Shown here: in pieces, positions 1 through 48,457 of the stretch | Position numbering within the stretch: the stretch's first letter is position 1 | How the letters are laid out: each line of letters opens with the position of its first letter | Translations under genes and position numbers: made by a program | The notes under the pieces: generated by a model | The model's input: only the letters and a program-made list of their open reading frames with translations | The model's database searches: none | Told to the model about the DNA's origin: nothing | Source: a virus | Virus record (IMG/VR): IMGVR_UViG_3300010370_000056 | Span: 1 to 48,457 of that record | Reading direction: 5' to 3' (one strand) | Length of the DNA: 48,457 nucleotides

Positions 1-121
1 CAGTAATCAGATAGTGCTCTTCGGGAATGTAGTCATCAACAACAGTAGAACCAAACCCACTACCATATGTGGGAGTGAAAGTTGCATCAAACTTGAATTG
101 AACGGTTGCTTCGTAGGTCAT
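1..121 (-). CDS. Hypothetical protein, N-terminal fragment cut by window edge
   Basis: An open frame begins at the ATG at 119-121 and runs off the left edge, giving 40 residues starting MTYEATVQFKFDATF. The start lies about 22 nt downstream of a TATAAT box, which supports it as the first gene of a transcript. The visible part alternates hydrophobic and polar residues like a beta strand and then becomes Gly/Ser-rich. I do not recognise the family; the rest of the protein is outside the window. Confidence 0.6.
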   Translation of the reverse strand, partial: MTYEATVQFKFDATFTPTYGSGFGSTVVDDYIPEEHYLIT

Positions 122-142
122 TGATCTGTTTCGTATGTGGCT

Positions 143-148
143 ATTATA
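143..148 (-). promoter_or_regulatory. Probable early promoter -10 box (TATAAT)
   Basis: On the minus strand a perfect TATAAT followed by AGCCACA lies 22 nt before the ATG at 121. The same TATAAT/TATATT + (A/G)GC(C/T) context recurs at 1398, 6688, 7807 and 8909. No good -35 box is visible (best match GTAAAC at 18 bp), so this one is weaker than the others. Confidence 0.45.
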
Positions 149-168
149 TCACATCAGGATTTTTTTGT

Positions 169-522
169 TTACTCTGATGTGTCAGTTTCTGAAGTGTACT
201 CATCTTCTTCCTCTCTCCATTCTTTTAATCCTTCTATTACCTCATCTATAGAATATGTTTTTACTTTACCAAGATCAATATCTTCTACCATTTGCATCAG
301 GCGCTCAAGAAACTCTTTGGGATACACGTCATCTTCACCTAAACATTGCCAGAACCAATCAACACACTCCTCATAAGGATCATCATAGAACATAAGAGCA
401 TAGTCCTTATAGTTTCCTGTCATTAGATCTGCCCAGATGCGAAATGATCCACGAATGTTCTGCCACCCTCTAATCCAACAATGACCAATCCAGTATTCAA
501 ACCAGTTCAGTTTCTTCGCCAT
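169..522 (-). CDS. Hypothetical acidic protein (117 aa)
   Basis: ATG-initiated frame of 117 residues. The N-terminal third is rich in Trp and aromatic residues (WFEYWIGHCWIRGW at 7-20) and the C-terminus is strongly acidic with a Ser/Thr/Glu tail. No signal peptide or catalytic motif is seen. Its start overlaps the end of the next upstream gene by 26 nt, so it belongs to the same transcript as the three genes before it. Family not recognised. Confidence 0.7.
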   Translation of the reverse strand: MAKKLNWFEYWIGHCWIRGWQNIRGSFRIWADLMTGNYKDYALMFYDDPYEECVDWFWQCLGEDDVYPKEFLERLMQMVEDIDLGKVKTYSIDEVIEGLKEWREEEDEYTSETDTSE

Positions 523-769
523 TATCTACCTCCCCCTTACCCCAGTTCCATGTACGTTCTATAATACCAACATCAAACCCAAACTTATATGCCCAGAATA
601 GAATACTCAAAGTTGAACCAGAACCTGATTTGATTTGAATATAGGGCCAAGATGGATATTCACACCAACTTAAAGATACCTGAAGTAAACTCCAACCTTT
701 TACATTGATAATTTGAACATACCAATCATGCCCATAATCTTTGCGGTGATTTAATTCAAGGATTTTCAT
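497..769 (-). CDS. Hypothetical protein (90 aa)
   Basis: ATG-initiated, 90 residues, rich in Trp and Tyr (CEYPSWPYIQIKSGSGS near 36-52), probably a small beta-rich fold. It overlaps both neighbours (14 nt with the upstream zinc-ribbon gene, 26 nt with the downstream gene), as expected for a translationally coupled phage operon. No recognised domain. Confidence 0.7.
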   Translation of the reverse strand: MKILELNHRKDYGHDWYVQIINVKGWSLLQVSLSWCEYPSWPYIQIKSGSGSTLSILFWAYKFGFDVGIIERTWNWGKGEVDNGEETELV

Positions 770-992
770 TTTTCAATTCCTCTTTAAGTTTCCGAATACC
801 AGTAATGAAACATGCAAATTCTGTGGCAGGAGCAACATTTTTTGTCTGACCACAAATATCGCATTTATTCCATGTATAATTATGGAAAAAATTGGTTGTA
901 GTGTCATGACCATATTTCCATCCACATTTTTCACATGAGTTTTTCGCAAAAATTAAAGTTTTTAGTAATTCTTTTTTATCTACTTTTTTCAT
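756..992 (-). CDS. Small zinc-ribbon-like protein (78 aa)
   Basis: The start is the ATG at 990-992, two nt past the stop of the upstream gene; a longer frame would need a TTG inside that gene. The protein has two CxxC knuckles, C20xxC23 and C44xxC47, about 20 residues apart, with a Lys-rich N-terminus and a charged C-terminal helix. This is the layout of a zinc ribbon, so nucleic-acid or protein binding is plausible. The exact family is not recognised and the function is unknown. Confidence 0.7.
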   Translation of the reverse strand: MKKVDKKELLKTLIFAKNSCEKCGWKYGHDTTTNFFHNYTWNKCDICGQTKNVAPATEFACFITGIRKLKEELKNENP

Positions 993-994
993 GC

Positions 995-1375
995 TCAATC
1001 CCAAGATACATTTTGAACCAGGAATCCTGGCATTACATAAGTCCAAGTACCAAGTCCATCAACACCACCAACTTTGTACTCATACTTATATGAAAACTTA
1101 TTGTGACTATCGTAAGTCATAAAACCCTTTTCTTTATCGAAATAAGATTTAATTGTCAGGCCAAATCTATTAGAAAAAATAGAACGAGTGCGAAGTGATC
1201 CACCAGTTTCACGAGTTTCAACTACAACACATTCATCCATCATAAACTCTTTCTTTGTCTCTAATACACAAGGAGTTTCATATCGAAATGGACGATATTC
1301 TTTCTGTTTAATAACTGGTGCTGAAAATACGGGAGATGCAAAAAGAATAGATGCAAGAATGAGAAGTTTTTTCAC
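995..1375 (-). CDS. Putative exported protein with signal peptide (126 aa)
   Basis: I place the start at a GTG (1373-1375). It lies about 16 nt downstream of the predicted transcription start of the promoter at 1398-1426; the only longer alternative is a TTG at 1408, upstream of that start point. From the GTG the protein opens with KKLLILASILFASPVFSA, a typical signal peptide (positive n-region, hydrophobic core, probable cleavage after A19). The mature part has no recognised domain and contains paired Cys residues. It is the first gene of the 1398 transcript. Confidence 0.65.
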   Translation of the reverse strand: MKKLLILASILFASPVFSAPVIKQKEYRPFRYETPCVLETKKEFMMDECVVVETRETGGSLRTRSIFSNRFGLTIKSYFDKEKGFMTYDSHNKFSYKYEYKVGGVDGLGTWTYVMPGFLVQNVSWD

Positions 1376-1397
1376 TCTGTTATTGTGAACTGTAGCT

Positions 1398-1426
1398 ATT
1401 ATACACAAAAAATTTTACTTGTGCAA
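1398..1426 (-). promoter_or_regulatory. Early sigma70-type promoter TTGCAC-17-TATAAT
   Basis: On the minus strand the -35 TTGCAC (1421-1426) and -10 TATAAT (1398-1403) are separated by exactly 17 bp and followed by AGCTACA. It reads into the exported-protein gene at 1375 and the genes down to 169. Confidence 0.75.
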
Positions 1427-1439
1427 GATAATGTGCCAG

Positions 1440-1832
1440 TTATCGTCCTGTCACATCCTCATAATCCTGTAAGATTCCTCTCTTAAAATGTAATCGCAGT
1501 CGCGGCCAATCTTCCCATACTCCTTTCCAGTCAGCAGGATAGATTTCAATATATTTTGTGATTGGATGAACGTAATACCTTCCATGTTGTCCTGTACGTA
1601 TCCATTCATAATTCAAAAATTGATGTTTAGAATTATATCGTGGATCATCCTTTTCAATAATCTCAAAAGTACTTGTGCCCCTATAATTAGGGCACCACAA
1701 AACACCTTTGGGATCTAACCAGTAGTCAGTCATTGTACCACCAATAACTTCCTCAATATCTTTGGTTTGATTTACTCCCATAAAAGGTTCTGGTAGTTGG
1801 TAACTACTTTTTACAAAGTCAAACATTCCCAT
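1440..1832 (-). CDS. Hypothetical protein (130 aa)
   Basis: Start chosen at the ATG at 1830-1832, which shares its A with the TAA of the upstream gene (TAATG); the longer frame begins with TTG. The protein starts MGMFDFVKSSYQLPEPF and is rich in Trp, Tyr and Pro, with motifs such as WLDPKGVLWCPNY. It looks like a compact globular cytoplasmic protein. It is the last gene of the long operon that begins with the helicase at 6666. Family not recognised. Confidence 0.7.
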   Translation of the reverse strand: MGMFDFVKSSYQLPEPFMGVNQTKDIEEVIGGTMTDYWLDPKGVLWCPNYRGTSTFEIIEKDDPRYNSKHQFLNYEWIRTGQHGRYYVHPITKYIEIYPADWKGVWEDWPRLRLHFKRGILQDYEDVTGR

Positions 1833-2140
1833 TATGAGTTCTCCCAATTATCTCTTTCAGATTTGCGGAGTTTCTTGAGTTCTTTATACAGTTCTTTGAT
1901 CTGCTGATAAGCATCTTCGGGCGTAATTTTATCAGCAATTTCTAATCCAGCAATTAGACCCACTTTATCACCAAATCGTGCAAGTGCTCTTTCAAATTGT
2001 GTGAGATCTTCATACATGATGCTGTGCTCCAACATGTCTATACGATTATGTAGTTCGTAAATGCAATTACTGGTGTCAATACTTTCACTTTCTAAATGAA
2101 CAATTCGATCATTTAAAGTGTTTTCAATTTTCCATTTCAT
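1832..2140 (-). CDS. Hypothetical helical protein (102 aa)
   Basis: Start chosen at the ATG at 2138-2140 (MKWKIENTLNDRIVHLE); the longer frame uses a TTG at 2158. It overlaps the upstream 2OG-like gene by 17 nt and the downstream gene by one nt. The sequence is dominated by charged amphipathic helices, with a C-terminal stretch QQIKELYKELKKLRKSERD suggesting coiled-coil or oligomerisation. No known domain. Confidence 0.7.
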   Translation of the reverse strand: MKWKIENTLNDRIVHLESESIDTSNCIYELHNRIDMLEHSIMYEDLTQFERALARFGDKVGLIAGLEIADKITPEDAYQQIKELYKELKKLRKSERDNWENS

Positions 2141-2735
2141 AATTGACCCAAAATACAAGAACTAAACGTGAGTTGAAAATATTGTTGCCGAAGTAGTTGT
2201 GTGGCGCGTGATGTGTTTGCCCATTATACAAGATAAACCGATTAAATTTGTTGTCAATAGTTTGAGTGATTTTGAAATTATCATGGTTAAAATTTTGTTT
2301 CCATTCACCAAAAAATTTAATAATATTCGCATTTCTTGTTGTTGATGCGATTGGAAATGCGTCAACATTTTTATATCCATTCTCATTAAGACATTCACAA
2401 AGAATAGTACCAGAGTTTTCTGGAGGATTTTCATTTAAGTATATCAATCCAGCTAAACCTTCGTTGTCTTGGTGAATTAATCCACACTTATGAATTGCTG
2501 ATGTAATATGAAAAGATGCGTTAAACTGATTCACCTTTTTACCTATTTGGGTTTCAAGCGATGAAATTAAGTATTCATTAATATCATCAGGAACAAGACA
2601 ACGAATCCCTGGATAATTGGATCCATTATCATTCATAATACAACTGTGTTTTTCTTTAAGTAAGTCTAAGGCAATCTTTCTAATGTGATGAGGATCATCA
2701 AAAAAATCATCAATGATAATAGGAAGGTTCTTCAT
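2124..2735 (-). CDS. DUF6445 / 2OG-Fe(II) dioxygenase-like protein (203 aa)
   Basis: The order of likely iron ligands matches the double-stranded beta-helix dioxygenase fold: H88-Q-D90 (LIHQDNEGLAGLIYLN), a distal His at 175/176 (THHAPHNYFG) and an Arg at 190 that could bind 2-oxoglutarate. This pattern resembles DUF6445, a family often found beside flavin-dependent tryptophan halogenases. Its ATG overlaps the halogenase stop (ATGA), so the two are translationally coupled and may act on the same substrate. Oxygenase activity is inferred from motifs only; the substrate is unknown. Confidence 0.65.
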   Translation of the reverse strand: MKNLPIIIDDFFDDPHHIRKIALDLLKEKHSCIMNDNGSNYPGIRCLVPDDINEYLISSLETQIGKKVNQFNASFHITSAIHKCGLIHQDNEGLAGLIYLNENPPENSGTILCECLNENGYKNVDAFPIASTTRNANIIKFFGEWKQNFNHDNFKITQTIDNKFNRFILYNGQTHHAPHNYFGNNIFNSRLVLVFWVNYEMEN

Positions 2736-4183
2736 TTCTTCAGAGTAATCATTTTGATGAACTTTTTATGACTGATCCAGAATAAACTATCCTCATAATT
2801 TTTGGCGTTCTGAAGTTCAGTTTGAGACGTTTCTCCAAGATCATATTCCATGTATTCCTGACGTATTTTATTTACATCAAACCATTCAAGACCATAAAGA
2901 ATTGGAATGTAATTGATGGCATTAAACATTCCCCAAGGACAGTAAACATCTACATCTATTGGCATACGATTTTTCCACATCTCAAGATAACTTTGAAGAT
3001 TTGGAGTGAGTTTGAGATTATACTTAACCTCTTTCCAAAACTCAGTATCTTCTCTCTTGACCAGATAGTGTGCCTGAACATAATCAACGATATTGTCAAA
3101 AATATCATTAACTCTTTGATTGCATGTGTCAACATCATATGATGGTAGATAGTGGGTAAAACAGAACATCTGTTGAATCACACTACCGATTGATGTTGCT
3201 TCTAAAGGCTCTACAAAACTCTGCGATAATCCTACAGCATAACAATTCTTATGCCAAGACTTTTCTAATCGACCAGGATCAAATCGAAACTCTTTTGCAA
3301 TATCTAACTTCCGACCATATGCTTCTTCCATCTCCTGATGAGCTTCATCCTTTCCAATGAACCCATCACAATACACATATCCATTTCCAGTTCTTGTTTG
3401 TGTTGGAATTGTCCATGACCAACCAGCATTTCTTGCTGTAGCCATCGTGTATTTGTTGTACTCCTCCATCTCATCTGTTGGAAATGCAATAGCAGAATTG
3501 ACAGGAAGATATTCGGAATATGATTTCCATTTGATACCATATGTTTTTTCATGAATCAATCTCTTGAATCCACTACAGTCAACAAAGAAATCTGCATGAT
3601 ATTCATGATTATCGGAGAAAACACATTCCATCTCACCAGTTTCAACCAATCGTGTTCCAGTTAGATCATCCTCAATGACATCAATATCCCTCTTAATACA
3701 CTCTTTGTGTAGAAACTTATTAAGTGCAAAAGTATCAAAATGATACTGATTAGATGGTGAGTTATCATGACTATTGAAGGCATCCATAGATACCTCATTT
3801 CTCCAAGTTCCTGGAGATTGCATAGAACTTGGAGGAAGTTGATTTGCTATGACATGTGCATAATTGTAGAAATAACCACCTTTCGAATTTGCATTTGGAT
3901 TTCCAATGTTGTGCATGAAATCGTGTTCAGCCCAATTCTTAAAATATACACCAAGTTTAATTGTAGCATTGGCCTCAAGAATAGATGCTAACTGAGGAAT
4001 ACCAACGTACCTGCAGAATTGTGCCCAATGTTCTGTCGAACTCTCACCAACTCCAACAATACCAACTTTGGAAGATTCAATGATTCGAATGTTTTTTGAT
4101 GGAAATGTAGTCTTAAGAATGAGCGCAGCAATGCAACCAGCAGTTCCGCCACCTACAATAATAATATCATTTATTTTTTTCAT
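2732..4183 (-). CDS. Flavin-dependent tryptophan-halogenase-like protein (483 aa)
   Basis: The N-terminus has the FAD-binding GxGxxG (IIVGGGTAGCIAAL, 8-21). The halogenase signature WxWxIP is present (GWSWTIP, 254-260), the catalytic Lys is K76 in ATIKLGVYFKNW, and the FVEPLEATSIG segment places the active-site Glu at E328. These enzymes use FADH2, O2 and halide to make a hypohalous species held by the Lys. Family members are usually 450-540 aa, so this is full length. A cyanophage relative, VirX1 of Syn10, is an experimentally studied viral halogenase. No flavin reductase is visible nearby, so reduced flavin would have to come from the host. Substrate unknown. Confidence 0.9.
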   Translation of the reverse strand: MKKINDIIIVGGGTAGCIAALILKTTFPSKNIRIIESSKVGIVGVGESSTEHWAQFCRYVGIPQLASILEANATIKLGVYFKNWAEHDFMHNIGNPNANSKGGYFYNYAHVIANQLPPSSMQSPGTWRNEVSMDAFNSHDNSPSNQYHFDTFALNKFLHKECIKRDIDVIEDDLTGTRLVETGEMECVFSDNHEYHADFFVDCSGFKRLIHEKTYGIKWKSYSEYLPVNSAIAFPTDEMEEYNKYTMATARNAGWSWTIPTQTRTGNGYVYCDGFIGKDEAHQEMEEAYGRKLDIAKEFRFDPGRLEKSWHKNCYAVGLSQSFVEPLEATSIGSVIQQMFCFTHYLPSYDVDTCNQRVNDIFDNIVDYVQAHYLVKREDTEFWKEVKYNLKLTPNLQSYLEMWKNRMPIDVDVYCPWGMFNAINYIPILYGLEWFDVNKIRQEYMEYDLGETSQTELQNAKNYEDSLFWISHKKFIKMITLKK

Positions 4184-4403
4184 ACTCGTTCATCAATTCC
4201 TTTGCAATTCTATTGTATTCTCTTTGTTTAATTAAATTTGTAATAGGATTCTTTGGGTGAAATCGAATCATCCAAAAAAATCGTTCAGTCTTAACACCAA
4301 TCAATTTGAAAATAAGATTTATGAATGTCACAACATTTTCATCTACCCACATCATATAAGCAATGATGCCAAATATTGACAATAGTGTGTATTGAAATGT
4401 CAT
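4167..4403 (-). CDS. Small membrane protein of the halogenase operon (78 aa)
   Basis: Start at the ATG at 4401-4403; a TTG three codons upstream is an alternative. Residues 3-19 (FQYTLLSIFGIIAYMMW) form a clear membrane segment, and VVTFINLIFKLIGV may be a second, shorter one. The C-terminal half is basic and helical. The gene overlaps the start of the halogenase by 17 nt, so the two are probably co-translated. It could anchor a complex at the membrane, but this is inference. Confidence 0.7.
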   Translation of the reverse strand: MTFQYTLLSIFGIIAYMMWVDENVVTFINLIFKLIGVKTERFFWMIRFHPKNPITNLIKQREYNRIAKELMNEYEKNK

Positions 4404-4428
4404 TCGACTCAAGTAAAATACTATTTAA

Positions 4429-4800
4429 TCATTCACAGAAAGCATCACCTACAATCGCACCTCCAAGAATACCAAGAGGAATTGACCATGGCATAGCATC
4501 TGATTTTGAAATAGCTCCAGCAACACCAGCACCTACAATCGCACCCACACCTGTAGCAGCACAGGATTGATATGATCTCTCTGGCGATGAATAAGAACGC
4601 CCATAACTTGTATTTCCACCACAGGGTCTTTGATAACTCTGAGTATCTACATACCCCTGCTGATAATTGCCATATCGATCATATCCACCAGGAACATACT
4701 TCTCTTTATATGTCGTGCAGACTTGATAAGTTGTAGTCTGCTGTGCAAGAACTGGTGTTGGAATCAACAAACAAATTAGAAGAAATGGAAGTTTTTTCAT
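4429..4800 (-). CDS. Exported glycine-zipper protein (123 aa)
   Basis: The N-terminus MKKLPFLLICLLIPTPVLA is a signal peptide with likely cleavage after A19; there is no lipobox Cys. The central part (35-75) is Tyr/Gly/Ser-rich. The C-terminal part has small-residue zippers (GVGAIVGAGVAGAI, 84-97; GILGGAIVGDAF, 110-121), as in glycine-zipper 2TM / 17-kDa surface-antigen proteins that sit in outer membranes. Cys residues at 28, 60, 80 and 122 could form disulfides. It overlaps the upstream small gene by ATGA. A role in the host envelope during infection is plausible. Confidence 0.75.
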   Translation of the reverse strand: MKKLPFLLICLLIPTPVLAQQTTTYQVCTTYKEKYVPGGYDRYGNYQQGYVDTQSYQRPCGGNTSYGRSYSSPERSYQSCAATGVGAIVGAGVAGAISKSDAMPWSIPLGILGGAIVGDAFCE

Positions 4801-4952
4801 GATGTTTTTTTCTGATGATCCTTAATGTACTTGTGAGCCTGTTTGACAGTATTTACCACATCAAGTTGTTGACCATTATGAATAATCATAAGTTTCTTGC
4901 CAAATGGAACTGCTGCGTACATTCTATCGTCAGTAATAAATCCTTCCTTCAT
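4797..4952 (-). CDS. Small hypothetical protein (51 aa)
   Basis: A short gene whose ATG (4950-4952) overlaps the stop of the 179-residue gene (ATGA) and whose TGA (4797-4799) overlaps the ATG of the glycine-zipper gene. Such coupling on both sides argues strongly that it is real. The product begins MKEGFITDDRMYAAVPFGKK, has a hydrophobic strand (LMIIHNGQQL) and ends in a basic helix with a Lys-rich tail. No family recognised. Confidence 0.75.
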   Translation of the reverse strand: MKEGFITDDRMYAAVPFGKKLMIIHNGQQLDVVNTVKQAHKYIKDHQKKTS

Positions 4953-5488
4953 ACTAGAAACTCCTTTTCGTATTCGATAAGTTCTTTGGGAACATCAAGA
5001 ATGTTAGAATCAATCGGTTTGGATTGATTCCATCGGGTTGTACCCCCAGGTCTTTTGTTCAATTTGATTCCCAAATGAGAATACTTCAAATGGGTTGGGA
5101 TCTTGACTTGATAGTTGACCCCATCATTTGAGGTCAGAGCAGCCAGAGCATCGTTCTCCTGCTGAGTGACCACGATTGTCTGACAACATTGCCAAAAAAT
5201 GGATTTGAACTTGTCAAAGTCGGTCAAATACACCTCTGGGTGATCCAGAATCATGCGGCCAATGAATTGTGGGGACAAATAGTGGTCATGTACGACCTTT
5301 TGCTTTACACTTTTGTTTTTCAGTGCATTTTCGCTGATCAGGCCGGTAGGATTGGGCAGACCCGCGTCGAAGACGCCAATATAATAGATTCTGGTAATGG
5401 GACGGGCAAATTCGGGTCGGCCCCAGTTATGTAAATTGGCTTTGAGACTATTAAATGTAGTCTCGCAGTAGATTGTCCAGTCCTTCAT
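4949..5488 (-). CDS. Helicase-coupled protein of unknown function (179 aa)
   Basis: Its ATG overlaps the stop of the helicase gene (ATGA), so the two are translationally coupled and probably form a complex or share a DNA target. The centre contains HDHYLSPQFIGRMILDHPEV, and later FDKFKSIFWQCCQTIVV and a Gly/Arg-rich KRPGGTTRWNQ stretch. I cannot match it to a nuclease or methylase family, although His/Asp clusters near 68 leave a nuclease possible. Unlike T4 uvsW, which has no such obligatory partner. Confidence 0.7.
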   Translation of the reverse strand: MKDWTIYCETTFNSLKANLHNWGRPEFARPITRIYYIGVFDAGLPNPTGLISENALKNKSVKQKVVHDHYLSPQFIGRMILDHPEVYLTDFDKFKSIFWQCCQTIVVTQQENDALAALTSNDGVNYQVKIPTHLKYSHLGIKLNKRPGGTTRWNQSKPIDSNILDVPKELIEYEKEFLV

Positions 5489-6666
5489 CGCTTCACCACA
5501 CTCACAGCAGGTTCGCCTTTATGGAAAATGGTATCAACCACTGCCTGCACCTTGCGGGAGGTGCTGATACCCACATTATCATACACAGGCACACAGACTA
5601 GACCAAAAGTCTTGGATTTATCACCCAATCGGATAACACGACCGATGGTCTGAGAGATACCAATGTAGTCCATGTTTCGCATGAACAGCACTGCTTCCAG
5701 ACCAGACACATTGATACCCTCAGAAAGGATGCTATGATGAATCACAACAAACTTCTTTGAGGTATCCTTACCCCAAGCATTGAGAGTATCAAAGAACTGC
5801 TCACGGTTGACCTTCTGACCATCAATCACAGCACCAGTCTTAGATGTAATCATCATCCAAGAATAACCGCGCTGTTGTAGTTGAACACAGAAATCAGATT
5901 CTGCTATCAAACCCATGATTTGTTTAGTGGTACGAGCACAGATCAAAACTTTCTTGACATCTTGCTCATCAATCGTTTCGATCAGATTGTCAGCATCACG
6001 GGAGAAAACAACCTGCTTACCTTTAACCATCGGCAGTTGTTTGACAACAACCTTAGGAGGAAGAATATAACCTTGCTCCACCAGTTCAGGTGCAGGAACC
6101 TGACAAATTACCTGACCATAGACCTCAGGCATGTTCATACCTGGTTTAGAAACAGTCAGAGAATGTTTGGGAGTGGCCGTGAAGAAATAGCAGCGATCTG
6201 CAATCTCAGCAAAGTGCTTGGTAGCAGGGAAAAAGTTACGCTGAACGCTATTGTGTGCCTCATCAAAGTAAATGGTATGCACATCAATACCTGCTTCCTG
6301 AATACGATTCAGAGAGTTATAGGTGGTAAAGATGATACGATTGCGCTTGTAGGTTTGCACTGCCCAATCATAGATTACATCGGGATTGGTAGTGGATTCG
6401 TGATGAGTTTCTCCACTATGTACATGAAGAATGCGAACCATAGGGTCAGTGATATGCTCTAGAAACTCAGCAGATAATTGCTCAGCGAGCAAGATGCGCG
6501 GAGCACAGACTACAATAGTCTGCGGTGTTTCTGACTGAAACTGGCGCAGAGTATCTACAATCATTTTTAGGGTCTTCCCACCGCCCGTGGGAACGATCAC
6601 CTGACCTTTGCTATACTTCTGCATAGCAGCGACAGCGCGGTGTTGATGTGGGCGAAGAGAAATCAT
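5485..6666 (-). CDS. Superfamily 2 DEAH-box helicase (393 aa)
   Basis: Walker A is PTGGGKT (26-32), Walker B is DEAH (135-138, in TIYFDEAHN), motif III is TAT (163-165), and motif VI is QTIGRVIR near residue 336. An N-terminal LRPHQ resembles the Q-motif region of SSL2/UvsW-type helicases. At 393 aa it is compact, close to the bare two-RecA core. It is the first gene after the promoter at 6688-6716. It could remodel replication or recombination intermediates, or be part of an anti-host system with the coupled 179-residue protein. uvsW identity is possible but not shown. Confidence 0.85.
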   Translation of the reverse strand: MISLRPHQHRAVAAMQKYSKGQVIVPTGGGKTLKMIVDTLRQFQSETPQTIVVCAPRILLAEQLSAEFLEHITDPMVRILHVHSGETHHESTTNPDVIYDWAVQTYKRNRIIFTTYNSLNRIQEAGIDVHTIYFDEAHNSVQRNFFPATKHFAEIADRCYFFTATPKHSLTVSKPGMNMPEVYGQVICQVPAPELVEQGYILPPKVVVKQLPMVKGKQVVFSRDADNLIETIDEQDVKKVLICARTTKQIMGLIAESDFCVQLQQRGYSWMMITSKTGAVIDGQKVNREQFFDTLNAWGKDTSKKFVVIHHSILSEGINVSGLEAVLFMRNMDYIGISQTIGRVIRLGDKSKTFGLVCVPVYDNVGISTSRKVQAVVDTIFHKGEPAVSVVKR

Positions 6667-6687
6667 GAACTCCGTTTCAATATGGCT

Positions 6688-6716
6688 AATATACTATGAA
6701 AAAAGGGGTCTGTAAA
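6688..6716 (-). promoter_or_regulatory. Early promoter TTTACA-17-TATATT nested in a terminator
   Basis: On the minus strand TTTACA (6711-6716) and TATATT (6688-6693) are spaced by 17 bp and followed by AGCC. The -35 box occupies the loop of the terminator hairpin at 6699-6722 and the terminator U-tract forms part of the spacer. It drives the helicase-halogenase operon. Confidence 0.75.
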
Positions 6717-6722
6717 GACCCC
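6699..6722 (-). terminator. Rho-independent terminator after the 330-aa gene
   Basis: On the minus strand GGGGTCT - TTAC - AGACCCC forms a perfect 7-bp stem with a 4-nt loop, followed by TTTTTT. It begins about 22 nt after the stop of the gene at 6745. Confidence 0.85.
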
Positions 6723-6744
6723 CTGTGACGGTTATGAAAGTGGA

Positions 6745-7737
6745 TTAGAGAATTACCAGACCGTCAACTTGCTCTTCTTGCACACCAATTTTTTGAGGAA
6801 TGGCACCAAGAATCGAGTAAGGATCGTTCTTACCACTCATTCGAGCCATGGCATACTGGAGCACAAGATTGTCCAGAGATTCCAACCACTCCATTGTGCG
6901 CTGTTGTTCATCATCCAGTTCACCATGACTTGATGCGCCAGTAGAAAACAGAACCACTGGCATCGTTTCACGAGTGCTGACATAATTCTGCATCATGTTC
7001 TCAAACATACGCAGAACACGGGTAGAACCGTTCGAGTTAGTGTTCAGAACAGATGCTTCAGCGCAGATGTCAGAAACATATTTTTCAGCATCTTCACGAG
7101 AATAGAATTCGATGTTGCCAGCGCGATTGATCTCGTCGATTGCATTTTTGGCAATCGTACCAACAGTTTGAGGAGTGAAGTTGTGATTCAGCGTGTTGAT
7201 CCAATCTTTCACAGACTCAATATCGCAAGAGATGCTACCTTTGCGAATTTTCTTCGAAGCGATGTTAGTGACATCTTTGGCAGTGTGGGGTTTCTTGCCG
7301 TTATCCACGTTTGCACTCAAGCGAGAATCATCAAGAGCATCTTTATCGTCTTGTTGAAACTCAGTGCGAGTTGTCATATCAAACTCGTAGTCGGCAAAAA
7401 CCCAAAATTCGTATCCTTGATTCAGGAGTTCACGAACGCGGTTGAATCCATCTTTAAGATCATCTCCGTTAGTTGTTTCAGGAGTGTATTCTGAAACATC
7501 AATGCCGCGAGCAAGGCTCACACCAAGGCTTTCTTTTTGGGCACCAGTACCACCAGCACGGGCAGTGTTATCGGTGTTGCCATCTTCATCCTTAAGATTC
7601 AAAGAAAGAAGACGCTTAAATGAATATCCAGTAAACTTAAGACCAGGATATTCTTGGGGCGCAGGAAGAAGCGCAATGATTTCGTCCTGAAGTTCTTGCG
7701 AGACGCAATCCTTCGGAACGGTAATGTAGGTTTTCAT
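6745..7737 (-). CDS. Conserved-looking unknown protein (330 aa)
   Basis: ATG-initiated at 7735-7737, with its own early promoter (7807-7835) and terminator (6699-6722), so it is a single-gene transcript with a leader of about 65 nt. The sequence is a soluble mix of helices and acidic loops. Segment 45-150 is very polar (DDLKDGFNRVRELL; FADYEFDMTTRTEF) and segment 255-275 has a hydrophobic strand MPVVLFSTGASSHGELDD that could be a nucleotide or substrate loop. No catalytic signature is recognised. Its early, isolated expression suggests a host-takeover or DNA-metabolism role, which is inference. Confidence 0.8.
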   Translation of the reverse strand: MKTYITVPKDCVSQELQDEIIALLPAPQEYPGLKFTGYSFKRLLSLNLKDEDGNTDNTARAGGTGAQKESLGVSLARGIDVSEYTPETTNGDDLKDGFNRVRELLNQGYEFWVFADYEFDMTTRTEFQQDDKDALDDSRLSANVDNGKKPHTAKDVTNIASKKIRKGSISCDIESVKDWINTLNHNFTPQTVGTIAKNAIDEINRAGNIEFYSREDAEKYVSDICAEASVLNTNSNGSTRVLRMFENMMQNYVSTRETMPVVLFSTGASSHGELDDEQQRTMEWLESLDNLVLQYAMARMSGKNDPYSILGAIPQKIGVQEEQVDGLVIL

Positions 7738-7806
7738 GTGTTTTTAGTAAAGTAAAAGTCCGCTTGAAGCGTTAGCGTTGGCAGGTCATCCCTCACCAAC
7801 AGGGCT

Positions 7807-7835
7807 AATATAACTGATTCAGAAGAACTCGTCAA
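7807..7835 (-). promoter_or_regulatory. Early promoter TTGACG-17-TATATT
   Basis: On the minus strand TTGACG (7830-7835) and TATATT (7807-7812) lie 17 bp apart, followed by AGCCC. The -35 overlaps the end of the upstream gene. It reads into the 330-residue gene at 7737 with a leader of about 65 nt. Confidence 0.75.
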
Positions 7836-8331
7836 GGTCCCCGACCAGTTCAAAAATCGTCACAGTGTCAGTCACCTTATCCCCAAGCACTCTCACCATG
7901 AGATCCAATGATCTCTGATGTGGACGACCCTTCCATCCATACCATTTGCTTTTCTTACCTACAGCATATGGTGGAAGCTTTCCTACGGAAAGATACTGCT
8001 CCGCAGTAAGATCATAAATCTTTTCTCCATCTTGTAACCACCAATGAGTTTCACCACGGTAATCAACACCACTCATCGGTTGCAACTTATCAGTATCCAT
8101 CAAATAGAACAATGCCTGTGTAGAGTGATAGCAATGCCCATATGTTGAATTTGTTTGATTCTCTGCACGATACCTAGTTGATAAAAGATCTGGTGTGAGA
8201 TTGCGTTTAATCAATCCCATCACCAGACACATATTATGTTCTGAATATCGATATGATTCAAATTCTAAACGACGTGTCTTAAAGATATCATTACCTTTAT
8301 ATTTGTGTCTCTCTACAATCTTTATAGCCAT
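7819..8331 (-). CDS. Possible papain/transglutaminase-fold cysteine hydrolase (170 aa)
   Basis: Residues C67 (YGHCYHSTQALFYLM), H96 (ETHWWLQDG) and D107 (IYDLTAEQY) occur in the order and spacing of the Cys-His-Asp triad of transglutaminase-like and NlpC/papain-fold enzymes: Cys at the start of a helix, His at the start of a strand, Asp on the next strand. There is no signal peptide, so it would act in the cytoplasm. It follows a metalloprotease gene after a 39-nt gap in the same transcript. The fold and activity are inferred; no family name can be given with certainty. Confidence 0.55.
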   Translation of the reverse strand: MAIKIVERHKYKGNDIFKTRRLEFESYRYSEHNMCLVMGLIKRNLTPDLLSTRYRAENQTNSTYGHCYHSTQALFYLMDTDKLQPMSGVDYRGETHWWLQDGEKIYDLTAEQYLSVGKLPPYAVGKKSKWYGWKGRPHQRSLDLMVRVLGDKVTDTVTIFELVGDLDEFF

Positions 8332-8370
8332 CTCATCAAACCGGACAAAGCAGAGTCTACTGAATTTATG

Positions 8371-8793
8371 TTAGTTTGTCAAGTAGTTCATATATTCATC
8401 ATAAAGAACTTGTTCCATTTGAGATGCTTCAATCTCCCATGGTTGATCTTCATAATCAAGACTGGAACAATCAATACCTTTCCACAGTCTCTTCTGACCT
8501 TTATCACGAAGAGTTCCTTTTACATGCTGATAAACATGCCAAAGCTCATGAAAAAGTGTCATGATGTAGTGATCTGGATTGAGTCCATTGTGCATCTCAA
8601 TCTCAAATGCACGAGGACGATAATCACAATCCATTACAGTACACCAACCATAGACACCTTCACGCAATAGACCACGATGATTGACTGTAAGGTCTATTTT
8701 ATGCTTCGGAAGATGTTTGTTCATAAACCACTCTACAACACCCTCACAGCGTCTTCTAGAGTAGTTATAACCGCTTAATTCAAGAAAGAGCAT
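8371..8793 (-). CDS. Zincin-type metallopeptidase, HExxH (140 aa)
   Basis: The motif H82-E-L-W-H86 (TLFHELWHVYQHVKG) is the HExxH zinc site, and WEIEASQME at 119-127 supplies a Glu (E120 or E122) as a likely third ligand, as in gluzincin/SprT-like or IrrE-type peptidases. There is no signal peptide. The protein is a minimal catalytic domain. It overlaps the small upstream ORF by 14 nt. A cytoplasmic protease made early could degrade or process a host regulator or a phage precursor; the substrate is unknown. Confidence 0.75.
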   Translation of the reverse strand: MLFLELSGYNYSRRRCEGVVEWFMNKHLPKHKIDLTVNHRGLLREGVYGWCTVMDCDYRPRAFEIEMHNGLNPDHYIMTLFHELWHVYQHVKGTLRDKGQKRLWKGIDCSSLDYEDQPWEIEASQMEQVLYDEYMNYLTN

Positions 8794-8887
8794 AATTCAA
8801 AACCGATTCAGTTACTTTAACACCCCAGTGCAAAAAATTTACAAATGCACCGACAAAGACCAGTTTTTCGGTTGTTGTAAGTCTCAT
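8780..8887 (-). CDS. Small hydrophobic protein (35 aa)
   Basis: ATG at 8885-8887, TGA at 8780-8782. The product MRLTTTEKLVFVGAFVNFLH... has a hydrophobic stretch around 9-19 and an amphipathic C-terminus. It lies just downstream of the promoter at 8909, has a weak AAGAG ribosome site five nt before the ATG, and overlaps the metallopeptidase start. These features support a genuine leader-sized gene, but its size limits certainty. Confidence 0.5.
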   Translation of the reverse strand: MRLTTTEKLVFVGAFVNFLHWGVKVTESVLNYALS

Positions 8888-8908
8888 GGACTCTTGCTAT
8901 CTGTAGCC

Positions 8909-8914
8909 ATTATA
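8909..8914 (-). promoter_or_regulatory. Early promoter -10 box (TATAAT) fused to a terminator U-tract
   Basis: TATAAT followed by GGCTACA directly continues the TTTT tract of the terminator at 8914-8942. The -35 region (CCAGGA at 17 bp) is poor, so the site is supported mainly by the shared -10 context and the following genes. Confidence 0.5.
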
Positions 8915-8942
8915 AAACCCCGCACAGGCGATCCTGGCGGGG
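8914..8942 (-). terminator. Rho-independent terminator after the oxygenase cluster
   Basis: On the minus strand CCCCGC ... GCGGGG (8937-8942 with 8918-8923), with further AGG/CCT pairing inside, is followed by TTTT. It closes the transcript carrying the three 2OG-Fe(II) oxygenases. Confidence 0.75.
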
Positions 8943-8965
8943 TCTGTGGCAGTTCTTAAAGTGGC

Positions 8966-9553
8966 CTACTTGAAGTAACAATTAAAGGCAATCGAAATAC
9001 GATCTTCGTTAGACTCATTTGGTTGAACTTCATGTTCAAGGTCTGATGGAAATAAAAGCATCATTCCCTCTTGAGGACAAAGAGACCACGACTTTGACAG
9101 TCTAAATCCATCTCTTATTTGTTCAGGTGTCCTATCTAATAACCTAGATCTTGAAAATAATCGGGGTGTGTAGAATTCGATCTCTCCGCAGTTATCGGGC
9201 GTCTTAACCCAAAAAACGCCAGAAAAATGACAATCCGGATGACTATGCAGTTTGTTATAACTTCCTTTCTTATTAATATTTAACCACATATTTGCCAAAT
9301 TATATTCACCTTGATATGGAATTGATTTTTGAATATGATTGAAAATATAATTGTAAAAATTTATAAAAGTTGGTTGGTGATAAAAATTGTCGTGGGATTG
9401 CCAACCACCACGATTTGAAATAATTACACCATCATTATCATATTTTTGATATTCATATATCCACGAAATTAAATCATTTTTAATTAAGCGATAATCGTCA
9501 CACTCAATTAAAGAAACTAATGATGGGAATAACGGTATATGTCGAATATTCAT
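8966..9553 (-). CDS. 2OG-Fe(II) oxygenase, TIGR02466 / 2OG-FeII_Oxy_5-like (195 aa)
   Basis: The core reads KLHSHPDCHFSGVFWVKTP (101-119), then GEIEFYTPR, then GMMLLFPSDLEHEVQPN with H174 as distal iron ligand and R185 (DRISIAFNC) as likely 2-oxoglutarate ligand. The HxHP...SGVxW pattern is that of the TIGR02466 putative 2OG-Fe(II) oxygenases. Such enzymes hydroxylate a substrate using O2 and 2-oxoglutarate. It is the last of three oxygenase genes in a row; its ATG overlaps the previous stop. Substrate unknown; a tail-fibre protein or host metabolite is possible. Confidence 0.8.
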   Translation of the reverse strand: MNIRHIPLFPSLVSLIECDDYRLIKNDLISWIYEYQKYDNDGVIISNRGGWQSHDNFYHQPTFINFYNYIFNHIQKSIPYQGEYNLANMWLNINKKGSYNKLHSHPDCHFSGVFWVKTPDNCGEIEFYTPRLFSRSRLLDRTPEQIRDGFRLSKSWSLCPQEGMMLLFPSDLEHEVQPNESNEDRISIAFNCYFK

Positions 9554-10134
9554 TCTTCTGCTTTAAATTCTGAGGACATTCCAAGGTAAGGTCTTTTATC
9601 ATAAATGTGATCTGCATAAGGACCATCAGCATTCACATAATGCAAAAATGATTGAAGATACCATTTTTGCGTAAAGGGAGGTCTCCAATGATATAAATCA
9701 CATCCTCTATATAAACAAAGATCCCCCGGTTCAAGTAAAACTTCTACAGGATCACTTTTATCTTCATTTTTACTAAAATAAATCGGATTAATTGAATCTC
9801 CTTCAGGTATTCCTAATGCAAGCGTTGCAGACATTTCGCATGAAGGACGATCACGATGATTTACAAGTTCATCTCCAATGCCATATAAACGACTATATGT
9901 GTATGTTGGAAGTAATTTATATCCAGAGATTTCACTCAATGCTTCTGTAGATGCCTCCAATATGGTTTCCATAAATGGATCACTATAAAACGAATATGAA
10001 AATGGTGCTTGGTGATCGTTGGTATCAGCATGGCCCGCTTTAATTCTCAAAAAGAAATAATCTTGAATAAAGTATGTAAAATCTCTATCAAGAAAATTCT
10101 TGACTACAAGATAACCTTTTTCTTTAAAACTCAT
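9550..10134 (-). CDS. 2OG-Fe(II) oxygenase (194 aa)
   Basis: H93-R-D95 (ELVNHRDRPSCEMSATLAL) is the HxD iron site and H149 (CDLYHWRPPF) the distal His, after the typical EPGDLCLYRG turn (135-144). Soluble, no signal peptide, close to the 190-220 residues usual for these single-domain dioxygenases. It sits between two other oxygenase genes, nine nt after the upstream stop and overlapping the downstream start by ATGA. The HRDRPSCE pattern is common in phage dioxygenases with unknown substrates. Confidence 0.8.
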   Translation of the reverse strand: MSFKEKGYLVVKNFLDRDFTYFIQDYFFLRIKAGHADTNDHQAPFSYSFYSDPFMETILEASTEALSEISGYKLLPTYTYSRLYGIGDELVNHRDRPSCEMSATLALGIPEGDSINPIYFSKNEDKSDPVEVLLEPGDLCLYRGCDLYHWRPPFTQKWYLQSFLHYVNADGPYADHIYDKRPYLGMSSEFKAEE

Positions 10135-10143
10135 AATAATACC

Positions 10144-10812
10144 TCAACGAAACGGTGGCCCATGAACCCATGCCACTAAAGCATATCTTTCTCCTTTAGT
10201 TACCGGAGTACATTCATGTAATGTATAAGAAGGAAAAAAGACGCCCATTCCTTTTTTCTTTTGAATTTTTATTCCTTCATGGCCATGATGAAGAATCAAA
10301 TCTCCACCTTCATACTCACTTGGATCGGAAAGTTGAATGACTACACTTAATTTACGATTATGTGGTACGTTCCATGTTAACGGATCTATGTGTTTTTTAT
10401 AACAACCTTCCTCTTCGGATTTATAATGGGTAAATTGAAGTCTTTCTATTTGTGTCAAATCAAATTTAAAAAACTGTTGATTTATTTGAACCACTGATTG
10501 TGATAATTTATTATAAATCCAAGAAGTATGTGAATTTGTAGGAATCCAAGATACGAAAGAACGACGATGATCCAAACAGTTTTCTCCAGCGCCTCCCGTT
10601 TGTGCTCTCTCCATGTTTAATGTGGTTCCGATTTTTATAATCGAATCCAATTCGTCGGAAGAAAAAATGCAATCATTCCACACATATAATTCGTAATGAT
10701 GTTGATTTAAATACCAATATGAAGATGTCTCATTTACGTTTTCAAAAATTTTGTCTCTTAAAGGTTGAATATTGTCAAGAGAATTATAAGATTTCAAATA
10801 TGTGGAGATCAT
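10144..10812 (-). CDS. Prolyl 4-hydroxylase-like 2OG-Fe(II) oxygenase, PKHD type (222 aa)
   Basis: The catalytic region has H141-I-D143 (YKKHIDPLTW), the strand KLSVVIQLSDPSEYEGGDL (154-172), distal H199 in FPSYTLHECTPV and R209 in KGERYALVAWVHGP, which is the full HxD...H...R set of P4H/PKHD hydroxylases such as PiuC. The N-terminal 60 residues are separate and less conserved-looking. One nt separates its start from the stop of the DUF4376-like structural gene, linking it to the fibre region. Prolyl hydroxylation of a virion protein is a reasonable but untested idea. Confidence 0.85.
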   Translation of the reverse strand: MISTYLKSYNSLDNIQPLRDKIFENVNETSSYWYLNQHHYELYVWNDCIFSSDELDSIIKIGTTLNMERAQTGGAGENCLDHRRSFVSWIPTNSHTSWIYNKLSQSVVQINQQFFKFDLTQIERLQFTHYKSEEEGCYKKHIDPLTWNVPHNRKLSVVIQLSDPSEYEGGDLILHHGHEGIKIQKKKGMGVFFPSYTLHECTPVTKGERYALVAWVHGPPFR

Positions 10813-10813
10813 G

Positions 10814-11368
10814 TCATGAGAGTTCTGTGGATGGCCAAGTGATATTGTAATCTAATTCCAACAAAGATTTTAAAGATTTTTTTGAAAGAATAAGTGAAGC
10901 GAAATTTGTTTCGATATCAAAACATTTTTGAATATAATCATGAATTGCGTCAGTTAATTCTACAATTTTGCTTCCTGTTAATTCTACCACACCATCTCGG
11001 GTTTTCCAATTATAAGTTGAATCTAAGTTATTTGCAACTAAATTTCTTTTATGGTAAAGGGAATTTACAGTTGACTCAGTTAAAACATATGAAATTTCAT
11101 CATATGTTATAGATTCAGTTTGTGCTTCCCAACGAAGATTGGCAACTTCATCACAAAGTCTGTATTTAAATTGTTCTAAAAGTTGATCACTGCAACTATA
11201 GTTGAGAATATCCGAATCAGTAATTTTAATCCAACCAAGTTCTTTCAAATCTGGATCCGGTAAAAAACAAAGTCCAGAAATATTTCTCCAACCATTAGGT
11301 AAAGTTTGAATATTGCTAAGATTTTTGTCAGATTTATCTTCAACAAAAGCGTAAAATTTGTCAATCAT
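10814..11368 (-). CDS. DUF4376-like tail-fibre-associated protein (184 aa)
   Basis: Residues about 69-155 show the DUF4376 pattern: a helix RLCDEVANLRWEAQTESI, a Thr/Ser-rich turn (TESTVNSLYHKRN), the central WKTRDGVVELTGSKI and an amphipathic ELTDAIHDYIQKCF helix. DUF4376 is found at the C-terminus of phage tail proteins. The N-terminal half is probably a beta domain. The gene lies between a structural-region unknown and the oxygenases with ATGA-type spacing. Tail-fibre accessory or assembly role inferred. Confidence 0.6.
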   Translation of the reverse strand: MIDKFYAFVEDKSDKNLSNIQTLPNGWRNISGLCFLPDPDLKELGWIKITDSDILNYSCSDQLLEQFKYRLCDEVANLRWEAQTESITYDEISYVLTESTVNSLYHKRNLVANNLDSTYNWKTRDGVVELTGSKIVELTDAIHDYIQKCFDIETNFASLILSKKSLKSLLELDYNITWPSTELS

Positions 11369-11922
11369 GATTGCGTTTTCCCCTTTCTCTTAGATTTTGA
11401 TTGAGTTTCTTGAATTTCTTCAGGATTTTTTTGTTCTATACTTGCTTCTAATTGTTTTTGTTCGCCAAAAAGTTCAGATGAAAGTTGGTTTACCTCATAT
11501 TTAGCTTGCAAGGCAAGTAGTTCCTTTTTCTTTTGCAATTCAACTTCAACTTCAACTGCTCTGAAAGCTCTTTGTTCTTTTTGTCCTTCAAGTTCCCAAT
11601 CAGCTGAACCTTTCCAATATGCCGAAGCAGTCTCATCATCATGCCACGTTCTCCAAGCACTAAAGTTTTGCTTTGGTCTCATCGCAATTTCTACTCCCAC
11701 AGATGATGCAAGTTGTTCAAGAAACTCAACGATTTCTGTGGGTCTTAATGGTATCCACATGTTACCAAAATCACCTCTCATTGAAATTTCGATAGAACCA
11801 CCACCGCATGGTCCAGACGTGATAGATCGAGCACGAGTTCTATTTTGCAATGTACTTCTGTACGAATCTTCTTCGTACATTTCATTCATTTTTTGCTTAT
11901 ATTCAGGTGATGCTTTTGCCAT
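11365..11922 (-). CDS. Structural-region hypothetical with coiled-coil C-terminus (185 aa)
   Basis: The N-terminus is charged (MAKASPEYKQKMNEMYEED), followed by a Gly-rich turn and a compact domain with several Trp (WIPLRPTEIVEFLEQL; AWRTWHDDE). From about residue 112 it becomes a long charged helix (EVEVELQKKKELLALQ) ending in a Lys/Ser/Gln tail, likely a coiled coil. It is preceded by AATAAATA late-promoter-like repeats and lies among fibre genes. No domain recognised; a virion accessory protein is likely. Confidence 0.7.
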   Translation of the reverse strand: MAKASPEYKQKMNEMYEEDSYRSTLQNRTRARSITSGPCGGGSIEISMRGDFGNMWIPLRPTEIVEFLEQLASSVGVEIAMRPKQNFSAWRTWHDDETASAYWKGSADWELEGQKEQRAFRAVEVEVELQKKKELLALQAKYEVNQLSSELFGEQKQLEASIEQKNPEEIQETQSKSKRKGKTQS

Positions 11923-11950
11923 AATACGTTTCGAAGAAAAATATTAATTT

Positions 11951-11962
11951 TATTTATTTATT
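11951..11962 (-). promoter_or_regulatory. Late-promoter-like box AATAAATAAATA
   Basis: Two overlapping AATAAATA copies on the minus strand, about 30 nt before the ATG at 11922, resemble the T4-type late box. The low-complexity AT sequence makes a chance match possible. Confidence 0.45.
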
Positions 11963-13370
11963 GATTGTTCCAACTAATCGTAATTGAAGAACCACTAGGA
12001 ACAGTAACTGGATATGTTTCTCCAGGAAGTACATATACTGATGATTGTGATTGGGGTTGCCCAGTTGCTGCTCCTGCTTGTCCCGTTACTGGATTTCCTT
12101 GATGGCCCGTGCCACCTTGGGTAGTATTGCCATTAGGTCCATTAATTGAGTGTTGTACTGGGTTATTATTAACATGTTGGCCAGCGAATCCAGATTGAGC
12201 TGCGTAAGCATATCCGCCTCCTCCAGCACCACCGCCGGCACCAGCACCATGAGTGGGCGCAATAGGAGGATAATAACCACCTCTTCCACCTCTTCCCGCT
12301 TCATGATGATTAACAGCTGCACCAAAACCCCCATCACCTCCAACTCCGCCGTGAGGGCCCCTAGTTTGACCGGTCGAACCGCTGTTGCCATGCTGAGCAC
12401 CACCGCCGCCCGCGCCGCCACTGCCGCCCTGGCCACCTACAGTATTTCGAATTGGCGCTGGATTTATGGTAGACCCGTTGCCGGCGTAACCGCCGGTTCC
12501 TCCCTGACCCTTAAAACCACCAGCGCCACCACTGCCACCAGCGGCGTGGTGATTAGGGCCGCCGCCATAACCAGGATGGCCATTACCGCCGGGGTTTCCA
12601 GTTCCAGGTCCTCCAGGACCTCCTGCTTGTCCAGTAGCACCAGTACCACCAGCACCACCAGGAAAATTTAAATGAGTATGATTTGGTGATCCAAAAACTG
12701 CCTGAGCTCCTGCGCCGCCGGGATTGCCTTGAGTGCCAGGTTGGCCATTACCTCCTGCGTTAGGATGTCCTTGATTATAATGTTGGATTACAGGAGCATG
12801 GCCGCCAGAGGTGCCGAAAGTGTGGCCAGGGTTGCCAGGGTTGCCACTGTTGCCTTCATTCCCAGCAGAACCATTGCCCCCAGCTTGGCCAAAAAGACCG
12901 TTAGCTGGGACTGTGCCGATTACACCAGACCCGCCGGGGCCGCCGTTCTGAGCGTGAAATCCGCTAGTATAACCTGCAGTTCCAGGCAAAAAGGGTCTTA
13001 ATGGTGTAGGTACTCCCGGCGCGCCACCCACACCACCGCCGCCACCGCCGTAACCGCCACCGCCGGGATTGGCATTGCCGCCGGGATGGCCACTGCCGCC
13101 CTGGATCGCCGGAGCTTGATGTCCATGAGGATTATAATGAGTTCCATTTCCCGCATACCCTGTTGCGCCATGTCCACCAGCGCCGCCTTGGCCGGGTCCT
13201 CCCGGTTGTCCAGGTCCTCCATGACCCGAAATTGTAACTCGTTTTATACGAGATGGGATTCGAATATTTCCGGGATTATTAAAAGTTAATGTTGTTCCTG
13301 TGGGAGTTGTAACTGCCGAAGGAGCTGCTGTTCCTCCAATGATTGATTTACCCGATGCTCCGAATGCCAT
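11958..13370 (-). CDS. Collagen-like glycine-rich structural protein / adhesin (470 aa)
   Basis: Start set at the ATG at 13368-13370 (MAFGASGKSIIGG), five nt after the stop of the P4H-like gene; the longer frame would begin inside that gene. Residues 28-50 form a beta segment (TLTFNNPGNIRIPSRIKRV), the next 370 or so are Gly-rich with many GG, GNG and about eighteen X-Pro-Gly tripeptides, and the C-terminus ends in PVTVPSGSSITISWNNQ. This beta-cap/Gly-rich/beta-cap plan matches phage glycine-rich domains and recalls the polyglycine-II sandwich of T-even gp38-type adhesins. It probably forms a fibre tip or shaft. Codons are markedly more GC-rich than in neighbours. Confidence 0.8.
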   Translation of the reverse strand: MAFGASGKSIIGGTAAPSAVTTPTGTTLTFNNPGNIRIPSRIKRVTISGHGGPGQPGGPGQGGAGGHGATGYAGNGTHYNPHGHQAPAIQGGSGHPGGNANPGGGGYGGGGGGVGGAPGVPTPLRPFLPGTAGYTSGFHAQNGGPGGSGVIGTVPANGLFGQAGGNGSAGNEGNSGNPGNPGHTFGTSGGHAPVIQHYNQGHPNAGGNGQPGTQGNPGGAGAQAVFGSPNHTHLNFPGGAGGTGATGQAGGPGGPGTGNPGGNGHPGYGGGPNHHAAGGSGGAGGFKGQGGTGGYAGNGSTINPAPIRNTVGGQGGSGGAGGGGAQHGNSGSTGQTRGPHGGVGGDGGFGAAVNHHEAGRGGRGGYYPPIAPTHGAGAGGGAGGGGYAYAAQSGFAGQHVNNNPVQHSINGPNGNTTQGGTGHQGNPVTGQAGAATGQPQSQSSVYVLPGETYPVTVPSGSSITISWNNQ

Positions 13371-13375
13371 GTTTT

Positions 13376-13972
13376 TTAATCGTAATAAAACCAACCTGTT
13401 ATTATGTATTTAGCATTATCTCCATAAACTACGTTGCCGCGATGCGTATGCGTAAACCCTGCAGGCCATATTACCATGCAATTTTCTTTTGGAGGTATTC
13501 TCAATCTTTGATATAAAAACTCAGTTTCTCCTGCAGCATTATGTTCTAAAGTATTCAGATATAAAGAATATACTAATCCTCTCCATGCTTGTTCCCCATT
13601 CCCTTGTTCTGGATGCCATACATGATAACCACCACCAGGCATCGTTCTTTGCATTTTTACAGAACTACATTTTAATGATGGTTCTTTTAATACGTCAAAT
13701 TCACTCACATATTCATCAAAACAATTTTGCAATCCTTCAAAAAATACATCAATTGCTGGACGACCTTCAAAGGATGAAGTTGGATGATTTCTTATATTTA
13801 ACATCACTGAATCATCATGTTTGGATGTCTTTGGTACATTTTCAGATTGTTGTCTTGAACCAACCATCCCAGACTGATTAAGACGTTCAAATTCTTCAAT
13901 CATATGCTGACAAAATCCATCAGCATATACGTTTTCATACATTCCAATAAAATCAACATATTTTGCTTTCAT
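13376..13972 (-). CDS. P4H-type 2OG-Fe(II) oxygenase in the fibre operon (198 aa)
   Basis: The iron site is probably H120-P-E122 (GGGYHVWHPEQ), the HxE variant of HxD, with distal H175 or H177 in IWPAGFTHTHRGN. The strand pattern RGLVYSLYLNTL...GETEFLY between them is typical of P4Hc-domain enzymes. It is preceded by a TATAAATA late promoter and followed after five nt by the glycine-rich X-Pro-Gly protein, so the two should be made together late in infection. Modifying that fibre is the obvious hypothesis. Confidence 0.8.
   Translation of the reverse strand: MKAKYVDFIGMYENVYADGFCQHMIEEFERLNQSGMVGSRQQSENVPKTSKHDDSVMLNIRNHPTSSFEGRPAIDVFFEGLQNCFDEYVSEFDVLKEPSLKCSSVKMQRTMPGGGYHVWHPEQGNGEQAWRGLVYSLYLNTLEHNAAGETEFLYQRLRIPPKENCMVIWPAGFTHTHRGNVVYGDNAKYIITGWFYYD
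13407..13413 (-). promoter_or_regulatory. Possible late promoter CTAAATA
   Basis: CTAAATACATAATAAC on the minus strand lies 37 nt before the glycine-rich gene, inside the end of the oxygenase gene. It matches the CTAAATA variant of the late box. Confidence 0.4.
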
Positions 13973-13992
13973 GACATTACAAAAACTTTTGA

Positions 13993-14000
13993 ATATTTAT
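13993..14000 (-). promoter_or_regulatory. Late promoter TATAAATA
   Basis: A perfect T4-type late box about 21 nt before the ATG of the P4H-like gene (13972), overlapping the end of the preceding gene by four bases. Confidence 0.7.
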
Positions 14001-14422
14001 ACGTTTATTTGCGAAAGAATCCCGTACCAACTGGTTCCAGCATCAAGTGTAATAAAAGACCACACATTAGTTTTATTTGCAGTTGTTGTCCAACCACCAG
14101 TTCCTGCAGGTGGAGTTGTATTTCCTTGCCATTTCACGGATGCTGGCCAGTTTATAGTGGAGGCAGTAACACCTGGATTTGTAAGGTATAAGACAAAACT
14201 AAAAGCACCTGAAGATGGCATTCCAGTAGTATTAAATGAAAAAGTTACCGCATTATTTGGCAATGTTCCGTACTGTACGTTACCATTTGAAATTGTAATT
14301 GATGGTGTAGAACCTGAGATTGATCCTAAATTGTATGCAAATTCTGTGTAATTGGAAAAAGTAGATGTTAAAATATTTCTACTTTGATCAATGATATCTG
14401 TCCCTGTAATTTTAATTGTCAT
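13997..14422 (-). CDS. Small fibre-like structural protein, paralogue 3 of 3 (141 aa)
   Basis: Begins MTIKITGTDIIDQSRNIL and ends with TNVWSFITLDAGTSWYGILSQ, the same opening and closing motifs as the next two genes. The middle is Thr/Ser/Gly-rich beta sequence with no Cys. This is the layout of repeated tail-fibre head domains. It is separated by two nt from the paralogue upstream. Probably a virion decoration or fibre-tip protein; no known family can be named. Confidence 0.75.
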   Translation of the reverse strand: MTIKITGTDIIDQSRNILTSTFSNYTEFAYNLGSISGSTPSITISNGNVQYGTLPNNAVTFSFNTTGMPSSGAFSFVLYLTNPGVTASTINWPASVKWQGNTTPPAGTGGWTTTANKTNVWSFITLDAGTSWYGILSQINV

Positions 14423-14424
14423 TA

Positions 14425-14862
14425 TTATACGATATTAGGTTGAATAAGGTTTCCATACCAAGTTGTACCATTATTTAATGTTGTAAAAGACCAAATATTT
14501 GTTCTCCCTTGTATGGTTGCACTATTTTGAGTCCAGTCCGGAACAGTTCCTCCTGACCATACTACCGACCCTGGCCAAGCCAATGTCGTATTGTTTGCAG
14601 TTCCAGAGGCATTTGTCAAAATTAAAACAAAACTTGCAGCACCACTTGTGACACCTGTTGTAAATGTAAAAGTGGTTGTTCCTGATGATAGTAAAGTCCC
14701 AGTAAAAACTGTAGCAGTTGATAAATTTAAAGTATTACCTGGCGAAGCATTGGTATTAAGAGTACCTAATGCTGAGGCAGTTTCACTATAATTTTTCAAA
14801 GTAGCTGTTACAATGTTTCTACTCTGATCAATAACATCTGTTCCGGCAATTTGAATTGTCAT
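14425..14862 (-). CDS. Small fibre-like structural protein, paralogue 2 of 3 (145 aa)
   Basis: Begins MTIQIAGTDVIDQSRNIV and ends RTNIWSFTTLNNGTTWYGNLIQ. It shares the GTDxIDQxRNI opening, an NY(T/S)E helix and the NxWSF-xxxGTxWYGN closing motif with its neighbours. The middle (WPGSVVWSGGTVPDW) differs, suggesting a variable exposed face on a conserved frame. Two nt from each neighbour. Confidence 0.75.
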   Translation of the reverse strand: MTIQIAGTDVIDQSRNIVTATLKNYSETASALGTLNTNASPGNTLNLSTATVFTGTLLSSGTTTFTFTTGVTSGAASFVLILTNASGTANNTTLAWPGSVVWSGGTVPDWTQNSATIQGRTNIWSFTTLNNGTTWYGNLIQPNIV

Positions 14863-14864
14863 CG

Positions 14865-15278
14865 TTATGTGTAATTAAAAAGTACGATATTTCCATACCA
14901 AGTAGTTCCATTTGGCGTAAACCAACTCCAAACATCTGTTCTATTTGCTATACCTGTTGAAGCTGGTGCGGACCCTCCTGTCCATTTTAATGTACCTCCA
15001 ACTGGTGCTACCCAACTAACACTATGAACTCCAGTTGCACTTGCTTTTAAAAAGAAAAGAAAACTTGTTGCGCCAGAAACGCCGGGTTGTATAGTAAGAG
15101 ATGGAGCACCTGCCGTCGAAATAGTTCCTGTAAAAATAGATGCAGTCGATAAATCAAGAGTTTGTGATGCTCCAATATTACCAAAATTTGTCACAGTTTC
15201 AGTATAATTTTTCAAAGTGGCAGAAAGAATATTTCTGTTTTGATCAATAATGTCTGTTCCGGCAACTTGAATTGTCAT
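14865..15278 (-). CDS. Small fibre-like structural protein, paralogue 1 of 3 (137 aa)
   Basis: Begins MTIQVAGTDIIDQNRNIL and ends RTDVWSWFTPNGTTWYGNIV, with the same frame as the two genes downstream. It is the first of the tandem set and follows an AATAAATA late-like box in the end of the S74 fibre gene. The three proteins likely occupy related positions on the virion or are alternative receptor-binding tips. Confidence 0.75.
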   Translation of the reverse strand: MTIQVAGTDIIDQNRNILSATLKNYTETVTNFGNIGASQTLDLSTASIFTGTISTAGAPSLTIQPGVSGATSFLFFLKASATGVHSVSWVAPVGGTLKWTGGSAPASTGIANRTDVWSWFTPNGTTWYGNIVLFNYT

Positions 15279-15286
15279 CTTTATTT

Positions 15287-16921
15287 TTATTGATTATTTA
15301 TTTCATTTTTAAGGTTTTCAACCTCTTGAGAAAGTTCTTTAACTGCCTCAATCAGAACGCCAATTAAACCATTGTAATTAACTGTTTTTGGATTTGTATC
15401 ACTTACAAGTTCAGGAAGAACTTCTTCAAGTTCTTGTGCAATCACACCAATAGATGGCTTATGATCTTTCTTCCAATCGAATCTAACACCACGAAGTTCT
15501 GATACAACCTCTAATCCGTTTTCAAATGTTTGAATGTTTTCTTTAAGATTGGCGTCAGATGTTGAGTTGAAATCTGTAGCTGTTGCTACACCTACGACAC
15601 TTAATTGGTTAGCAAAAAGTGTTGAATTAAATGTTCCAATACCAGTAAATGTAGAAACGCCAGAAACATTTAATTGCTTTGTAAATAATGTTGATCCAGT
15701 AACTGTTGCAATACCAGCAAACGTAGAAACGCCAGAAACATTTAATTGCTTTGTAAATAATGTTGATCCAGTAACTGTTGCAATACCAGCAAACGTAGAA
15801 ACGCCAGAAACACTTAACTGACTTATGGTTGCAATTCCTAGACTTGAAATTCCAGTAACATACAAGTTGTCAGTTAAATCTATATTTGTTGTGTTAAGTG
15901 TATTGGTATTACTATTCCATTGTAACGTTGTTTGGTCAATTGAAACTGCGGTTACAATTCCAGTTGTAATATTAGTAAGCAAAATGTTTTGAGTTCCACT
16001 ATTTGCTACTATTAAGGATCCAGTGTTAGCAAGATTTGAGCCATCACCATAAAAAGATGTTGCTGTTACAATACCACCACTAATTGTTACTCCAGTTCCA
16101 ACTTTAAGAATTGTGAAAGTAGAAATACCAGTCGTTGCATTTATATTGCCAGTGACGTTTCCATTAACATTTCCAATTAGAGAACCATAAAAAGAGTTAG
16201 CAGTAACGATGCCTACACTTAGAATTGAAGTATTACTTTGATTCGCAACATCAGTTGGTACAGATGTCCCAATTCCAACGTGAGTTCCCGTGAAAACAAA
16301 ATTATTTGAACCTGCAGTTACTGATCCGTTATTATATTGGACATTATTTGTGGATCCAGCTGGAATTGGAGGAACGCCAGTTAGACCAGATCCATCACCA
16401 AAATAAGTAACAACACCACTTACAGCAGTTATAATTCCAGATGTTATTGTAACACTACCTAAGGTTGATATTCCTAATACATTTAAATCATCAAAATCAT
16501 TTGGAGAAAACTGCAATTCTCTTTCTAGAGATGCTTTTGTGATGGAATCAACAGTTTGAATGCCAGCAAGTGTAATTTGCCCATCGTTTGTATGAAGGAC
16601 TGTGTTGATTCCAATTTGATACGAATTTGCAGTGCTAACTCCACTAATAACTAATCCACCCGTCAAATTAATTCCCGAAGAATTGAGTGTAACAGCAGAA
16701 CCAACAACTGCAGAAGATGTAATGACCGCAGTTGTTGTAGTTGTAACTCCAGTAACTGTTAGAGAAGTAGCTCCAATTCCACCATTAACTTGAAACTTAT
16801 ATAAAGAACTGAGATTAGTGCTACCTATACCAACATTTGCTTTTGCTACATCGGTAAAAATTAACCCATTGTTAACTTCAAGACCGTTCTTAACAATAAA
16901 ATTCTTATTGACTCCAGCCAT
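15287..16921 (-). CDS. Tail fibre with C-terminal S74 intramolecular chaperone (544 aa)
   Basis: Residues 1-440 are Thr/Ser/Gly/Val-rich beta repeats (GVSTFxGIATVTGSTLF units) typical of trimeric fibre shafts. From 451 it carries the Peptidase_S74 auto-cleaving chaperone: S455-D-x-x-L-K460 (TSDANLKENI) gives the Ser-Lys dyad, then LRGVRFDWKKD, IGVIAQELEEVLPELV and a terminal coiled coil VKELSQEVENLKNE. The chaperone trimerises the fibre and is then cut off. A TATAAATA late box and a GGGGAGA ribosome site precede it. Two identical 24-residue repeats lie at the C-terminal end of the shaft, shortly before the S74 domain. Confidence 0.85.
   Translation of the reverse strand: MAGVNKNFIVKNGLEVNNGLIFTDVAKANVGIGSTNLSSLYKFQVNGGIGATSLTVTGVTTTTTAVITSSAVVGSAVTLNSSGINLTGGLVISGVSTANSYQIGINTVLHTNDGQITLAGIQTVDSITKASLERELQFSPNDFDDLNVLGISTLGSVTITSGIITAVSGVVTYFGDGSGLTGVPPIPAGSTNNVQYNNGSVTAGSNNFVFTGTHVGIGTSVPTDVANQSNTSILSVGIVTANSFYGSLIGNVNGNVTGNINATTGISTFTILKVGTGVTISGGIVTATSFYGDGSNLANTGSLIVANSGTQNILLTNITTGIVTAVSIDQTTLQWNSNTNTLNTTNIDLTDNLYVTGISSLGIATISQLSVSGVSTFAGIATVTGSTLFTKQLNVSGVSTFAGIATVTGSTLFTKQLNVSGVSTFTGIGTFNSTLFANQLSVVGVATATDFNSTSDANLKENIQTFENGLEVVSELRGVRFDWKKDHKPSIGVIAQELEEVLPELVSDTNPKTVNYNGLIGVLIEAVKELSQEVENLKNEINNQ
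15295..15302 (-). promoter_or_regulatory. Late-promoter-like box AATAAATA
   Basis: AATAAATAATC on the minus strand about 17 nt before the ATG of the first tandem paralogue (15278). It overlaps the coding end of the S74 fibre. Confidence 0.45.
15659..15802. repeat. Two perfect 72-bp tandem repeats in the fibre gene
   Basis: Copies 15659-15730 and 15731-15802 are identical over 72 bp (24 codons); the start of a third, diverged copy follows at 15803. Each encodes one shaft repeat containing QLNVSGVSTFAGIATVTGST. The identity at synonymous sites indicates a recent duplication. Confidence 0.95.
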
Positions 16922-16952
16922 TGAGGTTCAATCTCCCCTCGATACTTTTTTA

Positions 16953-16960
16953 TATTTATA
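16953..16960 (-). promoter_or_regulatory. Late promoter TATAAATA
   Basis: Perfect late box on the minus strand about 32 nt before the ATG of the S74 fibre gene, followed by a GGGGAGA ribosome-binding site. Confidence 0.75.
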
Positions 16961-19900
16961 CTGAAGTTATAACTAAAGCACCAGAGTTGTTAATAGTGAT
17001 TCTAAATTCACTACCATTTGGAGAAGTTAAAATCAATCCTTGAGTGCTATTTTCTCCTGCCTTAATGTCACCACCAACACTTAACGTACGATTTGGAAGT
17101 GATGTGCCGATACCGACATTGTTGCTAGATCCATAAATTGTGGATCCTACACCAACTTCAATAGTATCAACTGTTACATCCATAGCAGTAGAACTCTTGG
17201 AGACTAATCCAAATCTTCTCCAATCGTTGGTATCAGTATATACCCAACCAAGATAACCACTATTTGTTGGATTTGCATTGAGACTTACATCACCAGGATT
17301 ACTCTGAGTTGTTGGTACTTGAGTGTCAAAAGTAATCTTACGGGATACATCAGCAGTTCCTTGAAGATAAATTGATTTAGCTTCGATTCCCTTCTCAGAG
17401 TTTGATGTAACCTTTTCATTAATAACAATAGGACCGTCAAATTGTGATATCAGAGATTTATCATCGCCACCACTAACGCGAATTGAACGATTAACATTTA
17501 TTTCCAATGGAGAAAGAACATCGAAACCAATATTAATTCCACCCTCTCCAATATCTTGTCCAGTAATTGTTGGAACTGGAGAATCATAAATTTGTTCTTG
17601 GCCTGTAGTTGAATTTAATTTCTTGTTGCCAGTGTAGAAATTACCACGATCATCCATGCCAGTGTAAATGGTAACACCACCATCCAGTTTCACTGCCTGA
17701 GAAAGTAACTGATCTCTTTCTGTTAGAGAACGATCTTGTTTTTCTGGGAATGCAGTGGAATAGTTTCCAGGACCATATCCAAGATATTCAAATGTATGGC
17801 CAGATGCACGAACAATAGAGTTTCTACGTAATTCAACCGGTAATGGATTGATTTTTCTAACAATGGATCCCACAGCATGTGCTTGGCGATTGGTGCCAAG
17901 AACAGACCTAAAGGCATAAATTACACCAGAAGCAGGAGTTGTTTTAATTTTGAAGATTTCGTCATTAATTGAGAAGTAATCACCGATCTTAAATCCAAGA
18001 ATATCAGAATTAGTAATATAAATTGGTGAGGTCTCTAAAGCAGTGGATGTAATTGCTGTTGCGAGAGTTGTTGTAATTCCAGCATAAATTTCGGTTAGTC
18101 TACCTGAAGTTCTTTCGTTTGTTTTTGTGATAAATCCACCTTGAGAAGTCAGTGCATGGCGATATACTTCAATTGTTCCACCAGTTGATGGTGCAGTAGT
18201 ACCAAGTCCAACAATCCTAAATGATGTACTAATACCTGTTGTGGTATTGACTATAACATCATCTACAATATGATCACCATTGTAGATTGTATTTGTAGCA
18301 CCATCAAATTTAACTTTATTTCCAATCTTGAGTCCATGAGCACCAGAGAAGGTTACAACACCAATTTGTGTGGTTCCATTATAAGTGAAAGTGGAAATTC
18401 CAAGAACTTTTCCTGCGGAAATTGCACTCGCATTTGCTGTAGCAGTAATTCCTACACCAGTTGTAGTATAACCTGCGATTGAACTTGATGATTGGACATA
18501 AAGTTCTTTTGGTTGATTCGCATGAATAATCTTATAAAGATTGTTATATTCAGCATACGAATCTGAGGTAATACCAGAAACGCTTATCCCCTCTCCACTT
18601 GGATCATAAACATTTGCTACGGTGATTGATGCACCTGAACCAACAGATCCAATACCACTAAGAGCACAAAGATCACCAACAGAATAGGAAGATCCACCAT
18701 GCATGATTTTAACAGCAGTGACGGTTCCACCTGCACCAACTGTTACGACAGCAGTAGCATTAGATCCTGATGCTCCATTCAAACTTGTAAGACTTGCGTT
18801 ATAATAAGTTCCTGCAACATATCCAGCACCACCAGTCTGAATTCCTACAGAAGTAATTCCAGAGAAACCATGATCTAGTGTAGTATAGATTGTATGAGTG
18901 GTTCCAGAACCAGAGATGACATCGGTGATTCCAAGACCAACATTCAAATCAAGGAATTTATCTTGAATTGTTTGTTTTGATAAACTTTTTTGAGGGTCGT
19001 TAATAACAACCTTACCAATTTGACTTGAAACAGCAAAACACTTTGCAGCCTCTGGATCCGAAACAACATTATCCCTATTTGTTTGTGGATAAAGATTCAA
19101 AATTGGTTGAGATAACTTATAACTTGTAAATGGAGAAACTGTTGGTGAAATTGAACTTTCAATTAATGTGAGATGATAGATGCCATCTTGAACATTACTT
19201 TCATATTTTTGTACTTCAACACTTCTGTAAATCTGATAGGTATTGTTTGTTTTCTTTCTCTTAAAGTAGGGAAGACTCGTATTTCTGGTATTTACATCAC
19301 TTTGGAATTCTCCTGGATCGCTGCCAAGAGTATAACTAAACTGTTTTGTGCTACTGATTCCTGTAATTGTAAATGTACCATTGAAGGCTGAATTTGCAAC
19401 ACCAGTAGTGTTGTTTGCACTCTTGACATTCAGAACCTCAACTTGGGATCCAATAGTCAAATTATGTGGAAGTTCTGTAATAATATTTGCAGTTCCTGAA
19501 CTGTAGTTACATGTTGCAATGAATCCAGGATTTCTTAATTCTGTAGTATTAGAAAGTGTTGCGGATGAGGTATTGAAATATTTTTGAATTTCAGTTGCAT
19601 CAATTCCAAGAGTATCATTTGAAATTTGTAAGACATAACCATCAATTGGTGTTCTTGAGGCTATTGGAGAATCTTTTGGTATGACATAACGAACACGATA
19701 AACAGTGTCCGATACATTTCTAACATCAGGTTTTCTCTTAATATAAGTTCTTGGTGTCGCTGTTTCTGTATAAGTTGTATTCAACAGAGAATAAATTGTA
19801 TTTTCTGTTGATGCGGAGGCAACATTAACATACCATTGCGAATTAGTAGTATCAAATCCTACGGGATGGCCAATGTCTCCCGAATTCTTATCAGATACTC

Positions 19901-22013
19901 TACTTACAACTTTAAGAACACCACCTTTTGTATTAATTGTGAGTGGATTTGAATTGGCAACATCTGTCAATGTCTGTGCAACTCTAACTTGATTTGCATT
20001 TACTCCAGATGTAATTGCATAATAAACTTGGTTTGCATTTAAACCATCTGGAAGATTACCAGTATCGCTTATGATACGAATTGATTCGCCATTTGCAAAA
20101 GTATGATTCGAAGTTAATGTAATAGTATTTGAAGCAATACTATTAATTCCTACTAAAGATCTACCAACTGTGTATGATTTTTCATATGAAAGATTGCTAC
20201 TCGGCATTACAATCCTTGCCGAATATTCTGTGCTTATGCCACTTGAAGTAATCTGAAGATATAATCTATCATTTGGTTTTGCGCCAATTCTATAACCATC
20301 AATAATATTTTCTGGAACCTCATTTTGATTTGTTTTCTGATGCAGATATAATCTGTCAGTTGAACCGATTCCAACGGTATTAGTGCGATCAAGACTTAAA
20401 AATGATATATTTTTTTCCTCTGATTTATTTTCTTGAGGTGAAATGACATGAGTGATATACCCAACATCATCCTTTGAGAACGCATCCTTTCGGAATCCTT
20501 TTGCAATTAAAGCTCTTGCCCCAAAGTTGGAGTTAGAGTTATTAATGGAGAAGTCGCCACCATTTTCAACTTCAAAATGATTTGCATAACCAATCGCAAA
20601 GATCGATACTAATTGAACATAAGCATCGTTGGTTGCTTTGATATGGAAGTTTTCATATGTGGGTTTATAAATTGATCTTGAGTCTGTACTTAGATTTGTA
20701 ACAGTTGTTGAGTCCTCATATTGACCAGTTGTTGAATCATATTTAATAAACGCATTATCATCTTTTTGCAATCCAATTCCAGTGAATTGTGCAACAACCA
20801 TGGACTTAAATCCCGATGCGCTGTTTCCATCGGCCAACAAACCACACATTCCATAAACAGATCTAGATGAAATATTGAAAATATATGGGGATGCAGAAGT
20901 TACGGTGTCAACATTAATGCTTAAGGTCGCTCCTGCTACAGTTGGTAATAGATTTGTTGGAATATTTTGAACTTTATATGTCAGTGTTGTACTATCTACC
21001 GATTCAAATACAACAAATTTTCCGTTATAATCGCTTGATGAAACACCTTGAATTGTGATTGGGGTATCTACATTTACCTCAGGGAATGCCTCTTCTAAGG
21101 TAACTGTAATAGTTGTTGTTCCAGTGACTCCATCTCCAGAACGAATACTTGTGATTCCAACTTCAGCACCTCTTGAACCAACAATGCGATATTCATCAAT
21201 AACAGGTTGAAAATCTTGATCAGCAGATGGATAATCATTAAAAATTTCCCTACCACTGACAGAACCATAACAGATACCAACCTTTTCATAGTACATATCC
21301 AGATCTGTTCGATCTGTTTCATATGTCAAGAATGTATCATTGATATCAACGCCATTTACACCATCAGCATATTCAAAACAAGATAATTTGTGGTGAGAGA
21401 AATTGGGAACAAAGACGTTGGTTGTGTAGTCTTTGTAGCAAGTTCCGTTTGGATCCGCATCAAGAATTGTAAATTGCCAGAAATAACAACCTCCAGTAAT
21501 TCTAAAGATTGCAGATCTTTCAATACCATCATTTTCTGGATTTGGAACATATGTTGGACGAATTCTTGTTTTTCTTAAATCCATACCAACAATAGAAGTT
21601 CCACGAGGAACAATCACACCTCCATGAACACTATTCAACTTATACAGTGTATTGTTTTCCGCAGTTACATCAAAAACCGTATTTAATCCCCATTGAGTTA
21701 AATCATTTGAGGTTGCCCCAGTTCTTAATCTAAAATTATTACTACCATCTGGAATCCATCCTGGACGGTTATCAATGATGTGATCGCCAGGGTATACAAG
21801 AATTGTTGTTTTATTGAATCTATCGTTATTATCGCCACGCTGATAGGAAAATCTTGCTGCTTCTACAAGAGCTCTTTGAATTGTTCTAAATGGTTTTGTC
21901 AGAGAATTTCCCTGGTTCTGAATACTATCAGTTGCATCAATACTACTTGGATCAACGTATAGAATTGTACCACGAACTGATTTCAGAAAATTATCTAAGC
22001 GTGAGAGACCCAT
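16956..22013 (-). CDS. Very large virion structural protein, fibre-like (1685 aa)
   Basis: Starts MGLSRLDNFLKSVRGTILYVD. Residues 35-60 (KPFRTIQRALVEAARFSYQ) followed by TTILVYPGDHIIDNRPGW are typical of the first coils of a pectin-lyase-like right-handed beta-helix. The rest is a long series of beta-rich, Thr/Ser/Asn/Gly segments, and the end (VGIGTSLPNRTLSVGGDIKAG...) resembles fibre tips. No transmembrane or enzymatic motif is seen. Large proteins of this type are common in cyanomyovirus tail-fibre regions. It has its own late promoter (22044-22051) and is the largest gene in the window. Confidence 0.8.
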   Translation of the reverse strand: MGLSRLDNFLKSVRGTILYVDPSSIDATDSIQNQGNSLTKPFRTIQRALVEAARFSYQRGDNNDRFNKTTILVYPGDHIIDNRPGWIPDGSNNFRLRTGATSNDLTQWGLNTVFDVTAENNTLYKLNSVHGGVIVPRGTSIVGMDLRKTRIRPTYVPNPENDGIERSAIFRITGGCYFWQFTILDADPNGTCYKDYTTNVFVPNFSHHKLSCFEYADGVNGVDINDTFLTYETDRTDLDMYYEKVGICYGSVSGREIFNDYPSADQDFQPVIDEYRIVGSRGAEVGITSIRSGDGVTGTTTITVTLEEAFPEVNVDTPITIQGVSSSDYNGKFVVFESVDSTTLTYKVQNIPTNLLPTVAGATLSINVDTVTSASPYIFNISSRSVYGMCGLLADGNSASGFKSMVVAQFTGIGLQKDDNAFIKYDSTTGQYEDSTTVTNLSTDSRSIYKPTYENFHIKATNDAYVQLVSIFAIGYANHFEVENGGDFSINNSNSNFGARALIAKGFRKDAFSKDDVGYITHVISPQENKSEEKNISFLSLDRTNTVGIGSTDRLYLHQKTNQNEVPENIIDGYRIGAKPNDRLYLQITSSGISTEYSARIVMPSSNLSYEKSYTVGRSLVGINSIASNTITLTSNHTFANGESIRIISDTGNLPDGLNANQVYYAITSGVNANQVRVAQTLTDVANSNPLTINTKGGVLKVVSRVSDKNSGDIGHPVGFDTTNSQWYVNVASASTENTIYSLLNTTYTETATPRTYIKRKPDVRNVSDTVYRVRYVIPKDSPIASRTPIDGYVLQISNDTLGIDATEIQKYFNTSSATLSNTTELRNPGFIATCNYSSGTANIITELPHNLTIGSQVEVLNVKSANNTTGVANSAFNGTFTITGISSTKQFSYTLGSDPGEFQSDVNTRNTSLPYFKRKKTNNTYQIYRSVEVQKYESNVQDGIYHLTLIESSISPTVSPFTSYKLSQPILNLYPQTNRDNVVSDPEAAKCFAVSSQIGKVVINDPQKSLSKQTIQDKFLDLNVGLGITDVISGSGTTHTIYTTLDHGFSGITSVGIQTGGAGYVAGTYYNASLTSLNGASGSNATAVVTVGAGGTVTAVKIMHGGSSYSVGDLCALSGIGSVGSGASITVANVYDPSGEGISVSGITSDSYAEYNNLYKIIHANQPKELYVQSSSSIAGYTTTGVGITATANASAISAGKVLGISTFTYNGTTQIGVVTFSGAHGLKIGNKVKFDGATNTIYNGDHIVDDVIVNTTTGISTSFRIVGLGTTAPSTGGTIEVYRHALTSQGGFITKTNERTSGRLTEIYAGITTTLATAITSTALETSPIYITNSDILGFKIGDYFSINDEIFKIKTTPASGVIYAFRSVLGTNRQAHAVGSIVRKINPLPVELRRNSIVRASGHTFEYLGYGPGNYSTAFPEKQDRSLTERDQLLSQAVKLDGGVTIYTGMDDRGNFYTGNKKLNSTTGQEQIYDSPVPTITGQDIGEGGINIGFDVLSPLEINVNRSIRVSGGDDKSLISQFDGPIVINEKVTSNSEKGIEAKSIYLQGTADVSRKITFDTQVPTTQSNPGDVSLNANPTNSGYLGWVYTDTNDWRRFGLVSKSSTAMDVTVDTIEVGVGSTIYGSSNNVGIGTSLPNRTLSVGGDIKAGENSTQGLILTSPNGSEFRITINNSGALVITSV

Positions 22014-22043
22014 CTTATTAAAACTATAGTTTCCGTTATGGAT

Positions 22044-22051
22044 TATTTATC
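22044..22051 (-). promoter_or_regulatory. Late promoter GATAAATA
   Basis: GATAAATAATCC on the minus strand, 30 nt before the ATG of the 1685-residue gene and just past the terminator at 22055-22080. One mismatch from TATAAATA. Confidence 0.65.
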
Positions 22052-22054
22052 ATA

Positions 22055-22080
22055 CAAGAAAACCTCCAATAAGGAGGCTT
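22055..22080 (-). terminator. Rho-independent terminator after the Mom-like gene
   Basis: On the minus strand AAGCCTCC - TTATT - GGAGGTTTTCTT forms a stem of about 8 bp (one G-U) followed by a T-rich tract. It lies 60 nt after the stop of the gene at 22140. The rest of the 126-nt gap 22014-22139 holds only the late promoter. Confidence 0.75.
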
Positions 22081-22139
22081 TCAAGTCACACGGAAGGGCT
22101 TTTTGGTTTTAGTATCGCCATTTATATATTAGCACACTT

Positions 22140-22733
22140 TCATTCTTTCCACAAGAGATTTAAATTTTTATCAAATACCATTACATATCTGTGTTTACGA
22201 CTTCTTTCCTTCCACTCTCCTTCAGAACCTTTTATTTTTCCACGAGAGTGTTTAGTTCCGTCTGTATAGTAGAAATCTTTTCTTGGATCCGTGAGACCTG
22301 CATATTTAAAGTTACAAGCACGATAAATTGTACCAGTATGGTGATTTGAATCAGCATAAGAAATGATTGCTTTAACTTCAGTATCTTTCCGAAGTTTTCT
22401 AATCGCCCGTGACACAAACCAAGAAGTGATGTTATATTCGCATGACTGCGTGTTAGGTTCGATGCAAAGTCTTGAAAGTTCGAAAAGTCCTTGTTGTTCA
22501 TATCGTTCTAATCCAAATGCTCCTACCGCAATTTCGGGTACTGGAAGACCAGTAAAGATGCAAGCACCAAGACAGTCTCCTAATCGAAGAACATCTGTAA
22601 ATGATTTGCGGTAAAGTCCATAGTTGAAACCAGATTTAAAATCTTTAGATTCATCTTTTAGATAATGGTGAGTATAAAGAAGGTCTTTGATTTCTTCTTT
22701 ACTCACCCTATCTATGTAAAACTCAGACTTCAT
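22140..22733 (-). CDS. Mom-like (GNAT-fold) DNA-modification protein (197 aa)
   Basis: The middle and end follow the pattern of the phage Mu Mom family: a charged YIDRVSKEEIKDLLYTHHYLK start, GDCLGACIFTGLPVPEIAVGAFG, FELSRLCIEPN, SWFVSRAIRKLRKD, IISYADSNHHTGTIYRACNFKYAG and a final RSRKHRYVMVF. Mu Mom is a GNAT-fold enzyme that adds a carbamoylmethyl-type group to adenine N6 and protects phage DNA from restriction. If this protein acts likewise, it is an anti-restriction gene. Its start overlaps the previous small gene (ATGA) and a terminator follows. Confidence 0.75.
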   Translation of the reverse strand: MKSEFYIDRVSKEEIKDLLYTHHYLKDESKDFKSGFNYGLYRKSFTDVLRLGDCLGACIFTGLPVPEIAVGAFGLERYEQQGLFELSRLCIEPNTQSCEYNITSWFVSRAIRKLRKDTEVKAIISYADSNHHTGTIYRACNFKYAGLTDPRKDFYYTDGTKHSRGKIKGSEGEWKERSRKHRYVMVFDKNLNLLWKE

Positions 22734-22903
22734 TCGGGTTGCTTACAGTCCAGCATATATTCTACAGTATTTGCTACATCATTCATAGCATCACGAAGAA
22801 ATGGTTGTTGTCCGCTTTCTTGTTTTACAACGGGACGTGTATTATCAGTTAAAGTCCAACGCCACTGTTTCATTTCTGAACAATACCAAAGATTAATTTT
22901 CAT
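22730..22903 (-). CDS. Small hypothetical protein (57 aa)
   Basis: Start at the ATG at 22901-22903 (MKINLWYCSEMKQWRWTL); a longer in-frame extension would run through the whole upstream gene. Aromatic N-terminus, charged middle, helical C-terminus ending in DCKQPE. It overlaps the upstream gene by 11 nt and the Mom-like gene by four. The MKQWRWTL(T) pattern looks like a conserved small phage protein, but I cannot name a family. Confidence 0.7.
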   Translation of the reverse strand: MKINLWYCSEMKQWRWTLTDNTRPVVKQESGQQPFLRDAMNDVANTVEYMLDCKQPE

Positions 22904-23051
22904 GCTTGAAATGCTCCAGTTCGATCCAGTTAAGGAGTGTTTGGAATACTGCAATAGAGGCAGCAGTGCAGTTATCGTCTTTAAGTTTTTGAACATAATA
23001 TTCAAGTGCTTCAATGACCATTTGACGGTCTTGTTGTGAAATAAGTGACAT
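22893..23051 (-). CDS. Small helical hypothetical protein (52 aa)
   Basis: ATG at 23049-23051, TAA at 22893-22895. The sequence MSLISQQDRQMVIEALEYY... is almost entirely amphipathic helix with regular Leu/Ile spacing, and ends in IELEHFKHEN. It lies between tRNA-Thr and the 57-residue gene, which it overlaps by 11 nt. The compact overlap and clean helical pattern support a real gene; function unknown. Confidence 0.65.
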   Translation of the reverse strand: MSLISQQDRQMVIEALEYYVQKLKDDNCTAASIAVFQTLLNWIELEHFKHEN

Positions 23052-23070
23052 TTGGAGTTTTATGAACTCA

Positions 23071-23142
23071 AGCCCCCGATCCGATTTGAACGGACAACCT
23101 TCTCATTACAAGTGAGATGCACTACCGTTGTGCTACAGAGGC
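23071..23142 (-). tRNA. tRNA-Thr (anticodon UGU)
   Basis: A 72-nt cloverleaf on the minus strand: acceptor GCCTCTG with CGGGGGC (two G-U pairs), anticodon stem TCTCA/TGAGA with loop CTTGTAA giving anticodon TGT, and a T-loop TTCAAAT. It has no encoded CCA. UGU reads ACA codons, which are frequent in the AT-rich structural genes here. Confidence 0.9.
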
Positions 23143-23193
23143 GAATGTTGTATTTGATGACAGTTGGTACAACGAACTTCGCACTTTTCCTAT

Positions 23194-23463
23194 TTAATCA
23201 ACAGGCAATAACTCTGGATTTTCCAGTTCTAACTCAAACATTAGAGGATGACACTCTTCCATTATAAGGTAATATGAAGATTGGTACAAATCTTCTGGTT
23301 CAAAAGCAAGGTTATTATTTGCTTCTTCTACTATTTCGATAGTATGTAATCCTGTATGAGGAAGTTCGTCAAAGGTAAATGGAATACTATTAATGAAATA
23401 CATCAATACTATTTCTGATCCCCTATTATACCAGCAATAAGCAGCATCTATGTGGTATTTCAT
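23194..23463 (-). CDS. Hypothetical acidic protein between two tRNA genes (89 aa)
   Basis: ATG-initiated, beginning MKYHIDAAYCWYNRGSEIVL and ending in an acidic, Leu/Glu-rich stretch (MFELELENPELLPVD). No signal peptide or motif. It lies in the same minus-strand transcript as both tRNAs. Real-gene status rests on a sensible amino-acid composition and position. Function unknown. Confidence 0.6.
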   Translation of the reverse strand: MKYHIDAAYCWYNRGSEIVLMYFINSIPFTFDELPHTGLHTIEIVEEANNNLAFEPEDLYQSSYYLIMEECHPLMFELELENPELLPVD

Positions 23464-23505
23464 AGATAACCCATCTTTTGAGTATAAAGTTATTTAGAAC
23501 CTTAA

Positions 23506-23578
23506 TACCCGTGGACAGATTCGAACTGTCGCTTGAACGATTTTAAGTCGTTTGCCTCTTCCGCTGGGCTACACGGGC
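23506..23578 (-). tRNA. tRNA-Leu (anticodon UAA) with short variable loop
   Basis: A 73-nt cloverleaf on the minus strand: acceptor GCCCGTG/CACGGGT with discriminator A73, three-base-pair D-stem with AGCGGAAGA loop, anticodon stem AACGA/TCGTT with loop CTTAAAA (anticodon TAA), variable region CAAGC, T-stem GACAG/CTGTC with TTCGAAT. The five-nt variable loop is unusual, because bacterial leucine tRNAs normally have a long class II arm. Confidence 0.85.
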
Positions 23579-23584
23579 ATAAAA

Positions 23585-23791
23585 TCACCCTTGATAGGTG
23601 ATAGGATTATACTTGAGATACTCCCAGAATGTCAATTTCATTTCTTTTTGTGTCATTCCGCAATGTTTTGCGGCAGCAGGTAGAGTCATTTTAGCATGAA
23701 AGAGACCTTCATTTGCCTCTTTCACATTCTCAGGTGTTGTTTTGACTGGATATTCATATAGATTTTTATAGGAAATTTTATAAAGGTTCAT
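23585..23791 (-). CDS. Small protein with HTH-like segment (68 aa)
   Basis: ATG-initiated. Residues 36-60 (TLPAAAKHCGMTQKEMKLTFWEYL) look like a helix-turn-helix: Ala-rich first helix, CGMT turn and a second charged helix. The N-terminus MNLYKISYKNLYEYPV is beta-like. It starts exactly where the next upstream gene ends, so they are coupled. A small DNA-binding regulator is possible but unproven. Confidence 0.6.
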   Translation of the reverse strand: MNLYKISYKNLYEYPVKTTPENVKEANEGLFHAKMTLPAAAKHCGMTQKEMKLTFWEYLKYNPITYQG

Positions 23792-23974
23792 TTACAGAGG
23801 ACTTGCATAAGAAAGTGTATCTTCATCCACAGTTTCTCGAACAAAATTCAAAACGCTCATGAATTCTTCTACTGTATCACACTTAACTGTTTTTTCTGCT
23901 CCTTCATTCGAATAGAGATAAACGGATCGTTTGATCGGATCGATGACGCATCGACTCAGATATTCGTCTTGCAT
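23792..23974 (-). CDS. Hypothetical acidic protein (60 aa)
   Basis: First gene after the strong early promoter at 24000-24028. ATG at 23972-23974, with product MQDEYLSRCVIDPIKRSVYL... that looks like a beta-hairpin followed by an acidic helix (TVEEFMSVLNFVRETVDEDT). No recognised family. Its leading position in an early operon with tRNAs and a Mom-like gene suggests an early function. Confidence 0.7.
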   Translation of the reverse strand: MQDEYLSRCVIDPIKRSVYLYSNEGAEKTVKCDTVEEFMSVLNFVRETVDEDTLSYASPL

Positions 23975-23999
23975 TGAGTTGTGTTGTGATTACCTTAGT

Positions 24000-24028
24000 A
24001 TTATAGGACGATGTGGATATTGTGTCAA
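24000..24028 (-). promoter_or_regulatory. Perfect sigma70 promoter TTGACA-17-TATAAT
   Basis: On the minus strand TTGACA (24023-24028) and TATAAT (24000-24005) are both consensus, with a 17-bp spacer. It overlaps the 3' end of the structural gene at 24025 and drives the tRNA/Mom operon down to 22140. Confidence 0.9.
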
Positions 24029-24729
24029 CCTTTGTAGGGCCACTCCTCATCCTGTCCCATTTCTACTGGAAGGGGAACAACATCTTTACGGGTTGCATTG
24101 ACAATATAATAGCAATCAATGTTGCTTGCATTGCCAGATTTAATATAAATCTTTTTACCCCATTCAATCTTATCAACGATCAAATCTTGAGAGGAACCAA
24201 TTTGGGTTAAAGTGACTGTAATCGATTCTGGATCTACAAGACCACTCCAATAATCTGGAACTTCAATTACATTGTTATTTGTCAATCTACCGCGAATATA
24301 GACGCCATTTTCTGGACCTTCCAAACATGCATGAACTAATCTCATGTCTGGTTTTGTTGGATGTGGAATATTAAATGGTTTTATTGTAAAACTACCAGTC
24401 TGAGCAGTGACAGTGCCATTTACATTTAAACTTGTTCCTACATATGCAGTTACTGATGCAGTTCCACAAGTTCCACCAATAGTAATATCATTGTTAACTT
24501 GAAAGTGATCAATTTGTGCTCTTCTATGATAATAAGGAGTGCAAGCTTCTGCAGGATATGTGGATTGATTTATATTTCCATACCAAATATATTCATAATC
24601 GTTCATTGAGTTTCCCCAACCACCGGCAAACTTTTCGCAGTTTTTTCCAGACCCAACTGGTTTTAGCGTAAACGTGTCTACTTTTTCTGGAGATACAATT
24701 TCTCCATTAGAATCAAATGTGTCGGGCAT
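24025..24729 (-). CDS. Structural protein, IPHP-domain paralogue B (234 aa)
   Basis: Residues 118-215 share a domain with the upstream gene: FNIPHPTKPDMRLVHACLEG, VYIRGRLTNN, VPDYWSGLV, SITVTLTQIG, IDCYYIVNATRKD. The N-terminal half differs and contains a Tyr-rich part and a beta repeat (TIGGTCGTASVTAYVGTSLNVNG). It probably forms part of a tail fibre or baseplate appendage. Two nt separate it from its paralogue. Confidence 0.75.
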   Translation of the reverse strand: MPDTFDSNGEIVSPEKVDTFTLKPVGSGKNCEKFAGGWGNSMNDYEYIWYGNINQSTYPAEACTPYYHRRAQIDHFQVNNDITIGGTCGTASVTAYVGTSLNVNGTVTAQTGSFTIKPFNIPHPTKPDMRLVHACLEGPENGVYIRGRLTNNNVIEVPDYWSGLVDPESITVTLTQIGSSQDLIVDKIEWGKKIYIKSGNASNIDCYYIVNATRKDVVPLPVEMGQDEEWPYKG

Positions 24730-24731
24730 AA

Positions 24732-25511
24732 TTAATTTTCCTTAATGTCGTAATGATAACCTGAGATTGAATATTGATCGTTATTACCTGGATAATCTGC
24801 TGGTGTTTGTCCTTCATATTCTGGAATCAGATCTTCGCCATCAGAACGAGTGGCAAAAATATGATAGAAACAATCAATAGGTACTCCACCATTTGATTGT
24901 AAATATACTTTACTTTCATCAATTCTCTTAATCATAATATGTTGATGAGCACCAATGGGAGTCAATTGAACTGTAATTGATTTCCAATCAACAAAGTCTT
25001 TCCAGTATTCTGGAAGATCAATTTCAGTATTGTTTCTAACTCTTCCACGAATGTAAACATCATTATATGGAGCTTCTGGACAAGTATGGCGAAGTCTCCA
25101 CCCCTCTTTTGTTGGGTGGGGAATATCAAAGTTCTTTTTGGCAGAAAGGAAATGTCCACCACAATTTGATACCACTTCACCTTGAGCATAAAGATTGAGT
25201 CCAACTTGTAGTTGTTCGTTTATATCTACGGGTCCAAGAAATGCTGATGGTCCTTTGACTGCTAAAGAATATGGATTATTTACACCTTTACATAATGCTC
25301 CAGGAATAAATGGATCCTTAAGAATATCGGTATTATTTGCCTCTCCAATCATCAAAGTAGCTGTAAGAAATGGATGGGGTTCTCCAATGGCAAGAGGACC
25401 CTCAACATATCCAGACCCACGAATTTCTGCAGGACCCGTACCTAATGCTCCTTCTGGAGAACCTTCTCCAACATATAATCTTTTTCCTATTGCTACATTG
25501 TCAAATTGCAT
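24732..25511 (-). CDS. Structural protein, IPHP-domain paralogue A (259 aa)
   Basis: Residues 126-222 carry FDIPHPTKEGWRLRHTCPEAP, VYIRGRVRNN, LPEYWKDFV, SITVQLTPIG and IDCFYHIFATRSD, matching the downstream gene motif by motif. The first 120 residues are Gly/Pro-rich beta structure (VGEGSPEGALGTGPAEIRG). The domain occurs in phage fibre-type proteins that may have auto-processing partners; no active site is obvious. It follows the beta-helix spike gene after two nt, so it is probably assembled in the baseplate area. Confidence 0.75.
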   Translation of the reverse strand: MQFDNVAIGKRLYVGEGSPEGALGTGPAEIRGSGYVEGPLAIGEPHPFLTATLMIGEANNTDILKDPFIPGALCKGVNNPYSLAVKGPSAFLGPVDINEQLQVGLNLYAQGEVVSNCGGHFLSAKKNFDIPHPTKEGWRLRHTCPEAPYNDVYIRGRVRNNTEIDLPEYWKDFVDWKSITVQLTPIGAHQHIMIKRIDESKVYLQSNGGVPIDCFYHIFATRSDGEDLIPEYEGQTPADYPGNNDQYSISGYHYDIKEN

Positions 25512-25513
25512 AA

Positions 25514-26098
25514 TTATTCTCCAAATGGTACTTCAGATGTATTGTATTTTTCTGGATCGGAATCGAACTTTGATTTTTTACTTGCAGATGATCCTGTTGC
25601 ACATGCAGCAAGACCGCCGTAGATATTTAGAATGGCATCTCCAACGACTTCACAAGTTCCTGACGAAAAAAATCTTGCTGTTGATGATCCATTAATTTCA
25701 ATATTTTTGCTATTGATTTCAACTGCAGTTTCGCCTTCAATTGTAACAACACCATTCTTATTGTCATGGCCATCTGCTTTTACAAATACATTATTACCTT
25801 CAATTCTCACATTTCCATCAGTTGCTTTGATGACAATATCACCTTTGAGTGCTTCGAGAATAAATGCGATTGAATTTTCATCAATATCATCTCCACATTT
25901 AATTGCATAAACGCCAGGACAACGATTCAATGTCCATCCAGATCGTGTTCCTTCACCATCTAGCGTCATATAGTGACGATAGTCATTTCCACTTCTTACC
26001 ATGAAAGAAGAAATAACATCATCTGAATGAATATGTCCAAATTTTATTTCACCATTTTTATTACCGTATCTTAGAGTATGATAGTTTTCTTTTACCAT
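25514..26098 (-). CDS. Beta-helical spike-like baseplate protein (194 aa)
   Basis: From about 85 to 165 the sequence alternates short hydrophobic strands with polar turns in a regular period (GDIVIKATDGNVRIEGNNVFVKADG; VTIEGETAVEINSKNIEINGSS), as in the triple-stranded beta-helix of T4 gp5 C-terminal needles and VgrG spikes. The C-terminus is Ala/Ser/Lys-rich. It starts in overlap with the stop of the gp5-like gene (shared A). I infer that it is the puncturing needle encoded separately from the hub OB domain. Confidence 0.65.
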   Translation of the reverse strand: MVKENYHTLRYGNKNGEIKFGHIHSDDVISSFMVRSGNDYRHYMTLDGEGTRSGWTLNRCPGVYAIKCGDDIDENSIAFILEALKGDIVIKATDGNVRIEGNNVFVKADGHDNKNGVVTIEGETAVEINSKNIEINGSSTARFFSSGTCEVVGDAILNIYGGLAACATGSSASKKSKFDSDPEKYNTSEVPFGE

Positions 26099-28431
26099 TA
26101 GACTTTACCTACACAATCGATGACTGAAATGAGTTGCTGTTGAGCAATCGGCGGAACAGCAGCAATATCTTGTACTGTTTCAACAGTAAATACTGGCAAT
26201 AATTCTACATTATAACCGCTTTCTGTTTGAATGTAAATGTTTGGAGTTTCTGTATATCCTTCTCCACATTGACTTAATTTAACTTGTTCAATGCTCCCAA
26301 ATGAACCAAGAACCAACTCACCTTTTGCGCCATTTGCGGGTTCAATGACAAGTTTGTCCTTCTCACTATAGTTTAGACCAGGATTTGCAACATAAATTTC
26401 ACACATCGAAAGTTTGGTGAAATATTTTTCTGGATCATCATCTTTCTTTTGTATTTCATTGATTGATTCTCCATCATCTTTGATAATACCTGTTGGAGTA
26501 ATTGGAGTAATTGGAGTAATTGGAGTAATTTGTGAAGATTCCACGCATCCTGGAGCTTTGATTGTTTCTGCAACTGTTGAAACATAAGGTGGTTGTCCTG
26601 GATGTTGAACAGTATCTCCAACTTCGATAACCATTGTATCTCCTTTTTCATATGGAGAATTCCAGTATCCATCTGCCTTTTTAATTGTAGAATCGCAAGG
26701 TTTTGCAAAAACTTTATTATCTCCACCAAAGCTTCCATCGGGTGTTTGTATATATTTTTTTCCAGTATCTGGAACAATAATTTTCTCCACCTCATATTGA
26801 GGTTGATCCTTATTATCACCACCACCAGTAGGACTGGTTTCTTTCATTACCGCAATTGCTTTTGCGCCTTTTCCTATTCCACAATCATCCACAATCTTAA
26901 CTGCTGGTGTCGAAAGATATCCAAATCCTTTTGAAATAAGATCCACACCAATGATATTTCCAGCAGCACTGATAATTGCATTTGCAGCTGCTGGAGTTTG
27001 TGGATTTCCTCCAACAAATTTAACTTTTGGTGGGCCGCATGGTTGAGGATTTGTGTTACATGCAAATGGATCCAATAAATCATCAACACTAAAATCAAAA
27101 TCAAAAGTATCTGGATCAACAACACTTATTGCTTTACTTGCGATTTTTTGAGATTTATTAAAGATATTTTGTGCGCTACCAATCGTATCATTAATATTTC
27201 CTTGTGCCCCTTTCCAAAAACTCCAAGAAGTAACTTGCGGACAATGATAACCTAAAAGACCTTTAATAAATCCAAGAATGTCGGCAGCAAGACCTAATAC
27301 AGAACTTGCAAGTCCTTGAATTGGTTCAATAAGTTTTTTGATTGAACTTGTAATGAATCCAGCAATTGAGCCCAATAAACCACCTATAAAGTTTTCTGTG
27401 GCACAAAGAGGAACATTGATGAGTTTTCCAGCACCCTTTGCAAACATATTATTTAAAAATTTCAAAATCATTGAAGGTAGTTTGGCAATGATTTGGTCAA
27501 AAATTTTATCAATTAGTTTATCTGCCGTTTTAATTTTTTTCTTTAATGCAGGTAATTTATTTGGTGGTGTAGTATAGTATGTCTTTTTGAATTTTTCATT
27601 TGCCTTTTCTTTTGTATATTTTCGAATTCCCTCAACAGTTTTTTTGACTGACTTTGCAATTTCTTTTGTCCCTTCTTGAAGTTTTATTGCAACATATTCT
27701 TCAAGACTTACCTGTTGTCCTTTATATTTGATGGGTTTATCTACAACTGATGTCCAAGAATTTACTGCTTTTTGTGCATTATTAATATCCTTGATCATAT
27801 TTTCAAGTTTGGTTTTAGTCTCGTCTGTATCAGATGATTTACATCTTTTTGGAGACTTCAAAGGAGTTGTTTTATTGCCATCTTCTTCCATCAGTTGATC
27901 ATCAACTGATAACCAAGTCTCATAAGATAAAACACCCTCTTTAGGTCCTGGACCTCCAACCGCAGGACTACCACCTGACGGGATATTAAACATTGCAACC
28001 TTTTCTCCAGTATATCCGCTACGTGGAGTAAAACCAAATTGGGGAATTGTTTGAGATAATGTTACCTGATCATTATTTCCAATCGCACCAAGAATGACAG
28101 GTTCTCTTCCATCAATTCCATCTGCATAATAACCAACGACAAATGTTCCTTTTCTTAAATTTGGCGTTTGAAAACTTCCTGCATGACCAGATCCACCGGT
28201 GACTGGATACAGGACAGTGGCCATTTCCAGTTGATCATCTGGAAGTTCACCTGTGTCTGAAGTGTCTCTACCAAATATTCTAACTTTATATCGAAATCCA
28301 AATCCAGGAATTTGATTTGAATCCTGCCATTTTTCAGAAGGTATATTACCTTTCCATGTCGAATCATCGACAATTTGACCTTGCCAAAGGATTCCTGGTA
28401 GTGATCCCGAATATTCGTTAAAAAATGACAT
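26098..28431 (-). CDS. 5: gp5-like baseplate hub protein with N-terminal OB domain (777 aa)
   Basis: Residues 1-125 fit the T4 gp5 OB-fold domain: GILWQGQIVDDSTWKGNI, PGFGFRYKVRIFGRDTSD, LEMATVLYPVTGGSG, GTFVVGYYADGIDGREPVILGAIGN. T4 gp5 then has a lysozyme and a beta-helix; here those are replaced by a long Lys/helix region (200-330), a hydrophobic Gly/Ala/Ser-rich stretch (350-400) and beta-repeat units with Cys pairs. An ITP tripeptide repeat lies near residue 640. It follows gp27-like and the 71-residue gene, as hub genes do in T4-like phages. Confidence 0.8.
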   Translation of the reverse strand: MSFFNEYSGSLPGILWQGQIVDDSTWKGNIPSEKWQDSNQIPGFGFRYKVRIFGRDTSDTGELPDDQLEMATVLYPVTGGSGHAGSFQTPNLRKGTFVVGYYADGIDGREPVILGAIGNNDQVTLSQTIPQFGFTPRSGYTGEKVAMFNIPSGGSPAVGGPGPKEGVLSYETWLSVDDQLMEEDGNKTTPLKSPKRCKSSDTDETKTKLENMIKDINNAQKAVNSWTSVVDKPIKYKGQQVSLEEYVAIKLQEGTKEIAKSVKKTVEGIRKYTKEKANEKFKKTYYTTPPNKLPALKKKIKTADKLIDKIFDQIIAKLPSMILKFLNNMFAKGAGKLINVPLCATENFIGGLLGSIAGFITSSIKKLIEPIQGLASSVLGLAADILGFIKGLLGYHCPQVTSWSFWKGAQGNINDTIGSAQNIFNKSQKIASKAISVVDPDTFDFDFSVDDLLDPFACNTNPQPCGPPKVKFVGGNPQTPAAANAIISAAGNIIGVDLISKGFGYLSTPAVKIVDDCGIGKGAKAIAVMKETSPTGGGDNKDQPQYEVEKIIVPDTGKKYIQTPDGSFGGDNKVFAKPCDSTIKKADGYWNSPYEKGDTMVIEVGDTVQHPGQPPYVSTVAETIKAPGCVESSQITPITPITPITPTGIIKDDGESINEIQKKDDDPEKYFTKLSMCEIYVANPGLNYSEKDKLVIEPANGAKGELVLGSFGSIEQVKLSQCGEGYTETPNIYIQTESGYNVELLPVFTVETVQDIAAVPPIAQQQLISVIDCVGKV
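26494..26529. repeat. Four 9-bp tandem repeats (TGGAGTAAT)
   Basis: Four perfect copies in a row inside the gp5-like gene encode an Ile-Thr-Pro tripeptide repeat. Copy number can change without shifting the frame, so this linker could vary in length between isolates. Confidence 0.9.
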
Positions 28432-28646
28432 TAGTCCTCATAAATCTTGCATTCTGAAGCATCTGGATGCGAATCACAATACAATTCTAAAGGCGTTGGA
28501 TCATAATCCTCATCAGGATGATTGACTTGATATGCTTCCAGAGCATCCAGTTCATCTTCGATGTGACGACGACGTTGAGAATTTGTATTAGGATTGTCTA
28601 ATTCATCCCGATCATCATTGATGTGTTGTTGAAGTGATTTTTCCAT
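28431..28646 (-). CDS. Small charged hub-region protein (71 aa)
   Basis: Start set at the ATG at 28644-28646, one nt after the gp27-like stop; the longer frame begins with TTG. It has a helical N-terminal half (KSLQQHINDDRDELDNP; HIEDELDALEAYQ) and an acidic C-terminus with two Cys eight residues apart. It is coupled to gp5 by TAATG. Its constant position between gp27-like and gp5-like genes suggests a baseplate assembly role. Confidence 0.7.
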   Translation of the reverse strand: MEKSLQQHINDDRDELDNPNTNSQRRRHIEDELDALEAYQVNHPDEDYDPTPLELYCDSHPDASECKIYED

Positions 28647-28647
28647 T

Positions 28648-29973
28648 TTAGAACGGTTTCCTTCCAATTGAATCTCTAACCAAATTAAGTGATGTAAAAC
28701 AATTGTTCTTGGTGATACGATGAGCTACATCTGCTACCATATATATGCCACTTTTCTTCTTACTATAAGAAGTTGTTTCATTGGAGGACACTTCTGGAAA
28801 GTCGCAATGAATTACATCGCCTGCGCGAATATTAAAGTCACCAGCAATCATGACAGAAAGTTTGATTGCGAACAAACTATTATATCTCATCGAAGATTGG
28901 ATAACAACCTCATCTACATTAAAGTTTAATTCATTTGATTTTTGTAGTTGTTCATCCAATTTCTTGCCTGTTGGAAGCACACCAACATCTAAATTTTTAA
29001 CATATCTTTTTGTCGTTTCATTTTGATCATCTCCATACTTGATCTGCTCAGTTCCCCCAGTGTTTGTTTCATTGAACTGAACATCTGAATTTACTTTGTT
29101 CTTATTGCCATACTCATGAGTTAGAGGATTAAATGTTCTTGTTTCTGCCTGACCCATTGCACCAGTTGCACGAAGTTTCTTCAGGTTGAATGTAGAATCA
29201 AATGAGTAATCTAAAATCTTTCCATCATAACCTGGAGGAACTTGGCCAATCAAATTGTTGAAGATAAGAGTCCTCTTTGGTTTTTGTTGAAAAAGTTTAT
29301 CAATCGATTTAAACTTGAATCCGTCTGCAGTTTCGTAGAAAAGATAACCTGCCAATTTACCCTTTGAATCTTGAATATCTGGGACGCATCTCTTTGCTAA
29401 CCAAGTACAAAGATAAAATGGTTTTTCACTCTTACCAGTAAAGTTAAAAGAGTTTAATCCCGCATCAACATCAATGTTTTTTGGTGTCTTGAGAATATTT
29501 TGGAGAATACTCTTTACATTGTCTGGAATTTTACCATCATATCTCTTTACAACTCTTGCAGTTAAATTATCATTTGTATGATATTCTGTAGATGTTAAAT
29601 CTATCGAGTACACAGTATTATTTGTACTCTCTTCAACATTTCTAACTTGTAAAAGTCTTAGGGGATTATCAGTTTCTTGGTCAAAATACAACTGAGTTCC
29701 GTAACCGTCCATAATTTTTAAATTAATCTTTTCGCCAGTATTTAAATTAACATCCCCATTTTCAATAACAGTAACTCCTTCTCCTGCAGTCCGATGACCT
29801 GTATCGACAAGTGTTGCAGTTGCTCTAACGGTATGGTCTAAGATACTCTCATAGTATGTAAGTTCAATGATACCATTTTTGATATCCGTTCCTTTTTTAT
29901 CGCCGTAATTGGATACAACTTCAAAAATACTAATCTGACCTTCACCAGCACCTGCTTGAATATTTGCAGTCAT
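28648..29973 (-). CDS. 27: gp27-like baseplate hub protein (441 aa)
   Basis: The N-terminal GQISIFEVVSNYGDKKG...IIELTYYESILDHTVRATATLVDTG is typical of the first hub domain of T4 gp27, and later segments (YLCTWLAKRCVPD; GYLFYETADGFKFKSID; AGDVIHCDFPEV; SGIYMVADVAHRIT) match the tube-like domains of gp27/gpD hub proteins. T4 gp27 is 391 aa, so this is slightly longer. Three copies would form the cup that holds gp5. It lies directly upstream of the gp5-like gene, the expected partner. Confidence 0.75.
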   Translation of the reverse strand: MTANIQAGAGEGQISIFEVVSNYGDKKGTDIKNGIIELTYYESILDHTVRATATLVDTGHRTAGEGVTVIENGDVNLNTGEKINLKIMDGYGTQLYFDQETDNPLRLLQVRNVEESTNNTVYSIDLTSTEYHTNDNLTARVVKRYDGKIPDNVKSILQNILKTPKNIDVDAGLNSFNFTGKSEKPFYLCTWLAKRCVPDIQDSKGKLAGYLFYETADGFKFKSIDKLFQQKPKRTLIFNNLIGQVPPGYDGKILDYSFDSTFNLKKLRATGAMGQAETRTFNPLTHEYGNKNKVNSDVQFNETNTGGTEQIKYGDDQNETTKRYVKNLDVGVLPTGKKLDEQLQKSNELNFNVDEVVIQSSMRYNSLFAIKLSVMIAGDFNIRAGDVIHCDFPEVSSNETTSYSKKKSGIYMVADVAHRITKNNCFTSLNLVRDSIGRKPF

Positions 29974-29977
29974 TGCG

Positions 29978-32614
29978 TTACCTACTTAAACTGGCCATAT
30001 TATTATTTACACCGACAGGAATTGGGAATGTAATTGCCTGACCCGATGAACCCATGGGAACTGGGATTTGTTTTTCAACAATCATTGGTTGAATGAGTAT
30101 TGTTGTACCTCCAGATGTATCATAGGAAGGATACATGGAAAGTGGAGAGTAATTTCTTTTGTTTTGTGGACCTACAAGTCCACCACCTTGCATATTGCCC
30201 CCATAAGGAAGACCTATCGCGGCCGATGCACCTGGTTTTGGTTTTGGTTTTGGCGAATTGGCAGCCGCTCCACCAAACCATCCAAATTTATCATACCAAG
30301 GTCGTCTAGACCTGAATTTTTCTTCATCTCTTGCCTTCTTCAATGAACTTTGAAGTCTCTTTTGTGCTTCTATTTGCTTTGTTGTTTGTTCTGGTTTTGA
30401 TTCTGGTTTGGGTTTTGGTTTTTTTTGTTCTGGTTTAAATCCCCCTTTGTACTCAAAATGAACATCATCTCCAGGAATCTGAGCCCAGTGCCATCCATAC
30501 TTTGGACCATTTCTTTTTAACCATTCAAAAGCAGGAGAGTTTGTATTAATATCTAACGCTTTTCCCTCTCCATGTTGGGAAGTTCCTGGAGCTGCTGCAA
30601 TAGGATATTTTCCTACAATAACTTCTTGATGTTCATAACTTCTATATGCACTATTAATTGCTCCTCTTAAATCTATTCCTTCTTTTGCTGCTGCAGCAAC
30701 TGCAGCATTAAATGCCTGACCTGCCTCAGACAATAACATTGCATTGCTTCCATACCATGCTTGTGGATAATCTGATTGAAAAGATCCAACAACAATCATA
30801 TCTTTTTCTTTCAATTTTCCATTATTACCAGTGATTGGATTAACTGCTCCCGCAGAAATTCTTGATGTCCCTTCAGGTCTTGCTCTTCTTTGTTGTATTA
30901 ATGCTTTGGAACTGAGATCTATAAGAGAATTTTTACTATCAGGATCAAAACCCATCGTTGCCAAAATACCAGCAACATTTTTTAAATATTGTGCTTGATC
31001 GTTTTCTGAAGCAGGTGCATATGCCTCTATATTTGCTCTCAATCCTTCCATTGGAGAACCATATGTTCCCATCCCTCTGTATTTGCCATAATTATTTTGC
31101 CATAATTTGATATGATCTTTTACCGCATCTTCAAGACTATTATAAGCTGCAAATCCACCATCAGATCCTCTATTTCCAGTTCCTTTTTGTCCAAAAGGAT
31201 TATTTAAATTTTTAGTTATGGGACTACTAAGATATCCACTTTCAAGCATTGCTTGTGCGGCAGTTAATTCTGGCATTGGATCACCATTTTTCTTTGCCAA
31301 TTCATAAATGGTTGCAAAAGCTTGTTTTTGATCCATTTTCATCGTAATTGGGCCATACTCAATTTCACTCATAAAGGAAGATCCTGGTCCAGCTCCTCCA
31401 CCTCTACTCGTTAAACCGCCACTAACTTTAATTAATTCTTCAGTAACACTTCTCAATGCATCATTAACACGATTTTGAATCAAGGTATTCAAAACACTTT
31501 CAGTAACTTTTCTATTTCCTCCTATAATTGGAATCAAACCACCATCAGCCATTCCCAAAATGGAACGAGATACAGCATCAATACCACCTTGCTCTGCTTG
31601 AGATAATGAACTCATTCCTCCAGAAACTGATCTAGCAATTCGACCAGTATTAACTTTTTGACCAAGTGCAACTTTGACACCAGCACTCATTAACTGCCCA
31701 ATCCAACCACCTTTATCCAAGCTTTCCGAAACACCAGTCAGTGCTTTATAAGGATTTGGTTGCCTCTTTGCACTTGGTTTTGGATTTGGATATAACTTTT
31801 CAATCTTTAACTTTCCACCAACATCCTTACCTGGACTAACTTTTTCTGGTTGAACTTTCTGTGGTCTTGAAATTCTTTGTGCTCTGAAGGTTCTTCCAAC
31901 CGCACCACCTACTACTCTACCACCTCTTGTTGTTTGTCCTCCTCTTGCATAACCACGAACCATTCCTCCATCAGATTTTTTCTCTGGTGGTTTTCCATCT
32001 CCTCTACCAAGTTCTGATAATCCAAAAGTTAAAACTGCATTTAAGAATCTGTTGAAATTAGAACTAAAGTCATCATAAACCTTTTGTGCTTTTTCTCCAC
32101 CAATATCCTTAGAAAGTGATCGCATTTGATCATGAGCCTTGTATCCAGAATCAATAAATCCAACAATACCTTCAAAAATACCACCAATAATTTTTTCCGT
32201 GGTATTAACTATTGGGCCTGCATTTTTGAGAATTCCTAAGAGTTTTGGTGCCTCTCCTCCAAATTTACCTAACAAATAACCTAAAAATGTAAAGGTAGCA
32301 AATCGTTGAACGGCATCCAAAATTCCAGTTTTTGGAATTAAAGATTTTACTTTTTCTACTCCTTTAATACCTTTAGGTGTTTCTAAATTCTTTTCCCTTT
32401 CACTTCTTCCTTTCCTTTTCTTTTCCTCTTTTCTCTTTTTTACCTTTTTTTCATCTTTTTTCTTTTTATTCTTGAAAAATTTATCAACATCTATAAGTTT
32501 TTCTTTTATTTTAAAGTTTAATATATCATCAATTCTTCTATCATAAGATGCAGACATTCTTTCTGCAGTAGTCAATTTTGATGCTGGTAAAAGTTTTTGC
32601 GTATTGACTGCCAT
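29978..32614 (-). CDS. Tail hub protein with glucosaminidase and M15-type peptidase domains (878 aa)
   Basis: The first 75 residues are basic (KKKKDEKKVKKRKEEKKRK) and a hydrophobic patch follows near 105 (FTFLGYLLGKFGG). Around 425-545 is a glucosaminidase-like domain (FATIYELAKKNGDPMPELTAAQAMLESGYL ... NNPFGQKG, shown here in parts). Around 620-725 is a D-Ala-D-Ala carboxypeptidase/VanY-like domain: AYRSYEHQ, SQHGEGKALDI and VHFEY give the zinc ligands His, Asp and His. Pro/Lys repeats separate domains. It likely cuts both glycan and peptide parts of peptidoglycan at DNA entry. Confidence 0.8.
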   Translation of the reverse strand: MAVNTQKLLPASKLTTAERMSASYDRRIDDILNFKIKEKLIDVDKFFKNKKKKDEKKVKKRKEEKKRKGRSEREKNLETPKGIKGVEKVKSLIPKTGILDAVQRFATFTFLGYLLGKFGGEAPKLLGILKNAGPIVNTTEKIIGGIFEGIVGFIDSGYKAHDQMRSLSKDIGGEKAQKVYDDFSSNFNRFLNAVLTFGLSELGRGDGKPPEKKSDGGMVRGYARGGQTTRGGRVVGGAVGRTFRAQRISRPQKVQPEKVSPGKDVGGKLKIEKLYPNPKPSAKRQPNPYKALTGVSESLDKGGWIGQLMSAGVKVALGQKVNTGRIARSVSGGMSSLSQAEQGGIDAVSRSILGMADGGLIPIIGGNRKVTESVLNTLIQNRVNDALRSVTEELIKVSGGLTSRGGGAGPGSSFMSEIEYGPITMKMDQKQAFATIYELAKKNGDPMPELTAAQAMLESGYLSSPITKNLNNPFGQKGTGNRGSDGGFAAYNSLEDAVKDHIKLWQNNYGKYRGMGTYGSPMEGLRANIEAYAPASENDQAQYLKNVAGILATMGFDPDSKNSLIDLSSKALIQQRRARPEGTSRISAGAVNPITGNNGKLKEKDMIVVGSFQSDYPQAWYGSNAMLLSEAGQAFNAAVAAAAKEGIDLRGAINSAYRSYEHQEVIVGKYPIAAAPGTSQHGEGKALDINTNSPAFEWLKRNGPKYGWHWAQIPGDDVHFEYKGGFKPEQKKPKPKPESKPEQTTKQIEAQKRLQSSLKKARDEEKFRSRRPWYDKFGWFGGAAANSPKPKPKPGASAAIGLPYGGNMQGGGLVGPQNKRNYSPLSMYPSYDTSGGTTILIQPMIVEKQIPVPMGSSGQAITFPIPVGVNNNMASLSR

Positions 32615-32615
32615 C

Positions 32616-34655
32616 TTAGACTATCCCATAGATATCTGCAATAGTTCCCCTATCACTCATCGGAGAAGTTGCGGAGAATGAAGGAATTGGTGTTCCTGCT
32701 GTAGCCATAGGTACATTATTTGATAATGATTGCGTAATTGGTGGAAGAGTCACGACACCACCTCTACTACCTCTTGAAAGTGGGGTTGGCATATATCTTT
32801 GATTTCTCATTCCAAGTTTTGTTGGCGTTGAATCGCCATCAGTCATTGCAACAATTTTATCTAGAACAGGAACTCCAATTCTTTGAGTTGTTTGTACAGG
32901 GAGTACATATTCTCCTGCTTGAGTGGGAGTGCTTATTCTATCAGCCGTTGCCCCTCTAATATTATTCATGGCAGTGCTTTTTATCAATCCACCTCCTTTT
33001 TTACCTCTACCAAAGAAATTTATTACATTTTGGAAAAAGTTTGGTTTTGGTTTTGGTTTTGTTTTTGGTGTGACAGGTTGATTATAAATTGGTCTCATTT
33101 GACGCATCATTTGTGCGACATCTGCCTTGTATTTTTCAGTATCATTTTCATGTGGGGGTGCATAAGCAGCAGCATTTGCATTCCAAGCACTCACAGGATC
33201 TTTGAAATCTGAGAAGTTTGACATTCCTTCACGATGTTTATCCCATAAACGAATATTATGTTTAACTGCATCATCCAAATTCTTATAATCTAAGAATTTA
33301 CCATTTGTTCCTCTCTGATTAAATGGATTATTGCCATACATTTTTCTCAACCAACCAGTTTCTTTCATTGCAATTGCTGCCTGCAATTCAGGAAACTTTG
33401 CTCCATGTTTTTTTGCAAGTGTATAAATACGCATGAAAGATTTGACTTCATCGGCACCATATCCAACCATTCCACCAGTTGATGCAAATTGAATATTATT
33501 AGCAAATCTTGGTCTGTTTGCATTTGAACCACCAAACATTGAGTTCAATGCAAGCAATCTTTCTGCACCAATTCCTCTGACTGCGGCACGATTCATTACA
33601 ATTTCACCAGGTTGTAATGCAGTTAGTTGAGTATCTGGTCCAGCTCCAGAAATTCTTATACCTGTGCCTGAGTTAATTAATCCTCCGGATGCAAAAGCAC
33701 TTGGATTTGTTAGTAATCCACTCCGGAGTGCCTCATTTCCAGAAACTAAATTATAAGTATCTAATGCTTGTTTTAATTTTAAAGTATCGCCAGATTTTCT
33801 TGCTTCTTCTACTGCTTTTTCTGCCTCTTTTATTTTTTCGGGCCCCACCATTTTAGCGACAGTTTCTTTATTTTTTTGTGCTCCCCATATATTCAATCCA
33901 GCGATAACTCCTGCTGGATTCCTAAGAGCAAATTTTGCTCCAAACCACGCAATTCTTGCAAGAGTTGTAACCATAAATCCCTTGAAGGGCATAAAATATA
34001 ATCCAAGCAATGCAGGCCACCAATCTTTTAGGAATCTACCAAGAGTTTTAACTTTATCTGCATTTTTTGGATCTCCCAACCAATTCATCAGTTGAGTGAA
34101 TGCTCTACCAAGTAATGTGAAGAATATAAAGTTCCAGATACGATCAAAAATACTTTTGAAAGGAGCAATAACTTTATCTACAACTCTTTTACCAATTTTC
34201 TTTACGCCCTCAAGAGCACTTTCCCTTTTCTTTCTCTTTTCATTCTCTTCTTCTTTCTTATCATCAGCATCAGTTTTTTTGTCAAACTTAAGTTGTTTCT
34301 TTAAAGTATCAAGAATTGAGTTTAAAACTTTTAAAATGCCAAATGATGGTTTTTGTATCTCTGGTTGTGGTGCTATTTTTGCAAGAGCTCCGCCTGCTGA
34401 AGGTAATGCTCTAATTCCAATTGGTTTAACTTTTGCTGTTGCAACTGCTTTCTTTTGTAATACCTTCTCTACAAAAGTTTTGAATGCAACTTTGTTGTTT
34501 CTCTTTTTAAATGCTTCTTTTCTTTCTGATGGACTTAATTGATTTCCAGCAATCGTCCCTTGTGCAGATAATTCTTGAATATATTGATCATATCTATCCT
34601 TACCAACTAGACTAAGGGCTGATATTCTTTTATTGTTGTTTAGATTATCAGCCAT
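32616..34655 (-). CDS. Tail hub protein with glucosaminidase domain (679 aa)
   Basis: A basic coiled N-terminal part (70-165) leads to a hydrophobic segment (FIFFTLLGRAFTQLMNWLG near 180) and Gly-rich linkers. Around 407-520 is a glucosaminidase-like domain (MRIYTLAKKHGAKFPELQAA, IAMKETGWLRKMYGNNPFNQRG, AYAPPHENDTEKY) clearly related to the one in the next gene. A KPKPKP linker follows. Two nt separate the genes. The related domain suggests gene duplication; the position fits a tape-measure/hub region. Confidence 0.75.
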   Translation of the reverse strand: MADNLNNNKRISALSLVGKDRYDQYIQELSAQGTIAGNQLSPSERKEAFKKRNNKVAFKTFVEKVLQKKAVATAKVKPIGIRALPSAGGALAKIAPQPEIQKPSFGILKVLNSILDTLKKQLKFDKKTDADDKKEEENEKRKKRESALEGVKKIGKRVVDKVIAPFKSIFDRIWNFIFFTLLGRAFTQLMNWLGDPKNADKVKTLGRFLKDWWPALLGLYFMPFKGFMVTTLARIAWFGAKFALRNPAGVIAGLNIWGAQKNKETVAKMVGPEKIKEAEKAVEEARKSGDTLKLKQALDTYNLVSGNEALRSGLLTNPSAFASGGLINSGTGIRISGAGPDTQLTALQPGEIVMNRAAVRGIGAERLLALNSMFGGSNANRPRFANNIQFASTGGMVGYGADEVKSFMRIYTLAKKHGAKFPELQAAIAMKETGWLRKMYGNNPFNQRGTNGKFLDYKNLDDAVKHNIRLWDKHREGMSNFSDFKDPVSAWNANAAAYAPPHENDTEKYKADVAQMMRQMRPIYNQPVTPKTKPKPKPNFFQNVINFFGRGKKGGGLIKSTAMNNIRGATADRISTPTQAGEYVLPVQTTQRIGVPVLDKIVAMTDGDSTPTKLGMRNQRYMPTPLSRGSRGGVVTLPPITQSLSNNVPMATAGTPIPSFSATSPMSDRGTIADIYGIV

Positions 34656-34815
34656 TAGCTTGTTGTTGTTTGAGTTCTTCTTCCTCTATATGATTCTTAA
34701 GAAGAGCGACATAAATGTCTCTTTCCCAAGGAATCATGTTTTCAATCTCTGTTAATGAATATTTATGATACTGCATCAACGAAAAATTGAGTTGATAGTA
34801 ACTCTCAAGGTCCAT
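34648..34815 (-). CDS. Small protein at the gp51 position (55 aa)
   Basis: Start at the ATG at 34813-34815, nine nt after an AGGA site; an upstream ATG at 34824 is possible but has no spacing for a ribosome site. The product MDLESYYQLNFSLMQYHKYS... has an IENMIPWERDIYVALLKN core like phage tail-assembly chaperones. T4 gene order is 26-51-27, and this ORF directly follows gp26. It is much shorter than T4 gp51 (249 aa), so orthology is inferred from position only. Confidence 0.65.
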   Translation of the reverse strand: MDLESYYQLNFSLMQYHKYSLTEIENMIPWERDIYVALLKNHIEEEELKQQQANG

Positions 34816-34826
34816 ATGGACCATTC

Positions 34827-35546
34827 CTACGCGAAAAAAGATGATAACCCTTCAAGAACTACTTCACTTTCAACTTCAGTTTTTGGATTTGTGACTTTAA
34901 TTGTATGAGAAAGTTTAGGCATTGTTTCAAAGAATGATTCAATTTGTTTAAACTGACTCGTATTCATTTGATCTAAGAATTCTGTGATTTCTTTCTTAGT
35001 CACATCTGCCGCAGTCCATACTTCGTCTTCGGTATAGATTTTATCAACGCACGAAGCAATCAAATCAAATGATTGATCCACTGCATTATTACCAGTGAAA
35101 TCAAAGTTGTTTTTGATAAATTGATCCAATGATGGATACTTCATTTCCATCATAATTGAATCATCAACTTTAATTTGTTTTTTATGTTCTGGATTCTTCT
35201 CTACTTGAATTTCATCAATATTAATCGTCACGGCGACTGAAGTCTCTTCATCATCTGGACAAATGATATTGACTTCAATTTCTTCTCCAACAGACTTACC
35301 ACGAATATTGAGAAACAAATATTCGATATCAAATGTCGGAAGAGATTCAACTTTGATATTTTTCGTCTCAATACAGTTTTTAATGACTGTCTTAATCGCA
35401 GTAGTAATCTGTTTCGAATCTTCAGATTCTAATGCAAGAACAAGAAGTTTTTCTTCTCTGACTAGAAAAGGACGATATTTGATTGTTTGTCCTGTAGATG
35501 GCAACTCCAACTCATAAGTCGGTGTAGAAATTTTTGGTAAAGGCAT
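34827..35546 (-). CDS. 26: gp26-like baseplate hub subunit (239 aa)
   Basis: The N-terminal PTYELELPSTGQTIKYRPFLVREEKLLVLALESED segment (in parts) is the hallmark of the T4 base-plate protein family (gp26): a short beta-hairpin and then a hydrophobic LLVLALE helix. It continues with TIKNCI/FDIEYLFLNIRGKSVGEE and a C-terminal acidic domain. T4 gp26 is 208 aa. An AATAAATA late box precedes it. It is needed for assembly of the baseplate hub in T4. Confidence 0.8.
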   Translation of the reverse strand: MPLPKISTPTYELELPSTGQTIKYRPFLVREEKLLVLALESEDSKQITTAIKTVIKNCIETKNIKVESLPTFDIEYLFLNIRGKSVGEEIEVNIICPDDEETSVAVTINIDEIQVEKNPEHKKQIKVDDSIMMEMKYPSLDQFIKNNFDFTGNNAVDQSFDLIASCVDKIYTEDEVWTAADVTKKEITEFLDQMNTSQFKQIESFFETMPKLSHTIKVTNPKTEVESEVVLEGLSSFFA

Positions 35547-35572
35547 AATCCTTAATACAATTCAGGTATGAT

Positions 35573-35580
35573 TATTTATT
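35573..35580 (-). promoter_or_regulatory. Late-promoter-like box AATAAATA
   Basis: AATAAATAATC on the minus strand 27 nt before the gp26-like ATG, overlapping the stop of the preceding gene. Confidence 0.5.
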
Positions 35581-36376
35581 ATGTGCCCGAATATATTTGC
35601 CCAAGAGTGCTTTGTGGTCCTGCATTTTCTGAGTTTGGAGCTTGTAAAGTTAGTGTTTGATTAAGGGTTCCATCAGAATTATATAAATCCAATGTTGTTG
35701 TTGGTATTGAGTTTGGAGCAGTAATGACTGTTCTTTCTACAGTATATCTGGTATAAGTGAAAGAAACTGTACATCTCAATAAATCAGAAGACTCATAAGA
35801 CACTGGCATTGAATTTATAGCAACTGGATATGCCTTCAAAAGTTTGTAACTTAAGTAATATCCTTTAAAGTCTCTTTCAAATTTATTAATATAAATTCCT
35901 GGAGATCTGTATCCAGTACCAGCGCCAGTTTGATTTGAATCTGGAAATCTAACTCGATAATTGAAGTTTTGTTTATTTACACCAGTTGCATCTTGCTCAT
36001 TCATAATGTACTGCATCCATTGTTCAAAAAACCAAATTACCTTATAACCGTTTTTATCAGCATGATCTACATAAAATGTAAAATCTGCACGATCATCATA
36101 TTGTCTGCGATATGCTAACCGTTCAGTCACACCAGTATAATCATCATTGATTTCATTCGTCATCAATGATGAACCTGGAAGAGATGCTTCAGAACAAGAA
36201 AGACTTAATTGCTCTTGAGTATCAATTGTGTAAGGAAGATCTTTTTTAGTGGAAATATAATTCACCACATCTTGAGGGGGATCAAACCAACACTGGTAAT
36301 TTGAAGTTAGAGCAGGCCTTAACAACGCCGATTTGACTTTACTTAAAGACGTTGAAAGTGGTTTTGGCGCGGCCAT
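35579..36376 (-). CDS. gp54/gp19-fold tail-tube initiator-like protein (265 aa)
   Basis: Residues 20-140 show the tube-protein pattern: NYQCWFDPPQDVV, LSLSCSEASLPGSSL, VTERLAYRRQYDDRADFTFYVD and KVIWFFEQWMQYI, as in T4 gp19/gp54 (lipid-tube-like strands followed by a W-x-E-x-W-M helix). It is upstream of gp26 and opposite to gp4/gp48, where gp54 is expected. T4 gp54 is 320 aa. gp54 is my favoured assignment, but a tail-tube homologue cannot be excluded. Confidence 0.65.
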   Translation of the reverse strand: MAAPKPLSTSLSKVKSALLRPALTSNYQCWFDPPQDVVNYISTKKDLPYTIDTQEQLSLSCSEASLPGSSLMTNEINDDYTGVTERLAYRRQYDDRADFTFYVDHADKNGYKVIWFFEQWMQYIMNEQDATGVNKQNFNYRVRFPDSNQTGAGTGYRSPGIYINKFERDFKGYYLSYKLLKAYPVAINSMPVSYESSDLLRCTVSFTYTRYTVERTVITAPNSIPTTTLDLYNSDGTLNQTLTLQAPNSENAGPQSTLGQIYSGT

Positions 36377-36377
36377 C

Positions 36378-36385
36378 TATAAATA
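36378..36385 (+). promoter_or_regulatory. Late promoter TATAAATA (plus strand)
   Basis: Perfect late box 31 nt before the gp4 ATG, in the 39-nt divergent gap between the gp54-like and gp4 genes. It is the only plus-strand promoter found in the window. Confidence 0.75.
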
Positions 36386-36415
36386 ATTTTACTGATATAT
36401 TATGTAGTCGATATA

Positions 36416-36859
36416 ATGGCAGAAAGTATAAAAAGTCGGTACATTCCCTCATATCCACAAAAATATCAAGGTGACCCAAACAACATTATTTGTCGAAGTA
36501 GTTGGGAAAGAAAATTCTGCAGATGGTGTGACATGAATGAAAGTATTATTGCTTGGGGTTCTGAAGAAATACGTATCAAATATTATGATCCCGTAAAGAA
36601 AAAAGTGAGAACTTATTTCCCAGACTTCATCATCAAAGTGAAAGAAAGTGACGGTAGAATTAAAAAGTATATTATCGAAATCAAACCAAAGAAACAAACG
36701 GTTCCGCCAAAACCAAGATCAAGAACAACCAAGTCTTATATCAACGAAGTTTATACTTATGCAACCAACCAAGCAAAATGGAAGGCTGCAGATGAATTTT
36801 GCAAGGATCACATGCTTGAGTTCAAGATTATCACAGAAGACGAATTAGGAATCAAGTAA
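36416..36859 (+). CDS. 4: gp4-like head completion nuclease (147 aa)
   Basis: A TnsA-like PD-(D/E)XK nuclease core is visible: E31 (SSWERKFCRWCD), D70 in YFPDFIIKV and E88-I-K90 in YIIEIKPKK. T4 gp4 (gp50/65) is 150 aa and acts in head completion before tail joining; this is nearly the same length. It is the first gene of the plus-strand operon after the TATAAATA box. Its TAA shares an A with the next ATG. Confidence 0.85.
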   Translation: MAESIKSRYIPSYPQKYQGDPNNIICRSSWERKFCRWCDMNESIIAWGSEEIRIKYYDPVKKKVRTYFPDFIIKVKESDGRIKKYIIEIKPKKQTVPPKPRSRTTKSYINEVYTYATNQAKWKAADEFCKDHMLEFKIITEDELGIK

Positions 36860-37239
36860 TGGCAAAAGGATTTGGGCAAGATATTGAGGTTCAATCAAAT
36901 AGAGTTTCTTTACTTAAAAGAAAACTCAAGGATGCAAAAACTCCTGATGATATTATGATGAATATTATGGAAGTTTTTACCAAAACAGAATTAGTTCCTG
37001 ATGTTGGTGGTTACTATACATTTGTTTATTTTCCAAAAACAAACGACATTACATATGATGAACATCCATTAGTTGCTGTGACTGCAATCGAACGATGGGG
37101 ATTCAAAGGTATTAATTTTCATTGGGGACAATCAAGAAATTATACTTGGGAAGAAATTATTGGAAAATTATATGTCATTAATAAGGATGAAATTGACTAC
37201 TTGAGAACATTAAATTTTGCTAAATATGTAACTAAATAG
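36859..37239 (+). CDS. Structural-region hypothetical (126 aa)
   Basis: ATG overlaps the gp4 stop, so it is translationally coupled. Start MAKGFGQDIEVQSNRVSLLKRK is basic and helical; the core VGGYYTFVYFPKTNDITYDEHP and IERWGFKGINFHWGQSRNYTW is beta-rich with several aromatics. It sits between gp4 and gp48, so an assembly role is likely, but I do not recognise a T4 counterpart. Confidence 0.75.
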   Translation: MAKGFGQDIEVQSNRVSLLKRKLKDAKTPDDIMMNIMEVFTKTELVPDVGGYYTFVYFPKTNDITYDEHPLVAVTAIERWGFKGINFHWGQSRNYTWEEIIGKLYVINKDEIDYLRTLNFAKYVTK

Positions 37240-37253
37240 TTAGAAAACCTATA

Positions 37254-38183
37254 ATGGCAGTAGCAACTCAACCAGAATCACAAACTACAAATTTAGTTCC
37301 ATTAGCTACGGTTGAGGTTGAAAAACCTATCAATTCTGGTATTTTAAGTTATCCATTTGACATGGACGAAACGCAAGATCGGATAAGGTTTGCAGCTGCT
37401 GAATTAAATAAGACTGACGTAACAAAAATTAAAAAAGGAACTGCAGCATTACAAATAACAAATCCTCTGCCATCTAAAGAAGTAGCAGAAGCGGTGTATT
37501 TACCAATTCAATCCGGAATTTCTGATACTAATGCTGTTGAATGGGGAGGTGCTGAATTAAATGAGATACAAAAATATATGGCAAATGCATCATTAAATTT
37601 TATGCAGAAAGGTGGTACAGCAATGAATGAAGAGATTGAAAGACTACAACAAGCATTATACAAAGGAGACAAAACGCTTGGAGGCCTTCTTGGTGCTGGA
37701 CAATTGGCACTTGCTGAACAAGCAATTGGTGTTCAGGGTCTTCTTTCAAGAGTTACTGGAAATGTCCTAAATCCCAATTTAGAACTCCTTTTCAGAGGTC
37801 CAACTTTAAGACCATTTCAGTTTCAATTCAAATTATCTCCAAGATCTAAAAAAGAGGCAGACAGAGTAAAGCAAATTATAAAATATTTTAAAAAATATAT
37901 GGCAGTTAGAACAAGTAATAATGTATTTTTAAAAGCACCTTATGTCTTTAATATACAATACCAACATTCATTATCAGGAGAAGGCATCCCTCACGATTCA
38001 ATTGGACAAATTAAAGCATGTGCTCTACAAGCATTTAATGTTGATTATACTCCCCTCGGATCTTATATGACCTTTGATGACGAAGAAGCGACGATGGTTT
38101 CATATAATATCTCAATGCAATTTCAAGAAATCGTCCCAATCACTTCAGATGATTATAATGATAATCATTCAATAGGATACTAA
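37254..38183 (+). CDS. 48: gp48-like tail-tube cap / baseplate protein (309 aa)
   Basis: The segment LLFRGPTLRPFQFQFKLSPR followed by SKKEADRVKQIIKYFKKYMAV and KAPYVFNIQYQH (from about 178 to 240) is typical of the T4 gp48 tail-cap family, which caps the baseplate and starts the tail tube. N-terminal 70 residues are a mixed linker. T4 gp48 is 364 aa. One nt separates it from gp53. Confidence 0.8.
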   Translation: MAVATQPESQTTNLVPLATVEVEKPINSGILSYPFDMDETQDRIRFAAAELNKTDVTKIKKGTAALQITNPLPSKEVAEAVYLPIQSGISDTNAVEWGGAELNEIQKYMANASLNFMQKGGTAMNEEIERLQQALYKGDKTLGGLLGAGQLALAEQAIGVQGLLSRVTGNVLNPNLELLFRGPTLRPFQFQFKLSPRSKKEADRVKQIIKYFKKYMAVRTSNNVFLKAPYVFNIQYQHSLSGEGIPHDSIGQIKACALQAFNVDYTPLGSYMTFDDEEATMVSYNISMQFQEIVPITSDDYNDNHSIGY

Positions 38184-38184
38184 G

Positions 38185-38859
38185 ATGGCAAGACCTTATT
38201 TCAGACTCGTTCCTAATTTAGAATATGTCAGCAGAAATGCTGATGAGCAAAATATTTCCGATTACGTTGAGGTTAAAAATTTATTCAAACGTGGAAAACT
38301 TCGTGATGATATTTTTGGCAACTTGTCGTTCTTTACAAAGTATCAAATCATTGGTGATGAGAGACCAGATCAAGTTGCATTCAAAACTTATAATGATTCG
38401 ACACTTGATTGGATAGTTCTTCTTTCAAACAATATTGTCAACATTCAAAGTGAGTGGCCTTTACCACAAGTAGCATTTGATAAGGTCATGTTAGCAAAAT
38501 ATGGATCTTACACTACATTATACAGTGGAGTTCATCATTATGAAACCATTGAAGTTAAAAATGAAAATAATATCATAATCGTTCCTGCAGGACTACAAGT
38601 TCCTTCAAACTATTCTGTATCTTATTACGATACTGATTTAGAACAACAAATCACAAGAACAAATATCACAAATCCAGTGACAAATCATGATTATGAATTA
38701 AAGTTAGAAGATGGTAAGAGAAATATCTTTTTACTCAAACCAATTTATCTGAATATTCTGTTTAATGATTTGGATTCTATCATGCCATACAAAAAAGGTG
38801 GAGATCAGTATGTGAACTCCACCTTGAAGAAGGGTGATAATATTAAGATCTACGAATAA
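38185..38859 (+). CDS. 53: gp53-like baseplate wedge protein (224 aa)
   Basis: Starts ARPYFRLVPNLEYVSR and continues VEVKNLFKRGKLRDDIFGNLSFFTKYQIIGDERPDQVA (in parts), then YNDSTLDWIVLLSNNI and WPLPQVAFDKVMLAKYG, the diagnostic order of phage gp53 wedge proteins. T4 gp53 is 196 aa. Its TAA abuts the stop codon of gp32 on the opposite strand with no spacer. Confidence 0.85.
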   Translation: MARPYFRLVPNLEYVSRNADEQNISDYVEVKNLFKRGKLRDDIFGNLSFFTKYQIIGDERPDQVAFKTYNDSTLDWIVLLSNNIVNIQSEWPLPQVAFDKVMLAKYGSYTTLYSGVHHYETIEVKNENNIIIVPAGLQVPSNYSVSYYDTDLEQQITRTNITNPVTNHDYELKLEDGKRNIFLLKPIYLNILFNDLDSIMPYKKGGDQYVNSTLKKGDNIKIYE

Positions 38860-39792
38860 TCAATCATCGACAAGTTTCTGAAAATACTTCAGAGCATCAT
38901 CTTCATCTTCATCATCTGAGGAGAGATTTGGAAGAGAAGGTGATTTTGCTTTACGATAAGACTCTTCAAGTTCTTCCATGACTTTGGATTCCTTCGTCAC
39001 AGGTTCTACATAAGTCTCATATTCCTCTTCTTGCTCAACAACAGCACGGGCAGGAGACTTCTGGCCCAGAACCATTTTCAGACGCTTTTCAAGATCATCA
39101 TAGGATTTGAATTGGTCAGCAGCAACCAGAGCAGAGAGAGAATTCTCTTTCTTCCAAATTGCTTCAAGTGCATCATCATCATCAAGCAGAGGTTCTGCAC
39201 GATCAAACTCAGACTTGTCATAGTTCCAATAACCATCAACCTTACGAATCTTGAGCTTAAAGTTTGCACCTTGCCAGAAATCAAAAGGATTGATCGGTTC
39301 TTCATCTTCGAATTCTGGTTGCATTGCAGCAAGAATCTTGTCGAAGATTTTCTTACCGAACTTGAACAGAAATACCTTACCTTCGTTGGAAGGATTTGCA
39401 GGATCCTTTACAACATAGATGTTGCTGTAATAATTCAGTTTACGCTTCTGCTTACGAACAGTTTCTTTATCCTTTTCACTACCGCTGTTCCACAGTTCGC
39501 GGTTATGTTCCGAAACAGGATCTTTTTGACCCAGAGTTGTCAGAGAGTTTTCAATATACCAACCACCAGGGCCTTGGAATGCATGACTATACAGTTTAAC
39601 CCAGGGAAGATCTTCTCCTTCAGGTGCTGGAAGAAAACGGATAATTGCAGAACCTACACCAGTCTTATCCATCTCTGGTTTCCAGAAACGATCATCAGCA
39701 CTACCTGATGCAGAACTCATCTTTTCAACTTCTTTCACAAGTTTGGCAGTGAGCGAGCCAGATTGCTTTTTCAGAGCAGCAAAATTAGACAT
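38860..39792 (-). CDS. 32: gp32-like single-stranded DNA-binding protein (310 aa)
   Basis: The N-terminus FAALKKQSGSLTAKL carries a basic LAST-like motif, the core FWKPEMDKTGVGSAIIRFLPAPEGEDLPWVKLYSHAFQG (in parts) is that of gp32, and the C-terminus is acidic (SSDDEDEDDALKYFQKL) as needed for contacts with gp59 and gp33. T4 gp32 is 301 aa. There is no Cys anywhere in the 310 residues, so the T4 zinc site (three Cys, one His) is absent. It has its own early/middle promoter with a palindrome. Confidence 0.9.
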   Translation of the reverse strand: MSNFAALKKQSGSLTAKLVKEVEKMSSASGSADDRFWKPEMDKTGVGSAIIRFLPAPEGEDLPWVKLYSHAFQGPGGWYIENSLTTLGQKDPVSEHNRELWNSGSEKDKETVRKQKRKLNYYSNIYVVKDPANPSNEGKVFLFKFGKKIFDKILAAMQPEFEDEEPINPFDFWQGANFKLKIRKVDGYWNYDKSEFDRAEPLLDDDDALEAIWKKENSLSALVAADQFKSYDDLEKRLKMVLGQKSPARAVVEQEEEYETYVEPVTKESKVMEELEESYRKAKSPSLPNLSSDDEDEDDALKYFQKLVDD

Positions 39793-39835
39793 GTGTACCT
39801 CGTATTAGTTGGATTTGGCCTGTGTGTACTTCGTT

Positions 39836-39864
39836 ATTCTACAGGGTTCACCCTGCTTTGTCAA
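39836..39864 (-). promoter_or_regulatory. gp32 promoter TTGACA-17-TAGAAT with palindromic spacer
   Basis: On the minus strand TTGACA (39859-39864) and TAGAAT (39836-39841) flank a 17-bp spacer. The spacer contains CAGGGT-GA-ACCCTG (39842-39855), an inverted repeat adjoining the -10. The promoter sits in the 55-nt gap before gp32, with the -35 inside the end of the upstream gene. Confidence 0.75.
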
Positions 39865-40183
39865 TTCTCTCACGCATCGATTCTATCAATCGACTCATGT
39901 TATTAAAAATAATTGACATATCAATATTGGGAGAAAGACCCATCATTGCAGCAGATTCGGAAATTTTTTCTTTCATTTGTTTTGCTTCGGGATCATCAGA
40001 TAAACTCAAACGGGTATAAAGAATTTTTTGCTTATCTAATAACTTTTGAAGCAAATCGACGTGTCCGATTTGTTCCTCTTTCGACATTACAGAAAACTTA
40101 AATACGCTATGGTAAATTTGTTCCTGCAATTCGGAAATTTCTGCCATTTCAGCGCGAACAACTTCGGATTCAAAAAAACTCAT
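39848..40183 (-). CDS. Helical hypothetical between gp59 and gp32 (111 aa)
   Basis: Overlaps the gp59 stop by ATGA. The sequence is nearly all amphipathic helix (ESEVVRAEMAEISELQEQIY; VDLLQKLLDKQKILYTRL; IIFNNMSRLIESMRERI) and probably dimerises as a coiled coil. It sits exactly between the helicase loader and ssDNA-binding protein, so a replication accessory role is reasonable. No T4 counterpart known to me. Confidence 0.75.
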   Translation of the reverse strand: MSFFESEVVRAEMAEISELQEQIYHSVFKFSVMSKEEQIGHVDLLQKLLDKQKILYTRLSLSDDPEAKQMKEKISESAAMMGLSPNIDMSIIFNNMSRLIESMRERIDKAG

Positions 40184-40776
40184 GTTTCTCCTAAAATAAT
40201 TTCCTTTAAAATCTTACGATAACGGAATACATCAATATTTAGAAATGGATTGTACTTTTTCAGTTTTAAACTGACGGTTTCCCACACAGGGTCTTTGAGT
40301 TTTTTATCAAAGGTTTTCCCGAACAGGAATATTCTATCATAGATGACCAGTGTTTCAAGGCTAATATTCCCGCTCAGGAAACTTTTTAACACTGGTGGAT
40401 GTGATTTTGAGCAATCAAAAACCTCTTCAAATTTATTTTTTTTGAATAGTTTTTCTGATTCTTCTCTAAAAATGTAAGTTAGTGATTGAGTTCTCTTTTT
40501 CCAATTTACATAATTTTGCTCTCCATCTCTCATCATACTTCCAATCCACAAATTTGCTGGATCATCAGCGGATACAAAATTAGAGACAAAGAAATCAATG
40601 ACTTCTTTATCATCTTTATTTCTTGAAATCTTCTCAAACCAGAAACGATCTCTACGCTTATAAAATGACTGTAGATTTGCTTTCACTTTTCCACAATATT
40701 TTTGATAATCGTATTCTGGTTTGGTAAAATGGTTTTTGAGCGCAAGATAAGTTTTATAAGCATCAAATGGTGCCAT
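40180..40776 (-). CDS. 59: gp59-like replicative helicase loader (198 aa)
   Basis: The opening PFDAYKTYLALKNHFTKPEYDYQKYCGKV (in parts), then ANLQSFYKRRDRFWFEKISRN, is highly diagnostic for T4 gp59, which loads gp41 helicase on gp32-covered DNA. T4 gp59 is 217 aa. Order gp33-gp59-gp32 is the same as in T4. All residues look intact. Confidence 0.9.
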   Translation of the reverse strand: MAPFDAYKTYLALKNHFTKPEYDYQKYCGKVKANLQSFYKRRDRFWFEKISRNKDDKEVIDFFVSNFVSADDPANLWIGSMMRDGEQNYVNWKKRTQSLTYIFREESEKLFKKNKFEEVFDCSKSHPPVLKSFLSGNISLETLVIYDRIFLFGKTFDKKLKDPVWETVSLKLKKYNPFLNIDVFRYRKILKEIILGET

Positions 40777-40832
40777 TTCAAAAAGGTAATATAGGGAATT
40801 TTTGCCGGGATTTTTTTCGACCCAAAATGGAA

Positions 40833-41090
40833 TTAAAAGACTAATTTGGCACGGCTGGTCTTCTTCAGGAAGTTCAACTCCATTGCTTCATACTTTAACT
40901 TCTCTTTCAACGGTTTGGAGATTAACTTAGGCACGGATTCCAAATCAATATTATTTGCTTCACAAAAGTGAACAATAGCATCGATGTAATTCATGTCAGA
41001 ATTATTCATCACAAGAGTCTCAATCTCACTTGCGAATCGTGAAGGACAAAAGAATTTATTTTCTAAAGCTTTTTCTAATTCATTCTCCAT
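40833..41090 (-). CDS. 33: gp33-like late-transcription coactivator (85 aa)
   Basis: Start at the ATG at 41088-41090 (MENELEKALENKFFCPSRFA); the longer frame needs a TTG. SEIETLVMNNSDMNYIDAIVHFCEANNID (in parts) is typical of gp33, which links the sliding clamp and RNA polymerase for transcription from TATAAATA promoters. T4 gp33 is 112 aa. Late boxes found in this window fit the presence of this factor. Confidence 0.85.
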   Translation of the reverse strand: MENELEKALENKFFCPSRFASEIETLVMNNSDMNYIDAIVHFCEANNIDLESVPKLISKPLKEKLKYEAMELNFLKKTSRAKLVF

Positions 41091-41141
41091 GATTCCCAAC
41101 ACTGTAATACGCAATTTGATACCTATAAAAACTCATAACAC

Positions 41142-41170
41142 ATTTTAGTTCAGGAAGAAACATTTGTCAA
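41142..41170 (-). promoter_or_regulatory. Promoter TTGACA-17-TAAAAT before gp33
   Basis: On the minus strand consensus TTGACA (41165-41170) and TAAAAT (41142-41147) with a 17-bp spacer. It overlaps the stop of the exonuclease gene and reads into gp33, gp59 and the next gene. Confidence 0.75.
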
Positions 41171-41841
41171 GCAATTGTTTCAAGTTTATCATTCACGAAT
41201 TTTTTAATGTATTGTGTGAGTAGTCGAATGTACTTTTCCTTATCTCTTTCTTCATACACTTCGACCTCTCCATTTTCACAAGACATAATAATTACAAATT
41301 TTTTAACCGAAATGCCTGTCAATTCATGTAACATGCAGGCATAAGCACAACACTGAACAAAGTAATGTTCAATCCACTCTTTCGGTTTTGGTTTTTTAGA
41401 TGTCTTAAAATCAATGATTGAAAGTTCCCCATCAAACTCTGCGATACAATCAACAGTACCTGCAATTCCTAAGAATTGACTATACAGAGAACCTTCAAGA
41501 GCATGAATATTATTTATGCGATTCAGAGTTGGTTTAGCAATCTGAAACAGCATTGTTGAAAGTGGTTGAACGGATGGAAGATCTTTATTGTACAAATAAT
41601 TTTCTACAAGTGTGTGCATATCAGTGCCACGACTTGTGGATTGACGAGTAATCTTATCTGCTTCAACATCACCAACTTTTTTTCGCCAATTCACAAAGAT
41701 TTCTTTATTGAAATGACTAATAACTGAAGTAATTGAAACAAGTTTAATAAGATCTTCTTCACCTAAAACCTTATAGTATCTTACACCATCAATGGTTTCT
41801 CTTTCCAATTGAGGAAGATCTAAATTCACATGATCAAACAT
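41167..41841 (-). CDS. PD-(D/E)XK exonuclease, MGME1/RecB-like (224 aa)
   Basis: Motifs in order: S-RGTDMHTLVENYL (70-83, H76), E116, GIAGTVDCIAEFDG (D131), LSIIDFKTSKKPK (D144, K146) and HYFVQCCAYACML (Q163, Y167). This is the RecB/MGME1/Cas4-like nuclease pattern. Many T4-like cyanophages have such an exonuclease beside phoH. It probably degrades or processes DNA ends in recombination or host-DNA recycling. Two nt separate it from phoH. Confidence 0.8.
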   Translation of the reverse strand: MFDHVNLDLPQLERETIDGVRYYKVLGEEDLIKLVSITSVISHFNKEIFVNWRKKVGDVEADKITRQSTSRGTDMHTLVENYLYNKDLPSVQPLSTMLFQIAKPTLNRINNIHALEGSLYSQFLGIAGTVDCIAEFDGELSIIDFKTSKKPKPKEWIEHYFVQCCAYACMLHELTGISVKKFVIIMSCENGEVEVYEERDKEKYIRLLTQYIKKFVNDKLETIA

Positions 41842-41843
41842 TA

Positions 41844-42605
41844 TTAAAATCCAAGTTCAGTTTTAGCAATGATGTATTCTTTACAGAGGCCTGAGCGAAC
41901 GATATCTTCAATTCCAAACTCAATGACATCAAAGGATGGCATAACTCGAAGAATTCTCATGAAGTCAACGATTCCATTCTTCTCATTTGTTTTCACCAAG
42001 TCTGATTGAGTTGCATCTCCACAGAACATGATCTTTGTATTCTCACCAACACGAGTGATGATTGAATCAAGTTCATGGAAATTCAAGTTTTGGAATTCAT
42101 CAACAATAATGATAGCATTATCAAGAGTTGTTCCGCGAATAAAGGAGGTACTCCAGAAAGAAATGGTTCCTTGCGCTTTGAGATTGCCATAAAGCATCTC
42201 AAATTCTGTATCAGATGGCATTTGGAACATGTACTTTACCATATTCTTATAAGGAATCTGATAAAGACTTGACTTATCCTCATGATCTCCAGGAAGGAAA
42301 CCAATTTCACGGGTAGCCACAAGGGATCTTACAATGTAGATTTTATCATAAGGACTACGCTCATCTAAAACATCACAAATGGCGTTGTAAAGAGTGATGA
42401 ATGTTTTGCCTGTTCCTGCTGCACCATATGCAACAATGTTTTTCCCATCAGAGAATGACTTAAAAAGTCTTTCTTGATTGTCTGTCAGTGGATCAATATC
42501 TAAAAGCAGTTCAGTATTGATTGCTTTTTTATTTTTCCTCATCGCACGAGTCGTCATTCCAACGCCAATGGGTTGTTCAGAACCCTTTCTTCTTCCTCTT
42601 GCCAT
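41844..42605 (-). CDS. phoH: PhoH-like P-loop ATPase (253 aa)
   Basis: Walker A is GAAGTGKT (61-68) and Walker B IIIVDEFQN (165-173, D169/E170), with TDNQERLFKSFSDGKNIVAYG before the P-loop as in the PhoH family. A late GDATQSD (sensor) follows. PhoH is widespread in marine phages; it is used as a marker gene, its biochemical role (probably an RNA/ribonuclease-linked ATPase) is not settled. The N-terminus is a basic 25-residue extension. Confidence 0.9.
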   Translation of the reverse strand: MARGRRKGSEQPIGVGMTTRAMRKNKKAINTELLLDIDPLTDNQERLFKSFSDGKNIVAYGAAGTGKTFITLYNAICDVLDERSPYDKIYIVRSLVATREIGFLPGDHEDKSSLYQIPYKNMVKYMFQMPSDTEFEMLYGNLKAQGTISFWSTSFIRGTTLDNAIIIVDEFQNLNFHELDSIITRVGENTKIMFCGDATQSDLVKTNEKNGIVDFMRILRVMPSFDVIEFGIEDIVRSGLCKEYIIAKTELGF

Positions 42606-42611
42606 ACGTAA

Positions 42612-42854
42612 TTAAAAAGGTTTTACTTTTGCACCTGGCATCTTTGAAGCCTTACGAAGAACTTCATTCCAGCCTGGTTGTTTGTTTACAAGTTTCTGTT
42701 GCCAGTCACCGACTTCCCCGACACCAGCACATCCCTGAGACCAATCCTTGTCCCATTCAGGATTGTCTTTTCTCCATTGTTCATACTCTGCCATTGACAT
42801 GTAGAGTTCTTTTGTTTCACCTGTTTCTAAATGTTTAACTGGATATGTTGGCAT
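42612..42854 (-). CDS. Small conserved-type phage protein (80 aa)
   Basis: Begins MPTYPVKHLETGETKELYMSMAEYEQW, similar to FmdB-like starts but without the CxxC knuckles, followed by a Trp/Gly-rich segment (DWSQGCAGVGEVGDW) and a basic C-terminus. It precedes phoH by six nt. I recognise it only as a small cyanophage-type protein; the role is unknown. Confidence 0.7.
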   Translation of the reverse strand: MPTYPVKHLETGETKELYMSMAEYEQWRKDNPEWDKDWSQGCAGVGEVGDWQQKLVNKQPGWNEVLRKASKMPGAKVKPF

Positions 42855-42878
42855 AGTCTTAATAATGTGTAAGGTTAT

Positions 42879-43571
42879 TTATTCGATGGTAATGGATGGC
42901 GCATCTACACACTCTTGGCAATCTTCCGACTTATTCCATTCGAGTGCTTGTGCAACAGCAGGGAATTTGCAAATAAAAATGCAGCGAATGAGTTCTGCAA
43001 TTTCCATGTGTTCCTTTTGAGTTCCATGTGCTGCACGTAAATCAATATAATGAATCCATGATCGCACAGAACCCGTCATATAAAGGCGTGTGGGTGTAGC
43101 CAAGGGCAGTACAAACCTTGCACACTCTTTTGCCACACCACGCTGTAGAAGGCGATCGTAGACTCTCTGAGAGTGCTCAAACAGAAGTCGAATGTCCTCA
43201 AGCAAAGTCAACTTCAGATAATCTGGAATATCATCAATAGAATTTTGACGATTCTTATCATCCTGACGGCGAAGTTCTGGAAGAGGAATTGTACCTCCCA
43301 AAAGATTTGCATCGGCATAGCGTTGCGAAAACTCTTGAAATGTAAAGGAACGATGTCTCAAAATTTGAGCCGCGATACCGCGAGTGGTGTTGATCTCCAC
43401 AGTCATCATTGCTTGTTCAAAGATGCTCCAGTGTTGGTGTTTAATACAATACTTAAGCAGACCAGAAAAGTTTTCGTTGTCTTGATTCTTGGGGTTACTC
43501 ACCCGGGCACAGTAAGCCATGTGCTTTTCTGCATCTGGAGTAACACTGACAAGTTTAACTTCTGGTTTCAT
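42879..43571 (-). CDS. thyX: Flavin-dependent thymidylate synthase ThyX (230 aa)
   Basis: I choose the ATG at 43569-43571 (MKPEVKLVSVTPD), ten nt after the stop of the upstream gene; a longer frame would overlap that gene by 68 nt. The ThyX motif RHRxx(S/T)xxxxSxR is present (RHRSFTFQEFSQR, about 72-84). ThyX makes dTMP from dUMP with FAD and methylene-tetrahydrofolate. Other motifs (MTVEINTTRGIAAQ; LPLATPTRLYMTGSVRSWIHY) are intact. It supplies dTTP for phage replication. Confidence 0.9.
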   Translation of the reverse strand: MKPEVKLVSVTPDAEKHMAYCARVSNPKNQDNENFSGLLKYCIKHQHWSIFEQAMMTVEINTTRGIAAQILRHRSFTFQEFSQRYADANLLGGTIPLPELRRQDDKNRQNSIDDIPDYLKLTLLEDIRLLFEHSQRVYDRLLQRGVAKECARFVLPLATPTRLYMTGSVRSWIHYIDLRAAHGTQKEHMEIAELIRCIFICKFPAVAQALEWNKSEDCQECVDAPSITIE

Positions 43572-43581
43572 GAACTCAAAC

Positions 43582-43755
43582 TCAGTCGGCATATTCATCT
43601 TCATAAAAAATTTCGTCGTAATCGGTGATGTAAGGAGCAACTTCTTCATACTTAGTTTCTGATTGTTGAGAATCTTCAGAGTAAAGTTCTGCCTTCAGGC
43701 AATTTACCAAAGACTCTAGATTTCTTACAATCAGTTTGAGATTTTCTTTATCCAT
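43582..43755 (-). CDS. Small acidic protein before thyX (57 aa)
   Basis: ATG at 43753-43755, TGA at 43582-43584. The product starts MDKENLKLIVRNLESLVNCL (helix) and ends in an acidic, Tyr-rich tail (YDEIFYEDEYAD). It fills the gap between the DUF6065-like gene (stop five nt before its ATG) and thyX. Spacing and composition support it as a gene; function unknown. Confidence 0.65.
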   Translation of the reverse strand: MDKENLKLIVRNLESLVNCLKAELYSEDSQQSETKYEEVAPYITDYDEIFYEDEYAD

Positions 43756-43760
43756 TTGAT

Positions 43761-44549
43761 TTATCCGAAAAGTTTGCCAAGGGTTCTTCTAAAATTTTTA
43801 TATGGACATTGCCCTCCCATTGTATCATGAGTTTGATTCAATTGCATTTTATAATATGTATTCCATTTTTTTGTTGGAACATAATTAATTTTTGAAGTAT
43901 AATTTTTTCTATAAAATGGAATAATTAATAAAAGCGGTTCTCCTTTACCTACAACTTGATCCTCAATTGACATAGAATCTAAGTCCATTCCAGATTGAAT
44001 TTTATAATTCCATTCAAAAAACCAAGCCATTTGCATGGGACACTTATCAGTATGCCAAACAGCACTCGCTGAGGTAAAAGATTTATTTCTATGCCAAACA
44101 GGATGTGTAATCAAACAAGATACGCCAGGATCTGTTTTTATACACCATGGAGTAAATATTTTTCCAAAGTGATTATAAATTGGTTTATTTCTTATGGTAA
44201 AAAATTGTTCAAAGCTGTGAGTTTTGTAGTCTATATCATCATAATTATTTTCCAACCAATTAACAAACAAAGCTCCATCTTCAGTTTCCCTAAAAATAAA
44301 GTCTGCCCAGGAAGGAATAATATATCCAGTATTTAAAAAATCTTGAATTCCCAAACATTTTTTCACATTCATATTGTTATTATTTTGGATTAATTCATAG
44401 ATTTTTTCGGGATGTCGTTTATATTTTAACTTCGAATTATCTAAAGGAAGGTCAGAAAACCATTTAGGAAAATATTTTGATGCTTGTATTGGTTCTGAAA
44501 CACATCCTTCATATTTTTCATCACAATAAAATTGTATACTTAAAGACAT
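43761..44549 (-). CDS. DUF6065-like protein (262 aa)
   Basis: The order of motifs fits DUF6065: a Pro/Trp segment (IQASKYFPKWFSDLP, 22-36), KKCLGIQDFLNTGYIIPSWADF (about 63-84), then FGKIFTPWCIKTDPGVSCLITHP, AWFFEWNYKI and KGEPLLLIIPFYR. Many aromatic residues, no signal peptide. The function of the family is unknown. It is read from the nested promoter at 44576-44604. Confidence 0.6.
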   Translation of the reverse strand: MSLSIQFYCDEKYEGCVSEPIQASKYFPKWFSDLPLDNSKLKYKRHPEKIYELIQNNNNMNVKKCLGIQDFLNTGYIIPSWADFIFRETEDGALFVNWLENNYDDIDYKTHSFEQFFTIRNKPIYNHFGKIFTPWCIKTDPGVSCLITHPVWHRNKSFTSASAVWHTDKCPMQMAWFFEWNYKIQSGMDLDSMSIEDQVVGKGEPLLLIIPFYRKNYTSKINYVPTKKWNTYYKMQLNQTHDTMGGQCPYKNFRRTLGKLFG

Positions 44550-44575
44550 TTTTTTTCAAACACCAAGTTTTTTTT

Positions 44576-44604
44576 ATTCTACACAAAAAAAGGGGAGAAG
44601 TCAA
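44576..44604 (-). promoter_or_regulatory. Promoter TTGACT-17-TAGAAT nested in a terminator
   Basis: On the minus strand TTGACT (44599-44604) lies in the loop of the hairpin at 44592-44609 and TAGAAT (44576-44581) follows after 17 bp that include the T7 tract. It reads into the DUF6065-like gene. Confidence 0.7.
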
Positions 44605-44609
44605 TCCCC
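44584..44609 (-). terminator. Rho-independent terminator with promoter in loop
   Basis: GGGGA - TTGACTTC - TCCCC followed by TTTTTTT on the minus strand. It begins seven nt after the stop of the 31-residue ORF and ends the small-gene operon to its right. Confidence 0.75.
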
Positions 44610-44616
44610 CCAATAG

Positions 44617-44712
44617 TTATGCAATTTGTGGTTGCTTTGCCATATTGAATTGTGCTTCTTGCAGTTTTCTTTGCTTAAGCATTTGCTGACGGATAACATT
44701 CAACCAGTTCAT
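44617..44712 (-). CDS. Small ORF before the terminator (31 aa)
   Basis: ATG (44710-44712) overlaps the stop of the DUF4278-like gene (ATGA) and the TAA is seven nt before a terminator. The product MNWLNVIRQQMLKQRKLQEAQ... is a basic amphipathic helix. The coupling and terminator support expression, but the size is at the limit of certainty. Confidence 0.55.
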   Translation of the reverse strand: MNWLNVIRQQMLKQRKLQEAQFNMAKQPQIA

Positions 44713-44867
44713 TTTGCCACCTCATTGTTCTTACAAGGACGATAAGGGGTTCCACGATATACATTGTTAGGATGTGCTGGTGCATGTGTTCGTGAATACC
44801 AGTGCTGATATTCTTGCTTTGGTGTTTCAGTATCGTACTTTACACCACGATAGGTTGCTTGTGACAT
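44709..44867 (-). CDS. DUF4278-like small protein (52 aa)
   Basis: Contains YRGVKY (6-11) and YRGTPY (37-42), the repeated YRGxxY signature of DUF4278, a family found mainly in cyanobacteria. An excellent AAGGAG ribosome site lies eight nt before the ATG. This suggests a gene derived from, or shared with, the host. Function of the family is unknown. Confidence 0.7.
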   Translation of the reverse strand: MSQATYRGVKYDTETPKQEYQHWYSRTHAPAHPNNVYRGTPYRPCKNNEVAK

Positions 44868-44905
44868 TAGGGTTCTCCTTAAGTGTTAGGTTAAAGAGCG
44901 TTCCT

Positions 44906-45151
44906 TCAGTCGGCTTTTGCGTCTATGGGGCAATTTTTTGGAGAGATTTGTTTGATCTCCCAAATTAAATCATTCTTTACTTGTTTGGGAATTTCCTGTT
45001 TATGGACTCGCCCAGCAATTAACTGTGCTTGTAAACAAGTGAGAATTAGTGTTTCCATAGATGAACGATCCGTTCCGAGTCGGCTTACTTCCGTCCCATG
45101 GGGATGAACGTATTTTATATATTCAAATAGTTTTGTAATTTTTGTTACCAA
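44906..45151 (-). CDS. Hypothetical protein, TTG start (81 aa)
   Basis: The longest frame begins with TTG at 45151; an ATG at 45058 would give 50 residues. The sequence has a helical core METLILTCLQAQLIAG and a Lys/Pro-rich C-terminus. The TTG start lies nine nt past the hairpin at 45160-45186 and has no clear ribosome site, so the start is uncertain. No family recognised. Confidence 0.5.
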   Translation of the reverse strand: MVTKITKLFEYIKYVHPHGTEVSRLGTDRSSMETLILTCLQAQLIAGRVHKQEIPKQVKNDLIWEIKQISPKNCPIDAKAD

Positions 45152-45159
45152 ACCGTTTT

Positions 45160-45186
45160 GTAGGTGGTTTAGAGTTTTCCACCTAC
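45160..45186 (-). other. Perfect 8-bp stem-loop at the end of a gene
   Basis: GTAGGTGG (45179-45186 read on minus) and CCACCTAC (45160-45167) pair with an 11-nt loop that contains the stop codon of the 68-residue gene. No T-tract follows on minus, so it is not a standard terminator; it may stabilise or process the mRNA. Confidence 0.6.
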
Positions 45187-45375
45187 TTCCCCATTATAAG
45201 TTTTGGCCTCAGGCCAACCTTCCTGCCGTCCTTTAAGATAAAAATGGGTGCCTGATATACATGACTCTTCAGTGAGAGCTGAGACCAATCCATTTCCTTC
45301 TTTATCATAACTGCTCCATAGAAATTTTTCTTCTACAACATAAAAGCAATCATCAATTAATTTTTTTTCACTCAT
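45169..45375 (-). CDS. Hypothetical protein (68 aa)
   Basis: ATG-initiated; MSEKKLIDDCFYVVEEKFLWSSYDKEG... with alternating hydrophobic and acidic residues and a Gly-rich end. Two Cys at 10 and 39. Its stop codon lies in the loop of a stem-loop. It lies 20 nt after the 108-residue gene. Family not recognised. Confidence 0.65.
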   Translation of the reverse strand: MSEKKLIDDCFYVVEEKFLWSSYDKEGNGLVSALTEESCISGTHFYLKGRQEGWPEAKTYNGEVGGKL

Positions 45376-45395
45376 AGTTTAAATCCTACAAATCA

Positions 45396-45722
45396 TTAAT
45401 CTCTTTGTCTCCAATCGTCTGGTTTGTCTCCACCTTCGGTAAAGAAATCTACAATTTCATCGACATTGTTAAATCTACTCACCCCAAATCTTTCATTTCC
45501 TGTCCCACCAATATCAAGTTGGTTCAAAAAATCATCCATATCTCCTTCTTGCATATCAGGATTCTCTGCCTTTCTTCTTGCCTGACGAAGAATTGTAGCA
45601 GCAGAACGATTTGCTTTGGATAGTTTTTCTGCCCAAATCATATCTTCTAAACTTACCTCTTCGTGAATAACAATCTTTTCACAGATTGCTTCCAGTCGAA
45701 GACGATATTGTGTAGAGAGCAT
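45396..45722 (-). CDS. Hypothetical protein with late promoter (108 aa)
   Basis: ATG at 45720-45722 (MLSTQYRLRLEAICEKI); the longer frame would overlap speD. The N-terminal 55 residues are helical (EDMIWAEKLSKANRSAATILRQARRKAE), the C-terminus acidic and Gly-rich. A CTAAATAA late box precedes it and a GGAG ribosome site lies between. Late expression suggests a virion or assembly role. Confidence 0.7.
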   Translation of the reverse strand: MLSTQYRLRLEAICEKIVIHEEVSLEDMIWAEKLSKANRSAATILRQARRKAENPDMQEGDMDDFLNQLDIGGTGNERFGVSRFNNVDEIVDFFTEGGDKPDDWRQRD

Positions 45723-45741
45723 ATTTAATCTCCAGATAGGG

Positions 45742-45749
45742 TTATTTAG
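45742..45749 (-). promoter_or_regulatory. Late promoter CTAAATAA
   Basis: CTAAATAACC on the minus strand, 20 nt before the ATG at 45722, just past the speD stop. Confidence 0.55.
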
Positions 45750-45751
45750 CA

Positions 45752-46081
45752 CTAGCGTTCAATGTAACTCAAGGTATGATGTTGGGCATATAGTTGTTCA
45801 ATGATGATGTCGCAACCAATCTTAGGATTGCAATCGCCACAAGTATAAACATCAACTGCCGCTTTACCTTCCTCTGGCCACGTATGAATGCTGATATGAC
45901 TTTCGGATAACAAACAAATCACAGTGACTCCTTGTGGTTCAAACTTTTTTGAAATAGTCTGAACTACGGTAGCACCACTAGCTGCCGCAGCATTTTCTAA
46001 GAGATCTATAAGACAGCGTTCATTATCAAGAAGGACAAAAGAACACCCATACAAATTAAGAAGATAGTGTTTCCCCATCAT
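45752..46081 (-). CDS. speD: S-adenosylmethionine decarboxylase SpeD (109 aa)
   Basis: The pro-enzyme cleavage site is LLSES-HISIHTWPE (58-70): cutting between E60 and S61 leaves the pyruvoyl group on S61. H66 and C81 (YTCGDC) are the other expected active-site residues. It makes decarboxylated SAM for spermidine synthesis. The length (109) is typical of the short bacterial form. speD is a known cyanophage auxiliary gene, perhaps supplying polyamines for DNA packaging. Two consecutive ATG codons make the start ambiguous by one residue. Confidence 0.9.
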   Translation of the reverse strand: MMGKHYLLNLYGCSFVLLDNERCLIDLLENAAAASGATVVQTISKKFEPQGVTVICLLSESHISIHTWPEEGKAAVDVYTCGDCNPKIGCDIIIEQLYAQHHTLSYIER

Positions 46082-46253
46082 CCAAATCCTTTAAAAGTCC
46101 ACTTACAAGTTTTTCGGTGCCATCCAAAGTTTTTACAGTGAACAATGGAGAGCGCATATATTTTTTAATTTTCTTATATTTCTTTAAAAGTTTACCAACT
46201 TCATCTTTGTTGATTGCAACTTCAAGATTTTCTTCACTAAATCCTTCGCTCAT
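46056..46253 (-). CDS. Small hypothetical protein (65 aa)
   Basis: ATG-initiated; acidic N-terminus (MSEGFSEENLEVAINKDEV), a very basic helix (KLLKKYKKIKKYMRS) and an acidic end. It overlaps both the upstream gene (four nt) and speD (26 nt). Family not recognised. Confidence 0.65.
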   Translation of the reverse strand: MSEGFSEENLEVAINKDEVGKLLKKYKKIKKYMRSPLFTVKTLDGTEKLVSGLLKDLDDGETLSS

Positions 46254-46510
46254 TTTTTCTTTTTTTCAGTTTTAGTTTGTGAACCCCAGAGTTTGGGGTT
46301 GACTCGACCTTCAGTTTGTTTAAATCCTTTCAATCCTTCTCTATACTTATCCCAATAATGATCAAAAATATCCACTTTTTTGTTTGTAGTCACAATATCA
46401 TAACAAATTTTTTTATCTACTTCATAAGTTACAAGATATGCAGTATATGGTAAAGATCTATCTTCTGCTAGTGTTGGATCACAGTCTAAGTGTAGGATTT
46501 TAATACTCAA
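46250..46510 (-). CDS. Hypothetical protein, TTG start (86 aa)
   Basis: The only start that keeps the beta-rich opening SIKILHLDCDPTL is a TTG that overlaps the upstream stop (TTGA), the coupling seen throughout this operon. The core (LPYTAYLVTYEVDKKICYDIV) looks like a beta sheet and the C-terminus is a Lys-rich tail. No family recognised. Confidence 0.6.
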   Translation of the reverse strand: MSIKILHLDCDPTLAEDRSLPYTAYLVTYEVDKKICYDIVTTNKKVDIFDHYWDKYREGLKGFKQTEGRVNPKLWGSQTKTEKKKK

Positions 46511-47028
46511 CTACGACCTCCCCATTGAATATCTGGATAGGCTTGCTTAACAACATCAAGAGAGATGTTGTATTTGGTTTGTAGGTTTTTATCTTTTACT
46601 AGGCAAACAATATCCGCTTCATTGGGATGTAGACCTTCAAGCATTTGAATGAAGATGGTTTCTCTACGAATAGTTGAAAGAGAATCGTTACCACCTTTTA
46701 CAAAATTGTAGAAGTACTTCCACTCTCTACGAAGAGATGAGTGATCAGTACCCAAAGGATTTTCATTGGGTTTATATGGAACTTCTCCTTTAGGAAGAAC
46801 TGAGATAATGCTCTCGTCAAAATTCCAAATCAGAAGGGACTTGAGTGCTTCAGTCTCATACTCCTGAAGAATTTTGACTTTATCTTTATCAGTTTTTTGT
46901 TTCGCAACAAGATCTAAGATCTCATTCATGAAGGGATTGGGAGGAAGTTTTTCTACAGTCACTTCCTCTACTGGTTGAGTGACGGCTTTGGGTTTAGTCG
47001 TCCTCTTCTTCGTCGTCGTAGTTGTCAT
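46507..47028 (-). CDS. DUF6433-like protein (173 aa)
   Basis: Start set at the ATG at 47026-47028 (MTTTTTKKRTTKPK). NPFMNEILDLVAKQKTDKDKV, LLIWNFDESIISVLPKGEVPY, SLRREWKYFYNFVKGGNDSL and ETIFIQMLEGLHPNEADIVCLVKDK follow the DUF6433 pattern known in T4-like phages. The N-terminal 30 residues are a basic Thr/Lys-rich linker. The function is unknown. Confidence 0.75.
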   Translation of the reverse strand: MTTTTTKKRTTKPKAVTQPVEEVTVEKLPPNPFMNEILDLVAKQKTDKDKVKILQEYETEALKSLLIWNFDESIISVLPKGEVPYKPNENPLGTDHSSLRREWKYFYNFVKGGNDSLSTIRRETIFIQMLEGLHPNEADIVCLVKDKNLQTKYNISLDVVKQAYPDIQWGGRS

Positions 47029-47218
47029 AATCGTTTTCAAATCTTACAGCTAAAATTTCATCTGGAATAATGTTTCCATTATTATCAAACATCTCTGGAT
47101 GCGTATAAACTGGTTGGGTCTGATAGAAATGTTCTTTGGCCATCCATCCTATCACACCTCCAACAAAAAAGAACATAATTGAAACCAATGTTCCAATTGT
47201 TAAAGTTACTGCTAACAT
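46994..47218 (-). CDS. Small membrane protein with acidic tail (74 aa)
   Basis: Residues 2-26 (LAVTLTIGTLVSIMFFFVGGVIGWM) form one strong membrane helix, followed by a soluble part ending in a run of Asp/Glu/Tyr (NDYDNYDDEEEDD). Overlaps DUF6433 start by 35 nt. A single-pass inner-membrane protein is the best guess; role unknown. Confidence 0.7.
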   Translation of the reverse strand: MLAVTLTIGTLVSIMFFFVGGVIGWMAKEHFYQTQPVYTHPEMFDNNGNIIPDEILAVRFENDYDNYDDEEEDD

Positions 47219-47236
47219 CTTTTTTTCTCCAGAGGG

Positions 47237-47440
47237 TTACTTCTTTTTAATATCAAAGTGAAATTCAACGTAAAAATGAAACTCTCTGCGGAAGAGAGAA
47301 ATCATCTTACCAAACTTCACTTGAAAAGTTTTTGGTGACTGTGATTTTCTCCTCCTATTACGTAGTAGTAACTCAATTCCCCGATTGATTTCGGAATCTG
47401 AACTATTTAGTTTTCTTTCGTCTACCTTTTCTTTTGTCAT
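47237..47440 (-). CDS. Small basic hypothetical protein (67 aa)
   Basis: ATG at 47438-47440 (MTKEKVDERKLNSSD); GGAAG ribosome site upstream. It is very basic in the middle (LLLRNRRRKSQSPK) and ends FHFYVEFHFDIKKK. It overlaps the previous gene by 38 nt. No family recognised; nucleic-acid binding is possible. Confidence 0.6.
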   Translation of the reverse strand: MTKEKVDERKLNSSDSEINRGIELLLRNRRRKSQSPKTFQVKFGKMISLFRREFHFYVEFHFDIKKK

Positions 47441-47759
47441 GATTATACTTCCAAGCATCCTCCAAAATTTCATGAAGATAATTTCTTATTTTTCTTGCTT
47501 GTGGTTTTGGAATATGCCCATAACCTTCACGAAGTTGTTTATGAATCTCATCAGAACCACCCTCAAGATAATCATCAAGATCCATTACAAGATTACTAAT
47601 TTCATTTGCGGTAGAACTTTCAATAAATGCTTCCACCTCTACTTTCTTAGTGCCACGAATCTTTAGATAGTCATAAAATTTTAAAACAAACTGGCCATTA
47701 AATGCATAATCAATTGCCTTTTCAACATCGTTATAAACTTCGTGAAGATTATTTTCCAT
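47403..47759 (-). CDS. Hypothetical helical protein (118 aa)
   Basis: ATG at 47757-47759 shares its T with the glutaredoxin stop (TAATG). MENNLHEVYNDVEKAIDYAFNG and the following FVLKFYDYLKIRG are amphipathic; the C-terminus is basic (RKIRNYLHEIL...KRKGRRKKTK). It is coupled to the glutaredoxin. Not recognised. Confidence 0.7.
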   Translation of the reverse strand: MENNLHEVYNDVEKAIDYAFNGQFVLKFYDYLKIRGTKKVEVEAFIESSTANEISNLVMDLDDYLEGGSDEIHKQLREGYGHIPKPQARKIRNYLHEILEDAWKYNHDKRKGRRKKTK

Positions 47760-47995
47760 TAAACCAAATTCTGTTCCTTCAGATATTGAACTGTGTCGGT
47801 ACATCCACCAAGATGCTTATCATCTACAATGACTTGTGGAAAAGTAGAACCTTCCCCAAACTCTGCATAGAATTCTTCACGGGTAAAATCACTATTCAAT
47901 TTGTAAACCACATGCTGTAGTTGTGTCAATTCTAACACCTGTTGGACTTTTGTGCAATAAGGACAACCATCTTTTGAATAAACTGTAAACTTCAT
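47759..47995 (-). CDS. Glutaredoxin (78 aa)
   Basis: Start at the ATG at 47993-47995 (MKFTVYSKDGCPYC). The CPYC active site is C11-C14, the cis-Pro is in TFPQV (51-55) and GGCTDT (63-68) is the glutathione-binding end. At 78 aa it is a minimal class I glutaredoxin, as in T4-like cyanophages. It may reduce ribonucleotide reductase. Late promoter upstream. Confidence 0.9.
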   Translation of the reverse strand: MKFTVYSKDGCPYCTKVQQVLELTQLQHVVYKLNSDFTREEFYAEFGEGSTFPQVIVDDKHLGGCTDTVQYLKEQNLV

Positions 47996-48017
47996 ATTTT
48001 TTTTATCGTTTTGAATT

Positions 48018-48025
48018 TTATTTAG
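48018..48025 (-). promoter_or_regulatory. Late promoter CTAAATAA
   Basis: CTAAATAAAATTC on the minus strand, 23 nt before the glutaredoxin ATG and past the psbD terminator. Confidence 0.55.
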
Positions 48026-48095
48026 TATGAATAATTGAGGCCAAGTATCTCTAATAATCTCAGCAAGTTTATAAGGTGTTTCTGAACTTATCATT

Positions 48096-48117
48096 AAAAA
48101 GGAGGGTTTCCCCTCCT
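48096..48117 (-). terminator. Rho-independent terminator after psbD
   Basis: AGGAGGG-GAAA-CCCTCCT then TTTTT on the minus strand: a 7-bp stem with a GNRA-type tetraloop, six nt after the psbD stop. Confidence 0.85.
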
Positions 48118-48123
48118 AGTCTA

Positions 48124-48457
48124 TCACAAAGCATTGCCTCTAGGCAACACTTCCTCTGGGAACACAAAGTTCTCGTGTGGTTGGTCTACAGGAGCCATCC
48201 AGGCACGGAGTCCTTCATTGAGGAGGATGTTTTTCGTATAGAAAGTTTCAAACTCTGGATCCTCTGCTGCTCTGATCTCCTGCGATACGAAGTCGTAGGC
48301 ACGAAGATTGAGGGCAAGACCAATAATACCAATAGAACTAGTCCAAAGACCCATAACGGGAACAAAAAGCATAAAAAAGTGAAGCCAACGCTTATTGCTA
48401 AAAGCGATTCCAAAAATCTGAGACCAGAATCTATTAGCCGTGACCATAGAGTATGTC
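48124..48457 (-). CDS. psbD: Photosystem II D2 protein PsbD, C-terminal part
   Basis: The last about 111 residues of D2: [21 protein letters not shown], then [17 protein letters not shown] with the His that ligates the non-haem iron, [19 protein letters not shown], and the conserved end [11 protein letters not shown]. The frame continues past the right edge of the window, so the start is missing. Phage psbD keeps PSII working during infection. A terminator follows directly; psbA may lie beyond the edge, which cannot be seen here. Confidence 0.97.

Follow-up and report, generated by a model that had tools for sequence, protein, structure and literature searches.

A P4H-like 2OG-Fe(II) oxygenase gene coupled to the gene of a Gly-rich probable fibre protein in a cyanophage-like virus record

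Does a phage carry an enzyme that hydroxylates the proline of its own fibre? This question is raised by two adjacent genes in the window, which is the whole stretch of DNA analysed here, a linear IMG/VR virus record of 48,457 bases (IMGVR_UViG_3300010370_000056). Collagen prolyl 4-hydroxylase (P4H) acts on Pro at the Y position of Gly-X-Y. Mimivirus, with its collagen and the L230 lysyl hydroxylase/glucosyltransferase, is a case in which a virus hydroxylates a Gly-X-Y protein of its own, but L230 targets lysine in true collagen repeats and works in a eukaryotic host. To our knowledge, the collagen-like proteins of bacteria and viruses are described as being without prolyl hydroxylation, and we know of no established substrates for the abundant 2OG oxygenases of marine cyanophages. 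The two genes are as follows:

13376-13972, minus strand: enzyme A, a P4H-like 2OG-Fe(II) oxygenase of 198 aa (Pfam, PHROG, invariant residues, AlphaFold2 model, PDB fold match)
11958-13370, minus strand: Gly-rich X-Pro-Gly protein of 470 aa, probable fibre tip and proposed substrate (composition, conserved ends, linkage to A)

The initial annotation placed the start of the Gly-rich protein five nt after A, and this gap was confirmed: after the stop codon TAA of A (13378-13376) come 5 nt and then the ATG at 13370, and an alternative TTG start at 13394 falls within A. A late box had also been described ahead of the gene pair, and it is present:

13994-14001, minus strand: T4-late-type box TATAAATA, 21 nt before A

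Because TATAAATA boxes in the window number 4 against 3.6 expected by chance, the box before A carries little weight. A promoter/terminator scan of the window also remained at chance level.

Enzyme A scored 36.3 bits with Pfam 2OG-FeII_Oxy_3, above the curated cut-off of 27, and matched PHROG 61 "2OG-Fe(II) oxygenase" at 3e-38. The P4H-type iron ligands first read in this gene (H120/E122 and H175 or H177) are invariant in 43 A sequences, together with H117, R178 and K188. Judged from the alignment, H175 is likelier than H177 to be the distal iron ligand, though both are invariant, and K188 is likely the 2OG-binding basic residue. The iron motif is H120-x-E122, that is, HxE where P4H has HxD, and Lys occupies the 2OG position as in P4H. 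The AlphaFold2 model of A (pLDDT 86.6), its PDB matches and the Pfam match all point to the double-stranded beta-helix fold of 2OG oxygenases. When the model was compared with the PDB by Foldseek, the top match was 5c5t, the viral collagen prolyl hydroxylase of PBCV-1 (E 2e-9), and the 50 best matches listed were all prolyl hydroxylases. The sequence profile of A gave only P4Hs below E = 1 in the PDB (6iuq 7e-4, 5c5t 2e-3, 5hv0 0.1).

Like A, the PBCV-1 enzyme vCPH (5c5t/5c5u) is a viral 2OG oxygenase with Lys at the 2OG position and a putative X-Pro-Gly substrate (Eriksson 1999, as cited in PMC9301287). However, the two are 17% identical over the fold alignment, A has HxE and vCPH HxD, and A is a phage enzyme tied to one adjacent fibre gene, whereas vCPH belongs to an algal virus. 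PHD2/EGLN1 and the P4H of P. putida share the fold neighbourhood of A, but their substrates are HIF or EF-Tu, with no fibre link. The resemblance of PHROG 61 proteins to EGLN3 has already been noted (PMC12774648).

The window Gly-rich protein contains 152 Gly (32%) and 44 Pro among its 470 residues, with 8 Gly-Pro and 19 Pro-Gly, which agrees with the "about eighteen" X-Pro-Gly counted at first. Composition shuffling gave 14.6 expected Pro-Gly (z = 1.5). This excess is mild, and a clear excess is seen only family-wide. The N- and C-terminal ends are conserved in relatives, and the alignment has Gly at each third position within conserved stretches. The window protein has no match in Pfam or PHROG, Pfam Collagen included, and by this does not count as a collagen-like protein with long uninterrupted Gly-X-Y repeats. 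The Gly-rich protein of one relative (L044) passes the Pfam Collagen cut-off (32.1 vs 27.2 bits). Two others (L013, 15.0 bits; L063, 14.4 bits) did not reach the cut-off of 24.3 bits of Gly_rich_2 (PF21722), which proteins of phage Bellamy do pass.

In an AlphaFold2 model of the L013 fibre (pLDDT 81.5), both ends form beta strands and much of the part between is confident coil. The model had no significant match in the PDB, where the top matches were the Bxb1 tail tip and the Pam3 fibre (third match, non-significant, E 0.12, TM 0.15). Matches to predicted viral structures were weak, the top rows having TM < 0.2 by query length, and included tail fibres and glycine-rich domain proteins. By its model, the relative has the look of a Gly-rich fibre domain bearing terminal beta strands rather than of a triple helix. 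The classic collagen triple helix was dropped for the window protein on the absent Pfam match and this model, which corrects the "collagen-like" wording of the initial annotation. Pam3 gp24 and S16 gp38 resemble the window fibre in having a Gly-rich distal domain flanked by beta structure (PMC9608196), but no hydroxylation is described and no X-Pro-Gly enrichment reported for them, and the structural match to them is non-significant. The Gly-rich gene sits within a run of fibre genes, which supports a fibre role, and from its sequence context the protein is a probable fibre, presumably the tip. Three tandem paralogous fibre-type proteins of ~140 aa each are encoded at 13997-15278, just upstream of A, and their homologues precede the module in ~100 loci; the fibre gene directly preceding A (13997-14422) had no match in cultured phages. 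Searches of cultured phages with the full-length Gly-rich protein, or with just its ends, also returned nothing, for the full-length protein partly because of low-complexity masking.

The co-occurrence of both genes in relatives, proposed as a check on the pair, was followed in IMG/VR in both directions. The forward scan took the best 80 relatives of A, with more distant relatives only sampled, and the count set comprised 60 relatives with at least 44% identity to A and a readable 3' flank (L036, at a contig end, was left out). A Gly-rich, Pro-Gly-containing ORF follows A in 59 of these 60, either directly, mostly at ~10 nt, or past exactly one gene of ~195 aa (~585 nt), a homologue of window 9550-10134 (enzyme B). 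The single exception (L067) is 45% identical over residues 7-197 and lies outside the linked clade in the tree; its Gly-rich ORF is 983 nt from A and has 5 Pro-Gly. Relatives below 44% identity among the best 80 have no such ORF directly after A. For the reverse search, a query made only of the C-terminal 40 residues from 12 Gly-rich proteins retrieved 80 loci. A was found within 1.4 kb in 64/64 loci having at least 1.4 kb upstream (44/44 distinct C-termini), a result not fully independent of the forward one, since the searches share some contigs. Another oxygenase gene, C, was present in 60/60 loci with more upstream room, and B adjoins the fibre gene in 53 of the 64, being missing or moved in 11.

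In a tree of 70 rows, a single branch (SH-aLRT 98) sets the 40 enzymes that have an X-Pro-Gly partner apart from the rest, and the partner label needs one change, compared with 22.9 after shuffling. This indicates that the linkage arose once and was then kept; no loss was seen even though linked enzymes are only 44-65% identical to the window A. The coupling of A and the fibre gene is thus well supported as a genomic fact, and the two are likely a functional pair. A chance neighbourhood was dropped in view of the 64/64 reverse linkage and the single supported clade. The case that would speak against the pair, the enzyme beside unrelated genes, does occur, but only below ~45% identity and in separate lineages. 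The cyanophage T4-GC 240 oxygenases of S-PM2, Syn1 and S-CAM3 (PHROG 61, 35-39% identity to A) lie directly after gp12 or another fibre gene, but unlike A they are followed by the chaperone-like GC741 and not by an X-Pro-Gly protein, and they fall outside the linked clade. Other distant relatives lie beside replication genes (S-CAM8) or between capsid and tail genes (S-RIM4). The module was not found in cultured phages. In bacterial genomes, the order C-A-Gly was seen in only one contig of 11.6 kb, binned as Verrucomicrobiales (L251), which is perhaps a phage contig.

These positions beside replication or capsid genes are what one would expect if the target of A is EF-Tu or a ribosomal protein of the host, or another phage target, with the fibre adjacency being historical. 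Some bacterial and eukaryotic prolyl hydroxylases act on EF-Tu or a ribosomal protein, and the P4Hs of P. putida and Bacillus were solved with EF-Tu as partner (PDB entries). However, the near-exclusive two-way linkage and the Pro bias that accompanies A, described below, speak for the fibre as the target, and we regard a target other than the fibre as very unlikely.

The module consists of A, the fibre gene, two further oxygenase genes (C and usually B) and a small gene, p185. Two layouts were observed, C-A-(B)-Gly-p185 and the window type A-Gly-p185-DUF4376-C-B, in which the remaining genes are:

11365-11922, minus strand: p185, a conserved gene next in order to the Gly-rich one, with homologues at that place in nearly all loci
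10814-11368, minus strand: DUF4376 / PHROG 10508 tail-fibre-type protein, in the same place in 10 loci of window-type layout
10144-10812, minus strand: enzyme C, PKHD/PiuC-like 2OG-Fe(II) oxygenase (H141-x-D143, H199, R209; Pfam; conservation)
9550-10134, minus strand: enzyme B, probable oxygenase (H93-x-D95, H149; PHROG label ferrochelatase)

p185 is absent after the Gly-rich gene in four loci, including fragments that end within or just past the gene, and had no match in cultured phages; that it is a chaperone or adaptor is a guess. The profile of C matched PKHD/PiuC proteins of the PDB (4e-14), and both the HxD...H...R site and PKHD homology are present; since C stays below the cut-offs of the NCBIfam PiuC-type models, it is a relative and not an equivalog. 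An orthologue of B (L019) matched Pfam 2OG-FeII_Oxy_2 at 4e-5, below the cut-off, and profile-profile comparison of A, B and C detected no common origin, so that B is called an oxygenase on the strength of its HxD..H motif and this one sub-threshold match. The "ferrochelatase" label of B (PHROG 2954/3531, cyanophage records) is, by these residues, likely a mislabel. Enzyme D (8966-9553; 2OG-FeII_Oxy_5 / TIGR02466) is a fourth oxygenase in the cluster of the window. In one contig (L009:1681-8043), C, B and A stand between two Gly-rich X-Pro-Gly proteins, an arrangement that suggests a duplicated module.

Human collagens favour Pro at Y, and bacterial and viral collagens are reported to be without that preference (PMC3368898). 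In 60 linked fibres, Pro stands before Gly 849 times and after Gly 212 times. Within Gly-X-Y-Gly, the ratio of Pro at Y to Pro at X was 652:47 in 87 linked proteins (near-duplicates removed) and 71:25 in 56 Gly-rich phage proteins without a close A (Fisher p 9e-8, kinship not corrected for). The density of G-X-P-G was 2.08 per 100 aa in linked fibres vs 0.44 in controls. The window fibre, at 9:2, is a weak member of the linked set, and the linked fibres of L029, L043 and L047 have few Pro-Gly (5-7). In L147, a contig bearing the module, three fibres that are truly collagen-like (6879-11125; GPQGPTGPQGP...) are encoded downstream of C-A-B-Gly; their Pro lies mostly at X, unlike that of the linked Gly-rich protein, and their ratio is 42:177. 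Among control proteins, 56/61 have B and/or C in the locus, which indicates that the Pro bias tracks A rather than B or C.

The same controls, with B and C near Gly-rich proteins in other phages but no Pro bias, fit a neutral association in which cyanophage tail-fibre cassettes are simply rich in oxygenases, and adjacency and Pro-Gly content have no functional meaning. The four oxygenases of the window and the single origin of the linkage agree with it. Nevertheless, A was never lost in 64 fibre loci, though B is missing or moved in 11, and the catalytic residues of A are invariant across deep divergence; we consider this the least likely of the explanations. A different possibility is that A modifies the Gly-rich protein elsewhere, most likely at Asn in the X position of Gly-Asn-Pro, or at the 3-position of Pro. 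Asn favours X in linked fibres (before/after-Gly ratio 0.30 vs 0.74 in controls), and Gly-Asn-Pro is the commonest triplet (414/2171), which leaves room for an Asn hydroxylase. On the other hand, only prolyl hydroxylases stand among the fold neighbours of A, and the Pro bias exceeds the Asn bias (4.2 vs 1.7), and this site for A seems unlikely to us.

In this study, we consider it fairly probable that A is a hydroxylase for the X-Pro-Gly prolines of the Gly-rich fibre made by the same phage; we infer the substrate, the modified residue and its 4-position, as well as any effect that follows. The prolyl-hydroxylase fold matches of A, the two-way linkage, the Pro-at-Y signature and the position among fibre genes favour this reading, and the z of 1.5 in the window, the few Pro-Gly in some linked fibres, HxE in place of HxD, the single origin and the chance that C and B are the relevant modifiers weaken it. 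With one origin, family history and enzyme effect are not fully separable. As proposed, A, with its collagen-P4H/PHD fold and a dependence on 2OG, Fe(II) and O2, would act on the fibre encoded 5 nt downstream and turn the Pro of X-Pro-Gly into hydroxyproline, either ahead of fibre folding or while it proceeds. The hydroxyproline side chains would then lie on the Gly-rich lattice, where they may stabilise it or change receptor contacts. C (PKHD-like) and B probably act on other residues of the same fibre, with Asn at X of Gly-Asn-Pro as a candidate, and p185 may aid its folding. The idea of a P4H-like enzyme dedicated to an X-Pro-Gly fibre is partly supported: it withstood the co-occurrence check (59/60 and 64/64) but needs amending in that A is not the sole possible modifier. 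Only tentatively do we extend this to a multi-enzyme, collagen-style hydroxylation pathway (A, C, B) dedicated to the phage's own host-recognition fibre, in which maturation of the adhesin would depend on host O2, iron and 2-oxoglutarate.

A role in DNA repair, or one connected with 2OG, has been proposed for cyanophage 2OG oxygenases (PMC3037559), and a study of the Baltic Sea described the viral use of P4H as cryptic (PMC9301287). A search of the open-access literature, with subscription papers mostly outside its scope, found no phage fibre hydroxylated on proline. Viral P4H itself is already known; what is new here is a viral P4H-like enzyme in phages, tied to a Gly-rich fibre with two further oxygenases. 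The pair offers a concrete, testable candidate substrate for one oxygenase clade and suggests that, in some phages, the fibres that bind the receptor undergo chemical maturation. If this is true, fibre maturation would be tied to host oxygen, iron and 2OG, and a compact P4H-like enzyme would come with its natural substrate alongside.

The window also encodes T4-like genes, including baseplate hub, tail tube, baseplate wedge, gp32-type single-strand binding protein, thymidylate synthase, PhoH and tryptophan halogenase. The protein at 24732-25511 (function unassigned) is 60-66% identical to proteins of the Synechococcus phages Bellamy, S-B05, S-H68 and S-SCSM1, so that "cyanophage-like myovirus" is a fair label, with a presumed cyanobacterial host. 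Searches of contig fragments for psbA and gp23 gave no match; because the gp23 search was silent in every control, these blanks say nothing about the host. The tryptophan halogenase (PHROG 2928, 2732-4183) is of a gene type known from cyanomyoviruses, and a Mom-like DNA modification protein (PHROG 1384) is encoded at 22140-22733.
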